Source of the DNA: Algoriphagus halophilus
GTDB taxonomy: Bacteria > Bacteroidota > Bacteroidia > Cytophagales > Cyclobacteriaceae
Assembly: GCF_900129785.1 (NCBI RefSeq)
Contig: NZ_FSRC01000001.1
Coordinates: 1,054,001-1,118,000 of the forward strand
Length of the DNA: 64,000 bases
Direction: 5' to 3'
The position numbers were made by a program, and so were the translations under genes. The notes under the pieces were generated by a model that ran no database searches, was not told the DNA's origin, and saw nothing but the letters and a program-made list of their open reading frames with translations. Shown piece by piece: positions 1 to 64,000 of this stretch (positions within the stretch are counted from its first letter, which is position 1; every line of letters starts with the position of its first letter).

Positions 1-789
1 GGCATGAAGGGCTTTGTAATATAAAAAGCTGTTTTCGATCGGAACCCCTTTGTCATCCTGTGCATGTACCAAGAACGTAGGAGGGGTGTCTTCAGTGACG
101 TTCAGTTCACCCGAAAAACGATCGATCAACTCTTGTGGAGCGTTTTCTCCGATTAAGTTTCTTCTAGATCCTGAATGGGCACTGGCATCCCTGAATGAAA
201 TAACCGGGTAAGCTAAAATTGAAAAGTCTGGACGTGCCGGTAATGCATCGATCGCATCTTTTGGTCTATCCACCTCATGCTCATATTGGGTACTTGCTGT
301 CGAGGCTAAATGTCCACCAGCAGAGAATCCCAAGACACCGATTTTGTCTGGATCTATTTGCCAGTCGTTTGCATGATGTCTTGCCAGTCGAATAGCTCTT
401 TGTGCGTCGAGTAAGGGAACCTCCTTCCCATCTGTCAGTGATTTGGAATCGGGGAGTCTGTATTTAACGACAATTCCAACTATTCCTTGGGTGTTTAGCC
501 ATTTGGCAAAATCCCTTCCTTCCCAGTCATAAGCTAGAATATGGTATCCACCTCCAGGAAAAATGACTACTGCTTGTCCTGTTCGTGATTGCTTACTTGG
601 TAAAAAGACTTCAATCTGAGGAATCTGAACATTTTCAATTCGAATAATTCCTTGCTCCACGGCTTTTTCTTCCAAACCCATATCCGTTTGAAGGGGTGGA
701 GTGCCTTCCCATAGTGGTAAAACGATTTCTTGAGCAAAAGAACTGCTAAAGGTCATACTGAGTAAGAGACCGAAAAATAGTGATTTCAT
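1..789 (-). CDS. Secreted alpha/beta-hydrolase (esterase), 3' end cut off
   Basis: The reading frame starts with ATG at 789 and runs off the left window edge, so 263 residues are visible and the C-terminus is missing. It opens with a signal peptide ending near FAQ (residue 20). The oxyanion-hole stretch is FPGGGY (about 77-82), the nucleophile elbow is GFSAGGH (Ser156), and HAQDD near the visible end probably holds the acid residue. The catalytic His should lie beyond the edge. This pattern fits the acetyl-xylan esterase / BD-FAE type of carbohydrate esterase seen in Bacteroidota; the substrate is not deducible. It lies 75 bp downstream of the Trm112-like gene on the same strand, so read-through is possible, but it has its own export signal and probably a separate role. 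Confidence 0.85.
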   Translation of the reverse strand, partial: MKSLFFGLLLSMTFSSSFAQEIVLPLWEGTPPLQTDMGLEEKAVEQGIIRIENVQIPQIEVFLPSKQSRTGQAVVIFPGGGYHILAYDWEGRDFAKWLNTQGIVGIVVKYRLPDSKSLTDGKEVPLLDAQRAIRLARHHANDWQIDPDKIGVLGFSAGGHLASTASTQYEHEVDRPKDAIDALPARPDFSILAYPVISFRDASAHSGSRRNLIGENAPQELIDRFSGELNVTEDTPPTFLVHAQDDKGVPIENSFLYYKALHA

Positions 790-864
790 AGGTTCATTTA
801 TTGGGCTTCAATTGGAAAGATAAACTCTCCAAACAATTTGGTTTTGAGGGTTTAAAATACTCAT

Positions 865-1152
865 TTATTTGAGTTCTTTGGTAGTTTTTGGTCCCGCTAT
901 TTTGAAAGAGTTAGTTTTTGTATCTATTTCTAATCCCCATCTTTCCAAATTGGGTAGTTCCAAACTTTTTTCCCGGTATTCATCTGGAGTCATAATGGGA
1001 ATCCCATAGATGATCGGAAAATACCGTTGGCAGGATTCGCAAGTGAGTAATCCTTCTATGATTTCCTGATACTCAGTTTCTTGGATGACTTGGATCTTTA
1101 AGTCGCTTTTGTCAAAAGGACAACAAAGTTTATCTACTAATTTTCGATTCAT
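865..1152 (-). CDS. Trm112-like zinc-binding protein
   Basis: A 95-residue protein of the Trm112/YcaR (UPF0434) family. The CCPFD motif (Cys10-Cys11) and a second pair, CxxC (Cys38, Cys41), make the expected zinc ribbon, and YGIPIM matches the conserved segment after it. In eukaryotes and archaea Trm112 is a partner that stabilises and activates class I SAM methyltransferases; bacterial homologues are less well understood. Here it is the last gene of a TPP-riboswitch operon whose first gene is a class I SAM methyltransferase, so a methyltransferase partner role is a natural inference. The gap to the ThiE-like gene is 7 bp. The C-terminal 35 residues extend beyond the small zinc core and are lysine/threonine rich at the end. 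Confidence 0.8.
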   Translation of the reverse strand: MNRKLVDKLCCPFDKSDLKIQVIQETEYQEIIEGLLTCESCQRYFPIIYGIPIMTPDEYREKSLELPNLERWGLEIDTKTNSFKIAGPKTTKELK

Positions 1153-1159
1153 GTAAATG

Positions 1160-1783
1160 CTATTTAAGTTGTTGGAGATAGGTTTGGACAGCCATTTCAG
1201 GGTCTGTAGAGTTTAAGATTCCGGAAATAACCGCAATTCCTTCGAAGGAGAAATGGCTAAGTTTTTCCAGGTTCTCTGGGTTGATTCCGCCTGAAAGGAA
1301 GATCGGCAATGAAGTCAATTTCCTGGCTTGCTGGATACTTTCAGGGTGAACTAACTCACAGGTATCAACTGAGGAAGAAGGGAATACTGAACAAAAGCTG
1401 ATGTATGATAATTGATTTTCCTCCGCCCATAAGATCAGTTCCTCTTGATTGCCTACAGTTAGTCCAATGATTTTACTTTTTAAAGATTCCCTTATTAGCT
1501 CAAATTCTTCTGGTACTTTGTCTAAATGTACCCCATCCAAATTGCACTTTTCGGCTAATTTCCAATCCTCATTGATCAGTACTGGAACTTGATAAGTCTG
1601 TGCAATTTTTTTGATATCCTGACAGAATTTGATCTTGTCTTGTTCGGTGACTTGTTCAGGCCAGTGATTCCAAATTTGAAGTAGTTGAACCCCTCCTTTG
1701 AGTGCTTGTTGGGTTTTTTCAAGTAGTTCTAGCCAGGGTTGATTTGGATCCAGAACCAAATATATTCCTTCTAGTTTTTTCAT
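1160..1783 (-). CDS. ThiE/TenI-family protein (divergent thiamine-phosphate synthase-like)
   Basis: A TIM-barrel protein of the ThiE/TenI family, 207 residues from the chosen ATG at 1783. That ATG overlaps the TGA of the preceding gene (ATGA), which favours it over an upstream start giving 13 extra residues. Family landmarks are recognisable: GVHL, SVFPSSS, LSGGINPENL and GIAVISGI. Several residues usual in ThiE look changed. The QLR-x-K type diphosphate motif reads QIWNHW, the NDxxDLA segment reads NEDWKLA, and GVHLGQ reads GVHLDK. ThiE normally joins HMP-diphosphate and thiazole phosphate to give thiamine phosphate; TenI relatives are tautomerases. The fold and the thiamine link (TPP riboswitch upstream) are well supported, but the exact reaction is not. 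Confidence 0.8.
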   Translation of the reverse strand: MKKLEGIYLVLDPNQPWLELLEKTQQALKGGVQLLQIWNHWPEQVTEQDKIKFCQDIKKIAQTYQVPVLINEDWKLAEKCNLDGVHLDKVPEEFELIRESLKSKIIGLTVGNQEELILWAEENQLSYISFCSVFPSSSVDTCELVHPESIQQARKLTSLPIFLSGGINPENLEKLSHFSFEGIAVISGILNSTDPEMAVQTYLQQLK

Positions 1784-2844
1784 GTCATACCTTGTTGTAA
1801 AGCTTTGAAGAATGCTCCCCAATAAGGGTCAATTCCATTGAATTCAAAATTTGATGATCCACCGGACTTATCTAGTAAGGTATTCTTAGGACTATTTGTG
1901 AAAGTACCAATGGAAACGGCCGGAATTCCTTCATCTTTTAATCGGTTGATGAGTTTATTTTCACTTTCCGGGGTAACCGCCATAATCATAGATCCTGCTC
2001 CAATTGAAATAAGCGGGTCGATCCCGAAAAGTTCGGACACCTGTTGAACTTCCGTTGGAACAGGTATATCTGCAACATTTACAGTGAAACCCAAACCAGA
2101 GGCACTGGCCATTTCCTGAATTGCACCTAAAATCCCTCCCTCCGTAACATCATGCATGGCATGTAGCTCTTGGTGTGGAGTGAGTGTTTGATGTGCTAAT
2201 CTTGCTTCCTTCAATACGGAAAGTTTCCAGAAGTTATCCGCCGCAGTTTGTTGGATCTTTTTTCCCAAAGCAGACTGAACTGTTTCCGGAAAGGACATAG
2301 CCAAGAGTGATGTAGATGAAATAGCTGCATGTTTGGTGAGGATAATAGCATCTCCATCTTTGGCTAATGAGCTAGTTAGAATTTGGTTTTTGGGAGCTTT
2401 CAAAAAGAAAGTACCCCCTCCGGAAATGGTAGATTCAATTCCAGGGATTTGCCCGGTATGCCCACCTGTGATGCTGATCTCCATTTCCTCACAAAGGGAA
2501 TGAATATGTTGCCAATATTCCTGGAAATCTTCCCTGCTTAAGCTTAATGGTAAATTGAGCACAAACTGAGCATATTGTGGTCCGAAGCCCGTTGTACTCA
2601 TATCATTGGCCAATAAATGTACCGAAAGCCATGCAGAAACCTTCATTCCCAGACTTGGGATCAATGAAAGAGGATCGCTCGAAATGGCCAAGGCATCTCC
2701 ATTTCCAATATCCACCATGGCAGTATCTACTCCGAACCTGGGCCCATGAATGACCTCTTTTCTTCCAGCTCCACAGAAGTTTAAAACATCTTCTTTAAAC
2801 ACCTCCGAGCTGACTTTACCCGCTGAATTCTCAAAAGCTCCCAT
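1780..2844 (-). CDS. AIR synthase/HypE/ThiL-fold (PurM superfamily) protein
   Basis: A 354-residue PurM-superfamily protein. The N-terminal half carries FGVDTAMV, ISSDPL and the ANDMSTTGFGP stretch that corresponds to the NDL-A-GA-P motif of AIR synthase, ThiL, HypE and SelD. The C-terminal half has MHDVTEGGILGA, equivalent to the HypE/PurM DPTxGG region, and a final GSMIMAV strand. Family members bind ATP and activate a substrate oxygen or phosphorylate it. The HypE C-terminal PRxC signature is absent (it ends QGMT), so hydrogenase maturation is unlikely. Within a TPP-riboswitch operon next to a ThiE-like gene, a ThiL-like kinase or another thiamine-related ATP-dependent step is plausible but inferred. 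Its start overlaps the methyltransferase stop by 1 bp (TAATG). Confidence 0.75.
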   Translation of the reverse strand: MGAFENSAGKVSSEVFKEDVLNFCGAGRKEVIHGPRFGVDTAMVDIGNGDALAISSDPLSLIPSLGMKVSAWLSVHLLANDMSTTGFGPQYAQFVLNLPLSLSREDFQEYWQHIHSLCEEMEISITGGHTGQIPGIESTISGGGTFFLKAPKNQILTSSLAKDGDAIILTKHAAISSTSLLAMSFPETVQSALGKKIQQTAADNFWKLSVLKEARLAHQTLTPHQELHAMHDVTEGGILGAIQEMASASGLGFTVNVADIPVPTEVQQVSELFGIDPLISIGAGSMIMAVTPESENKLINRLKDEGIPAVSIGTFTNSPKNTLLDKSGGSSNFEFNGIDPYWGAFFKALQQGMT

Positions 2845-3569
2845 TAGACATCCAATAATTGAACATGGAACCCAAAGAAATCACCATAGGGGATTTTCCA
2901 TTGTTTTTTAGGGAACCATTTTGGCAATCCAGTGGCGTTCCATTCGATTTTGTATTTCCGGTCAGGCAAGGCTTTTGCTACCAATGCTTCCAGGGATGCG
3001 GGAGTATAGAAATGGGCAGTCACATAATAATTGTTTCTTCCGAAAACCTGCTGGACTTTACGTCGGAGTAGTTTGGGGGTATTTCGGTTCATCATTCCAA
3101 AAATGATCCCATACTTTCCTACTCGAACCGCTTCTTGGATTACCTGAATAGGGTTTTTGTAATATTCGAAGGTGGTGACAAAAGCCAATGCATCAAAGGA
3201 ATGATCCTTGAAAGGCATATGATGTGAATCAGCCATCACCAGGTCTCCGTCAAATAATTGTACCCCTTGTGCCAACATAAAAGGAGAAATGTCTCCTCCG
3301 GTAGCTTCCAATCCGATTTCATGCCACCAGCGGGTAAATCGGGTAGTTCCGCAACCAAATTCCAATAAGGTTTTCACCCGATGATCCTGTTTGATGAGTT
3401 CCTCCAAGGTCTTTTTTTGCCAGACTTCCTGGAATTTATAAGGGCCCTCGTAGTAATCTTCGTAATGGTCGGTATCATCCCGGTTGAAAAACCATTCTTT
3501 TCTACCTTGCCAATTTCGAAGCCCATCAGGAGCTACTTCAAATTTTTCTTGTTTGATCAGTTTACTCAT
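2844..3569 (-). CDS. Class I SAM-dependent methyltransferase, first gene of TPP-riboswitch operon
   Basis: A 241-residue Rossmann-fold methyltransferase. Motif I is LLEFGCGTTRF (about 68-78), followed by GGDISPFML (acidic ribose-binding position), MADSHHMPFKDHSFDAL (motifs II/III region) and an FVTTFEYY post-III stretch. The N-terminal 60 residues are rich in Asp, Tyr and Trp and may form a substrate lid. The substrate is unknown. It is the promoter-proximal gene behind a TPP riboswitch, 66 bp from the aptamer, and is tightly coupled to PurM-like, ThiE-like and Trm112-like genes. That argues for a role in thiamine or thiamine-precursor metabolism rather than tRNA or protein methylation, though the Trm112-like protein could be its activator. 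The start at 3569 sits just after a perfect inverted repeat. Confidence 0.8.
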   Translation of the reverse strand: MSKLIKQEKFEVAPDGLRNWQGRKEWFFNRDDTDHYEDYYEGPYKFQEVWQKKTLEELIKQDHRVKTLLEFGCGTTRFTRWWHEIGLEATGGDISPFMLAQGVQLFDGDLVMADSHHMPFKDHSFDALAFVTTFEYYKNPIQVIQEAVRVGKYGIIFGMMNRNTPKLLRRKVQQVFGRNNYYVTAHFYTPASLEALVAKALPDRKYKIEWNATGLPKWFPKKQWKIPYGDFFGFHVQLLDV

Positions 3570-3571
3570 TC

Positions 3572-3587
3572 GTCTATGTTCATAGAC
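3572..3587. repeat. Perfect 7-bp inverted repeat just upstream of the methyltransferase start
   Basis: Arms GTCTATG (3572-3578) and CATAGAC (3581-3587) are separated by two bases and end 2 bp before the methyltransferase start codon (minus strand). A five-codon reading frame beginning at 3583 lies in the same place, and its TGA overlaps the gene's ATG as ATGA. The position between the aptamer and the start suggests it may be part of the expression platform (inference). Confidence 0.5.
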
Positions 3588-3634
3588 CTGAATGAATCCC
3601 AGAAATGGAGAGAAAGTGAAAAATAAGGAGGTTC

Positions 3635-3705
3635 ACAATTCCTACGCTGGCATTATCCAGATCAGGTTTTCGGGTATCATCTCAGCCTTTTGGGCACCCC
3701 GTTGT
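3635..3705 (-). ncRNA. TPP riboswitch (THI element)
   Basis: On the minus strand the sequence contains the hallmark TPP aptamer blocks in order: GGGGTGCCC, then GGCTGAGATGATACCC, then CCTGATCTGGATAATGCCAG followed at once by CGTAGGA. A short P1 stem is formed by ACAA at 3705-3702 with TTGT at 3638-3635. These match the conserved THI-box sequence almost base for base. It precedes the methyltransferase, PurM-like, ThiE-like and Trm112-like operon and should switch that operon off when thiamine diphosphate is abundant. No strong intrinsic terminator is visible between it and the first start codon. A small GTGAA/TTCAC hairpin next to the aptamer and the inverted repeat at 3572-3587 are candidate platform elements, so translational control is the more likely mechanism. 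Confidence 0.95.
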
Positions 3706-3781
3706 AAATTTTGTTCTACACAAAGATAGAAAGAAGAAGGAAAGGGAAAAGTCTTTCCGCTTTTGAATTCAAATACCTGAC

Positions 3782-4123
3782 TTAGGCTTTAAACTCAAAA
3801 ATTTTCTCAGTAATCGCCCATCTCCAATTAGCCGGAGTACCTGGGAGATTGGTCTGATATTGTCCAAGGAAGGTCTCCCATTCCTGCACTTTTGGATTGC
3901 TCTCATCTAGTTTTGCCTTCTTTTCGAAAGAGAAATCCTCGTCACCCACCAAAATCATGGTTAGTCGGTTCTGCCATCGGTATATGCTCATTTGCAAAAC
4001 TCCAGCAATCCGAATACTTTCAATGATTTCTGGAGCCACTGCCTTATGACATTCCACATAAGCTTGAATGGCTTCTTCTTCATTTTTCAGGTCGCAGATC
4101 AGTACATATGTTTGGGTTTTCAT
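3782..4123 (-). CDS. L-rhamnose/L-fucose mutarotase family protein (RhaM/YiiL-type)
   Basis: A 113-residue protein of the L-rhamnose mutarotase (DUF718) family, which are dimeric ferredoxin-like folds. Recognisable features are the N-terminal YVLICDLKN strand, a central ECHKAVAPEIIESIRIAGVLQMSIYRWQNRL block with the family's conserved His, Arg and Tyr/Trp residues, and the C-terminal MILVGDEDF. The enzyme equilibrates alpha and beta anomers of a 6-deoxyhexose. Because it is last in an operon with an L-fucose permease (4-bp overlap) and fucose oxidation genes, it probably supplies beta-L-fucopyranose to the fucose dehydrogenase. Rhamnose remains an alternative substrate on sequence alone. Confidence 0.8.
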   Translation of the reverse strand: MKTQTYVLICDLKNEEEAIQAYVECHKAVAPEIIESIRIAGVLQMSIYRWQNRLTMILVGDEDFSFEKKAKLDESNPKVQEWETFLGQYQTNLPGTPANWRWAITEKIFEFKA

Positions 4124-5438
4124 TGGGCAGAAGATTTTACTCGAACACTAAACAATCCTACAAATACAAAACAGATTAAAGGAAGAATAAAGGAGAAATT
4201 GACCTCAGGTACCCCTAAAATTAGCGTGTCATCGTAACCTGCCCCTCCAATATCCATGATCATTCCTTGTAAGGTAGGCATGATAGCACCTCCCACAATT
4301 GCCATTACTAAAAAGGCAGCAGCAAACTTGGAGTCTTCTCCAAGACCTTCCAAAGCGATACCATAAATGGTTGGGAACATCAAGGACATAGCAAAGGAAA
4401 TCGCTACCAAACTATACAAACCTAACATCCCGGGAAGGAATATGGCTCCAGCAGTAAATAGAATGGCTAATACAGAGAATATGGCTAGTAACTTTGCCGG
4501 AGCAAAAAACTTAAATAAGTAGGTACAAATCCATCTTCCAATTAAAAATACCACCAAAGCAGAGTACCCATAATTCACTGCAGATGCATTGGAAATCCCT
4601 AATACTTCGGCGTATTGGTAGATATAGGTCCAAACCATGATCTGAGCACCTACATAAAACATTTGTGCAAAAGTTCCTTCCACAAAATTCCTTTTGGCCA
4701 ATAACCTTTTCATGGTAGCAGCAAAGTCAATTCGGTTGTTAGCGTCTTTGCTTTCGGGCATTTTGGCTAAAGCAATGATGACTAAAATGGCCAAAACCAC
4801 CAAACCAAGCATCACATAAGGATTTCGTATGACCATCAAATCCGCAGTTCTGATCACGGCCTTGGCGGATTCATCCAAGGCCGTGAAGATGATATTTCCA
4901 TCCGCATCTGTTTCATTGGATTGGAGGGCATTTAGGATGAATTGTTTGGCTACAAACAAGCCTGCCAAAGCTCCCATTGGGTTAAAGGCCTGGGCTAAGT
5001 TCAATCGTTGGGTAGCGGTGGCTTCTGGCCCCATAGCCAAAATATAGGGGTTGGCAGTGGTCTCCAAAAAAGCCAAACCAAAGGTCAAGATGTATAAGGA
5101 GGCCAAGAAGAAACCATAACTTTCCCAAGCTGCAGCTGGGTAAAATAGGAGGGCTCCGAATCCATACAGACCAAGTCCTAGTAGAATACCTGTTTTGTAG
5201 GAGTATTTTTTAATAAAAAAGGCAGCGGGAAGTGCCATGGTAAAGTAGCCTCCATAAAATGCCATTTGTACCCAAGATGCCTGGGTGTTATTCAATTCCA
5301 ACACTCTTTTAAAGGCTGCCACCATGGGGTTGGTGATGTCATTGGCAAAACCCCATAAAGCAAAGAGGGAGGTGATCAGAATAAATGGAAGAATTAAATT
5401 TTTGGGGACTAGGGCAGGTTTTTGGGTTGGGTTGTTCA

Positions 5439-5439
<1 letters not shown>
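4120..5439 (-). CDS. fucP: L-fucose:H+ symporter, MFS family (FucP)
   Basis: A 439-residue inner-membrane MFS permease of the FHS/FucP family with about 12 hydrophobic helices. The N-terminal FALWGFANDITNPM motif is diagnostic for this group (compare FFxWGxxxxLN in FucP), and the EATATQRLNLAQAFNPMGA and FLETTANPYIL segments match FucP/GlcP transporters. A roughly 60-residue loop between helices VI and VII carries a short acidic insert. It should import L-fucose across the inner membrane. The start overlaps the stop of the SDR gene by one base (TAATG) and its stop overlaps the mutarotase start, so the three are translationally coupled. Sugar specificity is inferred from family and context. Confidence 0.88.
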
Positions 5440-6230
<791 letters not shown>

Positions 6231-7061
6231 TTATTCTTTTATCCCGTAAAAATCCACTGCATTTTCACCCATAATTAATTTTTTCTCAGAAGGTGAGAGC
6301 TTGTCGGTAAAACGATCTACCAACTCAAATACTTGTTCATATCCTGCAGCGACCAAACATACCGGCCAGTCGGAACCAAACATCAATCTCTTGGGACCAA
6401 AAGCCTCCAAAACAATCTCCATGTAATTTTCAAAATCATGGGGTTTCCATGTTTTCCAATCCGCCTCGGTGACCATACCGGATAGTTTGCAGGAAACATA
6501 TTCCCGCTCTGCGATAGGGGCAAGTTCCTTTTTCCATTCTCTCCAGATTCCCAGCTTAATATTGGGTTTAGCCAAATGGTCAATGACAAATGGTTGCTCT
6601 GGACTTCGTTTCAAAAAATGAAGGGTAGCTTCCAGTTGATTAGGAAAGATCAGAATATCATACGTATATCCCCGCCTTCCTATTTTTTCAATTCCACGGA
6701 TAAACTCTTTTCTAAGCATGTATTCCACCGGTTTGTCTTGCAAAACTTCCCGGTATCCTTTGAGCTTTTTGTGTTTGGAAAACTGGTCAAGATCCTTGTC
6801 TAAGGCATCACTACCTAAATCGGCCCAACCTACTACTGCTTTGATTTCCTTGAACTCCTCCGCTAAATCAATTAAAAATGCGGTTTCATAAAAACTTTCA
6901 TCAGCCTGAACAGCCACACAGCCATCGAGCTGATGTTGGGAAAGTAAAGGGATCAGGTCATCCGGAAGAAAATTCTTCTGGATGACCTTCATATCTTCAT
7001 TGATCCACTGATGTTTTTGTGGATTATACTTCCAGAAATGCTGATGAGCATCTATTCTCAT
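6231..7061 (-). CDS. Amidohydrolase-2 family lactonase, probable L-fuconolactonase
   Basis: A 276-residue TIM-barrel hydrolase of the amidohydrolase-related (PF04909) COG3618 group. It begins with the metal-site HxH (His6, His8), has the VIDHLAKP strand with its His, and ends with FGSDWPV carrying the conserved Asp. COG3618 contains L-fucono-1,5-lactonase and L-rhamnono-lactonase. In this operon it would open L-fuconolactone to L-fuconate. Its ATG overlaps the stop of the preceding FAH-family gene (4 bp), and it lies 21 bp upstream of the SDR gene. Confidence 0.8.
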   Translation of the reverse strand: MRIDAHQHFWKYNPQKHQWINEDMKVIQKNFLPDDLIPLLSQHQLDGCVAVQADESFYETAFLIDLAEEFKEIKAVVGWADLGSDALDKDLDQFSKHKKLKGYREVLQDKPVEYMLRKEFIRGIEKIGRRGYTYDILIFPNQLEATLHFLKRSPEQPFVIDHLAKPNIKLGIWREWKKELAPIAEREYVSCKLSGMVTEADWKTWKPHDFENYMEIVLEAFGPKRLMFGSDWPVCLVAAGYEQVFELVDRFTDKLSPSEKKLIMGENAVDFYGIKE

Positions 7062-7918
7062 GCTTCCGGATCATTGACTGCCACTTGCTTGGAAACGCCC
7101 AATCCATCGATTCCTAGCTCCACTACGTCTCCCTCCGCCAAATATCTTGGTGGGTCAAAGCCTAACCCTACTCCGGCTGGGGTTCCGGTGGAGATTACAT
7201 CTCCAGGCAATAAAGTCATGTATTGACTGAGGTGTTCGATGAGGGTAGGTATATCAAATACCAAATCAGAAGTATTGCTGTCCTGAATCGTTTCCCCATT
7301 AAGCTTCAGCCAAAGTCTCAAATTATGAGGATCAGGAATCTCAGTTTTGGTAGCCAAAAAGGGGCCTAGTGGAGCAAAATTGTCCGCACTTTTACCTTTA
7401 ACCCACTGCCCACCATGTCGAAGTTGAAAATCTCTTTCACTGACATCGTTATGTAAGCAATAACCTGCTACATAATCCATGGCATTTTCCTTACTGACAT
7501 ACTTGGCTCTTTTTCCAATCACTACCGCCAGTTCAACTTCCCAGTCAGTGGCAACGGAATTCTTTGGAATATAAATTGGATCAAATGGTCCGCATAGGGA
7601 AGAAGTAGCTTTCATAAAGATGATTGGTACCTCGGGAACTGGCATACCTGATTCAATGGCATGTTTCCTGTAGTTTAATCCAATGCATACAATTTTGGAA
7701 GGTCTGGCAACAGGAGAGGCAATTCTACTACCTTCAGGGATTTTAGTTAAGGTATCGAGGTTTGCTTCTAACCAAGCATCCAATCGATCGAGCCCATTTT
7801 CAGCAAAGAATTGCTCGTTCCAATCTTCGAGGAAGCCAGAACAATCCAGGTAGTTTCCTTCTTCATCTATAATTCCTGGCTTTTCCTGACCAGTGTCTCC
7901 AAATCGTATCAGTTTCAT
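7058..7918 (-). CDS. Fumarylacetoacetate hydrolase family protein, probable 2,4-diketo-3-deoxy-L-fuconate hydrolase
   Basis: A 286-residue FAH-family hydrolase. The C-terminal domain from about residue 75 has the landmark GLNYRKHA, the metal-binding DWEVELAVVIG (two acidic ligands) and GDVISTGTPAGVG near the end. FAH proteins cleave C-C bonds of diketo acids using Mg2+ or Mn2+. In oxidative fucose catabolism this enzyme splits 2,4-diketo-3-deoxy-L-fuconate into pyruvate and L-lactate, which fits the neighbouring lactonase and dehydrogenases. The gene starts at 7918 after a 144-bp gap from the SDR gene, where an extra promoter could lie. Confidence 0.8.
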   Translation of the reverse strand: MKLIRFGDTGQEKPGIIDEEGNYLDCSGFLEDWNEQFFAENGLDRLDAWLEANLDTLTKIPEGSRIASPVARPSKIVCIGLNYRKHAIESGMPVPEVPIIFMKATSSLCGPFDPIYIPKNSVATDWEVELAVVIGKRAKYVSKENAMDYVAGYCLHNDVSERDFQLRHGGQWVKGKSADNFAPLGPFLATKTEIPDPHNLRLWLKLNGETIQDSNTSDLVFDIPTLIEHLSQYMTLLPGDVISTGTPAGVGLGFDPPRYLAEGDVVELGIDGLGVSKQVAVNDPEA

Positions 7919-8062
7919 AATCTAGTGTCTAGAATTTAGTAAAAGGTATTTTGAATTGAGTATGTAGAATTAGTATCAAGAATTAGGGTAATGAACAAAT
8001 GCCATATCGTCGATTGGATAATAGTCTATATTCCTAAATCAAGCATGTAAATTCAATTTATT

Positions 8063-8818
8063 TTACATTTTAAGTCCTAAGAACCCTCCGTCAATAGGAA
8101 TATTGGTGCCTGTAATAAAGCTACCGGCATCAGAACTCACAAAATAGGCAAGGTTCGCAATTTCTTCTGGGCTAGCCATTCTTCCAATAGGTTGCGTTGC
8201 AGAAAGTTTTTCAAACATTTCCTTTTCCTGACCTGGATAGTTTTTGGCTAAAAACCCATCCACAAAAGGAGTGTGGACTCTTCCCGGAGATAGGCAATTG
8301 CATCTAATTCCATCTGCCACATAATCTCTGGCAATACTTAAAGTCATGGAATAGGCAGCTCCTTTGGTCATGGAATAGGCGAAGCGATCCGGAATCCCAA
8401 TGGTCGCAGCAACAGAAGCCATGTTTAAAATAGACCCACCACCATTCTCTTTTAACTTAGGTAAGGCCGCTTTGGTACAGTTAAACATGCCTTTTACATT
8501 GACTTGAAATACTTTGTCAAAGTCTTCTTCAGAGGTGTTTTCAACTTTTCCAATATGGGATATCCCCGCATTATTAATGAGCACATCGATTTTTCCAGGA
8601 ATGCTTTTGATGGCATTCTCAGTTTCTGAATAGGATGCTAAATTACATTTGATAAATGTGGCAGATTTTCCCTCGGCAGTAAGTTCTTTACTAATGGTTT
8701 CTCCAGCATCGTTGAGATCCAAGAAATACACATGACTTTCCTCCGAAGCAAATTTTTTTACCATTGCCAGACCTATACCACTGGCTCCTCCGGTTATTAC
8801 TATGGTTTTATTTTTCAT
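8063..8818 (-). CDS. SDR dehydrogenase, probable 2-keto-3-deoxy-L-fuconate dehydrogenase
   Basis: A 251-residue classical SDR using the ATG at 8818 (MKNKTIV). A longer frame from 8866 would add 16 residues that do not fit the SDR N-terminus. It has TGGASGIG, NNAG, the catalytic Ser in LNMASVA, YSMTK, and the SDR C-terminal GTNIPIDGG. Its place beside the FAH-type hydrolase suggests oxidation of the C4 hydroxyl of 2-keto-3-deoxy-L-fuconate, giving that hydrolase's substrate. Family members are very similar, so specificity is inferred from context. Confidence 0.75.
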   Translation of the reverse strand: MKNKTIVITGGASGIGLAMVKKFASEESHVYFLDLNDAGETISKELTAEGKSATFIKCNLASYSETENAIKSIPGKIDVLINNAGISHIGKVENTSEEDFDKVFQVNVKGMFNCTKAALPKLKENGGGSILNMASVAATIGIPDRFAYSMTKGAAYSMTLSIARDYVADGIRCNCLSPGRVHTPFVDGFLAKNYPGQEKEMFEKLSATQPIGRMASPEEIANLAYFVSSDAGSFITGTNIPIDGGFLGLKM

Positions 8819-8883
8819 GATTTGAATAAAAAAAATTAAGATAATGTCGCTTTTTACCAACCGCAACGACTTTTGATTTTAAG

Positions 8884-9954
8884 CTACAGTTTTACTGTTT
8901 CACCGGTCTTTACCGATTCATCGCACGCAAAAGCGATCTTTAAACTGTTTAGGGCATCATCCAAATGATCATCCAAATTAAGGTCATCCCGAATAGATTT
9001 CAAAAAGAAAGATTGCTCTCGGTTACAAAGCTCCTGATGTCCAGGTTCATCCTTCATATCAATCCATTCGTCTTTTTTAGTAAACTTGTTTTCTGCATTG
9101 ATGTCGGCATGGTGGACTCGAATGGATTCTGTTTTGGTATGGCTATCCACATCATCAGATTTTCCGGATGACCCGGCTTCTTTGGCAGTAATTGAAACCG
9201 ATCCATTCGGGCCAAAAACATCTTTGACAAAGAATGCTGTCTCGCTGACCATTGGACCCCAACCTGCTTCATACCATCCGACAGAACCATCTTCAAAACG
9301 GATCTGTAGTTGACCATAATTGTAATTGTCATTGGCTATGGCATCGGTTAACCGGGCACCGATTGCAGATACAGATTTGGGCTTAGAACGGGTCATTTGA
9401 CACATCACATCGATGTAATGGACTCCGCAATCCACAATGGGACTCAGGCTTTTCATCAGGTTTTTATGGACCTCCCACATATAGCCTTGGCTTTGCTGGT
9501 TCAAGTTCATCCGCATCACCAGAGGTTTTCCCATTTTTTGGGCTTCTTCTATAAATCTAATCCAAGAAGGATGATGTCTCAAGATATATCCTACGACCAC
9601 CTTTTTGTTCTTTTCCTTTGCTTTGGCAATGATCTTTTCACAACCCAATACAGAATCGGCCAATGGTTTTTCTATAAAAACATGGCAATCAGCTTCCAGG
9701 GCAGCTAAAGCAAATTTTTCATGGGTGTCCGGATAGGTGCTGATGCAAACCGCATCTGGCGAAGTTTTTTCTAATGCAGATTCAAAATCTTCAAAGAGAG
9801 GATAGGCTGCTTGCAATTTTTGATTGAGTTTTTCTTTACTGTTTCCTCTGGCAACCAATCCGCAAATTTCAAACTCAGGAAATTGATGGTAAGCGGCGGC
9901 ATGAGAAGCTCCCATGTTTCCGCAACCAACCACTAATATTTTGATGGGTTTCAT
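8884..9954 (-). CDS. Gfo/Idh/MocA family oxidoreductase
   Basis: A 356-residue NAD(P)-dependent oxidoreductase. The N-terminal Rossmann motif is VVGCGNMGASHAA, the sugar-family signature is HVFIEKPLADS (EKP), and a C-terminal substrate domain contains the CGVHYIDVM stretch with the usual Asp/His pair. These enzymes oxidise or reduce cyclic polyols, sugars and sugar acids. It lies at the promoter-proximal end of the fucose operon and overlaps the secreted cyclophilin by 4 bp (ATGA). The role could be oxidation of a related deoxysugar or a side product; the exact substrate cannot be read from sequence. Confidence 0.8.
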   Translation of the reverse strand: MKPIKILVVGCGNMGASHAAAYHQFPEFEICGLVARGNSKEKLNQKLQAAYPLFEDFESALEKTSPDAVCISTYPDTHEKFALAALEADCHVFIEKPLADSVLGCEKIIAKAKEKNKKVVVGYILRHHPSWIRFIEEAQKMGKPLVMRMNLNQQSQGYMWEVHKNLMKSLSPIVDCGVHYIDVMCQMTRSKPKSVSAIGARLTDAIANDNYNYGQLQIRFEDGSVGWYEAGWGPMVSETAFFVKDVFGPNGSVSITAKEAGSSGKSDDVDSHTKTESIRVHHADINAENKFTKKDEWIDMKDEPGHQELCNREQSFFLKSIRDDLNLDDHLDDALNSLKIAFACDESVKTGETVKL

Positions 9955-10550
9955 GGATTTGAATTTTTAAGTTTTTCGATTTTGGAAGGAGATAGGTATT
10001 TGATTTTAATTTTCATGGTAACAGGCTTTAATGGTTCATCTTTGTCATCAGTTTCTAAATGAGCGATGGTTTCCACAACATCCATTCCTTGGACCACCTG
10101 ACCGAACACGGTGTAATCTCCATCTAAGCGATGAACTCCTTCCGGATTTTGAATGATGTAAAATTGACAGCGCGCACTGATTTTTTCAGGATTTCCATCT
10201 CTTCCTGCACCTACAGCGCCATAAACATGGGTGAGTTCTGGAGTGATTTCCGGAGCAAGTAAATATTCAAGATCATTAAAGCCTTCTTCTGTATCAGGAC
10301 ATCCACCTTGATTGACAAAATTGGGTATGACACGGTTGAAAGTAAGTGTATCCCAATAGCCTGCATTTGCCAATTCAATGAAACTATCACGATGGTGAGG
10401 AGTTTGATCTGCAAGGGAAATTAAGATTTTTCCATAAGGAGTTTTGATCTCTCCAATTGGTACCTTGTTTGAGGTTTGACTAAAAGTTAAAGAACAAACC
10501 AACCAAACAAATAGTAAAGTCAAAATGCAGTGTTTATTTTTCCGGGACAT
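9951..10550 (-). CDS. Exported cyclophilin-type peptidyl-prolyl cis-trans isomerase
   Basis: A 199-residue protein with a signal peptide (hydrophobic residues about 8-23, ending FSQ) and a cyclophilin core: FNRVIPNFVNQGG holds the catalytic Arg, followed by CQFYIIQ and YTVFGQVVQGMDVVE. It would catalyse prolyl isomerisation in the periplasm or at the outer membrane. It is coupled to the Gfo/Idh gene through a 4-bp overlap although there is no obvious functional link to fucose, so it may simply share the promoter between 10551 and 10643 that faces the divergent GAF histidine kinase. Confidence 0.88.
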   Translation of the reverse strand: MSRKNKHCILTLLFVWLVCSLTFSQTSNKVPIGEIKTPYGKILISLADQTPHHRDSFIELANAGYWDTLTFNRVIPNFVNQGGCPDTEEGFNDLEYLLAPEITPELTHVYGAVGAGRDGNPEKISARCQFYIIQNPEGVHRLDGDYTVFGQVVQGMDVVETIAHLETDDKDEPLKPVTMKIKIKYLSPSKIEKLKNSNP

Positions 10551-10643
10551 TTCAATTTGAAAATTAAGCGTTGTAATAAATCTAGGTATGAAAATGGGGC
10601 ATTTTGATCTGTTTTCAATGGGTTAACTAATATAATTCGTGCA

Positions 10644-11864
10644 ATGGACAAGCAATCATCAATTCTTGACAATGAGTTAGAAAGGCTTTTGGCATTAAGC
10701 AATCTGGATTTAGATTATTACGATGCAAAGCATGGAATTGAATGGTTGACTGAAATGGCCGCCACTGTGGCCGGTACGCAAGTCTCTCTGGTCAATTTGA
10801 TTGATTCCTATACCCAATGGAGTATTGCCTCGGTGGGAATAGAATTGACTCAGATGCCTAGGGAAGATTCTGTTTGCCAATATACACTAGGGAACGAGGA
10901 AGGGGAATTATTTGAAGTCGATGATTTAAGGCTAGATGAACGTTTTAAAGAAAAGAAGTATGTCACAGAGAACCCAAATCTGACTTATTATCTAGGTGTT
11001 CCGCTGAAAACATCAGAAGGGTATAATCTGGGATCACTTTGTGTGATGGATGTGGAGTTGAAACAGATTAGCCAGGAAAAAAAAGAATTGCTTAAAATGA
11101 TCGCTAGGCAAATTGTGGATCGCTTGAAAGTGAACAGCAAGGTTCATGATTTAAAGATTCAAATGGGGGAGCTACATCAAAGTCAAAAAAAGCTTGCCCA
11201 TGATATTCGAGGGCCATTAGGTGGGATTATGGGGCTTGCAGAAATTATCAAAAGCCAAGGGAAGGATATTGACCCGGAGGAAGTAATGGAATACATGGAT
11301 TTGATCGAAAAGAGCGGAAAATCAATGATGGATCTTGCTGATGAAATTCTAGGCCAGCACTATGATGCTTCTCATCACCGAACCATGGAACTTGAAGATT
11401 ATCAGCTCAATTTAAAATCTTTCCGAGCGAAAATCATAGACATGTTCACTCCTCAGGCCATTCTTAAAAAAATCGACCTTCAGGTGATTTTGAATGAAGA
11501 AAATCAATATATGCCTTTCCCAAAGGCCAAACTGATGCAGATTGTTGGGAACCTAATTTCAAACTCGATTAAGTTCACTCCAGAAACTGGCTCCATAAAC
11601 ATCGTTTTGGATTTAATTTTTGAGTCCAGTACCATGATATTGGTAATAAAAGTAAAGGATTCTGGAATGGGAATGCCTCAGCAAAAGATAGATCAATTGC
11701 TTTCCAATGAGGTAGTTACCGAACTTGGAACTTCTGGAGAGAAGGGTTTTGGCTTTGGGGTGAAAATGGTTCGGAAGTTGCTAAACGATCTCAATGGAGA
11801 AATGGACATCCAATCCCAAGTTGGAAAAGGGACAGAGTTTACAGTTAAAATCAGTTTTAACTAA
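10644..11864 (+). CDS. Soluble GAF-domain sensor histidine kinase
   Basis: A 406-residue kinase without transmembrane segments. A GAF domain spans about residues 20-165 (YLGVPLKTSEGYNLGSLCVMD is its typical end), then a HisKA domain with phospho-acceptor His186 in KLAHDIRGPLGGIMG, then a HATPase_c domain with NLISNSIKFTPETG (N box), DSGMGM (G1) and GFGFG (G2). It probably senses a small molecule or redox state in the cytoplasm. No response regulator gene is adjacent, so it is an orphan here. Its stop overlaps the convergent acyltransferase stop region by 8 bp. Confidence 0.9.
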   Translation: MDKQSSILDNELERLLALSNLDLDYYDAKHGIEWLTEMAATVAGTQVSLVNLIDSYTQWSIASVGIELTQMPREDSVCQYTLGNEEGELFEVDDLRLDERFKEKKYVTENPNLTYYLGVPLKTSEGYNLGSLCVMDVELKQISQEKKELLKMIARQIVDRLKVNSKVHDLKIQMGELHQSQKKLAHDIRGPLGGIMGLAEIIKSQGKDIDPEEVMEYMDLIEKSGKSMMDLADEILGQHYDASHHRTMELEDYQLNLKSFRAKIIDMFTPQAILKKIDLQVILNEENQYMPFPKAKLMQIVGNLISNSIKFTPETGSINIVLDLIFESSTMILVIKVKDSGMGMPQQKIDQLLSNEVVTELGTSGEKGFGFGVKMVRKLLNDLNGEMDIQSQVGKGTEFTVKISFN

Positions 11865-13002
11865 CCGAGTTTGACTCTAGACTTTTCTTTTGATTATTCA
11901 CCGGATTGGCATACATGGCCAAGAAATTTTTAACCATCAATGCGTTCTTGGTGTCAACTTTTTCGACCAACCTTTTTTCAAATGCATTTTTCTCTTCCTG
12001 TGTATAAAAGGAGAGGTACTCTTCATCTCCATACAAGAGATCATGAGCAATGTAATTACTTGGCCAAAGTTTATATCCAGACCAGATTTTTTGATCAATG
12101 ACTGCCGCTAATTGGGAAAGCTTCTCGCCTAGGTTGAGCTCTGTTTTGGAAATCTCGGCAATCTCCTGATCTATTATACCATTGACCTGAATATGAATTC
12201 TCTTTTTGGTACCCATGATTCCTCTTAAAAGATTTAAGAAGTCCTCATTTTCACTCTTAATGTATTTTTCATCTCTTGACTTTGCCAGCAGCTCAGGCAT
12301 TTTTAAGATGTCTGTTGGATCGTATTCGTAAGAAATAGAAATTGGCACCACTTTGATTTTTTCGAAGTAAGCAAAAGGGTCATTGCCTTCTTCGGCTAAC
12401 GTGAGCATTTTCAATACGCCACGGTGGGTTGCATCATTTCCATCCTTGGTTCTTCCTTCTCTTTGTGCAGTCCAAACAGACCTGTTTTCATGTACCAACG
12501 ACTTTTTAATATAAGCAGAAGCCAATTGAGAACTTTCCAATAAAGCTCTTCCTTGAAGTCCTCTTTTGATAGCAAAATTTCTATTGAGTCTAGAAAGTGT
12601 ATGCAAGAATTTCTTTTTGATCAAATTGTCTCCAATAGCAGAGGTGGTTAAAACCAACCCATTCTCATAAAGACAAGAATTGAGCAAAGAGGTGTCGAGG
12701 ATAATGTCCCGATGGTTGGAGATAAACAAATATGCGGTATTGGGCTCCAACTGCTCGAAACCGCCGATGCTTAGTCCATCAGAACTTTTTTCAAGCACTT
12801 TTTTTACTCCGGGGTAAATAAAGTTGATTTGAAAATCCCTTAAAGAATGGGTATGCAACATCAGGTCTTTCCAATGTTCTTTTGAGTCTGAAGGAAAGGT
12901 GAAATTCATCATGGCCTCCAGCATAGGGTCATCCACTATTTCTCGAATGGCAGCATTGGCTTCTGCATCGTAAAATGGCCTGATAGAATCAAAATTTGAC
13001 AT
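11857..13002 (-). CDS. PlsC/PlsB-like acyltransferase
   Basis: A 381-residue glycerolipid acyltransferase-type protein. The block I motif is NHRDIILD (the NHxxxxD catalytic signature), and later segments RNFAIKRG and WTAQREGRTKDG correspond to the substrate-binding motifs of PlsB/PlsC enzymes (the usual PEGTR-like element is here REGRTKDG). No transmembrane helix is evident, so it may be membrane-associated. Likely acyl-acceptors are glycerol-3-phosphate, lysophosphatidate or an ornithine/aminolipid, all common in Bacteroidota. It stands alone on the minus strand, converging with the GAF kinase. Confidence 0.8.
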   Translation of the reverse strand: MSNFDSIRPFYDAEANAAIREIVDDPMLEAMMNFTFPSDSKEHWKDLMLHTHSLRDFQINFIYPGVKKVLEKSSDGLSIGGFEQLEPNTAYLFISNHRDIILDTSLLNSCLYENGLVLTTSAIGDNLIKKKFLHTLSRLNRNFAIKRGLQGRALLESSQLASAYIKKSLVHENRSVWTAQREGRTKDGNDATHRGVLKMLTLAEEGNDPFAYFEKIKVVPISISYEYDPTDILKMPELLAKSRDEKYIKSENEDFLNLLRGIMGTKKRIHIQVNGIIDQEIAEISKTELNLGEKLSQLAAVIDQKIWSGYKLWPSNYIAHDLLYGDEEYLSFYTQEEKNAFEKRLVEKVDTKNALMVKNFLAMYANPVNNQKKSLESNSVS

Positions 13003-13090
13003 AGTACAAGGGCGAGTGAGACTGCAAAAAGCAAAATTTAGGTCAATTTTTGAAGAATAATCGCTAAATGATTTTTAACCAGAAGGCTAA

Positions 13091-13939
13091 TTAATCCCAT
13101 TTCAGATGTTTAGAGATAAACATGAGATGGTAAGGAAGTGCCTCGGTCCAGTATTCCCAGGTATGGGCTCCAGGCCTTTCTGTGTAATCATGAGGAGTTC
13201 CGTTTTCTAATAGCAATTGATGCATTTGCCTATTCGTCTCTATTAAGAAATCATCAACGCCAATATCGAAAATCAGGGCGATTCCATTGTCTTTCATTTT
13301 ATCAACTAGTCCCACGGCAGTGTACGTGGAAAAAGGAGCTTCATAGTTCAAATCACTCCCAAGCATCGCCTTTTGTTGAGATTGTCTCAATTGTTGAAAA
13401 CTTTCAGGGACTTTCCATAATCGGGTGTCAATATTCATGACTCCGCTCATGCTCCCTGCAGCGATGAATAAATCGGGATGTTTGGCACTCAGCATCATGG
13501 CTCCATGGCCTCCCATAGACAAACCAGTAATTGCCCTGGATTCTTTTTTAGCTAGCGTATGGTAGTTTTTGTCTATTTCAGGGATAAGCTCTTGTGTGAT
13601 ATAGGTTTCGTATTGAACGGAATCCATCATGGGGCTATCATAATAATAGCTTGCAGGGCCTACTCCAGGAGTCACAATGATCAAATTATATTGTTCGGCC
13701 ATTTTATTGACGATTCCTGGTTCTGTGACCTTTTTATGCCAATCGTCAAAAGCACCACTTCCTCCATGAAGTAAATATAGAACTGGAAGCTTTTCAGCGT
13801 TTGAATATCCAGATGGGGTGGTTACGGCAGCCTTTAGGGTTTTCTTCATGGCTTGACTATACACTTCGATGGTGTCCACAGTGGCCTGGGCAAACACCAA
13901 AGAAGGTAGGAAGGTTATTAAGAACAATAATTTCTTCAT
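13091..13939 (-). CDS. Secreted esterase of the CE1/esterase D family
   Basis: A 282-residue alpha/beta hydrolase with signal peptide (ends FAQ, residue 18). It has the LLHGGSGAFDDW oxyanion region, nucleophile elbow GLSMGGHGA, an acid residue in FDIGVDD, and PGAHTWEYW with the catalytic His. The pattern is that of feruloyl esterase / S-formylglutathione hydrolase relatives; the export signal argues for a carbohydrate-esterase or lipid-ester substrate. It is a single-gene unit on the minus strand, divergent from the AI-2E family permease. Confidence 0.85.
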   Translation of the reverse strand: MKKLLFLITFLPSLVFAQATVDTIEVYSQAMKKTLKAAVTTPSGYSNAEKLPVLYLLHGGSGAFDDWHKKVTEPGIVNKMAEQYNLIIVTPGVGPASYYYDSPMMDSVQYETYITQELIPEIDKNYHTLAKKESRAITGLSMGGHGAMMLSAKHPDLFIAAGSMSGVMNIDTRLWKVPESFQQLRQSQQKAMLGSDLNYEAPFSTYTAVGLVDKMKDNGIALIFDIGVDDFLIETNRQMHQLLLENGTPHDYTERPGAHTWEYWTEALPYHLMFISKHLKWD

Positions 13940-14064
13940 AGTGAAATAGGTTTTTGGGTGATTTCAGTCTCCAAAATAGGGATAATTCTAAAATTAAAAG
14001 GGGCTTGATCATGACAATAGTCATTTTCTTGGGATTTGATTTTGTTTATCTTTCATCTATCAAA

Positions 14065-15156
14065 ATGAAAAACGAAAACCTTCAAAATATTGCAAACCTT
14101 CTGATCGTATTGATCTTGGGTTTTATCCTTCTTAAAGAAGGCTCATTTATTATAGTTCCCTTAGTTTGGGGAGTGTTTTTCGCCTTTGCCTTAAATCCTA
14201 TGTCCAATTGGATAGAGAAAAAACGAATTCCAAGGGGCTTGGCGATTTTAAGTAGTATTCTAGTGGTCAGTTTATTGGCCTTGAGTGTTTTTTATTTGTT
14301 ACTCAACCAAGTCATAGGACTGATCAGCGATATTCCTGAAATCGGAAGTGTCTTTAACACACGAGTAGAAACCTACCTGGCTGATTTGCAAGAATTTTTT
14401 GGGGTGGAGTTAAATTCCAATGAATTGCTGGATAAGGTGGGGCTATTTGATTTTGGAAGTCTGAATAAGACCATTTTTGCAACCGGAAAATCCATTGTGT
14501 TGGCAGGAATTATCCCGCTTTATATTTTTTTATTGATGTATTACAAAGACTTTTTTGTGGAGTTTTTGATAAGAAGATCCAAAGACTCCAATGAAAAAAT
14601 CATCAATTGGGCAAAGGATTCTGGTAGAGTAATTCAATTTTATTTGGCAGGAATGCTGAAAGTAACCGCAATTGTAGCACTGATGTCAGGGGTGTTTTTC
14701 TATTTGATTGGCGTTAAGTACTTTTTGTTGTTTGCTGTATTTATAGCCTTGATGAACTTAATCCCTTACGTGGGGGTATTTATCAGTTCCTTATTTGCCA
14801 TTTTGTATGTTTTTCTGACCACCGACTCATTGGCTTATCCCTTGATTACATTCTTTGTGTTATGGGGGATTCAATTGATTGAAAATAACCTAATCACTCC
14901 TTTGGTAGTAGGATCTGAAGTCAAAGTCAATGCATTGGCCGTGGTTTTGGCAATTCTAATTGGAGGATGGGTATGGGGAATATCCGGAATGATATTATTT
15001 ATCCCGCTAGTAGGGGTTTTGAAAATTACTTTGGAAAAAAATGAGAATCTAAAAGCCTATGGATTTTTATTGGGAGATGAGATTACCATTTCTGAAGAAA
15101 GTGAGAATTTTTGGAAGCTGATCAAAAAGAATTTTCGCAATTCTAGTAAGAAGTGA
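14065..15156 (+). CDS. AI-2E family (PF01594) membrane permease
   Basis: A 363-residue polytopic membrane protein from ATG 14065 (MKNENLQN). The frame is open from 13954, but the extra 37 residues would begin only 15 bp from the divergent esterase start and do not resemble the family. Typical features are paired N-terminal helices, WGVFFAFALNPMSNWIEKK, the central amphipathic region, and ALMNLIPYVGVF and GGWVWGISGMILFIPL near the C-terminus. Members include Na+/H+ antiporter-like exporters and E. coli TqsA; the substrate cannot be assigned. About eight transmembrane helices are predicted by eye. Confidence 0.85.
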   Translation: MKNENLQNIANLLIVLILGFILLKEGSFIIVPLVWGVFFAFALNPMSNWIEKKRIPRGLAILSSILVVSLLALSVFYLLLNQVIGLISDIPEIGSVFNTRVETYLADLQEFFGVELNSNELLDKVGLFDFGSLNKTIFATGKSIVLAGIIPLYIFLLMYYKDFFVEFLIRRSKDSNEKIINWAKDSGRVIQFYLAGMLKVTAIVALMSGVFFYLIGVKYFLLFAVFIALMNLIPYVGVFISSLFAILYVFLTTDSLAYPLITFFVLWGIQLIENNLITPLVVGSEVKVNALAVVLAILIGGWVWGISGMILFIPLVGVLKITLEKNENLKAYGFLLGDEITISEESENFWKLIKKNFRNSSKK

Positions 15157-15288
15157 ATTTTTAAGATAATCCGAGTATTGCCAACGCTCTAAAGCGCAGT
15201 GATTTTCGTTCATTAGCCCTCTTTTTCAGAAAAAGATTAATAAAAATGAAAATTTTTAAAGGAAGAAGGAACTTATTTTCCTTTGCTG

Positions 15289-15306
15289 TGATTGAACGTT
15301 CATTCA
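15289..15306. promoter_or_regulatory. Palindromic operator candidate for the TetR regulator
   Basis: An imperfect 18-bp palindrome centred on TGAACGTTCA, with outer arms TGAT and TTCA (one mismatched pair), ends 3 bp before the regulator's ATG at 15310. TetR repressors of RND pumps commonly bind such sites over their own promoter. Its position suggests autoregulation of the whole 15.3-21.6 kb efflux operon. Binding is inferred. Confidence 0.6.
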
Positions 15307-15309
15307 GTC

Positions 15310-15885
15310 ATGGAAAATTTACTCAACAAAAGAAAATGCATCCTTGAAAGTGCTCTTGAATTGATCAATGAGCAAGGCTTTCATGGTAGCCCTATTAGTA
15401 AAGTAGCGAAGAATGCCGGTGTGGCAGCAGGGTCAATTTATACCTATTTTGAAAGTAAGGAAGAATTGATTTTGGGGATTTATGAATATGTCTCCGAAAA
15501 CATCAAAACCTACGTTTCGGAAAAAGATGACGAGACTTTGGATTTTAAAAGTAGGTTCTTCAATTATTGGAAAAACTACACGAGATTTTTTGAGCAGAAT
15601 CCCGCGCAACACGGGTTTTATGATCAATTTTTAAATTCTCCTTTTAATTCAGAAAGCTCACAGCAATTTCCCAATGTCTGGCATGAGTGGTCCTTTGGAT
15701 TTTTCCAGTCTGGAATAGATCAAAGGGCCATCAAAAACATGAACCCAACGATCCTCGCCATTTTAGTCAACTCGAATATCAATTCGGTAGTGAAGATCAA
15801 AAATAACTTCAAAGCAAAACTGGCCCGTAACAAGGTGGACTTGGAGGAAATTTCCAAGCTCATTTGGGAGGGTATAAAAAGCTGA
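15310..15885 (+). CDS. TetR/AcrR family regulator of the adjacent RND efflux operon
   Basis: A 191-residue TetR-type repressor. The N-terminal helix-turn-helix region reads ALELINEQGFHGSPISKVAKNAGVAAGSIYTYFESKEEL, shown here in two recognisable parts: the G-F-x-G-S-x-I helix and the GSIYTYF recognition helix. The rest is a ligand-binding domain with many aromatic residues (about 55-190). ATG 15310 is preferred over a TTG at 15292 inside the palindrome. It is the first gene upstream of an outer-membrane channel, adaptor and RND pump on the same strand, so derepression by a pump substrate is the expected control. Confidence 0.88.
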   Translation: MENLLNKRKCILESALELINEQGFHGSPISKVAKNAGVAAGSIYTYFESKEELILGIYEYVSENIKTYVSEKDDETLDFKSRFFNYWKNYTRFFEQNPAQHGFYDQFLNSPFNSESSQQFPNVWHEWSFGFFQSGIDQRAIKNMNPTILAILVNSNINSVVKIKNNFKAKLARNKVDLEEISKLIWEGIKS

Positions 15886-15932
15886 TAAACCCAAAGTTTT
15901 TAGGAAGTCAATTTTATTCAATTATCAATTTT

Positions 15933-17252
15933 ATGTTTAAAAAGTATGTTCTACTTGTCGGTATGGGAGTTTTACTTCTTTCGACATCTGGCTATGCACA
16001 GGAGAACCCACCAATTCCTCAAGGAGAATTAACCTTGGAGCAAATTTTAGAATATTCCTTGGTGAATAGTCCCATGGTAAAGCAGTCCCAAATTGATCAA
16101 GAGATTGGGGATCATGAAATCAAGGCAAGTTTGGCAGATTGGTATCCTCAGGTAACTCTTTCTGGAGCGGGAAATTATAACATTAAACTTCAGACTTCTG
16201 TGATCGGAGACCAATTGATCACTTTTGGCCAGCCTTGGAATTCCAATCTGATGTTTCAAGTGAACCAAACCCTATTTAATAGGGATCAACTGTTTGCTTC
16301 CAAATCGTCCAAATACTATCGGGATCAGCTGGACAAAGCCATTAAAAATACCCGCATTACCACCATTGTGGAAGTAAGTAAGGCTTATTATGATATTCTT
16401 TTGGCGGAAGAGCAACTCAATGTATTGAATGAAAACATTGGGAGGTTGGAAAAGCAATTGAAGGATGCCAAAAACAGGTATGAATCAGGCTTGGTAGACA
16501 AGACCGATTACCAAAGGGCCAGTATTTCCTTATCCAATGAGATGAGCGTCAGAAATAGGGTTCAAACATCTTTTGACGCGAGGTATGCCTATCTCAAACA
16601 GTTGATGGGCTGTCCTGAGGAATTCGAGTTTACGGTGAGTTTTGACCGTGAGGAAATGCTCTCTGAAATCTACATGGATGCTTCTGAACCATTGGTTTTG
16701 GAAAACAGGGTGGAGTATCAATTGATGCAGACCCAACAGACCTTAAATGAAATCCAGTTTAGCTACGAAAAGTGGAATTACTTGCCGCAGTTATCCGCTA
16801 GCTATAATTACAATTGGCTGTATTTCAATCAGGAGTTTTCCAATCTGTATAATCAGGCTTACCCTACCTCTTCAGTTGGGCTGACCTTATCCTTGCCAAT
16901 CTTCCAAGGAGGAAAAAGAAATCACCGAGTACGGGTAGCAGACCTCCAAGTCGATCGAGGTGCCATTGATTTGCAAAATCTAGGTAATCAAATCACGACA
17001 GAATATGAAGTAGCCTTAACTACCTATCAAAGCGACGTTTATGCATGGGAAAATATCCGTGAAAATATGAAAATGGCTGAGGAGGTATATGACATCATCA
17101 AATTGCAGTATGACGAGGGGATTAAAGCCTATGTGGATTTGGTGGTGGCGGAATCAGATTTAAGAACTGCTCAGATCAACCATTTAAATGCCATTTTCCA
17201 GGTTTTGGAGAGCAAACTCGATCTAGAAAAAGCCTTGGGACTAATCGAATAA
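15933..17252 (+). CDS. TolC-family outer membrane efflux channel
   Basis: A 439-residue outer membrane factor starting at ATG 15933 (MFKKYVLL) with a signal peptide ending GYAQ. An open frame extends upstream to 15864 and into the TetR gene, but that N-terminus is not a signal sequence. Two OEP (PF02321) repeats are recognisable from LTLEQILEYSLVNSP (about 30-45) and from the second-half LPQLSASYNYNW region, with long heptad-rich helices typical of TolC, such as NVLNENIGRLEKQL. It forms the outer-membrane duct for the RND pump encoded two genes downstream. Confidence 0.9.
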   Translation: MFKKYVLLVGMGVLLLSTSGYAQENPPIPQGELTLEQILEYSLVNSPMVKQSQIDQEIGDHEIKASLADWYPQVTLSGAGNYNIKLQTSVIGDQLITFGQPWNSNLMFQVNQTLFNRDQLFASKSSKYYRDQLDKAIKNTRITTIVEVSKAYYDILLAEEQLNVLNENIGRLEKQLKDAKNRYESGLVDKTDYQRASISLSNEMSVRNRVQTSFDARYAYLKQLMGCPEEFEFTVSFDREEMLSEIYMDASEPLVLENRVEYQLMQTQQTLNEIQFSYEKWNYLPQLSASYNYNWLYFNQEFSNLYNQAYPTSSVGLTLSLPIFQGGKRNHRVRVADLQVDRGAIDLQNLGNQITTEYEVALTTYQSDVYAWENIRENMKMAEEVYDIIKLQYDEGIKAYVDLVVAESDLRTAQINHLNAIFQVLESKLDLEKALGLIE

Positions 17253-17283
17253 TATTAATAGCGAATCTATAATTCTACATATA

Positions 17284-18399
17284 ATGAAATCTAATTTTAG
17301 CAAAGTTGCCTATTTAGCACTGCTATTCGCAGTTTTTTCCTGTGGTACAAATCAGCAGGCAGGTCCACCTCCAGCTGCCGCAGTATCGGTAACAACGGTT
17401 CAAGTGGAAAGAAAGCCTGTGATTGGCATGGATGTTTACCCAGCTACCCTTGTCCCTTTGAATGAAGTGGAAATCCGGCCTCAAATCAGTGGCTACATCA
17501 CCAATATTTACATCAAAGATGGTCAGGAAGTAAAGAAAGGTCAGAATCTCTATGAGATTGACAGAAGCAAGTATGCTGCAGCACTTCAACAAGCAGAAGC
17601 CAATCTTGCCAGCGCAAAAGCAAATCTCGATAAACTGGAGAAGGATCTGGAGCGGTATAAAAGATTGGATGAACAAGATGCGATTGCCAAGCAACAATTG
17701 GATCACGCGCAGACGGCCGTTTTGGATGCGAAATCTCAAATGGCATTTGCCAATGCCCAATTGGAATCTGCTAAAACTGATTATTCCTATTCTGTTTTGA
17801 AAGCTCCTTTTGATGGCAGGGTAGGTATTTCCCAAGTGCGTTTAGGAGCTCAGGTTTCTCCGGGTCAACCGCTTTTGAATACGCTGTCTTCTACTGATCC
17901 TATGGCCCTGAATTTTGTGATCAATGAAAAAGAAATTCCGCGTTTTAACAAGCTGTTGAAATCAACTGATATTCCAGATTCCCTAATGACTATCGAATTG
18001 AGTGATGGGAGTATTTATCCTTTCCAAGGGACCTTGACCACTATGGATCGTGCAGTAGGCCGTCAATCAGGTACCATCAACCTTCGGGTAAATTTTCCCA
18101 ATCCCAATCAGGATTTGATCGCTGGAATGACTGTGAATTTAAGGGTGCTCAATGAGGATATTGGGGACCAGATTACAATCCCGTATAGATCCGTAACAGA
18201 GCAAATGGGTGAATATTTTGTGTACGTAGTCCAACCTGATAATACCGTGAAGCAACAAGTGGTTCAATTGGGTACACAAATTGGCAATGAAATCGTCGTT
18301 CGAGGCGGATTGGAGGAAGGTTCGAAAATTGTCGTTACTGGTATCCAAAATCTACGTGAAGGGGCGCAAATCGTAGAGCAATCGACCCAAGTTCAATAA
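17284..18399 (+). CDS. RND efflux periplasmic adaptor (membrane fusion protein), lipoprotein
   Basis: A 371-residue HlyD/AcrA-type adaptor. The lipobox VFSC puts the lipidated cysteine at residue 20, so it is anchored to a membrane. Domain order is lipoyl half-motif (ISGYITNIYIKDGQEVKKGQ), alpha-helical hairpin rich in Ala/Gln/Lys (about 95-150), second lipoyl half (APFDGRVGISQVRLGAQVSPGQ), beta-barrel, and membrane-proximal domain. It bridges the TolC-like channel (31 bp upstream) and the RND pump (31 bp downstream). Confidence 0.93.
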   Translation: MKSNFSKVAYLALLFAVFSCGTNQQAGPPPAAAVSVTTVQVERKPVIGMDVYPATLVPLNEVEIRPQISGYITNIYIKDGQEVKKGQNLYEIDRSKYAAALQQAEANLASAKANLDKLEKDLERYKRLDEQDAIAKQQLDHAQTAVLDAKSQMAFANAQLESAKTDYSYSVLKAPFDGRVGISQVRLGAQVSPGQPLLNTLSSTDPMALNFVINEKEIPRFNKLLKSTDIPDSLMTIELSDGSIYPFQGTLTTMDRAVGRQSGTINLRVNFPNPNQDLIAGMTVNLRVLNEDIGDQITIPYRSVTEQMGEYFVYVVQPDNTVKQQVVQLGTQIGNEIVVRGGLEEGSKIVVTGIQNLREGAQIVEQSTQVQ

Positions 18400-18430
18400 T
18401 TTCTTTTTACACGACTTGATTAATTAACCA

Positions 18431-21400
18431 ATGATATCAGACGTATTTATAAAACGGCCTGTCACCGCAATGGTCATCTCCATTGTCCTGGTGATGGTCG
18501 GGGTCTTAGCCATCCTAAACCTTCCTGTTACCCAATACCCCAATATCACTCCACCAGTGGTTTCAGTATCGGCTAATTATACAGGGGCAGATGCAAAGAC
18601 TGTGGAGCAAACTGTAGCTACCCCTATAGAAACCCAAGTGAATGGTACTCCCGGAATGGCTTATATCTCTTCCAACAATACCAGTACCGGCCAAATGCAA
18701 ATGGACGTTACGTTTGAAGTAGGGACAGATATTGATATTGCCACTTTGGATGTGCAAAACCGGGTTTCTATCGCAGAACCGGCTTTACCTGAAGCAGTTC
18801 GTAGGCTCGGGGTAGTGGTTCGAAAAAGAAATCCATCCATTATGATGGTGTTGAGCATTACTTCGCCGAATGGGACCCATGATAGCAAGTTCTTATCCAA
18901 TTATGCCAATATTTTCATCAAAGATGCTTTGCTCCGTGTCAATGGAGTGGGGGATATCACCGCGATCGGACAGGATTTCAGTATGCGTGTTTGGCTTCAG
19001 CCGGATAAATTGGCACAGTATGGGATTTCTGCCAGAGAAGTAACCACAGCGATCCAAGAGCAAAACTTGCAAGTGGCAGCTGGTACGGTAGGAAGTATGC
19101 CTCAATTTGATTCCCAAGCTTTTGAATATCCGATTACTGTCAATGGTAGATTGGAAAGAGCGGAGGAATTTGAGGACATCGTCTTGAGGACAAATCCTCA
19201 AGATGGAACCTTGGTGTATTTAAGGGATGTGGCCAGAATTGAATTAGGTCAATTTGATTATGGTAGGTATTCCACCTTGGATGGAGAAGAATCTGCCATT
19301 CTATTGATTTATCAAGCTCCAGGAAGTAATGCGCTTGAGACTGCCGAGGGAGTATATGCTGCGTTGGAAGAACTTCAGAAATCGTTCCCTACGGATATGA
19401 AATACACAGTTCCATTTGAATCGGTATCTGTGGTGGAAGTTTCCATTGATGAGGTGCTTCATACCTTTGGAGAGGCTCTTCTTTTGGTGGTCATTGTGGT
19501 GTTCTTATTCCTTCAGAGCTGGAGAGCTACTTTAGTTCCCGTGCTGGCAATTCCGGTATCCATCATTGGTACCTTTATATTTTTCCCTCTGCTTGGGTTT
19601 ACGATCAATACATTAACACTATTCGGCTTCGTATTGGCAATTGGTATAGTGGTGGATGATGCCATTGTGGTAGTGGAAGCGGTTCAGCATTACATAGATT
19701 CCAAAAAGATTTCTGCCAAGGAGGCCACTCGATTGGCGATGAAGGATATTACTGCTCCTGTAATTGCCATTGCCTTGATTTTGGCCGCAGTGTTTATTCC
19801 GGTGGGATTTATTCCTGGAATTGTAGGTAGAATGTATCAGCAATTTGCCATCACCATTGCTATTTCGGTGTTGATTTCTGCCTTTGTTGCCCTGAGTTTG
19901 ACCCCTGCCTTATGTACGCTGTTGTTGAAGCCTTCTGAGGTGAATGAAAAAGGGAAAGGGTTGAATAAGTTCTTCTACAAGTTTAACCAATGGTTTGATC
20001 GAACCACCCAGTCTTATACTTCTGGAGTAAAAGGAGCGATCAAAAAAGCACCACTTATGCTGATTCTACTGGTGTGTATTTTTGTTGGAACGTTCGGCTT
20101 ATTCCAGACCAAACCAACAGGTTTCTTACCTACTGAAGATGAGGGTAGATTGTATGTGACCTTGCAATTGCCAGAGGGTGCTGCAAGTAACCGTACTCAG
20201 GAGGTCATGCAGAAAATGAACAATATTTTTGCTGAAACAGAAGGGATTAACCATGTGACTGGTATTGGTGGATTGAATGTGATCAACTTCTCTTTCAAAC
20301 CAAATGCAGCTACTTTCTTTGTTCAGATGGATCCTTGGGACCAGAGAACAGAGCCTTCTCTTCAGCTGGGGGGCATGTTGGCGACTTTGAATCAAAAATT
20401 TGCAGCGATCACAGAAGGGAATATCGTAGTGGTACCACCGCCGGCTATTCCTGGCTTAGGAAGAACGGGTGGATTCAGCTTCATGTTGGAACAACGGTCC
20501 AGTACAGGAGATATCAAGGAATTTGAGGCTGCATTGGGTAAGTTCTTGGCAGCAGCCAATCAGCGACCTGAGATTGCGATGGCTTATAGTTTCTTTACTG
20601 CCAAAACGCCTGGATACCACGTGACTGTAGACCGTGAGAAGGCGAAGAAGCTCGGTGTTCCATTGACTGAAATTTTCACTACCATGTCTAATTACATGGG
20701 TAGTTCCTATGTAAATGATTTTACCAGATACGGAAGGAACTTCCGGGTAGTCGCACAGGCCGATACAGCTTATAGAGCAGGGATCAATAACCTGGAGCAA
20801 TATTACGTGAAAAGCACGGGAGGTGAATCCGTTCCTTTGAGTGCATTGATCAATTATGAGGTCGTAGAAAATGCACCTGTGATTTCTCACTATAACTTGT
20901 TCCGCTCTGCGGAAGTCAATGGAAATGCAGCTCCAGGCTACAGTAGTGGTCAAGCTCTAGCAGCTTTAGAGGAAGTGGCAGCAGAAGTGCTTCCAGCCGG
21001 TTATGGCTATGATTTCTCTGGTTTAAGCCGGGAAGAACTTTCCTCAGGGAATAGGACCATTCTGATTTTCGCCTTGGCCATCGTACTGGTTTCTCTGTTG
21101 TTGGCGGCCTTATATGAAAGCTGGTCTGTACCATTTTCAGTTCTCTTGGCATTGCCTTTGGGAGCATTTGGAGCCATCATAGCCTTGCATTTCCTGCCAA
21201 AGCTAGATAATAACGTCTATGCCCAAATTGGTCTGATTACGCTGATCGGTCTGGCAGCAAAAAATGCCATCCTGATTGTGGAATTTGCTAAAGAAAGGGT
21301 AGATGTTGGCATGCCATTGATCAAGGCTACTTTGGATGCAGTAAGATTGAGATTACGTCCGATCATTATGACCTCTCTTGCATTTATCCTCGGGGTAGTT

Positions 21401-21604
21401 CCACTGGCAATTTCAAATGGAGCGGGAGCCGTGGCTAGACAGACTATTGGTTGGACGGTAATTGGAGGAATGATGGCAGCGACTTTCCTTGCTATTTTCT
21501 TCGTACCGGTATTGTATGTGGTGATTACCAAAATCGCCTATGGCAAGAAGACTTTAGCCGAGCTAGAAGCGAATTATGATCCAAATGCGCATTTACATCA
21601 TTAA
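18431..21604 (+). CDS. HAE1-family RND efflux pump (AcrB-like)
   Basis: A 1057-residue inner membrane transporter of the usual length for hydrophobic/amphiphilic efflux RND proteins. It begins MISDVFIKRPVTAMVISI, carries twelve helices in two halves with large periplasmic loops, and has the GIVVDDAIVVVEAV helix with the two proton-relay Asp residues, plus PALCTLLLKP and later AAKNAILIVEFAKE. It exports small amphiphilic compounds by proton antiport through the adaptor and channel encoded just upstream. Drug range cannot be read from sequence. A strong terminator follows 22 bp after the stop. Confidence 0.95.
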   Translation: MISDVFIKRPVTAMVISIVLVMVGVLAILNLPVTQYPNITPPVVSVSANYTGADAKTVEQTVATPIETQVNGTPGMAYISSNNTSTGQMQMDVTFEVGTDIDIATLDVQNRVSIAEPALPEAVRRLGVVVRKRNPSIMMVLSITSPNGTHDSKFLSNYANIFIKDALLRVNGVGDITAIGQDFSMRVWLQPDKLAQYGISAREVTTAIQEQNLQVAAGTVGSMPQFDSQAFEYPITVNGRLERAEEFEDIVLRTNPQDGTLVYLRDVARIELGQFDYGRYSTLDGEESAILLIYQAPGSNALETAEGVYAALEELQKSFPTDMKYTVPFESVSVVEVSIDEVLHTFGEALLLVVIVVFLFLQSWRATLVPVLAIPVSIIGTFIFFPLLGFTINTLTLFGFVLAIGIVVDDAIVVVEAVQHYIDSKKISAKEATRLAMKDITAPVIAIALILAAVFIPVGFIPGIVGRMYQQFAITIAISVLISAFVALSLTPALCTLLLKPSEVNEKGKGLNKFFYKFNQWFDRTTQSYTSGVKGAIKKAPLMLILLVCIFVGTFGLFQTKPTGFLPTEDEGRLYVTLQLPEGAASNRTQEVMQKMNNIFAETEGINHVTGIGGLNVINFSFKPNAATFFVQMDPWDQRTEPSLQLGGMLATLNQKFAAITEGNIVVVPPPAIPGLGRTGGFSFMLEQRSSTGDIKEFEAALGKFLAAANQRPEIAMAYSFFTAKTPGYHVTVDREKAKKLGVPLTEIFTTMSNYMGSSYVNDFTRYGRNFRVVAQADTAYRAGINNLEQYYVKSTGGESVPLSALINYEVVENAPVISHYNLFRSAEVNGNAAPGYSSGQALAALEEVAAEVLPAGYGYDFSGLSREELSSGNRTILIFALAIVLVSLLLAALYESWSVPFSVLLALPLGAFGAIIALHFLPKLDNNVYAQIGLITLIGLAAKNAILIVEFAKERVDVGMPLIKATLDAVRLRLRPIIMTSLAFILGVVPLAISNGAGAVARQTIGWTVIGGMMAATFLAIFFVPVLYVVITKIAYGKKTLAELEANYDPNAHLHH

Positions 21605-21626
21605 TTAGAACAGCTTAAAATGAATC

Positions 21627-21667
21627 AAACCTCTCGGTAACAAGTAACTTATCGAGAGGTTTTTTTA
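21627..21667 (+). terminator. Intrinsic terminator of the RND efflux operon
   Basis: Stem ACCTCTCG/CGAGAGGT with a 16-base loop, followed by a run of seven T. It lies just after the RND gene. Confidence 0.9.
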
Positions 21668-21701
21668 TATCAGAGAGGAAGAAACAGGTGTACAGCTAAT
21701 G

Positions 21702-22802
21702 TTAATTATTAACAGTATCTGAAAACTTAATTGCTATGGAGGTCCCGATGATAAAGTTATTATTGGAGAAACTGGTTTTAGTTTCAAAAACACTGTCTTT
21801 ACTATGCAACCAACGTCCTTCTAGTCTACCTACAATGTTTTTAACAGGAGAGTAGTCTATGTTTAATGAAATTCCTGTAGTAAGGAAACCGTTGAACGTA
21901 TTGGTTGGAATGATGATTCCTGATTTGTCTTGGTAGTATTCTGCTCGTATAGCCGTTTTCCAGGACTTGTTGATTACATATTGGCTGATGATGATTGGAC
22001 TAAACCAGAGATTATAATCAGAACTTCCATTTTCATTTTGCTGGAAACCAAAATCAAAAGCGGTAATCAGGTTAATCTTTTCTGTCAATTGGAAAATCCC
22101 ATAAAGGTCATTAAAATACCGCATTCTTCTAGTGCTATCTGGATCATCTGTGCCAATAAAAGTACTCCAGTTCAAGGATATTTTTTCTGAAGGGCTATAG
22201 GTGATTTGGGATCCAAAACTGGGTAATGAATTTCCTTCCAATCGCTGAATGCGCTGCCAACCGTTTACAATGAGAGCTGCTATTTCCCAATTTTCATGGG
22301 GGTTGAAAGTTAGTTTTGCCCCAGTTAAAAAATAGGGTGAATTTTCAGCTAAGAGGGAACGAGTTAAAGTCAAGTTATCCATTGAAATTGCGCTTTCAAA
22401 TCCAATATGAGAAGGTAGTACTCCTGCATCCAACCATAAATTATTTTTCCTGTTAAGGGAAATCCCAATAGTTGCTTCAAAAATATTTTTTAAAACCCCT
22501 GGTTCTGCGGCATAATTATCATTCGCATAGGTTCCAGTTTGAAATGCGAAATTGGCGCGATATTTCAGGTGTTCTACGCCAAATTTCACCAATCCTAAAT
22601 TCAAGTTAAACTCGTTGTGTCGATTGTGATTGAATAAAAATGGCTGTCTTTCGGTGCTGGATGGTCGATTAAAGTCATATACATAAAATACATCAGCAAA
22701 GCCCAAAATGTTGATCTGAGGTTTTTGATTCCAAGTACTATCCACTTGCGCGGACAAGTTGAAACTGATTAAAAAGAGAGCAAAATTAACATACTGCTTC
22801 AT
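21702..22802 (-). CDS. Outer membrane beta-barrel porin, BBP2-like
   Basis: A 366-residue exported beta-barrel protein with signal peptide ending LSAQ. Alternating amphipathic strands run to the C-terminus, and the early INILGFADVFYVYDFNRP and later FQTGTYANDNY and GFESAISMDNLTLTRSLLAE stretches match the putative beta-barrel porin-2 family (PF07642, OmpL-like). It probably forms a general or solute-selective pore. It has no tight neighbour on its strand. The cargo is unknown. Confidence 0.8.
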   Translation of the reverse strand: MKQYVNFALFLISFNLSAQVDSTWNQKPQINILGFADVFYVYDFNRPSSTERQPFLFNHNRHNEFNLNLGLVKFGVEHLKYRANFAFQTGTYANDNYAAEPGVLKNIFEATIGISLNRKNNLWLDAGVLPSHIGFESAISMDNLTLTRSLLAENSPYFLTGAKLTFNPHENWEIAALIVNGWQRIQRLEGNSLPSFGSQITYSPSEKISLNWSTFIGTDDPDSTRRMRYFNDLYGIFQLTEKINLITAFDFGFQQNENGSSDYNLWFSPIIISQYVINKSWKTAIRAEYYQDKSGIIIPTNTFNGFLTTGISLNIDYSPVKNIVGRLEGRWLHSKDSVFETKTSFSNNNFIIGTSIAIKFSDTVNN

Positions 22803-22939
22803 CTTCCAATTTTCATTTCTGCGAACGGGTTTATTGAATATAGCAAAAGAGATTTTAATAGTTTTTCAAAGCTATTTCTTGATTCAATATGGCTTCAAAC
22901 ACCCCATCTAGGCTATGTGAGCAATATTTAAGGTTGTAA

Positions 22940-23056
22940 TTTTCTAGTATTCAAGATAAAAATATAATCCTTTAGGTTTATTGCGCATCATGTGGACCTT
23001 GTAAAACTGCTGCCAATGAGAACAGTATTTTCTATGTAAGTCTAACCTTTAGGTAA
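22940..23056 (+). pseudogene. Possible thioredoxin-like gene remnant
   Basis: The 407 bp between the porin (ends upstream at 22802) and the symporter (23210) hold no intact gene. One plus-strand frame encodes KNIIL, an in-frame TAG at 22973-22975, then VYCASCGPCKTAANEN, and stops at 23054-23056. A hydrophobic strand followed by CGPCK is the thioredoxin active-site signature, but no complete domain surrounds it. It may be a decayed fragment or a chance match; nothing else in this stretch is recognisable except the terminator at 23112. Confidence 0.3.
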
Positions 23057-23111
23057 GGATAAATGAAATGAAATAGAGTTACTGAATTACTTTTTAGATT
23101 TCCCTTAATAA

Positions 23112-23143
23112 ATAAAAAAGCCGACAATTAACTTGTCGGCTCT
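23112..23143 (-). terminator. Intrinsic terminator of the Na+/alanine symporter gene
   Basis: On the minus strand, stem GCCGACAAGT/ATTGTCGGC-type pairing (GCCGACAA with TTGTCGGC) is followed by TTTTTTATT. It lies 67 bp after the symporter stop. Confidence 0.88.
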
Positions 23144-23209
23144 TGAGTATGTCACCTTAAAATAAGGCTTTACTAATTGATGTTTTCTACATCAACCTCT
23201 GTTTAAATA

Positions 23210-24631
23210 CTATTTCCAGAAATCAGCATTATCAATACCCGCATCCTTGGCAATAAAGACTGGATCTTTCCCCTCTTTTTTCTGCTTTTTGTAGTCTTTA
23301 AATGCTTTCATCGCTGGTTTTCTCAGTAGAAGGATTGCGATTACGTTGAGCCAAGCCATCATTCCAACTCCGATGTCACCCATGGTCCATGCCAGAGCAG
23401 CTGTTTTGATAGAGCCATAAAAAGTAGCGATAAGAATTGCTACTCTAAGTACCCAAATAGCCCATTTGTTATTGGACTTTCTGATCAAATAGCTCAGGTT
23501 AGTTTCAGCAATATAGTAATATGCCATGATGGTGGTAAAGGCAAAGAACAGGAGGGAAACAGCCACGAAACCTTTACCTAAAGCAGGGAAGTGAGTTCCC
23601 ACGGCAAACTGAGTGTATTCTGGTCCAAAGGAGACCCCAGGAAGATTTTCTACAATGAAACCACCTTCAGGGTTCAATACATTGTATTGGCCTGTAAACA
23701 AGATCATCAAAGCAGTGGCAGTACAAACGAAGATGGTATCTACATAAACTGAAAATGATTGAACCAAGCCTTGCTTCACTGGATGCGAAACCTCTGCAGC
23801 TGCGGCGGCATGCGGTGCAGTACCTTGACCTGCTTCATTGGAATAAATTCCTCTTTTTACTCCCCATGCAATGGCCATCCCGAAAACTCCAGAAAAGGCA
23901 GCTTCCAAGTTCAGTGCGGATTTGATGATCAGGGCAAAGATGGAAGGTACTTCAGCTATATTCATCAAGATGATTACTACCGCCATTAAAATATAGGCTG
24001 CGGCCATAAATGGAATAACCACTTCTGCCACTTTACTGATTCTTTTCACTCCTCCAAGGATGATTAAGGCCAGGAAAGCAGTGATAATGATTCCAGTATA
24101 TAAAACAGGGATATCAAATGCATTTTCTACACTTAAGGCAATACTATTACTTTGTACTCCAGGCATAAATAGGGCAGTAGCAAGGATGGTTGCAAATGCA
24201 AACACCATGGCATACCATTTTAACCCTAATCCTTTTTCAATGTAATAAGCAGGACCACCTCTATATTCCCCATTATCTACTTCTTTATAAATCTGCCCAA
24301 GAGTAGATTCCACAAATGCAGAAGCCGCACCAAGAAAAGCAATCACCCACATCCAGAAAATTGCGCCAGGTCCACCCATGGCGATGGCAGTGGCTACACC
24401 TGCAATATTACCAGTTCCTACTCTTCCTGATATCGCGATGGCAAAGGCCTGAAAAGAAGAAACTCCTTTTTCAGAGGATTCACCTTTGAAAAGGAGTTGT
24501 ATCATTTCCTTGAAATAAGTGACTTGAAGGAATTTGGTCACAAATGAAAAATAGATCCCTGCCCCAAGACATAATAAAATTAAGGCATCACTCCATACTA
24601 CAGCATTAATTGCTTCTACAATTTCTTTCAT
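23210..24631 (-). CDS. Sodium:alanine/glycine symporter, AGCS family
   Basis: A 473-residue inner membrane transporter of the AGCS (AlsT/DagA) family. Signature stretches are the N-terminal GRVGTGNIAGVATAIAMGGPGAIFWMW and the central GIYSNEAGQGTAPHAAAAAEVSHPVKQG, which line the Na+ and substrate sites. Roughly ten to eleven helices are seen. It imports alanine, glycine or a related small amino acid with Na+. The gene upstream on the same strand encodes a glutamate-receptor-like channel (218-bp gap), a suggestive but unproven amino-acid-related pairing. A strong terminator follows. Confidence 0.93.
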   Translation of the reverse strand: MKEIVEAINAVVWSDALILLCLGAGIYFSFVTKFLQVTYFKEMIQLLFKGESSEKGVSSFQAFAIAISGRVGTGNIAGVATAIAMGGPGAIFWMWVIAFLGAASAFVESTLGQIYKEVDNGEYRGGPAYYIEKGLGLKWYAMVFAFATILATALFMPGVQSNSIALSVENAFDIPVLYTGIIITAFLALIILGGVKRISKVAEVVIPFMAAAYILMAVVIILMNIAEVPSIFALIIKSALNLEAAFSGVFGMAIAWGVKRGIYSNEAGQGTAPHAAAAAEVSHPVKQGLVQSFSVYVDTIFVCTATALMILFTGQYNVLNPEGGFIVENLPGVSFGPEYTQFAVGTHFPALGKGFVAVSLLFFAFTTIMAYYYIAETNLSYLIRKSNNKWAIWVLRVAILIATFYGSIKTAALAWTMGDIGVGMMAWLNVIAILLLRKPAMKAFKDYKKQKKEGKDPVFIAKDAGIDNADFWK

Positions 24632-24848
24632 TTTTTATTTGTATACTTCTAAATCTATAAAGTTCTCGATTGCTTGGGTTTATTTTAAACCCGAAGAAAG
24701 CAAAAATTCCCCTATTAATTGAGAAGAATCGTTTTAAAAGGGCTTAATTCATGATTGAAAGCCATTGAAAAGTATGTAGCATTGGAAAAAGCTTATTTTT
24801 TGAAAAGATTATTTAATTCTTTCGCTAGCAAATTTCAATTTTGTTCAG

Positions 24849-25949
24849 CTACTCGTCTTTATCTAAATACCCATTGATGATTTTTTCGATTTCTTGATTT
24901 TCGGAAAGTTCGAGAAGGGCTCTATTGACCTCATAAATCAAATCGGACTCAACAGGGAATGCAAATCCATAACCTTGTTTGAAATATTCTGCCTTAGCGA
25001 TGTACAGGTTTTCGGGGTGATTTTGTTTCGTGTAATAAAGAAGTTGGGGTCTATCAAACACAACTGCTTCTACCTCCTTCGCAAGTAATTTATCCATGGC
25101 CTCCTGAAGCGAACTTGACTCCACGGCTTTGGCTTTATTCTCTTTTAAAAAGTTGACAGCTGGGGAATTCATCAGTGTGCCTGCCTTTTTTTGGGAAAGT
25201 TCTTCTATGTGAAGAATGGTGGATGTTCCCATGGAATTAATGGTCAATGTGCTGGCAATTCCTGCGACCATGGATGTAGCAAAAATTAAAGAAGTTAAAA
25301 TCCAGGTACCGGTAATTATCCTGCCCCAGAGGGTGACTGGAGCCTTGTCCCCATATCCAACCGTGCTCATGGTTACGATAGCTAGCCACATCCCGTTTCC
25401 AATTCCATTTACTGGTTCTTTGGGAAATTGATCGGGAGAATTTTTTCTTTCAGCAAGCCAAAGCAGAGTTCCTACAATGGCTAAAATGAACAAAAATATT
25501 CCAACCGCTATTACTAATTGAAGACTAAAAAACGGTTCGATTTTTTTCCAAAAAGAGAGCTCTTCATTTCTGGATACAATTGATAAACTAGAATTGTAAA
25601 ATGGCTGGGAGAACCGCATATTTTCCAGTCTAGTTGAGGTAATGCTGATAGGGCCCACTACCACATCCACCTTGTTTTGACTAAGGTCGGAAAGTGCATG
25701 TTCCACTTGATCAAAGTATTGGTAAGTAAAAACCCAATTTTTTTTGGCAGCTAATTCCTCCCAAATCTCGACCGCAATTCCTTCTGAATCGGAGTTGCTC
25801 GGAAAAACGAAAGGCTGGCTACCTGCTACTCCAACCAATAACGTGTCTGAGGTAGAAGACTCAGTTTGTGCCAAAAGATTGGGCCTTTGGAAGCAAAATA
25901 ATAAAAGAAAAAAAATAGTGTGGACGTAAATACTTGTTGATCTCGACAT
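24849..25949 (-). CDS. GluR0-type ligand-gated K+ channel (prokaryotic ionotropic glutamate receptor)
   Basis: A 366-residue protein with the domain order of bacterial ionotropic glutamate receptors. It has a signal peptide (about 1-28), lobe 1 of a type-3 solute-binding domain (about 35-135), TM1 (143-165), a pore loop with selectivity filter TVGYGD (Thr196-Asp201), TM2 (about 208-234), and lobe 2 (about 245-360). The TVGYG filter is that of K+ channels and matches cyanobacterial GluR0. Ligand lobes contain the usual EGIAVEIWEELA and PISITSTR segments, the latter with the amino-acid-binding Arg. It should open to K+ on binding an extracellular amino acid; which one is unknown. Confidence 0.88.
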   Translation of the reverse strand: MSRSTSIYVHTIFFLLLFCFQRPNLLAQTESSTSDTLLVGVAGSQPFVFPSNSDSEGIAVEIWEELAAKKNWVFTYQYFDQVEHALSDLSQNKVDVVVGPISITSTRLENMRFSQPFYNSSLSIVSRNEELSFWKKIEPFFSLQLVIAVGIFLFILAIVGTLLWLAERKNSPDQFPKEPVNGIGNGMWLAIVTMSTVGYGDKAPVTLWGRIITGTWILTSLIFATSMVAGIASTLTINSMGTSTILHIEELSQKKAGTLMNSPAVNFLKENKAKAVESSSLQEAMDKLLAKEVEAVVFDRPQLLYYTKQNHPENLYIAKAEYFKQGYGFAFPVESDLIYEVNRALLELSENQEIEKIINGYLDKDE

Positions 25950-26138
25950 GAAAATTTAGTTATGAAGATTTCGATTTGATCCAGGTGATGCCTTCTGAAA
26001 AGGCATGGATTGGACCCTCAGGTGATTAACAATGAAGGAAGAGTTTGATCATTCAACCATCAATTGATCATACCAAAAATCTTAACCAAATCAAAAAACA
26101 GAAGGTATTACTGGTTGTTTGGGGGAAAGTTTATTCCA

Positions 26139-27308
26139 TTAGTGGCTAAATTTGTAAATCTTATCATCAAATCCACAGATGTACAATTCTTGGTTTTGGT
26201 CCACTCCAAAAGAAGAAATAGCAAAATCCGTATCAAAAAGTTCTGTATTGACGGGACTGGATGGATTGCTGATATCCAAACTCCAGATTCTACCTGAGAC
26301 ATAATCTGCATAGATATATAAACCCTGTAATTCTTGGATGCTTGGGCCTCTGTAAACATAGCCACCCGTTACTGAAATGTCACCTTTGGAGCGGTCATAT
26401 TCCCAAACGGGCAATTCCAAACCCGTTTGATTGCAATTTGAGGAATTAAAGCAATGAAACCCTTCCATGGTATTCCATCCATAATTTCCTCCTTTTTGGA
26501 TGAGGTCAATTTCTTCGTATCTATTTTGTCCTACATCTCCCACCCAAAGCTGGCCATTTTGCGAATCAAAGCTAAATCGCCAAGGGTTTCGTAGCCCATA
26601 GGCATAGATTTCTTCTCTGAACCCTTGATTGTTGTTGATAAAAGGATTGTCAGATGGAATAGCATAGTTGTCAGCTCCATTCGTTTGATCTACATCGATC
26701 CTTAAAATAGTGCCAAGTAAGGTGTTTCTATTTTGTCCGTTTCCTTTTGGGTCACCACCACTTCCTCCATCACCTACAGCTATATACAAAAAGCCATCAG
26801 GTCCAAAAGAGATTTGACCTCCATTATGATTGGAATAGGGTTGTTCAAATTCCAAAAGCACCAATTCGCTACTTGGGTCTGCTTGATTAGGGTTTGCAGA
26901 AGAAACAGAGAATCGGGAAATTACTGTTCTATTAGGGCTGGATGCAGTATAATTCACATAAAAGTAGCCATTACTGGAATAATTAGGGTGGAATGCCAAG
27001 CCCAATAGGCCTTCCTCGTTTCCAGAATCATCCACCTGAGCTTCAATGTCGAGAAAGGTTGATTTGGAAGTGACAGTTGATTCATTTTGGAAGACTGAAA
27101 TCACTCCTCGTTGCTCTACTACAAACACACGATTGGTATTGTCTCCTGCATTTTGAAAATCCACGGGTCTAGTGAACGAAAGACCCGGAAAGGCCTCTAC
27201 TACGGCTAAATTTCCAGTTGGGGTAGAGGGATTGGAAGAGGTGCTTTGTGAACAAGCCTCATGGAAAAATAAGGTCAAAAGGAGAAAAGTTTGGATAGAT
27301 TTTTTCAT
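26139..27308 (-). CDS. PQQ-dependent sugar dehydrogenase family protein (soluble GDH/HHIP-like beta-propeller)
   Basis: A 389-residue exported six-bladed beta-propeller of the glucose/sorbosone dehydrogenase family (PF07995). Family landmarks are FTRPVDFQNAGD near the start, LGLAFHPNYSSNGYFYVNYT, SNHNGGQISFGPDGFLYIAVGDGG with the catalytic His, GLRNPWRFSFD and WVGDVGQNRYEEI. The N-terminus has a hydrophobic stretch ending HEACSQ; the Cys could be lipidated although the lipobox is atypical. It would oxidise a sugar in the periplasm or at the cell surface if PQQ is available. It is a single gene. Confidence 0.85.
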   Translation of the reverse strand: MKKSIQTFLLLTLFFHEACSQSTSSNPSTPTGNLAVVEAFPGLSFTRPVDFQNAGDNTNRVFVVEQRGVISVFQNESTVTSKSTFLDIEAQVDDSGNEEGLLGLAFHPNYSSNGYFYVNYTASSPNRTVISRFSVSSANPNQADPSSELVLLEFEQPYSNHNGGQISFGPDGFLYIAVGDGGSGGDPKGNGQNRNTLLGTILRIDVDQTNGADNYAIPSDNPFINNNQGFREEIYAYGLRNPWRFSFDSQNGQLWVGDVGQNRYEEIDLIQKGGNYGWNTMEGFHCFNSSNCNQTGLELPVWEYDRSKGDISVTGGYVYRGPSIQELQGLYIYADYVSGRIWSLDISNPSSPVNTELFDTDFAISSFGVDQNQELYICGFDDKIYKFSH

Positions 27309-27410
27309 TAGGAAAATAGAGTAAGGGATACTGTTAAGTTTCTCTTTTTAAGTTAGATGAAATAGGTTAAGCGACCAAATTTTAAAAAAATGAACGGTTC
27401 AGTGTAGGGC

Positions 27411-27444
27411 ACAAAAAAAGCCAACACATTTCTATGTTGGCTTC
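27411..27444 (-). terminator. Intrinsic terminator downstream of tRNA-Pro
   Basis: Minus-strand stem AGCCAACA/TGTGTTGGCT with a TAGAAA-type loop followed by TTTTTTTG. It lies 6 bp past the tRNA 3' end. Confidence 0.88.
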
Positions 27445-27449
27445 TTAAG

Positions 27450-27523
27450 TCGGGGTGGCAGGATTCGAACCTACGACCTCCTCGTCCCAAACGAGGCGCG
27501 ATACCGGGCTACGCTACACCCCG
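27450..27523 (-). tRNA. tRNA-Pro (anticodon TGG)
   Basis: A 74-nt cloverleaf on the minus strand. The acceptor stem is CGGGGTG/CACCCCG with discriminator A, the anticodon arm is CTCGTTTGGGACGAG with anticodon TGG, and the T arm contains GGTTCGAATCC. No CCA is encoded. Confidence 0.95.
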
Positions 27524-27761
27524 ATTCCATTCGGAAAAAGAATTTTTAAACTCTTCCCCCAGAACCGGATGCAAATGTAGTGAATTATTCCTTTTTTCAA
27601 TTTTCTAGAACAAATAAATTGAAAAAAATGGCGGATAATTTTAGGGTAAAAAAGTGGATTTAGAGTAAGTGGTTGGATATGAATAGATTGGATGGGTCCG
27701 TATTTCATTTATTTAAAGTGTAACTTCAGAATTACTTCAGAGTGTTTCAAGAATTTGAATT

Positions 27762-28445
27762 ATGAAAATTTTATTGGTCGAGGACAATGCAGAACTTGCC
27801 GAAAATGTGGTAAGGTATTTAGAGCAAGAAGGGATTCTTTGTGAAACTGCTAGTACCTTATTTGATGCAGAAGATAAATTGCTTTCTTACAGTTATGATT
27901 GTGTTTTGCTGGACCTTATGCTTCCCGATGGAGATGGACTCCAATTACTCAAACTGATCAAATCAACAAAGCAAACTCCCAATGTTTTGATCATTTCAGC
28001 AAAAGGTTCTTTAGATGACAAAATCCTTGGGTTGGATCTAGGGGCAGACGACTATTTGGCGAAACCGTTTCACTTGTCTGAATTATTAGCTCGCCTGAAG
28101 GCCATTTATAGAAGGGCAAAACTGGATGGGATCGATGTTTTGGAAATTAATGAAATTTCAATCCATCATGCCACATCGGAAGCCTACGTTAACAAGAAAT
28201 TACTTGATTTGACCAGGAAGGAATTTGATCTGTTGATCTTCTTGATCACCAACAAAAATCGAGTTCTAGGAAAACAGGCCATCGCCCAGCATTTATGGGG
28301 AGACTACACGGATAATTTGGCAAACTTCGATTTTGTTTACCAACACATCAAAAACATAAGGAAAAAACTCACAGAAGCAGGGGGGAAGGATTACCTCAAA
28401 ACCGTCTATGGTATTGGGTATAAATTTGACGAAAATGCAATATAG
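27762..28445 (+). CDS. OmpR-family response regulator
   Basis: A 227-residue two-component regulator. The receiver domain has the acidic pair in VEDN, phospho-acceptor Asp51 in LLDLMLPDGDG, Thr/Ser in ISAK and the conserved Lys in AKPF. The C-terminal winged-helix DNA-binding domain runs from about 130 to the end (LTRKEFDLLIFLITN; VYQHIKNIRKKL; TVYGIGYKF). It overlaps its partner kinase gene by 11 bp and is followed by a TonB-dependent receptor, whose expression it may control. Confidence 0.95.
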   Translation: MKILLVEDNAELAENVVRYLEQEGILCETASTLFDAEDKLLSYSYDCVLLDLMLPDGDGLQLLKLIKSTKQTPNVLIISAKGSLDDKILGLDLGADDYLAKPFHLSELLARLKAIYRRAKLDGIDVLEINEISIHHATSEAYVNKKLLDLTRKEFDLLIFLITNKNRVLGKQAIAQHLWGDYTDNLANFDFVYQHIKNIRKKLTEAGGKDYLKTVYGIGYKFDENAI

Positions 28446-29694
28446 GCTCATTAACATTATTACTTTTTTATACCTGATCTTAACCTTAGCAGGGTTGCTG
28501 ATCAGTGGATTATTCATTTACCTCAAAATCGAGTCAGAGATTGATTTTGAAACAGGGAGAGAATTAGACCGACAGGTGGATTCAGTAGCGGATCAGATTA
28601 GAAGAGGGAACCCCTATCAAAGTCTGATCACGGACCAATTGGAGATTGATATGATTCCATTTGAGAGACCTGTTGAAGAACTGTATTTGAGGGATACCTT
28701 AGCCTATCACGAATCCAGTGATAGAAAAGTAAAGCAGCTGAAGGCTAGTAAATCCTATAAAATCGGAGGAGAGCATTATAGGATTTCCTATTTCAACATT
28801 GTAGTAGAAACAGATGATATTACTGAAACCGTGGTATTTACTATGGGAGTAGTGTTTCTATTGCAGCTTGCATTCATTGTATTCTTTTTAAGGGGGATTT
28901 CCAACCGGATTTTACTCCCTTTTCAAAAGTCCTTGAAGAAAATCCAAAACTTCAATTTTGCAGCGAACGAGCCCTTTGTATTTGAGAAAAGTAACATTAA
29001 GGAATTTGATCAGCTTAATGAATTTTTGATGCGCATGTCCAATAAGTTGTTGAAGGACTATAGACAAATTAAGGAATACTCAGAAAATATTTCCCATGAA
29101 ATTCAAACTCCAACCACTGTAATCCGAGGGAAACTCGAACATTTAATGAATGAGGGAATGACAGAAAAACAATCGGAATTGATTCATTCCGCCTACCAAA
29201 ACAACGAACGGATTCAACGAATAGTTAAATCCTTGAGCCTACTGGCCAAATTGGAAAATAATGAATTTGAATCTCCCCAGGCAATCAATTTTTCGGATGT
29301 TTTGCTAAAAAACATAGAACTAACTGAAGAACTGATTGAGGGAAATGGATTGCAACTTGAACAATCAATTGATCCTGAAGTTACTGTAGTGATACATCCA
29401 TTTACCGCTGATGTAATGATTCAAAATCTAATTAGCAATGCTGTCAAGCACAATCAAGCACAAGGCTGGATTAAAATTCAACTCAATTCAGATTATTTAT
29501 GGGTGGAAAATTCTGGTTCTCCTTTGAAGAAAGACCCTGAAGTTCTTTTGAAACGATTTGAAAAGGAGAGTGACAAGTCGGATTCTATTGGTTTGGGATT
29601 GGCAATCGTATCCCAAATTTGTAAATCTTATGGGTTGAATTTTCAGTATTCATCTGAAGGGAATTTACACAGTGCAAAAATCAGCTTTCGTTAA
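28435..29694 (+). CDS. Membrane sensor histidine kinase, partner of the OmpR-type regulator
   Basis: A 419-residue kinase using ATG 28435, which overlaps the regulator stop by 11 bp; a frame open from 28408 would overlap further. TM1 spans about 7-30, then a periplasmic sensor of about 100 residues, TM2 about 132-154, a HisKA domain with His221 in ENISHEIQTPTTVIRG, and HATPase_c with NLISNAVKHNQ and SIGLGLAIV. The small sensor with DDITETVVF just before TM2 resembles kinases paired with TonB-dependent receptors for metals or peptides, but the signal is unknown. Confidence 0.92.
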   Translation: MQYRLINIITFLYLILTLAGLLISGLFIYLKIESEIDFETGRELDRQVDSVADQIRRGNPYQSLITDQLEIDMIPFERPVEELYLRDTLAYHESSDRKVKQLKASKSYKIGGEHYRISYFNIVVETDDITETVVFTMGVVFLLQLAFIVFFLRGISNRILLPFQKSLKKIQNFNFAANEPFVFEKSNIKEFDQLNEFLMRMSNKLLKDYRQIKEYSENISHEIQTPTTVIRGKLEHLMNEGMTEKQSELIHSAYQNNERIQRIVKSLSLLAKLENNEFESPQAINFSDVLLKNIELTEELIEGNGLQLEQSIDPEVTVVIHPFTADVMIQNLISNAVKHNQAQGWIKIQLNSDYLWVENSGSPLKKDPEVLLKRFEKESDKSDSIGLGLAIVSQICKSYGLNFQYSSEGNLHSAKISFR

Positions 29695-29715
29695 TCAACT
29701 TCAAATTTGATTCAG

Positions 29716-29758
29716 AATCAGTTGGTAAATTTCTATCAAACTTAAAAACCAACTGATT
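29716..29758. repeat. 11-bp inverted repeat over the TonB receptor start region
   Basis: Perfect arms AATCAGTTGGT (29716-29726) and ACCAACTGATT (29748-29758) are separated by 21 bp and end 2 bp before the receptor ATG. It could fold as an mRNA hairpin at the translation start or serve as a regulator-binding site. No T run follows. Confidence 0.6.
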
Positions 29759-29760
29759 TA

Positions 29761-32094
29761 ATGATGAGAGTAAATTCCTATTTTTTCCTGTTTTTTATCC
29801 TGTGCTTTGCATGTATAGTACATGGTTCCTTTGGACAAGATTCAAGGGTGACAGGGGTATTGGTAGATTCTGAATCCAAAAAGCCTTTGCCTTTTGTTCA
29901 GGTAGCTCTTTTTGGTTCTCAAGATTCCACATCACCTGAATCCTTTGGAGATACAGATGAAAGTGGAAGGTTTTCACTTCAAGTAAATCCCGGAGAATAT
30001 GCGTTTAAAGCGTTCTTCTTAGGGTATTCTGATTTGAATATCCCGAATGTAATAGTCTCAGGCACTGAAGATTTAGGTACACTTGAATTGAAAAGTGAAA
30101 ACCAAAATTTGGAGGAAGTAGTTGTAGAAACTTCAAAAATGCCTGTTCGGACCACCATGGAGGGGCTGACCATCACTCCCGATAACAACTTGGCCAATAC
30201 TGGAGGTACCTTATTGGATGTGCTAAGGAATACTCCTTCTATTTCTGTAAGTGAAGATGGGGCCATTTCTTTACGTGGAAGTTCAGGTACCAATATCCTG
30301 ATCAATGGAAGAAATTCCTCTCTTACCCAAAACTTAGATCAATTACCCGCCAGCGCGGTAGAGGAAATCAAAATAATCAATAACCCAAATGCTCGATATG
30401 ATGCTGAAGCTGAGGCAGGTGTAATTGATATTGTATTGAAAAAAGGAATTGAGTTGGGAACACATGGAGGAGTAGAAGCTACGTACGGAACTAGAAACAG
30501 GACAAATCTGGGAGCCAGAATTAGTCATAGAAGCCTGAAATGGAATACCTATGCTGGATATAATTACCGCAATTGGAAAAGTATAGGGACGCGAGAATCC
30601 ACTCGTTTTCTTTTTGAAGATGATGAGTCGCTAATTCAGAATACAAATAATACGGACCATGATATCGGGCATAACCTGAACTATGGAGCCGACTATTACT
30701 TTGGTAACAATGTGTTGAGTTACGAAGGAGTGTTTCAAGCCAGTGAGAACTGGCAGACCAATACGTTGTTCGCGGAGCAAGTGAGAGGAGGCAAGGAGTT
30801 CAATTATGTCCGACGAAATTCTGAGAATGAAACGGATGATGGGTTGGATAATGCCTTGATTTTTGAACACTCATTTAAAGAAAAGGGACATTTGTTGCGC
30901 GCCTCTGCTAGCCATTCGTATCGAAATCAATACAAAACACAAAACATTGAAATCTTCAATAATAGTTTGAATCCTGATCCTGGGAATTTAACTGGACAGG
31001 AGCGGGCATTTACGGATGAGGTTAGAAATATTTCTGTGTTTCAGGCAGATTATATTAGGCCATTTGAATCCGGGAAATTTGAGACTGGTTTGAAGTCTAC
31101 CCTACGTAAATTTGATAATGATTATCAATACCTGAGATTTCAGGAGGCGAGCCAGGACTTTGTTTTAGATCCAGCAATTAGTAACCGATTTATTTACAAA
31201 GATCAAATTCATGCGGGTTATATGGTTTATTCCAAAACCAATCCCAAGTTTGAATATGCAGTTGGCTTAAGAGGGGAATTTACCAAAGTGGATACGTACC
31301 TGGAGAACACTAATGAGACCAACAAACAGTCTTATTTTAACCTGTTTCCAAGTGTGCAGGCCCTTTATAACTTGAATGACCAGCATGCCTTAAAAGTCAC
31401 CTACAGTAGAAGAATTGATAGGCCAAGAGCATGGAGATTGAATCCTTTTCCGGATATCACTGATAGTTTGAATGTTAGAAGGGGTAATCCGGAATTAGAT
31501 CCTGAAATGATTAATTCTTTCGAATTAGGACATTTGGCTAATTTCGAAAAATCCAGCTTTACCACTAATCTGTTTTATCGTAAAGTGAATGGCCAAATAG
31601 ATTTCATCACCATCATTGAAGATGGGATATCTTACTCACAGCCTGATAATTTACTTTCTTCACAATCCTATGGTGTAGAATTGATTACCACCAATGAGAT
31701 TACTAATTGGTATGCTGTAAATGGAGGTTTGACACTTTTTCAAATTGCTGTAGATGGCTCTAATATCGGAGAGGAATTTACAAATTCAGGATTTTCCTGG
31801 AATGTTAAATTGACTCAAGACTTTAAACTTCCTTTAGGGATTAACTTTCAGTTGGTCGGCAATTATGAATCTCCTGAGATTGAAGCACAAGGAAGAGATT
31901 TGGCACAATACTACTTTGACGGAAGTTTACAAAAATCATTCTTGGATGGTAAGGGAAGCTTGACGTTTAGTGCTCGGGATATTTTTGACACGAGAAGATT
32001 TGCGGGCAATACGCTAACCAATGCTTTTTCACAGGAGTTTTATTCCAAAAGAGAAACGCAGATCTATTTACTATCTGCAAGATTTAATTTTTAG
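29761..32094 (+). CDS. TonB-dependent receptor, OMP_b-brl_3 type with CarboxypepD-like N-terminus
   Basis: A 777-residue outer membrane receptor. After the signal peptide (ends SFGQ) come a carboxypeptidase-regulatory-like domain (VTGVLVDSESKKPLPFVQVALFG, about 30-115), a plug domain (GTLLDVLRNTPSISVSEDGAISLRGSSGTNILING, about 150-230) and an OMP_b-brl_3 barrel (about 350-777) with YSRRIDRPRAWRLNPFPDITDSLNVRRGNPELDPE. This is not a SusC protein, and there is no SusD partner. Downstream of a two-component system it probably imports a metal complex, siderophore or peptide. A bidirectional terminator follows. Confidence 0.9.
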   Translation: MMRVNSYFFLFFILCFACIVHGSFGQDSRVTGVLVDSESKKPLPFVQVALFGSQDSTSPESFGDTDESGRFSLQVNPGEYAFKAFFLGYSDLNIPNVIVSGTEDLGTLELKSENQNLEEVVVETSKMPVRTTMEGLTITPDNNLANTGGTLLDVLRNTPSISVSEDGAISLRGSSGTNILINGRNSSLTQNLDQLPASAVEEIKIINNPNARYDAEAEAGVIDIVLKKGIELGTHGGVEATYGTRNRTNLGARISHRSLKWNTYAGYNYRNWKSIGTRESTRFLFEDDESLIQNTNNTDHDIGHNLNYGADYYFGNNVLSYEGVFQASENWQTNTLFAEQVRGGKEFNYVRRNSENETDDGLDNALIFEHSFKEKGHLLRASASHSYRNQYKTQNIEIFNNSLNPDPGNLTGQERAFTDEVRNISVFQADYIRPFESGKFETGLKSTLRKFDNDYQYLRFQEASQDFVLDPAISNRFIYKDQIHAGYMVYSKTNPKFEYAVGLRGEFTKVDTYLENTNETNKQSYFNLFPSVQALYNLNDQHALKVTYSRRIDRPRAWRLNPFPDITDSLNVRRGNPELDPEMINSFELGHLANFEKSSFTTNLFYRKVNGQIDFITIIEDGISYSQPDNLLSSQSYGVELITTNEITNWYAVNGGLTLFQIAVDGSNIGEEFTNSGFSWNVKLTQDFKLPLGINFQLVGNYESPEIEAQGRDLAQYYFDGSLQKSFLDGKGSLTFSARDIFDTRRFAGNTLTNAFSQEFYSKRETQIYLLSARFNF

Positions 32095-32123
32095 AGGTAA
32101 CAATGTTGGGTTTTATGAACGAA

Positions 32124-32157
32124 AGAAAAAGGCAGAGATTCTCTGCCTTTTTCTTTT
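32124..32157. terminator. Bidirectional intrinsic terminator
   Basis: GGCAGAG/CTCTGCC stem flanked by AAAAA on the left and TTTTTCTTTT on the right. It serves the TonB receptor gene (plus) and the small membrane protein gene (minus). Confidence 0.9.
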
Positions 32158-32177
32158 AATAGGTTGCTTAAAACCAA

Positions 32178-32324
32178 TTAGCGACCACCTATTAACCTGA
32201 ATAGGATGGCTATTACAGCCAAGACTAATAAAATGTGAATCAGTCCGGAAACGCTATAAATAAATACGCCTAATATCCAACCGATTAATAGGATTACCGC
32301 TATCAGATATAATAAAGAACTCAT
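32178..32324 (-). CDS. Small lmo0937-like membrane protein (DUF5670-like)
   Basis: A 48-residue frame beginning MSSLLYLIAVILLIGWILG and ending FRLIGGR. Two hydrophobic helices are separated by a short YSVSGLIH turn, the layout of the lmo0937/DUF5670 family of small membrane proteins found in many bacteria. The role is unknown; members are often stress- or stationary-phase-linked. The gene has its own upstream region of about 200 bp up to the LacI gene and a terminator immediately after it. Confidence 0.78.
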   Translation of the reverse strand: MSSLLYLIAVILLIGWILGVFIYSVSGLIHILLVLAVIAILFRLIGGR

Positions 32325-32533
32325 GGTGTTGGTGGTTTAGTTTCTACTAATTTTTTTAAACGAAGTCCAATCCAAATGCCAAAGCAAAAATGGCCTTAGA
32401 AGTCCTAAAAAGAAGGGTTTATATAGGATATTGATGTAATGTTGGGGAAAAATGTTCCCGAAAAAAGGTGCTTAGGGTCAACATTTTAAGTGGGCTTCTG
32501 TTCTGATTTCCAATATTTTTTGATCCTTATCCT

Positions 32534-33562
32534 TTATTCCCAAGACCTAGCAAGTTGGTTTTTTTTGGTAGAGGATCTGGTTACTAATTCAGTTTTGAGG
32601 CTTTTGAATTCAAGCGGAGAATTAGGGTCCTGAATTTGATTCAATAAAAAACCAGCTGCAATAGATCCCATATCAAAAGGTCGTTGGTTGACGCTGGTCA
32701 ATTGGGGAGTCACATAGGTAGAAATAGGCTCATCGGCATAACCTACAATAGCAACCTTGTCTGGGATGGAAATGCCCTCATTCCTTAGAACATTGACAGC
32801 TTCAAAAGCCAAATAATCACTGTAGGCGAAAACCCCATCTACGGGATTCGTTTTTATATATGTCCTGATCTTTTCAGGCAATTCAGGATCATTTCCTTCG
32901 AAAATCAACTCCTCATTATAGGGTATCTGGTGTTTCCTTAAAGCCTCTTTGTAGCCCATGAATCGATTAAAAGAAGTAGAAAGCACTTTTGGACCTTTGA
33001 TATGGATGATTTGGGTACAACCGGTTTGTAGAAGAAAGTCCACTGCTTGAAATGCTCCTTCAAAATCATCTGAAATTACATAGGAAGTCTCAATTTCTTC
33101 ACAGATCCTATCCATCAAAACAAGCGGTGTTTCACTCTCCAACACTTCCTGTAAATGACCAAATTCATCGTTTTTCTTGCAAACCGTAGCCAAAATTCCA
33201 TCCACCCGGGCATCCAATAAGGTTTGAAAGGATTTGATTTCCTGCCTCTTTTTCTCGTTAGAAGTGCAGATCAATAATTGGTATCCCGCTTTTGAGGTGA
33301 CACTTTCTATTCCTGCCAAAACCCTACTATAAAAATGATGCGTGAATTCAGGGATAATCAAGCCGATGGTTTGGGTTTTGTTTTCGACCAGACTCCTCGC
33401 AATAGGATTTGGTCTGTATCCCAGTTCTTTCGCTAAAGCCTGAATTTGCTGCTTTTTCTTTTCGCTTACCTTTCCCCCTCCATTCAATGCTCTTGATACT
33501 GTAGACGGGGTCACGTTCAAAGCTTTGGCTATGTCGGTAATACTTACTCTTTTCTTTTTCAT
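32534..33562 (-). CDS. LacI-family transcriptional regulator
   Basis: A 342-residue LacI/GalR regulator. The HTH is SITDIAKALNVTPSTVSRALNG (about 7-28), with the hinge near GYRPNPIARSL and a periplasmic-binding-like effector domain from about residue 62 (TIGLIIPEFTHHFYS). It is divergent from the fucose-oriented operon starting at 33740 and shares a 177-bp intergenic region containing a CAAACGTTTG palindrome. By analogy with GalR/LacI regulators it probably responds to a sugar or sugar acid from fucose metabolism. Confidence 0.9.
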   Translation of the reverse strand: MKKKRVSITDIAKALNVTPSTVSRALNGGGKVSEKKKQQIQALAKELGYRPNPIARSLVENKTQTIGLIIPEFTHHFYSRVLAGIESVTSKAGYQLLICTSNEKKRQEIKSFQTLLDARVDGILATVCKKNDEFGHLQEVLESETPLVLMDRICEEIETSYVISDDFEGAFQAVDFLLQTGCTQIIHIKGPKVLSTSFNRFMGYKEALRKHQIPYNEELIFEGNDPELPEKIRTYIKTNPVDGVFAYSDYLAFEAVNVLRNEGISIPDKVAIVGYADEPISTYVTPQLTSVNQRPFDMGSIAAGFLLNQIQDPNSPLEFKSLKTELVTRSSTKKNQLARSWE

Positions 33563-33604
33563 TTCGGGCTTAAAATCCGTCTAAAATAGCAAAAAAGAGT
33601 CAAT

Positions 33605-33636
33605 CCAACTCATGCATCATGAGTATGAAGAGTTGG
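33605..33636. repeat. Nested inverted repeats between the LacI gene and the AKR operon
   Basis: A perfect 17-bp palindrome, ACTCATG-cat-CATGAGT (33608-33624), sits inside an outer repeat, CCAACTC (33605-33611) with GAGTTGG (33630-33636). Either may be a regulator site or transcript hairpin. Function is not known. Confidence 0.55.
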
Positions 33637-33637
33637 G

Positions 33638-33647
33638 CAAACGTTTG
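33638..33647. promoter_or_regulatory. LacI-type operator candidate
   Basis: The palindrome CAAACGTTTG with central CG is typical of LacI-family half-sites. It lies in the divergent intergenic region, 92 bp before the AKR start and 76 bp from the LacI start. Confidence 0.6.
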
Positions 33648-33739
33648 ACCACAAAACTCTTAAATGGATTTCTGATATTGTATTGAAAATTGAATTTCAT
33701 GCTTGTAAGTCTTTACAAGAAAACCTTCTTTGAATTAGG

Positions 33740-34771
33740 ATGCAATTAGGGAAAACAGGACTTGAAGTCCCATCTATGGTAATTGGCACCAGTTCACTGG
33801 GAAATCTTTACCAGTCCAGTTCCTTTTCGGATAAACTGGAATTGGTGAAAACTGCCCTGGATTGTTTCCCAGGTCTTACGGTCTTTGACTCTGCTGGAAA
33901 ATATGGAGCAGGGTTAGCCTTGGAGTCATTAGGTAAGGCTTTAAATGAGGTAAATGTGCCCAAAGATCAAGTGGTCATCAGCAATAAATTGGGGTGGAGG
34001 AGGGTTCCTTTGAAGGGAGCTGAGCCAACCTTTGAAAAAGATGTTTGGAAGAATTTGGAATATGACGCGGTACAGGATATCAGTTATCAAGGTATTCTGA
34101 ACTGTTTTGAGGAGGGGAATACACTTTTGGGGGGATATAAATCTCAATTGGTTTCCGTGCATGATCCGGATGAATATTTGGCTCAAGCGGTATCTGATGC
34201 TGATTATAAAATACGGTTTCAGGATATTTTAGAGGCTTATCGAGCCTTGGCTGATTTGAAAAAAGCTGGGAAAGTGAAGGCCATTGGGGTAGGGTCTAAA
34301 AGCTGGGAAGTGATCCGGGAAATCTATGAGCAAGTCGAGTTGGACTGGGTGATGATCGCCAATAGCATGACGATCTATAGTCACCCATCTGAATTATTGC
34401 ATTTTATGGAGCAAATGAAATATGATGGGGTAGGAATTATCAATTCAGCAGTATTTCACTCTGGGTTTTTGGTAGGAGGAGACTATTTTGATTACGAGTT
34501 TGCCGGTTCAGATAATCCAGCATTTCAGAAGCAACATCAGTGGAGGTCTAGTTTTTTTGAGCTCTGCACATCTTGGGGCATTGATCCAGCACATGCTTGT
34601 ATACAGTTTGGCTTACGTTTTCCAGGAGTATCTGCATTGGCCCTGAACTCGACTTCTACAAAACGTATTCAAAAGAATGCAGCCTATTGCCAAACTCCTA
34701 TTGAATCGGGTTTTTGGAAGGAACTAAAGGAAAAACAATTGATAAAAAGAGATTCGGAAATCTCCATTTAA
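33740..34771 (+). CDS. Aldo/keto reductase, probable L-fucose (aldose 1-) dehydrogenase
   Basis: A 343-residue AKR of the L-galactose/L-fucose (D-threo-aldose) 1-dehydrogenase group. It begins LGKTGLEVPSMVIGTSSLGNLY, has the catalytic Asp/Tyr region FDSAGKYGAGLALESLGKAL and the Lys in VISNKLGW, and the His in VSVHDPDEY. This branch oxidises L-fucose, D-arabinose or L-galactose at C1. First in an operon with a GH95 fucosidase, it is probably a second entry enzyme for released L-fucose beside the SDR of the 3.8-10 kb cluster. Pyridoxal dehydrogenase activity is a family alternative. Confidence 0.8.
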   Translation: MQLGKTGLEVPSMVIGTSSLGNLYQSSSFSDKLELVKTALDCFPGLTVFDSAGKYGAGLALESLGKALNEVNVPKDQVVISNKLGWRRVPLKGAEPTFEKDVWKNLEYDAVQDISYQGILNCFEEGNTLLGGYKSQLVSVHDPDEYLAQAVSDADYKIRFQDILEAYRALADLKKAGKVKAIGVGSKSWEVIREIYEQVELDWVMIANSMTIYSHPSELLHFMEQMKYDGVGIINSAVFHSGFLVGGDYFDYEFAGSDNPAFQKQHQWRSSFFELCTSWGIDPAHACIQFGLRFPGVSALALNSTSTKRIQKNAAYCQTPIESGFWKELKEKQLIKRDSEISI

Positions 34772-34778
34772 TTAAAAG

Positions 34779-35792
34779 ATGATGAAAGAATTATCCTGTA
34801 AAACTCCAGGGGAATTTGAATATAAGGATACCCAAAAACCAATCCTTTCCCAAGGGAATGCAATTATCAAAATCAAGCGTATCGGGATCTGTGGAACAGA
34901 TCTGCACGCATTTGAAGGAACGCAACCTTATTTTTCTTATCCAAGGACATTGGGCCATGAATTAGCTGGTGAAGTCTTTGAAATTGAGTCTAATAGCGAA
35001 TTTCAAATAGGAGATCTGGTGACTATTATGCCTTATTTCAGTTGTGGAACTTGTGTGGCCTGCCGAAAGGGAAAAACCAATTGTTGTCAAAAAATCAGTG
35101 TTTTTGGAGTTCATGAAGATGGGGGGATGAGAGAATATGTGTCTGTGCCCATTTCCACTTTGATCAAAAGGGAAGGACTTCAGTTGGATCAGCTGGCGAT
35201 GGCAGAGCCGTTTGCCATCGGTGCCCATGGTGTAAGAAGAGCAGGAGTGAAACCCGGAGATCGGGTTCTGGTCATAGGAGCCGGCCCCATCGGATTAGGG
35301 GTGATGGAATTTGCGAAAATCGCGGGAGGAGAAGTCATTGCTTTAGACATCAATGAACAACGACTTGATTTCTGTAAAAACATATTGAACATCGCGCATA
35401 CCCTGAAAGCCAGTGAGCAAACAAAAAGGGAAATTGAAGAATTGACCAATGGGGATTTCTGTGATGTAGTGATTGATGCGACGGGTAATTCTACAGCAAT
35501 TCATCAGGGTTTTCAATACATGGCTCATGGAGGGACCTATGTGTTGGTAGGTTTGCAAAAAGGAGAAATAGCATTTTTTCATCCAGATTTTCATAAAAGA
35601 GAATCTACACTCATGAGCAGTCGAAATGCTACCAAAGCTGATTTTGAGCAGGTGTTGGAAGCTTTGGCAAGTGGAAACATCAATGTAAAAAATTACATCA
35701 CCCATCGAGTCAATTTTGAGGGGGTGAAGTCCAATTTTGAATCATGGCTGGACCCCAAAACAGGAGTTATCAAAGCCATGGTAGCAATATAA
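34779..35792 (+). CDS. Zinc-dependent alcohol dehydrogenase (sugar/sugar-acid type)
   Basis: A 337-residue medium-chain dehydrogenase. Catalytic zinc ligands lie in GICGTDLHAFEG (Cys38) and TLGHELAG (His-Glu). The structural zinc cluster is the Cys quartet in FSCGTCVACRKGKTNCC. The Rossmann motif is VIGAGPIGLGVMEFAK. Related enzymes act on L-galactonate, L-idonate and L-fuconate-like acids or on sugars. It is 7 bp after the AKR and 9 bp before the beta-propeller gene, so it belongs to the fucose operon. The substrate is inferred only. Confidence 0.82.
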   Translation: MMKELSCKTPGEFEYKDTQKPILSQGNAIIKIKRIGICGTDLHAFEGTQPYFSYPRTLGHELAGEVFEIESNSEFQIGDLVTIMPYFSCGTCVACRKGKTNCCQKISVFGVHEDGGMREYVSVPISTLIKREGLQLDQLAMAEPFAIGAHGVRRAGVKPGDRVLVIGAGPIGLGVMEFAKIAGGEVIALDINEQRLDFCKNILNIAHTLKASEQTKREIEELTNGDFCDVVIDATGNSTAIHQGFQYMAHGGTYVLVGLQKGEIAFFHPDFHKRESTLMSSRNATKADFEQVLEALASGNINVKNYITHRVNFEGVKSNFESWLDPKTGVIKAMVAI

Positions 35793-35801
35793 ATATCCCA
35801 A

Positions 35802-37454
35802 ATGAACCCGATTCAAGTGCGTAAAATTATTGTATTCTTTGCTGCTCTCCTTATTTTCACTCAGGTTAGTTTTGCTCAAATTGAAGAAAGGCCACGACCT
35901 GCCGAGTGGAACAACTTAGTGCCAGGAGCTAAGTTTATTGATCTTTTTCAACCAATTCCACCAATTGGAAAATTGACTGCTGATACTTGGGGCACTGCTA
36001 CGGTGAAACCTCGGTATGTGGACAATGGAATTGAAGATAATGAATGGTCCTACTGGGGTGGCAACATTCTAAAAGGGGAAGATGGTCAATTTCATTTATT
36101 CGTTTGTCGCTGGAGGGAAGACTCACCCAAAGGACATCATGAATGGCCTAGATCGATCGTGGTACATGCGGTATCCGGTCACTCAATGGGGCCATTTAAA
36201 GTTATTGGAGAAGTTGGAAAGGGGCATAACCCAGAAATCTATCGAACTGCGGACGGACACTTTGTGGTCTATGTGATCGACGGATATTATGTGTCTGAAT
36301 CTCTTGACGGTCCTTGGGAATACAGCAAATTTGATTTTGACCAGAGAGACCGACCAATCATCGAAGGGCTTTCCAATCTAACTTTTGCTCGTCGTGAAGA
36401 TGGTTCCTATCTCATGGTCTGTCGTGGAGGAGGAGTTTGGTTCAGTAAAGATGGAGTAAGTACCTTCAATCAGGTTTCCAATGAGCGAGTTTATCCTCCA
36501 GTTGACGGTAGATTCGAAGATCCTGTTATCTGGAAAGACCATGTTCAGTATCATTTGATTGTAAATGATTGGTTGGGAAGAATAGCTTTTTACCAGCGTT
36601 CGAAAGATGGGGTTCATTGGAAAACAGATCCAGGAGAGGCCTACATGCCTGGAATTACCACTTATGAAGACGGGACCATTGAAGACTGGTTTAAATATGA
36701 GCGAATCAAGATTTTTCAGGATGAATTGGGAAGAGCAGTACAAGCCAACTTTGCGGTGATAGACACTTTGAAAAATGAAGATAAGCCCAATGATAGGCAT
36801 AGTTCCAAGAATATTGGGATTCCATTGAAGGCAGGAATGCAACTGGAATTGTTGAATAAAAAAGCCATCACTCCTAAGACAAAATCTATCAAAGTATTGG
36901 TGAAGGCTGAACCGGGTTTTAACCCTCAACAAGACTTGGATTTGGCCTCCCTTCGCTTTGGGGCATCTGAAGAAGTCAATTTTGGAAGAGGAGCAAAGGT
37001 GCTCAGTTCTCAAGCTAAAGGGGATGACTTGGAAATTTCTTTTGAGGGAAAAGGCAATGGATTCAAAGAGGATAATTTTGCTGGAAAGATGATCGGGAAG
37101 GACAATAACGGAGACATGGTGTTCGGCTTTTCTAGACTACCTTGGGTGAATTACAATCCCGAAATCCTTTCGGCAAGAAAGCCTGAAATTGATAAAGAAA
37201 AAGGAATTGTAAGGGTGAAAGTTGAGAATTTTGGCCAAATAAAATCCAAAAAAGCAAAAGTGATTGTAGAGGTTTTTGAGGACGGAAAAAGTGCTTTTAC
37301 CTCAGAAGGGAAGGTTCATTCCTTAGATCCATTTGAAGGAATCCGGATAGAACTTCCCTATGATCAATTGATCCCTCTAGGCTCCGATTTGACCTATAAA
37401 CTTACCATTCTACCTTCTAATGGTGAAATGGAAATGCTGGAAGGTGAATTATAA
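35802..37454 (+). CDS. Secreted beta-propeller protein, candidate glycoside hydrolase (GH43/GH117-like)
   Basis: A 550-residue exported protein (signal peptide ends SFAQ, about residue 25). The N-terminal two thirds look like a five-bladed propeller with repeated strand-turn motifs: WSYWGGNILKGEDGQFHLFVCRW, GHNPEIYRTADGHFVVYVIDG, NLTFARREDGSYLMVCRGGG and RFEDPVIWKDHVQYHLIVND. This spacing of acidic residues at blade starts recalls GH43/GH32/GH117 glycosidases. The last 110 residues form a beta-rich domain with an immunoglobulin-like ending. I cannot assign a CAZy family. The context (GH95, esterases, fucose oxidation) points to cleavage of a fucose-containing or acetylated glycan. Confidence 0.7.
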   Translation: MNPIQVRKIIVFFAALLIFTQVSFAQIEERPRPAEWNNLVPGAKFIDLFQPIPPIGKLTADTWGTATVKPRYVDNGIEDNEWSYWGGNILKGEDGQFHLFVCRWREDSPKGHHEWPRSIVVHAVSGHSMGPFKVIGEVGKGHNPEIYRTADGHFVVYVIDGYYVSESLDGPWEYSKFDFDQRDRPIIEGLSNLTFARREDGSYLMVCRGGGVWFSKDGVSTFNQVSNERVYPPVDGRFEDPVIWKDHVQYHLIVNDWLGRIAFYQRSKDGVHWKTDPGEAYMPGITTYEDGTIEDWFKYERIKIFQDELGRAVQANFAVIDTLKNEDKPNDRHSSKNIGIPLKAGMQLELLNKKAITPKTKSIKVLVKAEPGFNPQQDLDLASLRFGASEEVNFGRGAKVLSSQAKGDDLEISFEGKGNGFKEDNFAGKMIGKDNNGDMVFGFSRLPWVNYNPEILSARKPEIDKEKGIVRVKVENFGQIKSKKAKVIVEVFEDGKSAFTSEGKVHSLDPFEGIRIELPYDQLIPLGSDLTYKLTILPSNGEMEMLEGEL

Positions 37455-37527
37455 GTATCAGTAAATTCAATGAGTTAAAAGCAAAAGTTCTTCTAATACA
37501 TCAACTTCAAACCCAAAACCTACTCTT

Positions 37528-39978
37528 ATGAGACATTTGATTTTTTACGTTTTACTATTCATTTCCTTGCAAGCATTTTCTCAGCAAGAGATGAAGCTAT
37601 GGTACAAGCAGCCAGCTGGAAAAGTGTGGACAGATGCCTTGCCTATTGGGAATGGAAGGCTGGGTGCCATGGTATATGGCAATGTGGACACTGAAATCCT
37701 CCAACTTAATGAGCATACAGTTTGGTCGGGAAGCCCCAATAGAAATGACAATCCTGATGCTTTGGATGCCCTTCCTGAGATCCGGGAATTGATTTTTGAG
37801 GGAAAACAGAAAGAGGCGGAGCAGCTAGCTTCCAAAATGATCCAGACCAAGAAATCTAACGGGCAGATGTTTCAGCCTGTGGGAAATCTAGAAATATCCA
37901 TGGCAGATCATGTAGAATTTGAGGATTATTACCGTGAGTTAGATATTGCCCATGCGGTTGCGAAAATCAGCTACACTGTCAAAGGGGTGACTTACACCCG
38001 GGAGGCCATAGCTTCGATTCCTGATCGGATTATTGCGGTGAAGTTAAGCGCCAATAAACCGGGTATGATTTCATTTAGCGCAACATTTTCGAGTCCGCAT
38101 CAAAAATCTGGAGTTAAGACCAATGCTTCGAATGAATTAGTACTGATTGGAACAACCTCAGATCATGAGGGAGTACCGGGTAAAGTCAATTTTGAGGGGA
38201 TCGCTAAAATCCAAACAAAAGGTGGTACGTTTAGCCAAACGGATACAGCTTTGGTTGTGAAGGATGCCGATGAGGCTACGATTTACATTTCCATTGCTTC
38301 CAATTTTATTCGATATGATGACCTCTCAGGGGATGAACATGAGAGAGCGAATGGCTATATGGAAAAAGCTTTTTCTAGGAGTTTTGAAGCGATCCAGAAA
38401 GATCAGCGGGAGGCCTATCAGCATTATTTTAATCGGGTAAAGTTGGATTTGGGTGACTCAGGGGCTTCAAAGCTACCTACTGACGAACGTTTAAAGAATT
38501 TTAGAAATACCAACGATCCCCAGTTGGTAACACTGTATTACCAATATGGCAGATACTTATTGATCTCTTCTTCCCAACCTGGTGGACAACCCGCCAATCT
38601 CCAAGGAATTTGGAACAAAGAGATGATGCCGCCTTGGGACAGCAAGTATACCATCAATATCAATGCGCAGATGAATTATTGGCCTGCGGAAAAAACCAAT
38701 CTTTCGGAATTGCATGAGCCCTTCCTAAAAATGGTTCAGGAAATGGCAGAAACTGGACAGGAAACTGCCAAGGTGATGTATGGAGCAAGAGGTTGGATGG
38801 CTCATCATAACACAGATATTTGGAGAATTACGGGGCCTGTGGATGCCATATTTTGGGGTATTTGGAATGGAGGTGGAGGTTGGACCAGCCAGCACCTTTG
38901 GGAACATTACCTGTATACCGGTGATCAAGAATTTTTGTCATCTATTTATCCGGTCTTAAAGGGAGCTGCACTGTTTTATGCAGACTTTTTGGTGAAAGAT
39001 CCTCGAAACGGTTGGTTGGTCATCAATCCAGGAACCTCACCGGAAAATGCCCCCCAAGCTCATGGAGGGTCTTCTTTGGATGCAGGCACTACCATGGATA
39101 ATCAAATTGTTTTTGACGTCTTTAGCACGGCGATTCAAGCTGCAAAAATTTTGGATAAAGATGCCTCATTTCAGGATACCTTGAAGCGGTTGAGAAAGCA
39201 ACTTCCTCCAATGCATATCGGGCAGCATGGCCAGCTTCAGGAATGGCTGGAGGACATTGATGATCCTAATGACCACCATCGCCATATCTCCCATTTGTAT
39301 GGATTCTTCCCATCCAATCAGATATCTCCATTCCGAACTCCTGAATTGTACCAGGCTTCCAAAACTACCCTGATTCATAGAGGAGATGTCTCTACAGGTT
39401 GGAGTATGGGTTGGAAAGTAAACTGGTGGGCCAGAGCCTTAGATGGGAATCATGCCTATACATTGATCCAAAACCAACTATCTCCTGTGAAGGGCACCAG
39501 AGAAGGTGGAGGTTCTTATAACAACCTTTTTGATGCACATCCACCTTTTCAGATTGATGGGAATTTTGGCTGTACTTCTGGGATCACAGAGATGTTGGTA
39601 CAAAGTGCCAATGGTGAGGTTCATTTGCTGCCCGCACTTCCAGATGCCTGGCCTGAAGGTAGTATTTCTGGAATCAAAGCAAGAGGAGGTTTTGAAATTG
39701 TGGACATGGAATGGAAGGATGGGAAAATACAAACGGTGACCGTGAGATCTGATTTGGGTGGAAACCTCCGTTTGCGAGTTCCCAATTCCTTGAATGTGAA
39801 AGAGGGAGTTTTGAATCCGGCAAAAGGAGAAAATTCCAATCCTTTTTACTTCGTAGAAGAGACTCCAGCTCCGGTGATTTCTGATCAAGCTAATTTGGAA
39901 AAACCTCAATTGAATCCTGGCTATTCTTATGATCTAGCCACGGAAGCTGGAAAAACCTACGTATTGATGATGAATTGA
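37528..39978 (+). CDS. GH95 family alpha-L-fucosidase (or alpha-L-galactosidase)
   Basis: An 816-residue exported glycosidase (signal peptide ends AFSQ). Opening [30 protein letters not shown] and [13 protein letters not shown] are classic GH95 N-terminal signatures. The catalytic barrel carries GNLQGIWN-type [18 protein letters not shown] and [14 protein letters not shown], then [10 protein letters not shown]-like text and [14 protein letters not shown] near the C-terminus. GH95 enzymes remove alpha-1,2-linked L-fucose by inversion. It feeds the fucose catabolic genes on both sides of the window. Its TGA is directly followed by the next gene's ATG. Confidence 0.92.
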
Positions 39979-40836
<858 letters not shown>

Positions 40837-40869
40837 TAAATTAGGCCTAGTTCAAACCCATAAACCTAA

Positions 40870-42792
<1,923 letters not shown>

Positions 42793-42831
42793 AATTCTAG
42801 GCTTCCTATTTCTTGAGCTCTTTACCTAAAT

Positions 42832-42873
42832 CATAAAAACAAAACCCCGATTACTGAAAGTAATCGGGGTTTG
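42832..42873. terminator. Intrinsic terminator between the tandem esterase and the tRNA
   Basis: Stem CCCCGATTACT/AGTAATCGGGG with loop GAA. The minus-strand side ends GGGGTTTTGTTTTT, so it terminates the tRNA transcript and may also end the esterase operon. Confidence 0.88.
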
Positions 42874-42875
42874 AG

Positions 42876-42949
42876 TGGGCCCACCTGGGCTCGAACCAGG
42901 GACCACCTGATTATGAGTCAGGTGCTCTAACCAACTGAGCTATAGGCCC
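42876..42949 (-). tRNA. tRNA with CAT anticodon (tRNA-Ile2 or elongator tRNA-Met)
   Basis: A 74-nt cloverleaf. The acceptor is GGGCCTA/TGGGCCC with discriminator A, the anticodon arm CCTGACTCATAATCAGG carries anticodon CAT, and the T arm is GGTTCGAGCCC. No CCA is encoded. CAT serves Met or lysidine-modified Ile; the sequence alone does not settle which. Three G/C pairs at the start of the acceptor and the lack of a C-A mismatch argue against initiator tRNA. Confidence 0.93.
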
Positions 42950-43052
42950 TTCAAAATCAAAGCAGGTAATAGCGTGTTCTATTTGTCCTAAACCTTGGTT
43001 TTGGGAGTGCAATGTTACATATTTGAAATCAAATTCACAACCTAATTAGTGC

Positions 43053-43682
43053 ATGAAAAACGTTCCTGATGCGGATTTTTTGATTTTTGATCTCGGTAAT
43101 GTGATCGTAGATATTGACTACCAAAAATCTTTGGATTTAATCAAAAAGGAATTGCCTGATTATCATCATGATAAGGTGGATCAATTTTACTTGACGGAGT
43201 TTCATAAAAAATATGAAAAAGGTGAAATTAATTCTGAAAAGTTCAGAGAGGAGGTTAGAGATTATTTCGAAAAAGACTGGAATGATGAAAAGGTAGATGA
43301 TATCTGGAACTCGCTGCTCAAAAATATCCCTGCCGAACGAATTGATTTGATCTCAAAATTAAAGGACAAATATAGATTGGGGATTTTAAGCAATACCAAT
43401 GAAATCCATATAGAAGCAGTCTATAACATGCTGAGAAAAGATTTTCAGTTGGATAATTTTGATCCCCTGTTTCAACATGTGTTTTATAGCCATGAAATGG
43501 GAATGTCAAAACCTTCTCCAGAAATTTATCTTAGCATGGTGGAACAATTAGGAACCAAACCTGAACGGGTGGTTTTCTTTGATGATTTGGAAGCAAATGT
43601 CAAAGGAGCAAAATCCATTGGTATCCAAGCCGTCCATGTGACTGGACCTCAAATCATATTTGACTATTTAAAGCATGTATAG
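43053..43682 (+). CDS. HAD-superfamily hydrolase, YihX-like sugar phosphatase
   Basis: A 209-residue HAD-IA phosphatase. Motif I is IFDLGNVIVDID with nucleophile Asp13 (the DLGN form is normal in YihX relatives), motif II LGILSNTN, motif III Lys in GMSKPSPEIY and motif IV VVFFDDLEAN. YihX dephosphorylates alpha-D-glucose-1-phosphate, and other members act on diverse sugar phosphates. Its stop overlaps the M50 protease start by 8 bp, suggesting co-translation. Confidence 0.88.
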   Translation: MKNVPDADFLIFDLGNVIVDIDYQKSLDLIKKELPDYHHDKVDQFYLTEFHKKYEKGEINSEKFREEVRDYFEKDWNDEKVDDIWNSLLKNIPAERIDLISKLKDKYRLGILSNTNEIHIEAVYNMLRKDFQLDNFDPLFQHVFYSHEMGMSKPSPEIYLSMVEQLGTKPERVVFFDDLEANVKGAKSIGIQAVHVTGPQIIFDYLKHV

Positions 43683-44784
43683 CAAAAAGGAACTTCTGGT
43701 TCACAGTCTATTATTTATTCTCACGTTAATCACAGCCACTCTCGCAGGGGGAGAATGGGTGATGAGTAAGTCAGTGTTGGCGACAGGGGAACATTTCCTC
43801 ACCTTAGATGATTTTTGGAAGGCTACGGCATTTTCCATCCCTTTTATTGGGATTTTATTGATTCATGAGTTGGGGCACTTCTTTACCTCTTTATATCACA
43901 AAGTAAGATGTAGTTTACCCTTCTTTATTCCAGTATGGCTTGGTTTTATTGGTATCCCCTCCATTGGAACCTTTGGAGCGGTGATCAAAATGAAAGGCTT
44001 TGTCAACAGTAGGAAGAAATTCTTTGATATTGGTGTGGCAGGTCCTTTGGCTGGATTTGTTGTAGCACTGGGTGTATTGATTTACGGCTTTTCTACATTG
44101 CCTCCGGCGGATTATATTTATGAAATCCATCCTGAATACGCTGATGAAAGCTTCCAAGGATATGGGGAGGACGCCATCGATTTTGAGCTGGGTAATAACC
44201 TGCTTTTTTCTGGGTTGGGGGAAGTTTTTGCAGATCCAGAAAGACTTCCGGAGATGGCAGAAGTAATTCATTATCCTTTTCTGTTTGCGGGATATTTGGC
44301 CTTGTTTTTCACTTCACTTAATCTACTGCCAATAGGCCAGTTGGATGGAGGACATGTGATTTTTGGACTTTTTCCAAAGTCCCATCAGTATGTCTCTTTG
44401 ATCGCCTTTACGGGGTTTATAGGATATGCCGGTTTGGGATTTATTTCCCCTTATTTGCCAGGTGATGATTTGTTGATTCGAATCCCTCTTTATCTGGCAT
44501 TTCTTTACATCTGCTACAGCAAGTCAGGGCTAAGTGTCCAAAACAAGTTGACGATTGTGTTAAGCTTGGCAGCTGTTCAATATGCCATTGCTTTTGTAAA
44601 ACCTGAATGGGAAGGTTATCAAGGCTGGTTGTTTTTCGGGTTCCTGCTGGGACGAATCATGGGCTTAAAGCACCCAGAAGTCTCGGGTTTGAGAGAAATA
44701 AGCACCTCGAGAAAAATTATTGGTTGGATAGCAATCCTAATTTTCCTGATCAGCTTCTCACCCAAACCATTTATGTTTTCATAA
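43675..44784 (+). CDS. M50-family (site-2-type) membrane metalloprotease
   Basis: A 369-residue polytopic protein with the zinc motif HELGH (His64, Glu65, His68) in a transmembrane helix, followed by GTFGAVIKMK and the third ligand motif LLPIGQLDGGH in a later helix. Six or more helices are visible. The domain resembles the intramembrane protease/FtsH-like S2P group, which cleaves membrane-bound substrates; no PDZ domain is apparent. It overlaps the HAD phosphatase gene by 8 bp and ends at a terminator. Confidence 0.88.
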   Translation: MYSKKELLVHSLLFILTLITATLAGGEWVMSKSVLATGEHFLTLDDFWKATAFSIPFIGILLIHELGHFFTSLYHKVRCSLPFFIPVWLGFIGIPSIGTFGAVIKMKGFVNSRKKFFDIGVAGPLAGFVVALGVLIYGFSTLPPADYIYEIHPEYADESFQGYGEDAIDFELGNNLLFSGLGEVFADPERLPEMAEVIHYPFLFAGYLALFFTSLNLLPIGQLDGGHVIFGLFPKSHQYVSLIAFTGFIGYAGLGFISPYLPGDDLLIRIPLYLAFLYICYSKSGLSVQNKLTIVLSLAAVQYAIAFVKPEWEGYQGWLFFGFLLGRIMGLKHPEVSGLREISTSRKIIGWIAILIFLISFSPKPFMFS

Positions 44785-44812
44785 AAAAAGCTCCACAAAG
44801 GGAGCTTTTTTT
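44783..44812. terminator. Bidirectional intrinsic terminator
   Basis: AAAAAAAGCTCC/GGAGCTTTTTTT with loop ACAAAG, located between the M50 gene (plus) and the rhodanese gene (minus). Confidence 0.93.
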
Positions 44813-45107
44813 ATAAGTTGTTATAAGCCATTATTCCACCGAGTACGTTTCGAACTTTTGTGAAACCTTTGGATTCCAAAAACTTCTTGGCATTGCCACT
44901 TCTGGCCCCAGATCTGCAATGCACCACGATCTCTTGATCTTTATACTGATCGATTTCATCTAATCTATGAGGCAAGTCTCCTAAAGGAATATTCATAGCC
45001 CCAAGGTTATCATCATCATATTCCCATTCTTCACGAACGTCTATGAATACAAATTTTTCGTTTTTGTCTAACCTGGCTTTAAGGTCTTCTACAGTAATAT
45101 CTTCCAT
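44811..45107 (-). CDS. Single-domain rhodanese (sulfurtransferase)
   Basis: A 98-residue rhodanese-like protein. FIDVREEWEYDDDNLGAMNIPL and the active-site loop HCRSGARS (Cys64) are diagnostic. It has no signal peptide, so it acts in the cytoplasm carrying persulfide sulfur. It is 4 bp downstream of the T9SS cargo gene on the same strand and its stop overlaps the terminator. A specific acceptor cannot be assigned. Confidence 0.9.
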   Translation of the reverse strand: MEDITVEDLKARLDKNEKFVFIDVREEWEYDDDNLGAMNIPLGDLPHRLDEIDQYKDQEIVVHCRSGARSGNAKKFLESKGFTKVRNVLGGIMAYNNL

Positions 45108-45111
45108 ATTT

Positions 45112-46941
45112 CTATTTAACTAAAATTCTTATTGATTGAGATCCATCTTCCGAAACTACATTGATTACGTAAATTCCAGGATGTTGTCCTGTAAAATTAA
45201 TAATTTCCCCTTCTTGACTACGTTCTCTTTGTAGAAAAATCTCCCTGCCAAAAGAATCAAAAATCCGTAAATCACTGTAACTCCCCTCCAAATTCAGAAT
45301 AGTCTCCACAGGATTTGGGAAGACTTTTATCAATCTAGCTTCAGGAACAGAGCTTTCTTCAAAGGGAGCATCCACACTGACATGAGGTCGGATCATCATG
45401 GCTCCTTGAACTTCCGTATTTTCTTCCCAAGCTCCTAAGACATTATAATATAACTTGTCTCCTTGGTCATTGGATTTATCAAGTCCTACATGAATAAAAT
45501 CGTTGGTAAACTGGGCGTAGCCAATGTAGAATTCTCCGGATACTTGAATATTCGTGTCCAAGGAATAGTACAAGAATTCCTCTCCGGCTTCTTTTACAGG
45601 TATCAAGTCCTCTCTTCTATAAATAGGTCCTTGATCTAAGTCTTTCCAAACTAGAATGTCAATGGCTTGATTTGCTTGATTGGGATTCGTGAAATTGATG
45701 GAAATCCCTTTTAAAAAGACCTCCTCCGGAGTATCATATTTCACGGCTAGCATTCCTGATTTTTGATTGATGCCTGCAGCATAATCTGCGGTCCCCCTAT
45801 CATAAGAAAAATAGTCTTGAACAGGGAAATAGCTCTTTACGGTGTCATTTACACGATAATCAAGGGTCTGAAAAAATGTCGTGTCATTTCCGTCTACCTC
45901 AAAATACAAATCATCACCAGTAGTAAGGGAAGTCTTGAACTCTAGGGCAGATGCACCACTCGAAATAGGAGCTTCATCAAATTCATTGCTAGTAAAGCTC
46001 CTTCTTTCTTTGGAATTAGGTACTGGGTCAAAGGGGGTATTTTGATTGATAGCCACGATGCTATTCGTCAAAGTATCCCGCAGCTGAATGGTGTATTCCA
46101 TCGCTCTAAACCTGTTCTCTAAATTGTAAAACTGATTCTCAATTCTACTCCAAAAACCCTCCTGATTACCTTCAATTAATGGGAATGGGTAAGCAGCATA
46201 ATCTCCTAATTGAACCTGATTTACTTGGGTTAGACTTCTGTCTTTGTAGTTCAAATCAGTGGTTGACCTACCGTAATTGAAATACACATAATCCAAAATC
46301 CAGCTATCAAAAGGGCCTACTTGTCTTCCATCCGCTACGAATCGGAATTGGAATGCCTCATGCTGATATTCAGGTCCAACCTGAATGATTTCTTGGGAGA
46401 ACATGGTTTGGTTTTCTTCAATTCCTCCAAATTGATTCCATACAGTGATCCAATTTCCTGATTCATTTAGAAACTGTAAAAAGAACTGATCGTTGCTGTC
46501 GGGATATTCTGCTTTTCCACCTGCTTGCCAAAAGTAACTCAAGTACAGTGAGTTGGAGTTTTGGCCAGATAAATCAAAAACCTTGGAGGTCAACATATCA
46601 GTAATACCAATATCCCTTTGGGAGAGGGAATAGGGCTTACCATTGGCATCCACTCCATTAAACAATACTTGTCCTACAGAGGGCGCATCAATTCCGATAG
46701 TTTCTGTATAGGAAGCTCCGTTTACCTCCCAAACCATGGTGTCCAATCCTTGAGAGAAGTCATCCCAAAAAGGAATGGGTTGCGTATCTTGAATTCTTAA
46801 CTGTTGACGTTCGGCAGTATTTTTCGGGATTTTTACTTGATGGATAGGGGCAAACTCCACGATTTGAGCATGAGACTCTAATTCCAAGCCTAAAAATAGG
46901 AGGAAGGCACATGTACAAATGAGGGATAGGCCTTTGCCCAT
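45112..46941 (-). CDS. Secreted protein with T9SS C-terminal sorting domain
   Basis: A 609-residue exported protein if the ATG at 46941 is used. That start gives a clean signal peptide (MGKGLSLICTCAFLLFLG ending SHA) and begins 4 bp after the PASTA gene stop; a start at 46977 would overlap that gene by 32 bp. Several beta-sandwich regions are suggested by the WVTVW-type strand pattern. The final 80 residues are a type A T9SS domain: VFPNPVETILNLEG, LRIFDSFGREI, GQHPGIYVINV, then a basic tail. It should be secreted across the outer membrane and cleaved there. No enzymatic domain is recognised. Confidence 0.82.
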   Translation of the reverse strand: MGKGLSLICTCAFLLFLGLELESHAQIVEFAPIHQVKIPKNTAERQQLRIQDTQPIPFWDDFSQGLDTMVWEVNGASYTETIGIDAPSVGQVLFNGVDANGKPYSLSQRDIGITDMLTSKVFDLSGQNSNSLYLSYFWQAGGKAEYPDSNDQFFLQFLNESGNWITVWNQFGGIEENQTMFSQEIIQVGPEYQHEAFQFRFVADGRQVGPFDSWILDYVYFNYGRSTTDLNYKDRSLTQVNQVQLGDYAAYPFPLIEGNQEGFWSRIENQFYNLENRFRAMEYTIQLRDTLTNSIVAINQNTPFDPVPNSKERRSFTSNEFDEAPISSGASALEFKTSLTTGDDLYFEVDGNDTTFFQTLDYRVNDTVKSYFPVQDYFSYDRGTADYAAGINQKSGMLAVKYDTPEEVFLKGISINFTNPNQANQAIDILVWKDLDQGPIYRREDLIPVKEAGEEFLYYSLDTNIQVSGEFYIGYAQFTNDFIHVGLDKSNDQGDKLYYNVLGAWEENTEVQGAMMIRPHVSVDAPFEESSVPEARLIKVFPNPVETILNLEGSYSDLRIFDSFGREIFLQRERSQEGEIINFTGQHPGIYVINVVSEDGSQSIRILVK

Positions 46942-46945
46942 TGAT

Positions 46946-47707
46946 TTAAAAATTTTCTTTAGAGATCCAAAGCTCAATCAGTTCTCCGGTTTTTACTTGA
47001 GTTCCTGCAGGAGGAATTTGCATAAAGATTTTACCAGGAGCTACGGTATCGTTTTCAGCGAAATTTTTATCTCCAACTCTTAATCCAGAACCTAAGATTA
47101 AAAACTCTGCGTCAATTTCATCCATTCCTGTCAAACTTGGGACTTCTAAGATCTGATTTCCCAATCCGTCACCCACCACTAAGTCAATTCTGGCCCCTTT
47201 TGGAATTTCGAATCCTTCAGGTACATCCACACCCCTATATTTTTGCTCCAATACCACATTGATACCAATGTCTGGTACATACACAATGTCCCCTCTTTCT
47301 AAGCCCATGTTTGCCAAGATTTCCTGCACATTTTTAAGGGGTGTATTCACCAAGTTAGGCATTTTAAGCATTGGTGCATTTCTGGCATTCAGGGTTAAAT
47401 AGATTTTTCTTCCAGTTTTAACCTGTGAATTTGCTTCCGGAAATTGCTTGAGAACTGCCAAAGGTTTTTCGTCTGTGCTAAAAGCAGAGTCTACCGATAC
47501 CTCATACTCTAAACTTGCATCTTCTAAAATACTTTTGCCTTCCTCAAAGGTATATCCGCTCAAGTCAGGAACAGATACTGTTTCACCATGATTGGTGTAC
47601 ATAGGAAGGTAAAGCTTCAGAAATAAGTAACCTAGTAATACAGAAAGCCCGATCACAATAAATAGATTGATCAATACTTTCTTTATGGAATAGTTAAATG
47701 AACTCAT
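46946..47707 (-). CDS. Membrane-anchored PASTA-domain protein
   Basis: A 253-residue protein with one N-terminal transmembrane helix (about 12-33) followed by three PASTA domains (about 38-105, 106-175, 176-250). PASTA landmarks are VPDLSGYTFEEGKSIL, MPNLVNTPLKNVQEIL and VPSLTGMDEIDAEFLI, each beginning with the Pro-x-Leu motif. In other bacteria PASTA repeats sit on Ser/Thr kinases or penicillin-binding proteins and bind peptidoglycan or muropeptides. Here no kinase domain is attached, the usual Bacteroidota arrangement. It precedes the T9SS protein gene by 4 bp. Confidence 0.9.
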   Translation of the reverse strand: MSSFNYSIKKVLINLFIVIGLSVLLGYLFLKLYLPMYTNHGETVSVPDLSGYTFEEGKSILEDASLEYEVSVDSAFSTDEKPLAVLKQFPEANSQVKTGRKIYLTLNARNAPMLKMPNLVNTPLKNVQEILANMGLERGDIVYVPDIGINVVLEQKYRGVDVPEGFEIPKGARIDLVVGDGLGNQILEVPSLTGMDEIDAEFLILGSGLRVGDKNFAENDTVAPGKIFMQIPPAGTQVKTGELIELWISKENF

Positions 47708-47789
47708 TTTGAAATGTTACGATAGCTAAAGATACATGGGAAATTGAAACCCTACAACGAAGAGATTCCCAAAAACCAGCTTAACCACA

Positions 47790-47823
47790 GACAAAAAATA
47801 AGCCGAAGAATGAACTTCGGCCT
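47790..47823 (-). terminator. Intrinsic terminator of the M43 protease gene
   Basis: Minus-strand stem GCCGAAG/CTTCGGC with loop TTCATT followed by TATTTTTTG. It lies 10 bp beyond the protease stop. Confidence 0.85.
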
Positions 47824-47832
47824 GAAAACAAG

Positions 47833-50800
47833 TTAATTTATTATTAAACGCCTGGTTTCCTGTATGGTAGGGCTGGTGATTTTGATGATGAATACTCCCT
47901 TTGAAAATAATTCTGTACTAAAAGAATACGTTTGGTTGAGGGTGCCAGGGTAATTTAAATCCTGGACAACCATACCCGAGGTAGAGATCACTTGAATATT
48001 TACATCTTCAAACTGAGCTAAATTAAATGCAATATTGAATAGGTCTCGTGCAGGATTAGGGTAGAGTATACTCATTCCTTCCCCAGGAATAACGGGGTCC
48101 GGGTTAGCACTTTGGAATAATTCAATATTGTCCAGATAAATCGGACTGTCCTCGCTAGATCCACCAGCTACCACAAAGGCCAGCCTAATTTTACCATCTG
48201 TCAATCCCGCGTATTCAGTTAAGTTGACATATTTTCTGGCATAGTCATTCACTGAGTTTGGATTGGCTTCACCAGAAGACACAGTAGAAATTTCTGATCC
48301 GGAAATTTGGTATGCGATGGAAAAGTCTTGGCCTCCGTCTGTACTTACCAATACATTGAAGGTGGTAGTACTACTCACTTCCCCTGCCGCTAAATCAAAG
48401 AAAACACTGGCTTGTTTTCTGCTGCTTAAATCAAATATAGAGGTTCCCAACCAGTAGGTATTTCCTTCTTCTTGGTTTTGAAGCCTGGCCACATTGTTTG
48501 GTCCTTCTCCAGAATTGATAGGGATAATCTCCCAAGCAGTCTGATCCGATTCTGGGTTGATGGTTTGATTGATCGGAGTAATACTGGATGAGTTATTGAA
48601 ATTCTGTCTCCAAGGGGTTAGAATGGTATTATCATCTTCAATAACATACCGGGTTAAGTCATCTGAATTGTCGCCGTTTTGATCAAAATTTGGCTGCCTA
48701 ACTTCTATCTCAATTTTGTTTTTGCCTGAGGCAGTAGATTTTGGAGAAGATAAAGTAAAGTTCTCACCCGGTTCTACGCTGGAACCACTGGCCAAGAAAG
48801 TTTGTGTTACTCCATCATTTGTACTCTTAGAAAAGATAAACCTAGAAACAGGTAGATTTCCAGTGTTTTGAAGGAGATATATCTCATTATCCTGTTCACC
48901 GTCTGCAATCGGAGAAGGGGTAATCATTTCATTGATGGACAGTTCATACTTGAATTGCTCTGTCGGTAGAATACGGATGTTTCGAATGTATACATTATTA
49001 CCGTAGGAGTTTTGATTGATAAACGCGAAGCGTATCGTACCCAGGTCCCTGTATTCACTTAAATTGACGATCTCAGTTCTGAATTGAGAGGAGGTAGATA
49101 CAAAGAATTCATCTAAGGTTGGCTCCACTGTTTCCAGACTTTGACCAAATTTCTGATAGGTGGCGTTAGCCAAATCAAAATTATTTCCACAGTCTTGGGA
49201 AACCGCCACAATCAATTGATCCTCGAAACCGGATTGATCATAATTTGCATAGGCAAGTTCAAACACAATTTGAGCATTAGGATATTCTTCTAAATTAATC
49301 AAAGGAGAAATGAAATAGTCTAATTCTCCAGGTGCTTCATAATTGTAATTGGATATAGTAACTAAAGACTGACTTACACCTGAAATCGAACGGGTGGTTT
49401 TTTCCCAAGTAAAGCTCTCATCCGGATTGTCAACAGTAAATTGTCCAGGGAAATTCGTCAAATCAAGCGTATAAGGCAACGTGATTTCCTCTTGGATCAA
49501 TGGCATAGAGCTTCTGATGTTATTGGATTCATTCATATCAGGCTGATCATTTGCCTCTATGATCTTGAATTCAACCGTTGTTCCAGAAGTCTGTAAAATA
49601 AAATCATTGAAACTTACTAAGGTAGACTCACCAGTCTCTAAATCGAAGGTCACTCTTTTGCTTTCCAGAAGCGTTCCATTTCTTCTCAACTCTATTCTTC
49701 CAGAAGTAAGCCTATTGTTTCCTGCATTTAAAACTTCAATAATCGGGCTCACTGTGGTGGAACAGATGTATTCTGAAGGAGAAATAATTTTGGAAATAGC
49801 GAGGTCCAAATCGAGTAATTCAGGCTCTTGAGTGGCTCTATTGTTCACAAGGGTCACTCTTCTGGGACTGTTTTCCAAGACCACATTGAATCGCTCCACC
49901 TGCCCTTGTGTAAATAAATTCATACATGCATCAGGGGTATAATCCATGTAATTTTGAATCATATCCATAGACCCACAGCTCGTGCGGGTGAAGTTGGGAC
50001 TACAGGTATTGTTGGAGGCATCTTGCTCCGGGGTGTCCGCAACGAAATCGTCCACTCCACATCCACCATCACCCCAGATATGTCTCAATCCAAAATAATG
50101 GCCCACCTCATGCGTAGCAGTTCTTCCCAAAGAAGCGGATATGGCGCTCCCACCGACACCAAAAAAACGATAATCAATCGTTACCCCATCAGTGATTGCT
50201 GAGGTAGGCGGAGAATTTAGCCCTGGTAAGTCGGAGATAGGGAAGGAAGCATATCCTATAAAGGGATTGATCAAGGGAACCACCCAAAGGTTCAAATACT
50301 CTTCAGGATTCCACTGGGACAATTGCCCGATAATTGTGGCGTCAGTTTCTGGATTATAAGTGTTTTTAGGACCTTGAATTCTTACGATTCCATCGGTAGG
50401 TAAACCATTGGGATCTTGTTTTGCTAATACAAATTCAATGTTAGCATCTGCTGCGACAGGTAAAAATTCTGACGGAGTATTGACTGCATCCGCGTTTAAA
50501 CGGCGGAAATCTTCATTTAATATTCTTATTTGCTCTAAAATTTGGCTGGTAGGTACATTGGGTCCTACGCCTTCTGCCTGTCCGTTATGCACAATATGCA
50601 CCACTACCGGAATCAATCGATGTTCTGAATTGGCCCTGGCAGAAATCTGAGGGTTGGCTTTTCTTGCCTCAATTTTTTGGTCTACCCAGTTTTCAAAGTA
50701 TTGTTTGGTGCCAAAAAAACCGAGTTCTTTTTCTTGTTTGGCTTCTAAAAAAGCATGCGCACACTTTCCAGTATGCGCATGATTGGTATTGTTACTTGTC

Positions 50801-50913
50801 TGACCGGTTACATCAACGATGTTGAATTGCTGGGCGAATGATATTGAAAACGTAAAAATAGCTCCACAAAGGAGTGAAGTGGCTTTTGAATAAAAGCGAA
50901 AACCTTTTTTCAT
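47833..50913 (-). CDS. Secreted pappalysin-like (M43B) zinc metalloprotease with T9SS sorting domain
   Basis: A 1026-residue exported protein: signal peptide ending SFAQ (28), a short propeptide, then an M43B catalytic domain (about 95-345) with HEVGHYFGLRH (His268, Glu269, His272, His278) and Met-turn NYMDY (Met323). A CARDB-like region and two beta-jelly-roll (MAM-like) regions follow, rich in SVFFDLA-type strands. The C-terminal 80 residues are a T9SS domain (ILYPNPARDLFNIAF; GVFIIKITSP). It is probably a cell-surface or secreted endopeptidase for nutrient acquisition, in the cytophagalysin group. It stands alone with its own terminator. Confidence 0.92.
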   Translation of the reverse strand: MKKGFRFYSKATSLLCGAIFTFSISFAQQFNIVDVTGQTSNNTNHAHTGKCAHAFLEAKQEKELGFFGTKQYFENWVDQKIEARKANPQISARANSEHRLIPVVVHIVHNGQAEGVGPNVPTSQILEQIRILNEDFRRLNADAVNTPSEFLPVAADANIEFVLAKQDPNGLPTDGIVRIQGPKNTYNPETDATIIGQLSQWNPEEYLNLWVVPLINPFIGYASFPISDLPGLNSPPTSAITDGVTIDYRFFGVGGSAISASLGRTATHEVGHYFGLRHIWGDGGCGVDDFVADTPEQDASNNTCSPNFTRTSCGSMDMIQNYMDYTPDACMNLFTQGQVERFNVVLENSPRRVTLVNNRATQEPELLDLDLAISKIISPSEYICSTTVSPIIEVLNAGNNRLTSGRIELRRNGTLLESKRVTFDLETGESTLVSFNDFILQTSGTTVEFKIIEANDQPDMNESNNIRSSMPLIQEEITLPYTLDLTNFPGQFTVDNPDESFTWEKTTRSISGVSQSLVTISNYNYEAPGELDYFISPLINLEEYPNAQIVFELAYANYDQSGFEDQLIVAVSQDCGNNFDLANATYQKFGQSLETVEPTLDEFFVSTSSQFRTEIVNLSEYRDLGTIRFAFINQNSYGNNVYIRNIRILPTEQFKYELSINEMITPSPIADGEQDNEIYLLQNTGNLPVSRFIFSKSTNDGVTQTFLASGSSVEPGENFTLSSPKSTASGKNKIEIEVRQPNFDQNGDNSDDLTRYVIEDDNTILTPWRQNFNNSSSITPINQTINPESDQTAWEIIPINSGEGPNNVARLQNQEEGNTYWLGTSIFDLSSRKQASVFFDLAAGEVSSTTTFNVLVSTDGGQDFSIAYQISGSEISTVSSGEANPNSVNDYARKYVNLTEYAGLTDGKIRLAFVVAGGSSEDSPIYLDNIELFQSANPDPVIPGEGMSILYPNPARDLFNIAFNLAQFEDVNIQVISTSGMVVQDLNYPGTLNQTYSFSTELFSKGVFIIKITSPTIQETRRLIIN

Positions 50914-50926
50914 CCAGATTCAAATA

Positions 50927-51175
50927 TTAGGCGACAGTCAGATTGATGGCTTCCACCTTGGTGATTTCAGGGATCGCTCTCTTGATTGCGTCTTCGACAC
51001 CAGCTTTTAAGGTCATAGAGGACATCGGACAAGAACCACAAGATCCCATCATTTCAATTCTCAATACCATATCATCGGTTACCTCTACAATTCTCACGTT
51101 CCCTCCATCAGCCTCTAAATAGGGTCGAATGGTGTCCAAGGCAAACTCTATTTTACTTTTTAATTCTGCTTCCAT
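50927..51175 (-). CDS. NifU C-terminal-domain iron-sulphur scaffold protein
   Basis: An 82-residue NifU/Nfu-type protein. RPYLEADGGNVRIV and the cluster-binding motif GSCGSCPMSSMT (Cys46, Cys49) are the complete Nfu domain with nothing added. It carries a [4Fe-4S] or [2Fe-2S] cluster to apo-proteins. The Mrp-type ATPase gene is 4 bp upstream in the same operon, so both act in Fe-S cluster delivery. Confidence 0.93.
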   Translation of the reverse strand: MEAELKSKIEFALDTIRPYLEADGGNVRIVEVTDDMVLRIEMMGSCGSCPMSSMTLKAGVEDAIKRAIPEITKVEAINLTVA

Positions 51176-51179
51176 TTTT

Positions 51180-52274
51180 TTAACCTTTAATTTCTACTAC
51201 CTCAGTTTTAGCATTTGAGGCATTTCTAATGGCTACTTGCCTAGCTACTTCTTCAGCAAGATCCATATAGGCTTCTTTTGTCAATCCATCTTTCATTACA
51301 GCTGGATATCCCGTATCCCCACTTTCTCTTATACTCTGTACTATTGGGATTTGACCAAGAAGGGGTACTTCATATTTTGCAGCTAATCTCTTGCCACCTT
51401 CTTTACCAAACAAATAATATTTATTATCGGGTAATTCTTCTGGCGTAAAATAAGCCATATTTTCAACAACACCTAAAACGGGAACATTAATTTGTGCCTG
51501 TCTAAACATGGATAAGCCTTTGCTTGCATCGGCCAGCGCAACTTTTTGCGGAGTGGTAACAATGACTGCTCCTGTGACTGGAACAGTTTGCACCATGGTC
51601 AAATGAATATCGGAAGTACCAGGAGGTAAATCAATCAATAAATAGTCCAACTCGCCCCAATCTACATCTGAAATAAATTGTCTTAATGCTGAACTTGCCA
51701 TAGGCCCCCTCCATACAACAGCACTTTCCAAAGGAGTCAAAAACCCAATGGACATCAACTTTACTCCATATTGGGTAATCGGAATGATGATATTTTTCTC
51801 CCCAACTTTTTTGACAGAGGGTTGCTCTCCCTCCACATTGAACATGGTAGGAATAGAAGGTCCGGAAATATCCGCATCAATAAGTCCCACCTTTGCACCT
51901 GATTCTGCCAAAGCTACAGCAAGGTTGACTGAAGTAGTTGATTTTCCCACGCCACCTTTACCTGAAGCAATAGCAATGATGTTTTTAACATTTGGAAGAA
52001 CTGGAGCGGCATCTCTCACAGTGGTAACTTGAGAGGTCATAAAGATGTCCCACTCAATATCCTTTCCAAAGTCCGCCACTAACTCCTCCAGACAATTATT
52101 TTTGATTACTTCTTTTAAAGGACAAGCCGGAGTGGTCAATACCACGTTAAAACTGACTTTGTTGCCTTCAATATTTATTTTTTGAATCATTCCCAAAGTG
52201 ACCAGATCCTTTTTTAAATCAGGATCTTGTACTCTGGAAAGTGTTTTTCGGATCGCTTCCGCAGATAAATGCAT
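51180..52274 (-). CDS. Mrp/ApbC-family P-loop ATPase, iron-sulphur carrier
   Basis: A 364-residue protein with an N-terminal MIP18/DUF59 domain (about 1-90, with TTPACPLKE) and a Mrp/NBP35 ATPase domain. The deviant Walker A motif is GKGGVGKS (105-112), and DADISGPSIPTMF and LIDLPPGTSD follow. The CxxC normally near residue 240 is not obvious here, so cluster binding may use other cysteines. It is encoded immediately upstream of the Nfu-like gene and works in the same pathway. Confidence 0.9.
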   Translation of the reverse strand: MHLSAEAIRKTLSRVQDPDLKKDLVTLGMIQKINIEGNKVSFNVVLTTPACPLKEVIKNNCLEELVADFGKDIEWDIFMTSQVTTVRDAAPVLPNVKNIIAIASGKGGVGKSTTSVNLAVALAESGAKVGLIDADISGPSIPTMFNVEGEQPSVKKVGEKNIIIPITQYGVKLMSIGFLTPLESAVVWRGPMASSALRQFISDVDWGELDYLLIDLPPGTSDIHLTMVQTVPVTGAVIVTTPQKVALADASKGLSMFRQAQINVPVLGVVENMAYFTPEELPDNKYYLFGKEGGKRLAAKYEVPLLGQIPIVQSIRESGDTGYPAVMKDGLTKEAYMDLAEEVARQVAIRNASNAKTEVVEIKG

Positions 52275-52436
52275 CGGATGATTGTTGAATTTTTTTGCAA
52301 TTTAGGGACTCTCTCTGGCTTAGAAAAGTCAAAAGAGTTACTTCATGTTCGATTAACTTAGGTATTTGGTAAATAGTTCGGACATTTTCGCTCCTTTTAA
52401 TAAATTGAAAGATACCTTTGTCGTTTAAATGTACCC

Positions 52437-54374
52437 ATGGGAATCAGTAAACTTACCACAGATAAAGTAAAAGAAAGAGTAGACATCGTTGAGGTGGTAG
52501 GGGATTATGTGCCTTTGAAAAAGAAAGGCCAGAATATGTGGGCTTGCTGCCCTTTCCATAATGAAAAGAGTCCCTCTTTCTCGATTTCTCCCGCTAAGCA
52601 GATTTATAAATGCTTTGGTTGTGGAAAAGCAGGAGATCCCATTCAGTTTGTGATGGATATAGAGGGAGTTGGGTTTACAGAGGCGATCCGGCACCTGGCA
52701 GGAAAATACGGGATTGAGGTAGAGGAAGATCAAGAGCGGACCCCTGAGCAGGATCAAGCTCAAAGCGAACGCGAAAGCCTGTATATCGCTTTGGGTTTTG
52801 CAAGAGATTTTTTTGTGAAAAACCTCCAAACGCCGGAAGGAAAATCCATAGGTCTTAGCTATTTCAAAGAAAGGGGATTCTCCCCAGCGATCATTGAGAA
52901 ATTTGATCTAGGCTATGCCTTAGATGGTTGGGACCATTTGTTGAAGGCTGCTAAATCTGCTGGGTTCCAGGAAGAGATTTTACTGAAAGCTGGGCTTATC
53001 CTTCAAAAAGAGGGAGACGCCAGTAGGGTATATGACCGATTTAGGGGGAGGGTAACATTCACCATTCACAATATCGGGGGGAAACCCATTGGTTTTGGAG
53101 CCAGAATTCTCACAAAGGATAAAAACCAGCCTAAATACATTAATTCACCTGAAACTGCGGTTTACCATAAAAGTGATGTGCTATATGGCATGTTTCAGGC
53201 AAAGAAGGCCATTCGGGAAAAGGACAATTGCTATTTGGTAGAAGGCTATACAGATGTGGTATCTCTTCATCTTTCAGGGATAGAGAATGTGGTGGCTTCC
53301 TCTGGAACTTCCTTGACGGACGGACAAATCAAACTCATCAAGCGATTTACAGATCAAGTGACGGTTCTCTATGATGGAGATTCTGCTGGGATCAAAGCTT
53401 CTCTCCGAGGGATTGATCTTCTTTTGGAAGGAGGATTAAATGTGAAAGCGGTGGTGTTCCCGGATGGGGAAGATCCAGATAGTTATTCAAGAAAAGTGGG
53501 AAGCCAGGCATTCCAAGACTATTTGGCGCAAAATTCACGTGATTTTATCGGTTTTAAAATAGGCTTGTATAAAGACGAGTTTGTAAAAAATCCAATTCGG
53601 AAAGCAGAAGTAATCCGTGAGGTGATCCAAAGTATAGGAAAAATACCTGATCCTATCATAAGGTCCGTATATGCGAAAGAAGCGGCAACTTTATTGGAAG
53701 TTGAAGAAGATGTAATTCATACGGAGTTAAATAAGTCCTTATTAAAAACTCAAAAGGACCATTACAATCAGCAACAAGATCCGCCTATACCTGAAACTGG
53801 GTTTGAAGAATTTCTACCTACGGAAGAGAGAACTCCTTTTTCTGATATTTTAAAAGTTCAGGAGCGGGAAATGGTCCGACTACTCATTAATTATGGATGG
53901 GAAACTCTGGATCAGGAAGAGCTTCATCTGTGCGATTATTTACTGGCAGAAACGCAGGATCTGGAGTTTGAAACACCTGTATATGAAAAGATACTATTGA
54001 CCTATCGGCAGATTTTAAGGAGAGGGGAAGTGCCTTCTGTAGACCTTTTTATCAGGCAAAAGGATGAAGAAATGCGTCAGGAGATCATTGACTTGGTAAC
54101 CCCAAGACATGAGGTTTCCAACCATTGGCATGAACGACATCAGATTTTTATCAATACTGAATCCGATAATCTGTCCCTGACTGGATTTAAATCCATCTTG
54201 AGGTTGAAGCGGAGGGTGGTTCAAAAAATGATGGAAGAGGCGAAGCAAAAGATAAAATCAGCCGAATCAGACCAGGAAGCAGATGTGAAAATAGATGAAT
54301 TGCAAAAAATCTATTTTGAGTTAAAAAAGGTTCAGTTAGAAATAGATAAAGAACTTGGAATTGTCATTGGGTAA
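52437..54374 (+). CDS. dnaG: DNA primase DnaG
   Basis: A 645-residue primase. The N-terminal CHC2 zinc domain reads CCPFHNEKSPSFSISPAK up to KCFGCGKAGD (ligands Cys38, His41, Cys59, Cys62). The catalytic core contains RFRGRVTFTIHN and GFGARIL, and the TOPRIM part contains YLVEGYTDVVSLH with the conserved Glu, then LYDGDSAGIKA (Asp-x-Asp). The C-terminal helicase-interaction domain (about 430-645) is divergent, as usual in Bacteroidota. It makes RNA primers for lagging-strand synthesis. No sigma-factor or ribosomal genes adjoin it. Confidence 0.95.
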   Translation: MGISKLTTDKVKERVDIVEVVGDYVPLKKKGQNMWACCPFHNEKSPSFSISPAKQIYKCFGCGKAGDPIQFVMDIEGVGFTEAIRHLAGKYGIEVEEDQERTPEQDQAQSERESLYIALGFARDFFVKNLQTPEGKSIGLSYFKERGFSPAIIEKFDLGYALDGWDHLLKAAKSAGFQEEILLKAGLILQKEGDASRVYDRFRGRVTFTIHNIGGKPIGFGARILTKDKNQPKYINSPETAVYHKSDVLYGMFQAKKAIREKDNCYLVEGYTDVVSLHLSGIENVVASSGTSLTDGQIKLIKRFTDQVTVLYDGDSAGIKASLRGIDLLLEGGLNVKAVVFPDGEDPDSYSRKVGSQAFQDYLAQNSRDFIGFKIGLYKDEFVKNPIRKAEVIREVIQSIGKIPDPIIRSVYAKEAATLLEVEEDVIHTELNKSLLKTQKDHYNQQQDPPIPETGFEEFLPTEERTPFSDILKVQEREMVRLLINYGWETLDQEELHLCDYLLAETQDLEFETPVYEKILLTYRQILRRGEVPSVDLFIRQKDEEMRQEIIDLVTPRHEVSNHWHERHQIFINTESDNLSLTGFKSILRLKRRVVQKMMEEAKQKIKSAESDQEADVKIDELQKIYFELKKVQLEIDKELGIVIG

Positions 54375-54437
54375 AACCAAACTTTCTTTGGTTGCAACCT
54401 GTTTTGTTAGGAAAGCGTGTAAATTTGCAGTTCCGAT

Positions 54438-55670
54438 ATGAATTCAAACCCAAATCTTGTGGAAAATTATCAATTAGATCCCATTGAAGATGCGATCGAA
54501 GCAATCAAAAATGGTGAAGTAATCATTGTCGTTGATGATGAGGATAGAGAGAATGAAGGAGACTTTGTATGTGCTGCAGAAAAGATTACTCCAGAGATCG
54601 TCAATTTTATGGCGACTCATGGACGAGGACTTATCTGTGCGCCTCTAATTGAAGATAGATGTGAAAAACTAGGCTTGGATATGATGGTGGGCCAAAACAC
54701 AGCTGCATTTGAAACACCTTTCACTGTTTCAGTTGACTTAATAGGCCATGGATGTACCACAGGTATTTCAGCCTCAGACCGTGCAAAAACCATCAAGGCA
54801 TTGGTAGATGATAGCATTGATCCAAATGAATTAGGAAAGCCGGGTCATATTTTCCCATTGAAAGCTAAGCGAGGCGGAGTATTAAGAAGGGCAGGTCATA
54901 CCGAGGCCGCTATTGATTTTGCGAGGTTAGCCGGTTTTTCTCCTGCTGGTGTGCTGGTAGAAATCATGAATGAGGATGGGACCATGGCCAGGTTGAATGA
55001 TTTGGTGAGCGTTGCCAAAAAATTTAATCTCAAACTTGTTTCAATCAAGGATTTGATTGCGTACCGATTGAAGAAAGAATCCTTAATCAAGCGGGAAATT
55101 GGAGTGGAGATGCCTACTGAATTCGGGCACTTCGATTTAATCGCATTCAAACAAACCAATACAGAGGAAATCCATATGGCCTTGATCAAAGGATCTTGGG
55201 AACCTGATGAACCAGTATTGGTCAGGGTACACTCTTCCTGTGTAACAGGTGATATTTTCGGTTCTTGTAGATGTGATTGTGGTCCACAATTGCATGCTGC
55301 CATGGATATGGTAGAAAAGGAAGGAAAAGGAGTGGTATTATACATGAATCAAGAGGGTAGAGGTATCGGTTTGATCAATAAGTTGAAGGCGTATAAGCTC
55401 CAAGAACAAGGAATGGATACAGTGCAGGCTAATTTGGCCTTAGGTCTTCCAATGGATAGCAGAGATTATGGTGTTGGAGCTCAAATATTGAGAGATTTGA
55501 ATATTAGTAAAATCCGGCTGATTTCTAATAATCCCCAAAAAAGAGTGGGTTTGATTGGCTATGGGTTGGAAATTGTGGAGCAAGTGCCCATAGAAATATT
55601 ACCAAATCCTCACAATGAGCGTTACCTACAAACCAAGAGAGATAAAATGGGACACAACATTTTAAAGTAA
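54438..55670 (+). CDS. ribBA: Bifunctional DHBP synthase / GTP cyclohydrolase II
   Basis: A 410-residue fusion. The DHBP synthase domain (about 12-208) has [18 protein letters not shown] and [14 protein letters not shown]. The GTP cyclohydrolase II domain (about 210-400) has the zinc site [19 protein letters not shown] and the catalytic region [17 protein letters not shown]. Both sets of key residues look intact. It makes the two riboflavin precursors from ribulose-5-phosphate and GTP. No FMN riboswitch is visible in the 63-bp upstream gap. Confidence 0.96.
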
Positions 55671-55753
55671 AAATGTTGTTAAATTAAGTTTCGAAAAGAA
55701 AGTAATTCTAACCCAAATTTTAGATTTACGTTAAATAAGGCATGACTACAACC

Positions 55754-56392
55754 ATGAAAAAAGCAATCTTCACCCTGAGCTTAGTTTTCTTTGGCCTTGT
55801 GACTGTCATGGCTCAAAATCAATTTCCTTCCCAAGTTTGGCATAAAGGAAATATTTATGGGGCTGACGGGCAGACCTTTTCAGGACTTATCAAATACGAT
55901 CTGGATAATAACCTCGTTCAACTAAAAAGCGAGAGCATTATAACTTTGACCGCATCCAATGTCTCAAACTTTGAAATATATGATGAGATTTTTGGAGGCG
56001 TTAGAACCTTTTATAGTCTCCCATTTAGTTTAAATGGAGATTATGAAACACCTATCTTCTTTGAAGTTCTTACGCAGGGTGATGACATCGCATTACTATG
56101 TAGAGAGTACATCGCAACAGATTCCAGAAGTATGGGGGCATATGGGGCGATGGGAATGAACCCATTTTGGGGACCTCAAACCATGACCGGATACCGATTA
56201 GCCTTTAATTATTATTTTTTCAAAAATGGTAGAATCCAAAAATACAACTTGAAGAAAAAAGAGTTGTATAATTACCTCACAGGTTATGATGATGAAATAG
56301 ATTTGTTTATGAGAAAAAACAGATTGGAACATGACAAGAGAGGGGATTTATTAAGGATTACTGCCTATTACAACGAATTGAATAAAAACTAA
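55754..56392 (+). CDS. Exported protein of unknown function, coupled to surE
   Basis: A 212-residue protein using ATG 55754 (MKKAIFTLSL); an in-frame ATG at 55742 would add four residues. The signal peptide ends VMAQ. The mature part is rich in beta strands (GLIKYDLDNNLVQLK; NVSNFEIYDEIFGG) and has a Tyr/Lys-rich C-terminal segment (KKKELYNYLTGYDDEIDLFM). I do not recognise a family. Its TAA overlaps the surE ATG by one base (TAATG), implying co-expression. Confidence 0.72.
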   Translation: MKKAIFTLSLVFFGLVTVMAQNQFPSQVWHKGNIYGADGQTFSGLIKYDLDNNLVQLKSESIITLTASNVSNFEIYDEIFGGVRTFYSLPFSLNGDYETPIFFEVLTQGDDIALLCREYIATDSRSMGAYGAMGMNPFWGPQTMTGYRLAFNYYFFKNGRIQKYNLKKKELYNYLTGYDDEIDLFMRKNRLEHDKRGDLLRITAYYNELNKN

Positions 56393-57171
56393 TGCCTAAG
56401 CCACTTATTCTTGTCTCAAATGATGACGGGATCACTTCCAAGGGAATACGAGTTTTAGTTTCTGTGATGAAAAGGTTGGGTGAAGTCGTGGTGGTAGCGC
56501 CAGACAGTCCCCAATCAGGTATGGGGCATGCCATTACCATAGGAGAGACACTGAGACTAACTGAGGAAGAGATCTTTGAAGATGTGAAAGCCTACAAATC
56601 CAGTGGTACGCCTGCTGACTGCGTGAAGCTGGCAAAGCATTATGTTTTAAAAGATAGAACTCCTGATTTGGTAGTAAGTGGGATCAATCACGGTTCAAAT
56701 ACCTCTATTTCAGTCTTATATTCAGGAACCATGTCAGCAGCTATTGAAGGGGCCTTAGAGGGACTTCCTTCCATCGGTTTTTCATTGTGCGATTACTCTT
56801 CTAATGCCGATTTTTCTCATGTGGAGGAATGGGTGGAAAAAATAGCCATACAGGTTTTGGAAAATGGAATCTCCAAAGGGGTAGCTTTAAATGTAAATTT
56901 CCCCCCTAAAAGGAATGAAGATATCAAAGGAATAAAAGTATGTAGGCAAGCGGATGCAAAGTGGCAAGAGGAGTTTGATGAGCGATATGATCCAAATGGC
57001 AGAAAGTACTTTTGGTTGGCGGGCAACTTCGTGAATTTTGATAAAGGAGAGGATAATGATGAGTGGGCTATTGCCAATAATTATGTATCCATTGTACCCT
57101 GCCAGTATGATTTAACTGCACACCATTCGATCAGCCAGATCAATAAAGAATGGGATTGGGATAAACTTTGA
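56392..57171 (+). CDS. surE: 5'/3'-nucleotidase SurE
   Basis: A 259-residue SurE. The acidic metal site VSNDDGITSKG (Asp11, Asp12), VVVAPDSPQSGMGHAIT, SGTPADCVKLA and VSGINHGSN match the family throughout. It removes phosphate from nucleoside monophosphates and exopolyphosphate. The end at 57171 is normal. It is coupled to the upstream exported protein. Confidence 0.95.
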   Translation: MPKPLILVSNDDGITSKGIRVLVSVMKRLGEVVVVAPDSPQSGMGHAITIGETLRLTEEEIFEDVKAYKSSGTPADCVKLAKHYVLKDRTPDLVVSGINHGSNTSISVLYSGTMSAAIEGALEGLPSIGFSLCDYSSNADFSHVEEWVEKIAIQVLENGISKGVALNVNFPPKRNEDIKGIKVCRQADAKWQEEFDERYDPNGRKYFWLAGNFVNFDKGEDNDEWAIANNYVSIVPCQYDLTAHHSISQINKEWDWDKL

Positions 57172-57351
57172 TTTCTTTGAAAATCAAGGGGTTTAATGTA
57201 TTTATTTAAGTGATTTTTTCAGAATTCTGATGGTAAAGTTCTGAGTTCTTTTATTTTTGGGCAGCGAAGAGATAGGAAAATTAAAAAATTGGGTAAAATT
57301 GACTAACACTTTATTTATTGAAGGATTAGGTCAAGATTGATAATTTCAGGC

Positions 57352-59340
57352 GTGAAAAGAAAGCTAGGCAATTTTTTGTTTTTTATAATGGTCCTCATAC
57401 TATCGTTTGAGGGTAAAGCGCAATCATTAGTAAATGTTGATAGCTTAAAATCGGTATTAAATAATACGGAGGGGAAAGCTCGTGTCGAAACATTAAACTT
57501 GCTCGCAACCAATTTGAGAGAATCTGAACAGGAGTCCGCTTTTAATTATGCGTTAGAAGCAGAAGGATTAGCGCATTCTATTGGAGATATCTCAGGTGAA
57601 AGTCTGGCTAAGGAAAATATCGGATGGATATATTATAGAAGGGGTCAGTACCAAAAGTCCTTTGATTTCTCAAAAGATGCGTATGAGCTAGCCCTTCAGG
57701 TTGATAATATGAAAGTCGCAGCGAGGCTTCTTAATTCAATGGGGGCCTTGTATTACGAGCAGCAGAATTTTGATCTGGCAATTGAACAATTCAAAAAAGC
57801 ATACTTGCTAAGTAAAAGGGAAGGTGACCTCTATACTCAGATCCGAAGTTTGAACAATGTGGCCTATAATTTCAGTCAGAAAAATGAACTGGATTCAGCG
57901 TTATATTATGCCAAATATGCCATCGAAGTTAATAGAAATGCAGGCTCACCTTACTTGACTGCATTCGCTAATCGTGTCATCGGTGATATTTATTATACTA
58001 CCGGGAATTACGATAGTGCCGCTTCCATATTTGAAAATTCGCTCAATGAAGCAAGACTTCAACATGTGAAAACCACCGAAGCAAGTGTGACTCACAGACT
58101 GGGAGCAACGTATTTGAAACTAGGCAAATTAAGTGATGCAGAAAAAGTTTTGCTTGAAGGTGTCAAGGTTTCAGAAGAGAACAAGTTCTTGGATGAGTTG
58201 GCTAAAAACCATAAATATTTGGCGCAAGTCTATGAAGAAAAGGGAGATATAAGGAATGCCTATCGACACCAAAGTACCTACGTGGTTTTAAATGATTCTT
58301 TAGTGGATAAAGGCAACAGGGATAGAATTGCGCTCCTTCAAGGGATGTTCCAGGAGGATTTGGATAAATCCGAATTAAACCTACTAAAGGAGCAAAATGA
58401 AAATCAGGCGCAAAGATTAAAGTTAATCAGAAGAAATTATTACATCATTGCCATTGCCATTGTATTGATATTGGGTCTTTTGATATGGCTCTTCCTATTG
58501 AATAGAAACATTAAGAAATACAATGATTTCCTTTTGGAGCAGAAAAGAAAGATTAAGGATCAAAATATAGATCTAGAAGCTAAATCACTGCAGCTCGAAA
58601 AAATCAATGAAACCAAGAATAAACTGTTCTCTATTTTGGGACATGATTTAAAGGCTCCAATAGGACAAGTGAAGTCGGTAGTTGATTTATTGATTCAAGG
58701 AATGCTTACCAAGGAGGAATTTGAGGAGTTGCTGAAAGTACTCAATAAAGATATTAACTCGGTTCACTTTACCCTGAACAATACCTTAAAGTGGTCCATG
58801 GCCCAGATGGAAGGTTTTAAGCTTAAAAAAATGCCCTTCAACTTATATGATTTGGTAGCTTCTAACCTGACTTTAATCGAACCTCAGCTCAAAGAAAAGG
58901 AAATAGTAGTTTCTAATTTGATGCAAAAAGACCAGCTGGTATATGCAGATCAGGATTTGATGGAAGTGGTGGTGAGGAATATTTTAAACAATGCGGTAAA
59001 ATTCTCAAAAAGGAATGGGACTGTGGAGATTACTACTTCACCGAAAGGTCAGTTCGTAAAATGGTGTGTACAAGACCATGGGATTGGTATTAAAGCATCC
59101 CAAATCAAAGAAATTTTAGGCAAGGACTACATAATCACCGATTCCCAAAAGGGAACTGAACAGGAAAAAGGCTCTGGACTTGGCCTTCAGCTGTGCAAGG
59201 AATTTGTCCGAATGAATGGGGGCGAAATTTACATCCAGAGCAAAGAGGGGGAAGGCACAAGAATTTGTTTAGACATCCCTCAGGGAGACTTAATCCAAGA
59301 TTCGAACACCTCTGCTAAAAAGGAAATCTCTCAAGCTTAA
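57352..59340 (+). CDS. TPR-repeat sensor histidine kinase
   Basis: A 662-residue kinase starting at GTG 57352 (VKRKLGNFLFFIM), which gives a signal sequence ending GKAQ; a TTG at 57337 is an alternative. About six TPR repeats (about 50-330; for example LNSMGALYYEQQNFDLAIEQFKKAY) lie outside the membrane, then one transmembrane helix (about 368-388), a coiled coil, a HisKA region with the His in FSILGHDLKAPIGQV, and HATPase_c with NNAVKFSKRNG, DHGIGI and GSGLGLQLCKE. This architecture is common in Bacteroidota. No response regulator adjoins it. The 3' end overlaps the next, convergent gene by 51 bp. Confidence 0.9.
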   Translation: MKRKLGNFLFFIMVLILSFEGKAQSLVNVDSLKSVLNNTEGKARVETLNLLATNLRESEQESAFNYALEAEGLAHSIGDISGESLAKENIGWIYYRRGQYQKSFDFSKDAYELALQVDNMKVAARLLNSMGALYYEQQNFDLAIEQFKKAYLLSKREGDLYTQIRSLNNVAYNFSQKNELDSALYYAKYAIEVNRNAGSPYLTAFANRVIGDIYYTTGNYDSAASIFENSLNEARLQHVKTTEASVTHRLGATYLKLGKLSDAEKVLLEGVKVSEENKFLDELAKNHKYLAQVYEEKGDIRNAYRHQSTYVVLNDSLVDKGNRDRIALLQGMFQEDLDKSELNLLKEQNENQAQRLKLIRRNYYIIAIAIVLILGLLIWLFLLNRNIKKYNDFLLEQKRKIKDQNIDLEAKSLQLEKINETKNKLFSILGHDLKAPIGQVKSVVDLLIQGMLTKEEFEELLKVLNKDINSVHFTLNNTLKWSMAQMEGFKLKKMPFNLYDLVASNLTLIEPQLKEKEIVVSNLMQKDQLVYADQDLMEVVVRNILNNAVKFSKRNGTVEITTSPKGQFVKWCVQDHGIGIKASQIKEILGKDYIITDSQKGTEQEKGSGLGLQLCKEFVRMNGGEIYIQSKEGEGTRICLDIPQGDLIQDSNTSAKKEISQA

Positions 59341-60162
59341 TTCCTTTTTCAATATCCCTAAGTCTACCATGTTTTGCATGGCCTTCAGTAGTTCCTGCTT
59401 AGAAACTTCTGCTTTGGTGGCCCATTGGGTTTGGGTTAACCATTGCTCCACATCTTCCGGATTCAATTCATAGTTGGTGGCAATTTCTGAAACAGTAGAT
59501 TTCGATTGTTGAAGATGAGATGATTCTTTATATACCATATCTCTGAGTTGTAGAATGACATCTCCGAAGGCCTCCAAAGCTTTGTCGGATGCAACCATAA
59601 CAAAACATGGCCAAGGGCTTGAAACTTCCCCAATTCTCTTTAATTCATGAGAATCCACCCATGGTTTGGTGGTATATTTTTCCCATAAAAACATTTCAGG
59701 CTTCTCGGGCACCATCGCTTCCAATGCTCCGGGTAGATTTCCAATAATGGAAAAGGATAGGCTTCCCTTCTCCCAATTTTCCCTTTTTGCCAAAACATAG
59801 GACATTAATTGGGAACCGGAACCCATTCTACTTATTAAAAAAGAAGGTTTTTGTATCTCCGATAATTGGTTAACTGGGGATTTACCATGAATATGTATTC
59901 CCCAAATCAAAGGAGACTTCACATGGAAGCCCACCATTTTTGCCGGACTACCATTTTCAAAATCTTGGAAAAAGCTTTCAGTTAGAACTAAGGCTACCTC
60001 TGTTTCCCCATTTCGGATGGCTTTGTTCATCTGACCAGATCCTCTGGATTCATCTGTCCATGTCACTTCAATTCCTTTGGAGGCAAATGGTTGTCTAGCG
60101 ATTACATTTTTCCAAGGCAGATTAAAGTGTTCGGGGACTCCTGTGATTCTTAAGGTTTTCAT
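59290..60162 (-). CDS. Cytoplasmic substrate-binding-protein-fold protein (Ca3427-like PBP2)
   Basis: A 290-residue protein from ATG 60162 (MKTLRITGVPEH); a longer frame from 60201 is open but lacks a signal peptide as well. The PBP2-type fold is suggested by RITGVPEHFNLPW, the TEVALVLTESF strand and PWPCFVMVASDKALE. It most resembles the Ca3427-like group of binding-protein homologues, which lack a transport operon. No export signal is present, so it probably acts in the cytoplasm. The ligand is unknown. Its 3' end overlaps the histidine kinase gene by 51 bp. Confidence 0.7.
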   Translation of the reverse strand: MKTLRITGVPEHFNLPWKNVIARQPFASKGIEVTWTDESRGSGQMNKAIRNGETEVALVLTESFFQDFENGSPAKMVGFHVKSPLIWGIHIHGKSPVNQLSEIQKPSFLISRMGSGSQLMSYVLAKRENWEKGSLSFSIIGNLPGALEAMVPEKPEMFLWEKYTTKPWVDSHELKRIGEVSSPWPCFVMVASDKALEAFGDVILQLRDMVYKESSHLQQSKSTVSEIATNYELNPEDVEQWLTQTQWATKAEVSKQELLKAMQNMVDLGILKKELSLRDFLFSRGVRILD

Positions 60163-60238
60163 GGGGATCAGAATTTGATTCGGTAAAAGTATAAAAGCCA
60201 ACCCTAAAATTGATTCGACTCATCAAAAAATGGAAAAT

Positions 60239-60632
60239 TTAATCAAGAGTGGCTTTCCCGTCTTGGATAAGAAGGTTACTAAGTCCTGCAAGGAATACTA
60301 ATGACCCAACTAATAGCATGGTGTTAATGACAGCCTGCCCATAAATCAGTTTTCAAGAAAGTTGACTCCTCCTATCCATCTTGTATTTACTGCTAAAGAA
60401 GAAAAAATCAAAGCATGGTTCATGGAACCAGCCCTTTAGAGTTTATACTTCTCACGCATTCAAAACCGAATTTTCCTTCTTCTTTTTCAAAATGAAGCTT
60501 TAAACACTTTACTATTTGAAAGAAGGGATAGGGAAATCGCTGAATCTTCGGTCTATATGACAATTTAGATTTAGATGTAAGGGATATTATTGATGGTATT
60601 TATATCTTTGAGCCGATTGAAGATAAATAAGT
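60239..60632. other. Intergenic stretch with possible gene debris and a small membrane-peptide frame
   Basis: The 515 bp between 60163 and 60677 hold no intact large gene. On the minus strand 60319-60239 encodes a 26-residue frame (MLLVGSLVFLAGLSNLL plus a short tail), either a small membrane peptide or the end of a lost gene. On the plus strand three consecutive open segments in different frames, roughly 60317-60439, 60440-60568 and 60559-60630, read like pieces of coding sequence (IHLVFTAKEEKIKAWF; NRIFLLLFQNEALN; DIIDGIYIFEPIEDK). A frameshifted pseudogene is possible; none of the pieces is identified. Confidence 0.3.
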
Positions 60633-60677
60633 GCTGGAAACACACTTTTTTAAGAAATAACCAAACCTAATTCAGAT

Positions 60678-61739
60678 ATGAAATTTAAACCTGGAGTAAA
60701 ATACGGTGAAGAACTGAAAGATCTTTATGCTTACGCCAAAGAGAATGAGTTTGCAATGCCTGCTGTCAATGTAATTAACACCAATTCAGTGAATGCGGTG
60801 ATGGAAACAGCAAAAAAGGTAAACTCACCTGTGATCATTCAATTTTCGAATGGTGGAGCTCAGTTTTTTGCGGGTAAAGGATTAAGCAACGATGGCCAAA
60901 AGGCAAGTATTGCCGGTGGAGTTTCCGGGGCTCATCACGTGCACCAAATGGCTGAGGCTTATGGGGTTCCTGTCATTTTGCATACAGATCACGCTGCGAA
61001 AAAATTATTGCCATGGATCGACGGGATGTTAGAAGCTGGAAAAGCATACTATGCTACCCATAAAAGACCGCTTTTCAGTTCACATATGCTTGACCTTTCG
61101 GAGGAGCCATTGGAAGAAAACGTTGAGATTTCTTGCAAGTACTTTAAAGAGTTTGCCAAGCTGGATATGGCTATTGAAATTGAATTGGGTGTGACTGGTG
61201 GAGAAGAGGACGGTGTGGATAATACCGACATAGATTCTTCAAAACTCTATACTCAACCAGAAGAAGTGGCTTATGCCTACGAAAACCTGAAGAAAATCGG
61301 AGATTTATTTACCATCGCTGCGGCATTTGGAAATGTTCACGGTGTCTACAAGCCTGGTAATGTGAGCTTAAAGCCTATTATCTTGAAGAATTCTCAGGAT
61401 TTCATCAATGAGAAATATGGAACTACTGGTAAGCCATTGAATTTTGTGTTCCATGGTGGTTCTGGATCTTCTGTAGAAGAAATCAGAGAGGCTAACTCCT
61501 ATGGTTCTATCAAAATGAATATCGATACCGATATGCAATGGGCATTCTGGGAAGGTATTCTTGCTTATTACAAAAAGAATGAAGGATATCTTCAGACTCA
61601 ATTAGGGAATCCTGAAGGAGCTGATAGCCCGAATAAAAAATATTACGATCCAAGAAATTGGTTGCGTAAAGGCGAAGAGAACTTCGTGAAAAGATTAGAG
61701 CTAGCTTTCGATATGCTAAATGCAGTAGGAAGAAATTAA
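60678..61739 (+). CDS. fbaA: Class II fructose-bisphosphate aldolase
   Basis: A 353-residue zinc-dependent aldolase of the class IIA (E. coli FbaA) type. Zinc and catalytic motifs are ILHTDHAAKKLLPWID, IEIELGVTGGEEDGVDN, AAAFGNVHGVYKPGN and FHGGSGSS. It interconverts fructose-1,6-bisphosphate with glyceraldehyde-3-phosphate and dihydroxyacetone phosphate in glycolysis and gluconeogenesis. It is a single gene with a terminator right after it. Confidence 0.95.
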   Translation: MKFKPGVKYGEELKDLYAYAKENEFAMPAVNVINTNSVNAVMETAKKVNSPVIIQFSNGGAQFFAGKGLSNDGQKASIAGGVSGAHHVHQMAEAYGVPVILHTDHAAKKLLPWIDGMLEAGKAYYATHKRPLFSSHMLDLSEEPLEENVEISCKYFKEFAKLDMAIEIELGVTGGEEDGVDNTDIDSSKLYTQPEEVAYAYENLKKIGDLFTIAAAFGNVHGVYKPGNVSLKPIILKNSQDFINEKYGTTGKPLNFVFHGGSGSSVEEIREANSYGSIKMNIDTDMQWAFWEGILAYYKKNEGYLQTQLGNPEGADSPNKKYYDPRNWLRKGEENFVKRLELAFDMLNAVGRN

Positions 61740-61749
61740 TCGAATTCAT

Positions 61750-61784
61750 CAAAAAAGTCACTTCAATTCAAGTGACTTTTTTTT
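61750..61784 (+). terminator. Intrinsic terminator of fbaA
   Basis: Stem AAAAAAGTCACTT/AAGTGACTTTTTT with loop CAATTC and a run of eight T, starting 11 bp after the aldolase stop. Confidence 0.93.
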
Positions 61785-61797
61785 ATGTCTTATTCCA

Positions 61798-63348
61798 ATG
61801 AAAATATCCAACATAATCCTCGTCTTGATGGGAGTAACCCTACTTACATCTTGTGAATCCCAAGTTCCCCCAAATGTTGTGAATTATTGGCCTAAAGCAG
61901 GGATTACTTATGAAATCTTTGTCCAGTCATTTTTTGATACCAATGGAGATGGGATAGGTGACCTAAATGGGGTCACTCAAAAGTTGGACTATGTTTCAGA
62001 TTTGGGAGCCAATGCGATTTGGCTGATGCCGATCATGCCTTCTCCCAGTTACCATAAGTATGATGTGACAGATTATAAGGCAATTCATCCCGATTACGGG
62101 ACTTTAGAGGATTTTAAGAACTTGTTAGAGGAAGCTCATAAAAGGGATTTGAAGGTGGTGATTGACTTGATTATCAACCATACCAGTAGCGAACATCCTT
62201 GGTTTTTGGAATCAAAAAAAGGCAGGGATAACCCGTATCGGGATTATTATGTTTGGGCTCAAAAAGATACGATCGCGGACTTTATTGAAAAGAAAAAGGT
62301 CACGTTGGATTCGGACAATATCAGGCAATGGCATGATCCAGGAGATGGGGAGGATTTTTATTATGGCTTTTTTTATGGTGGAATGCCGGATTTGAATTTC
62401 GACAATGAACAGGTAAGGAAGGAGATTTTTGAAATAGGGAAGTTTTGGTTGGAAGAAATAGGGGTGGATGGTTTTCGACTAGATGCCGCCAAACATATAT
62501 ACCCGGATGAGCGGGCAAAAGACAATCATGAATTCTGGAAAGAATTTAGGTCTGAAATGACCAAAATCAATCCAGACTTGTATTTGGTAGGAGAGGTGTA
62601 TGATCAAAAAGAGGTGGTGGCTCCTTTTCTTCCTGGATTGCCGGCCCTATTTAATTTTGACTTTCATTATACCTTGATTGAATCCCTGAATAAAGAAGAT
62701 GGGAAACTATTGGTAGATAAAGAAAAGAGTGTGTTGGACTACTATGAACGTATTACTTCAGATTTTATTGATGCAACCATATCTTCCAACCATGACCAAC
62801 CCAGGCTCTTAAATGAGCTGAAATCAGATCAGGCAAAGTACAAACAGGCAATCGCTATTTTGATGAGCATGCCAGGAGCTCCTTACTTGTATTATGGAGA
62901 GGAAATAGGGATGTTGGGTTTGAAGCCTGACGAACATATACGAGAGCCATTTTTATGGGAAAGACAAGCGGAGGATAAGGGAAGAGCAACTTGGATCAAA
63001 CCCATCTATTCCACAGATTCTACGGTAACTCCACTTGCAATTCAAATGAAAGATGAATCCAGTTATTTTCATCACTATCAGGAACTTATTCATTTGAGGA
63101 ATTCTACTCCAGCCTTGGCTATTGGAAGTTTAGAAAAGTCCACAGAAAATTACCCTAAATCAATCATGGCATTCAATAGGGTGTTGGGAGACCAAAATTT
63201 AATGGTGATTCACAATGTGGGGAAAAAGCCTGTTCAATTGCCAATTCCAAGCGATTTTCAAACGGTTGTTTATGAATTGGGAAGCGTAAAGTGGAAAGGA
63301 AATGAGCTAAGTCTTGGCAAAAACGCCTCAGTGGTACTATCAAAATAA
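61798..63348 (+). CDS. GH13-family alpha-amylase/alpha-glucosidase lipoprotein
   Basis: A 516-residue enzyme. The lipobox LLTSC puts lipidation at Cys19, so it is anchored on a membrane, perhaps surface-exposed. GH13 regions: DLIINHTS (region I), GFRLDAAKH with nucleophile Asp229 (region II), GEVYD with acid/base Glu266 (region III) and SSNHDQPR with Asp333 (region IV). MPDLNFDN is typical of the oligo-1,6-glucosidase/alpha-glucosidase or trehalose-synthase-like subfamilies. A small C-terminal beta domain ends the protein. It hydrolyses or transglycosylates alpha-glucans; precise linkage preference is not deducible. Confidence 0.92.
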   Translation: MKISNIILVLMGVTLLTSCESQVPPNVVNYWPKAGITYEIFVQSFFDTNGDGIGDLNGVTQKLDYVSDLGANAIWLMPIMPSPSYHKYDVTDYKAIHPDYGTLEDFKNLLEEAHKRDLKVVIDLIINHTSSEHPWFLESKKGRDNPYRDYYVWAQKDTIADFIEKKKVTLDSDNIRQWHDPGDGEDFYYGFFYGGMPDLNFDNEQVRKEIFEIGKFWLEEIGVDGFRLDAAKHIYPDERAKDNHEFWKEFRSEMTKINPDLYLVGEVYDQKEVVAPFLPGLPALFNFDFHYTLIESLNKEDGKLLVDKEKSVLDYYERITSDFIDATISSNHDQPRLLNELKSDQAKYKQAIAILMSMPGAPYLYYGEEIGMLGLKPDEHIREPFLWERQAEDKGRATWIKPIYSTDSTVTPLAIQMKDESSYFHHYQELIHLRNSTPALAIGSLEKSTENYPKSIMAFNRVLGDQNLMVIHNVGKKPVQLPIPSDFQTVVYELGSVKWKGNELSLGKNASVVLSK

Positions 63349-63372
63349 AAGGGACTCTTTTGGAGTCCTTAT
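63347..63372 (+). terminator. Weak intrinsic terminator after the GH13 gene
   Basis: Stem AAAGGGACTC/GAGTCCTT with loop TTTTG, followed only by ATCATATTTATTT, so the T run is poor. Confidence 0.5.
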
Positions 63373-63571
63373 CATATTTATTTACGTAGAAAGAATTTTT
63401 GCGACTCTAAAATCTTCCTCATCCACCGGTTTAAAAGTTAAAAGTACATTTGGTCATTTAAAACTATCCAAGTATGACTTTTTACTGATTTTTGTATTTT
63501 TTAAATAAAAATTAGGTCAACTATAAATTTTTTATATGATTATCTATTCAATTTTATAAACTTAATTATTT

Positions 63572-63763
63572 ATGAAAAATCTTAAAAAATTAGCAAAACC
63601 TTTGTTTTTATTCGTTTTCGTAGGAGCCATGTCGGTGACTTTTTCAGCGGTTGCTGCTGATTGTTGAGCTTCAAATGACAAAGGATGTACCGATAGATTA
63701 GGAACTAACTATCCGTTTGATAGAGATGGAACTCCAAATTGTGACCCTCCTGTTGAAGTTTAA
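63572..63763 (+). pseudogene. Small secreted Cys-containing peptide gene interrupted by an in-frame TGA
   Basis: ATG 63572 opens a frame with a basic start (MKNLKKLAKPL), a hydrophobic core and a signal-peptidase site AVAA-D, then Cys31 followed by TGA at 63665-63667. The same frame continues without other stops for 31 codons to TAA at 63761, encoding ASNDKGCTDRLGTNYPF and a second part with Cys and Pro (RDGTPNCDPPVEV). Read through, it would give a 63-residue precursor with three Cys. A mutation of a Trp or Cys codon is the simplest explanation. Selenocysteine is an alternative, but no clear SECIS hairpin follows the TGA. A terminator lies just after. Confidence 0.6.
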
Positions 63764-63770
63764 TTAATTC

Positions 63771-63810
63771 AAATAGTTGCGCAATAGATCATGCGCAACT
63801 ATTCCTTTTT
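63771..63810 (+). terminator. Intrinsic terminator after the small peptide gene
   Basis: Stem AATAGTTGCGCA/TGCGCAACTATT with loop ATAGATCA followed by CCTTTTT, 8 bp after the TAA at 63761. Confidence 0.85.
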
Positions 63811-63975
63811 AAAAAGTTAATAGCAAATCCTTTAATAAAGCATATTGTACTAAAGTCTTATCTATACTTATTACAAGTAGAGGGATTTCATTCGATCCCT
63901 CGGTACTCCAGATTCTTGTAAATGAATTAGAAGGATTTTTAATACCGGATCAACTGTATATCAATAGTTTTAATT

Positions 63976-64000
63976 ATGAAAATCAAATTTTTCTTATTCA
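63976..64000 (+). CDS. Start of a possible exported protein, cut off at the right edge
   Basis: ATG 63976 opens MKIKFFLF-like coding text (MKIKFFLI), which resembles the start of a signal peptide. Only eight codons are present, so nothing more can be said. A different frame, open from 63813 to the edge, overlaps it (see findings). Confidence 0.35.

Follow-up and report, generated by a model that had tools for sequence, protein, structure and literature searches.

A conserved four-gene operon behind a TPP riboswitch in Bacteroidota and its possible part in an alternative route to thiamine phosphate

The window, i.e., the whole stretch of 64,000 nucleotides of Algoriphagus halophilus that was analysed (contig NZ_FSRC01000001.1, positions 1,054,001 to 1,118,000), carries four genes behind a TPP riboswitch (Table 1). 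From gene 1 to gene 4, neighbouring genes are joined by a 1-base overlap, a 4-base overlap, and a 7-base gap, and these coordinates agree with the tight coupling described in the initial annotation. The near-consensus TPP aptamer described there was recovered by the Rfam search: membership in RF00059 was judged by the Rfam gathering score (54.3) and a full aptamer, and the cmscan match lay above this score and covered all model positions (1–105 of 105). The earlier bounds stood for the operon with its riboswitch except at the end, set at 3705, as the aptamer runs 6 bases beyond this position. A chance origin was excluded because of the E-value of the riboswitch and the conservation of the same gene order in other genomes. 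Folding of the leader was no better than that of shuffled sequences (z −0.59), and no terminator-like site was listed in the interval from the aptamer to gene 1; we assume that TPP switches the operon off, as is usual for riboswitches of this kind.

Table 1. Coordinates of the operon features in the window
Feature	Position	Strand	Support
TPP riboswitch aptamer (THI element, RF00059)	3622..3711	-	cmscan 69.4 bits, E 1.4e-11
Gene 1, class I SAM methyltransferase, 241 aa	2844..3569	-	Pfam Methyltransf_11 58.1 bits
Gene 2, PurM/HypE/ThiL-fold protein, 354 aa	1780..2844	-	Pfam AIRS + AIRS_C
Gene 3, divergent ThiE-like protein, 207 aa from ATG	1160..1783	-	Pfam TMP-TENI 129.7 bits
Gene 4, Trm112-like small zinc-ribbon protein, 95 aa	865..1152	-	Pfam Trm112p 30 bits, cut-off 22

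The Pfam matches of Table 1 all exceed their cut-offs, and no listed NCBIfam family was matched above its threshold by any of the four proteins. The methyltransferase is the most conserved member (65–70% identity to its 10 genome homologues); its PDB matches include Bud23, its plasmid matches (8 records) did not exceed 35% identity, and one scan each for genes 1 and 2 found no viral relatives. For the PurM-fold protein, assignments as ThiL (TIGR01379, 65.7 bits, cut-off 184.15), PurM AIR synthetase (TIGR00878, 25.6 bits, cut-off 236.35), and SelD (TIGR00476, 63.6 bits, cut-off 125) were rejected, as was HypE (TIGR02124, 74.9 bits, cut-off 251.6), which is marked by a C-terminal Cys that is absent from the 11 aligned members. 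A second PurM-fold match in the genome of the window was SelD (464 bits) and not ThiL, which is located elsewhere. The gene 4 product belongs to Trm112 by the PF03966 gathering score and the zinc-ligand Cys residues, with Cys 10, 11, 38, and 41 each present in 85 of 87 Trm112-like proteins, and scored below the archaeal equivalog NF038101 (65.2 bits, 77 needed). It is a probable partner of the methyltransferase, with which it shares the operon in 76/80 loci.

The gene order was found in 11 of 296 sampled genomes, including every one of the 10 others that have a close relative of the PurM-like protein. In a wider set of loci (80 kept out of 223 matches, of which L152, L156, and L166 are very probably the same records as G171, G190, and G092), 76 had the complete order and the remaining 4 were broken by contig ends. 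The riboswitch preceded the operon in 11/11 operon genomes, exceeding the Rfam score in 10 (47.8 bits in G069), and was seen with the covariance model upstream of 74 of the 80 loci, 3 of these matches not being independent of the model, and not in the other 6; a sequence pattern had matched 46/80 loci and was replaced by the model. Uniqueness of the order to this strain, which would have counted against the initial proposal, is thereby excluded. The distribution is patchy, with transfer between lineages likely, and no description of the four-gene operon was found in the open-access literature searched.

No general fifth gene emerged from the neighbour families present in at least 4 loci; the commonest, which by eye resembles an ABC transporter, occurs in 12/80 loci in varying places. 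Single loci had further members: in L141, thiL directly follows gene 4 as a fifth gene, and in Ekhidna lutea (L098) the riboswitch is followed by a TonB-type receptor and then the four genes in a row. This receptor is 55% identical to a riboswitch-controlled receptor of the window's genome; such riboswitch–receptor pairs were sought, and found, within operon genomes.

The single recognisable thiamine gene had been called atypical, which was borne out: the gene 3 product has a TMP-TENI domain and scores 125.1 bits against the ThiE equivalog TIGR00693 (cut-off 145.1). Thiazole tautomerase TenI was rejected as an assignment (NF005819, 59.6 bits, cut-off 251). Residues were compared, in B. subtilis ThiE numbering, between 87 operon ThiE-like proteins (84 distinct sequences) and 72 controls (66 distinct sequences from 42 partly overlapping loci), the controls being no balanced sample and mostly best TMP-TENI matches of one genome family (f17). 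R59, K61, and K159, which we take to be the basic pyrophosphate-site residues, occur in 0/87 operon proteins (a single R at 61), and at least three basic residues at positions 59/61/94/159 were found in 0/87 versus 67/72 controls. Instead, 86/87 have aromatic residues at both 59 and 62, and all 87 have Cys at 151 and at 163. The presumed pyrimidine residues Q57 and H107 are kept in 87/87 each, position 92 is Asn in 77 and His in 10, and the GGI motif, taken to be the thiazole-phosphate loop, is retained (GG 87/87, I 85/87). Positions 93 and 112, presumably Mg-binding acids, are both acidic in 0/87, but in just 40/72 controls. In a tree, the operon proteins split from the controls with a support of 0.978.

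Among the known thiamine genes, the operon genomes were searched for ThiC, ThiG, ThiM, ThiD, TMP-TENI proteins, ThiL, and TPK. ThiC, ThiG above 300 bits, ThiM over cut-off, and a second full TMP-TENI protein were each found in 0/11, with second partial TMP-TENI matches in two genomes (27.0 and 27.8 bits, cut-off 27). ThiD exceeded its cut-off in G250 and gave partial matches of 58–60 bits in G203 and G171. The ThiM-ThiD-ThiE salvage set, defined by the presence of both kinases, was not found in any operon genome at these cut-offs (ThiM 0/11, ThiD 1/11). A canonical pathway with thiE and thiL at other loci of the window's genome would have counted against the initial proposal. This was borne out by half: a separate ThiL was present (326.2 bits), while no match was obtained for ThiC, ThiG, ThiM, or another ThiE, and ThiD was a 23.5-bit fragment. 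The presence of ThiL is not specific to the operon because ThiL was found in 36/36 genomes examined, comprising all 11 with the operon and all 25 comparison genomes. Contrasts were seen within genera: in g10, G277 has the operon and G012 and G095 have ThiC, ThiG, and ThiE; in g76, G250 and G151 have the operon and G227, G274, and G286, which are without it, have two strong TMP-TENI matches each. Mutual exclusion with the operon gave p values of 0.001 (TMP-TENI) and 0.008 (ThiC) in statistics without correction for phylogeny, and many relatives without the operon lack the other system as well.

The noncanonical thiamine-related step proposed at first is well supported at the level of genomics by the gene order, the riboswitch, the failure to find ThiC, ThiM, full ThiG, or a second full ThiE in the 11 operon genomes, and the thiL gene of L141; for its chemistry, which we infer, the best reading is salvage towards thiamine phosphate by an alternative route. 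The four genes probably help some Bacteroidota without the known vitamin B1 genes to acquire the vitamin in an unfamiliar way. More specifically, we give about even odds (roughly 0.5) to a TPP-controlled operon for thiamine acquisition, whose output would be thiamine monophosphate, or thiamine, obtained other than via ThiC, ThiG, ThiM, ThiD, and ThiE. This salvage reading is favoured because of the riboswitch, the conserved module, the canonical genes not found, the altered ThiE pocket, and the riboswitch-controlled TonB-type receptor, together with the same-genus contrasts, thiL as fifth gene in L141, and the receptor in the L098 operon. The receptor would import a thiamine-related compound; the PurM-like protein would use ATP to phosphorylate a substrate, in the simplest case the thiazole alcohol (the task of ThiM); the methyltransferase, kept in place by the Trm112-like protein, would modify or activate the other moiety (the task of ThiD); and the ThiE-like protein would join or release the product without a pyrophosphate leaving group, after which ThiL would make TPP. 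The receptor may also simply import thiamine, as is thought for OMthi of B. theta, and a need for the operon is not proven because TPK was found in 10/11 operon genomes, such that imported thiamine itself could give TPP.

No methylation known to us from thiamine chemistry would account for the SAM enzyme. In one specific form of the salvage route, which we regard as rather unlikely, the methyltransferase–Trm112 pair would methylate an amino- or thio-methylpyrimidine vitamer, e.g., the aminomethyl pyrimidine from thiamine breakdown, to yield a quaternary ammonium or sulfonium leaving group, whose cationic group could be bound by Trp/Phe at the old pyrophosphate site of the ThiE-like protein. 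The PurM-like protein would be a new hydroxyethylthiazole kinase, and the ThiE-like protein would join both halves, free of pyrophosphate, to thiamine phosphate as the substrate of ThiL. If so, SAM would replace ATP and ThiD in the assembly of vitamin B1.

Several rival explanations were weighed against the salvage route. The operon could, with a small but appreciable chance, repair or recycle damaged thiamine (oxidised, ring-opened, or wrongly alkylated), the PurM-like protein acting in an ATP-dependent ring closure and the ThiE-like protein as a TenI-like tautomerase or hydrolase. In the PurM reaction, a formyl amide is cyclised to a five-membered heterocycle, the ThiE-like pocket has the thiazole-phosphate loops without the pyrophosphate site, and ThiL is present for re-use of the product; however, one would not expect a repair function to rule out other ThiE, ThiC, and ThiG, and the pyrimidine-site residues are retained in all 87 proteins, allowing for His at position 92. 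Improbable, in our view, is a product other than the vitamin, i.e., a thiamine-like antimetabolite or signalling compound that is merely under TPP control, even though the bacimethrin-type clusters known for such products include a methyltransferase, an enzyme that suits the synthesis of an analogue better than that of a vitamin, and the patchy, likely transferred distribution would fit. Such a function is opposed by the lack of a conserved dedicated exporter among the neighbours (see the 12/80 family above), by the thiL gene of L141, and by expression at low TPP, which would starve the producer.

The possibility that gene 3 encodes a conventional thiamine phosphate synthase, which receives its substrate from a cryptic HMP-P kinase and is assisted by the three other genes, is slim. 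HMP can be a substrate of kinases from other families, and the ThiD match of G250 and the partial ones of G203 and G171 are in its favour, but the pocket changes would have to be drift, and they are fixed (aromatic residues at 59 and 62, loss of K159, Cys 151) in proteins that split from the controls. Slimmer yet is the chance of a full de novo route to one half of thiamine, e.g., by a new thiazole or pyrimidine synthase with a PurM-like cyclase: PurM forms an imidazole ring, and neither of the known synthases for the two halves (ThiC, full ThiG) turned up in any of the 11 operon genomes, yet two branches are not obviously replaceable by four proteins, THI4 and THI5 were outside the genome searches, and the receptor link in L098 points to uptake. 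That the methyltransferase and the Trm112-like protein modify RNA or protein and lie beside thiamine genes by chance is hardly credible. Known Trm112 partners do target tRNA, rRNA, and release factors, and the Bud23 match of gene 1 is in line with this; against it stands an order that is fixed in 76/80 loci from many families and in which genes 1 and 4 form the two ends of the module.

Judged by standard marker genes, the operon bacteria count as thiamine auxotrophs. If the operon salvages vitamers, various Bacteroidota could live on compounds omitted from models of B1 exchange, and thiamine metabolism would gain a methyltransferase, a PurM-fold enzyme, and an enzyme of the ThiE type that uses another leaving group.

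Among known systems, the gene runs ThiM-ThiE-ThiL-ThiD (G211) and ThiM-ThiE-ThiD (G249, G273) of relatives resemble the operon in encoding soluble enzymes including a ThiE-type protein, in the presence of ThiL, and in that ThiC was not found in these relatives either; the operon differs by having PurM-fold, methyltransferase, and Trm112-like proteins and no ThiM or ThiD homologue, and by a ThiE-type protein without the pyrophosphate site. Compared with ThiE itself (TIGR00693), gene 3 shares the TMP-TENI family, Q57, H107, mostly N92, and the GGI loop, but lies below the equivalog cut-off, has lost R59, K61, and K159, and carries aromatic residues at 59/62 and Cys at 151/163. Among the PurM-fold relatives seen, the nearest (31% identity over 95%) are haloarchaeal AIR synthase family proteins, which group with the operon proteins at a support of 0.918 in a tree of 36 of the 89 operon proteins and 30 others. 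On three Haloarcula plasmids this gene adjoins genes for a thiamine-binding protein and a thiamine transporter, and in Haloferax and Halobacterium it has other neighbours; unlike in the operon, no methyltransferase, ThiE-like, or Trm112 gene was listed nearby. As with the Trm112 activator (PF03966), gene 4 encodes a small zinc-ribbon protein together with a class I methyltransferase, although it is bacterial, has a DEYR motif in the 11 aligned members, and is a putative partner of gene 1. Finally, the TPP-riboswitch operons described for Bacteroides (PMC5613172), namely thiSEGCHF-tenI, OMthi, and pnuT-tnr3, have in common with the present system the riboswitch class and a further riboswitch before a TonB-dependent receptor; here, the four-gene module takes the place of the biosynthetic operon.

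A TPP aptamer ahead of four coupled genes had been proposed in the initial annotation and was recovered as a complete riboswitch (see the table), with Pfam domains that mark the four products, in gene order, as class I methyltransferase, two-domain AIR-synthase-type protein (PurM/HypE/ThiL fold), TMP-TENI protein, and Trm112-like protein. None of the four window proteins scored over the cut-off of any NCBIfam family among those listed, and the ThiE-like protein reached 125.1 of the 145.1 bits needed for ThiE. The closest named relative of the methyltransferase was found in Algoriphagus aestuarii (97% identical), which makes Algoriphagus the most likely source; the window genome comprises 4.98 Mb. 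The cluster upstream of the riboswitch (rhaM mutarotase, MFS transporter, SDR, amidohydrolase, and FAH-family hydrolase) possibly acts on L-fucose or L-rhamnose, and several of its genes are operon neighbours in 4 or 5 other records from Algoriphagus as well.

Positions of features at the operon and in related records (L-handles, extracted loci; G000:C2, window genome)
Record	Feature	Position	Strand	Evidence
Window	TPP riboswitch, complete	3622-3711	minus	69.4 bits
Window	Four tightly packed genes downstream of riboswitch	last gene ends at 865	minus	gene calls
Window	PurM-like protein	1780-2844		
Window	Sugar-catabolism-like cluster	3782-7918	minus	
L103	Dihydroorotase-like gene	2487-3857		name by eye
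L134	Second, weaker TPP-riboswitch match	12813-12904	minus	41.1 bits
G000:C2	Second TPP riboswitch	near 921975-922071		
L045	Second TPP riboswitch of window genome	9976-10072		
L045	UPF0047 protein	11928-12380		

Searching 296 Bacteroidota genomes with the PurM-like protein yielded 11 with a relative at E < 1e-100 (window genome included; next best 1.4e-15), and the gene order, which was to be checked across Bacteroidota, proved conserved in all ten others. A species-genome collection was scanned with the methyltransferase alignment, giving 223 relatives, and in the best 80 of these the four genes were found in order on one strand at 76 loci, the remaining four (L106, L147, L153, L170) being interrupted by contig ends. 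Hosts among these best 80 included Algoriphagus, Ekhidna, Roseivirga, Neolewinella, Pontibacter, Runella, Cyclobacterium, a Sphingobacterium MAG, and Balneolaceae. In a tree of the four joined proteins (87 loci), two Algoriphagus groups were widely separated, one of them nested with Ekhidna, Roseivirga, and Neolewinella (clade of 21, support 1.0), which suggests that the module moves between lineages as one unit.

The Rfam aptamer preceded the operon in nine of the ten other genomes; in the tenth (G069) it scored 47.8 bits, under the gathering score. A covariance model built from the 11 operon-genome aptamers placed an aptamer upstream of the operon in 74 of the 80 loci (3 of these hits are not independent of the model) and none in L103, L106, L107, and L109-L111. 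At L103, a dihydroorotase-like gene ends 24 bases ahead of gene 1, and at L134 the weaker match lies just past gene 4 on the opposite strand.

In Ekhidna lutea (L098), a TonB-type receptor gene sits between riboswitch and gene 1. A further TPP riboswitch ahead of a gene of this receptor's family was detected in 11/11 operon genomes, the only genomes in which such pairs were sought (in G277 at 41.1 bits, under the gathering score). The window genome's receptor matched TonB-linked families under their cut-offs; identity to it was 30-53% in ten genomes (first ~450-500 residues only) and 55% in Ekhidna. A third weak riboswitch of the window genome (48.6 bits) precedes a PnuC-family transporter. 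The UPF0047 gene (YjbQ family) lies ~2 kb from the window genome's second TPP riboswitch, with the receptor gene on the other side. PMC5613172 lists YjbQ with ThiE as condensing enzyme and describes OMthi of B. thetaiotaomicron as a putative thiamine receptor under riboswitch control.

Thiamine genes were compared between the 11 operon genomes and 25 genomes without the operon. ThiC was found in 0/11 versus 2/25, ThiG > 300 bits in 0/11 versus 3/25, ThiM over cut-off in 0/11 versus 3/28, and ThiD over cut-off in 1/11 (G250) versus 3/25, with sub-cut-off ThiD in two operon-free genomes (131 and 139 bits) and partially in operon genomes G203 and G171 (58-60 bits). ThiL was over cut-off in 11/11 and 25/25; a TPK domain was present in 10/11 versus 16/25, its catalytic domain being absent, with ThiL present, from all eight genomes of the window genome's family among these 36 (G000, G076, G111, G194, G049, G146, G186, G273). 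Of the canonical pathway, a full set of which elsewhere in the genome would have spoken against the proposed new step, ThiL was found in all operon genomes and ThiD in one, and ThiC, full ThiG, and ThiM in none. Partial ThiG matches over the low Pfam cut-off (23 bits) in four operon genomes, G250, G151, G190, and G277 (<= 27 bits, or 34.3 counting in-frame neighbours), were provisionally taken as other TIM barrels.

The operon's own was the only strong TMP-TENI protein in the 11 genomes; second, partial matches in G250 (27.8 bits) and G203 (27.0 bits) lay near the cut-off of 27. ThiC occurred in 103/296 sampled genomes, none with the operon (p 0.008, phylogeny disregarded), and a TMP-TENI match at E <= 1e-31 in 131/285 operon-free genomes (hand count), with p 0.001 for exclusion of operon and other TMP-TENI, phylogeny again disregarded. 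Contrasts within genera are more telling than these p-values: G277 versus operon-free G012 and G095, and G250 and G151 versus operon-free G227, G274, and G286. Many relatives carry neither operon nor canonical system.

Pocket positions (B. subtilis ThiE numbering) were compared in an alignment of 87 operon ThiE-like proteins (84 distinct), 72 ThiE/TenI-type controls (66 distinct, 42 loci, mostly from genomes of a single family), and B. subtilis ThiE; a literature search on the roles of these residues found no paper. At position 59, 71/72 controls carry Arg and 87/87 operon proteins an aromatic residue (Trp, Tyr, or Phe); position 61 is Lys in 67/72 and His or Asn in 84/87; and Lys 159 occurs in 72/72 and 0/87. 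Aromatics at both 59 and 62 (86/87), Trp 95 (76/87), and Cys 151 (87/87) were found in 0/72 controls; Cys 163 was present in 87/87 operon proteins. Mean net charge over 59/61/94/159 was +3.78 in controls versus -0.41. The pyrimidine residues Q57 and H107 and the thiazole-phosphate loop are retained, and the operon proteins form a group separate from the controls (support 0.978). Given the lost basic residues, gained aromatics, and charge drop, the pocket seems no longer made for pyrophosphate and could accommodate a neutral or cationic group.

Among the operon proteins, conservation was highest in the methyltransferase (107/241 positions at >= 97%, 91 sequences). In the PDB it matched general methyltransferases, and its weaker matches included Bud23, which partners with Trm112; the Trm112-like protein retains Cys 10, 11, 38, and 41 in 85/87. 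The PurM-like protein retains the motifs SDP, ND, and GGHT, and in a tree combining 36 of the 89 operon proteins and 30 others (5 haloarchaeal, 5 ThiL, 1 SelD, and 19 unnamed relatives) it clusters with haloarchaeal AIR synthase family proteins (support 0.918). On three Haloarcula plasmids (L227, L229, L230), the PurM-fold gene of that family is divergent from and adjoins genes for a thiamine-binding protein and a thiamine transporter; in Haloferax and Halobacterium it lacks those neighbours. The phage protein family phrog_36592 (unknown function) matches the window's PurM-like protein almost full length (5.4e-19).

In a Balneolales MAG (L141), riboswitch and four genes are followed by thiL (290.7 bits against a cut-off of 184.15), which begins 22 bases past gene 4. 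As ThiL consumes thiamine phosphate, this one locus in 80 points to thiamine phosphate as the operon product. On the genomic evidence, the operon would most likely deliver thiamine phosphate to ThiL; in the boldest version, methylation would create a cationic leaving group, consistent with the ThiE-like pocket. The operon is taken as a putative counterpart of the relatives' ThiM/ThiE/ThiD salvage (in G211 with ThiL interposed), whose three jobs, thiazole phosphorylation, pyrimidine activation, and joining of both, would be set against three candidate activities: the PurM-fold protein (ATP), the methyltransferase with its putative Trm112-like partner (SAM), and the ThiE-like protein. Salvage variants tabulated in a gut-genome survey rely on ThiD and ThiM, or on thiamine itself (PMC6593275), and a Baltic Sea study describes Bacteroidetes with thiazole and B1 synthesis genes and without HMP synthesis, whose B1 transcripts are dominated by the uptake genes omr1 and pnuC (PMC12442306).
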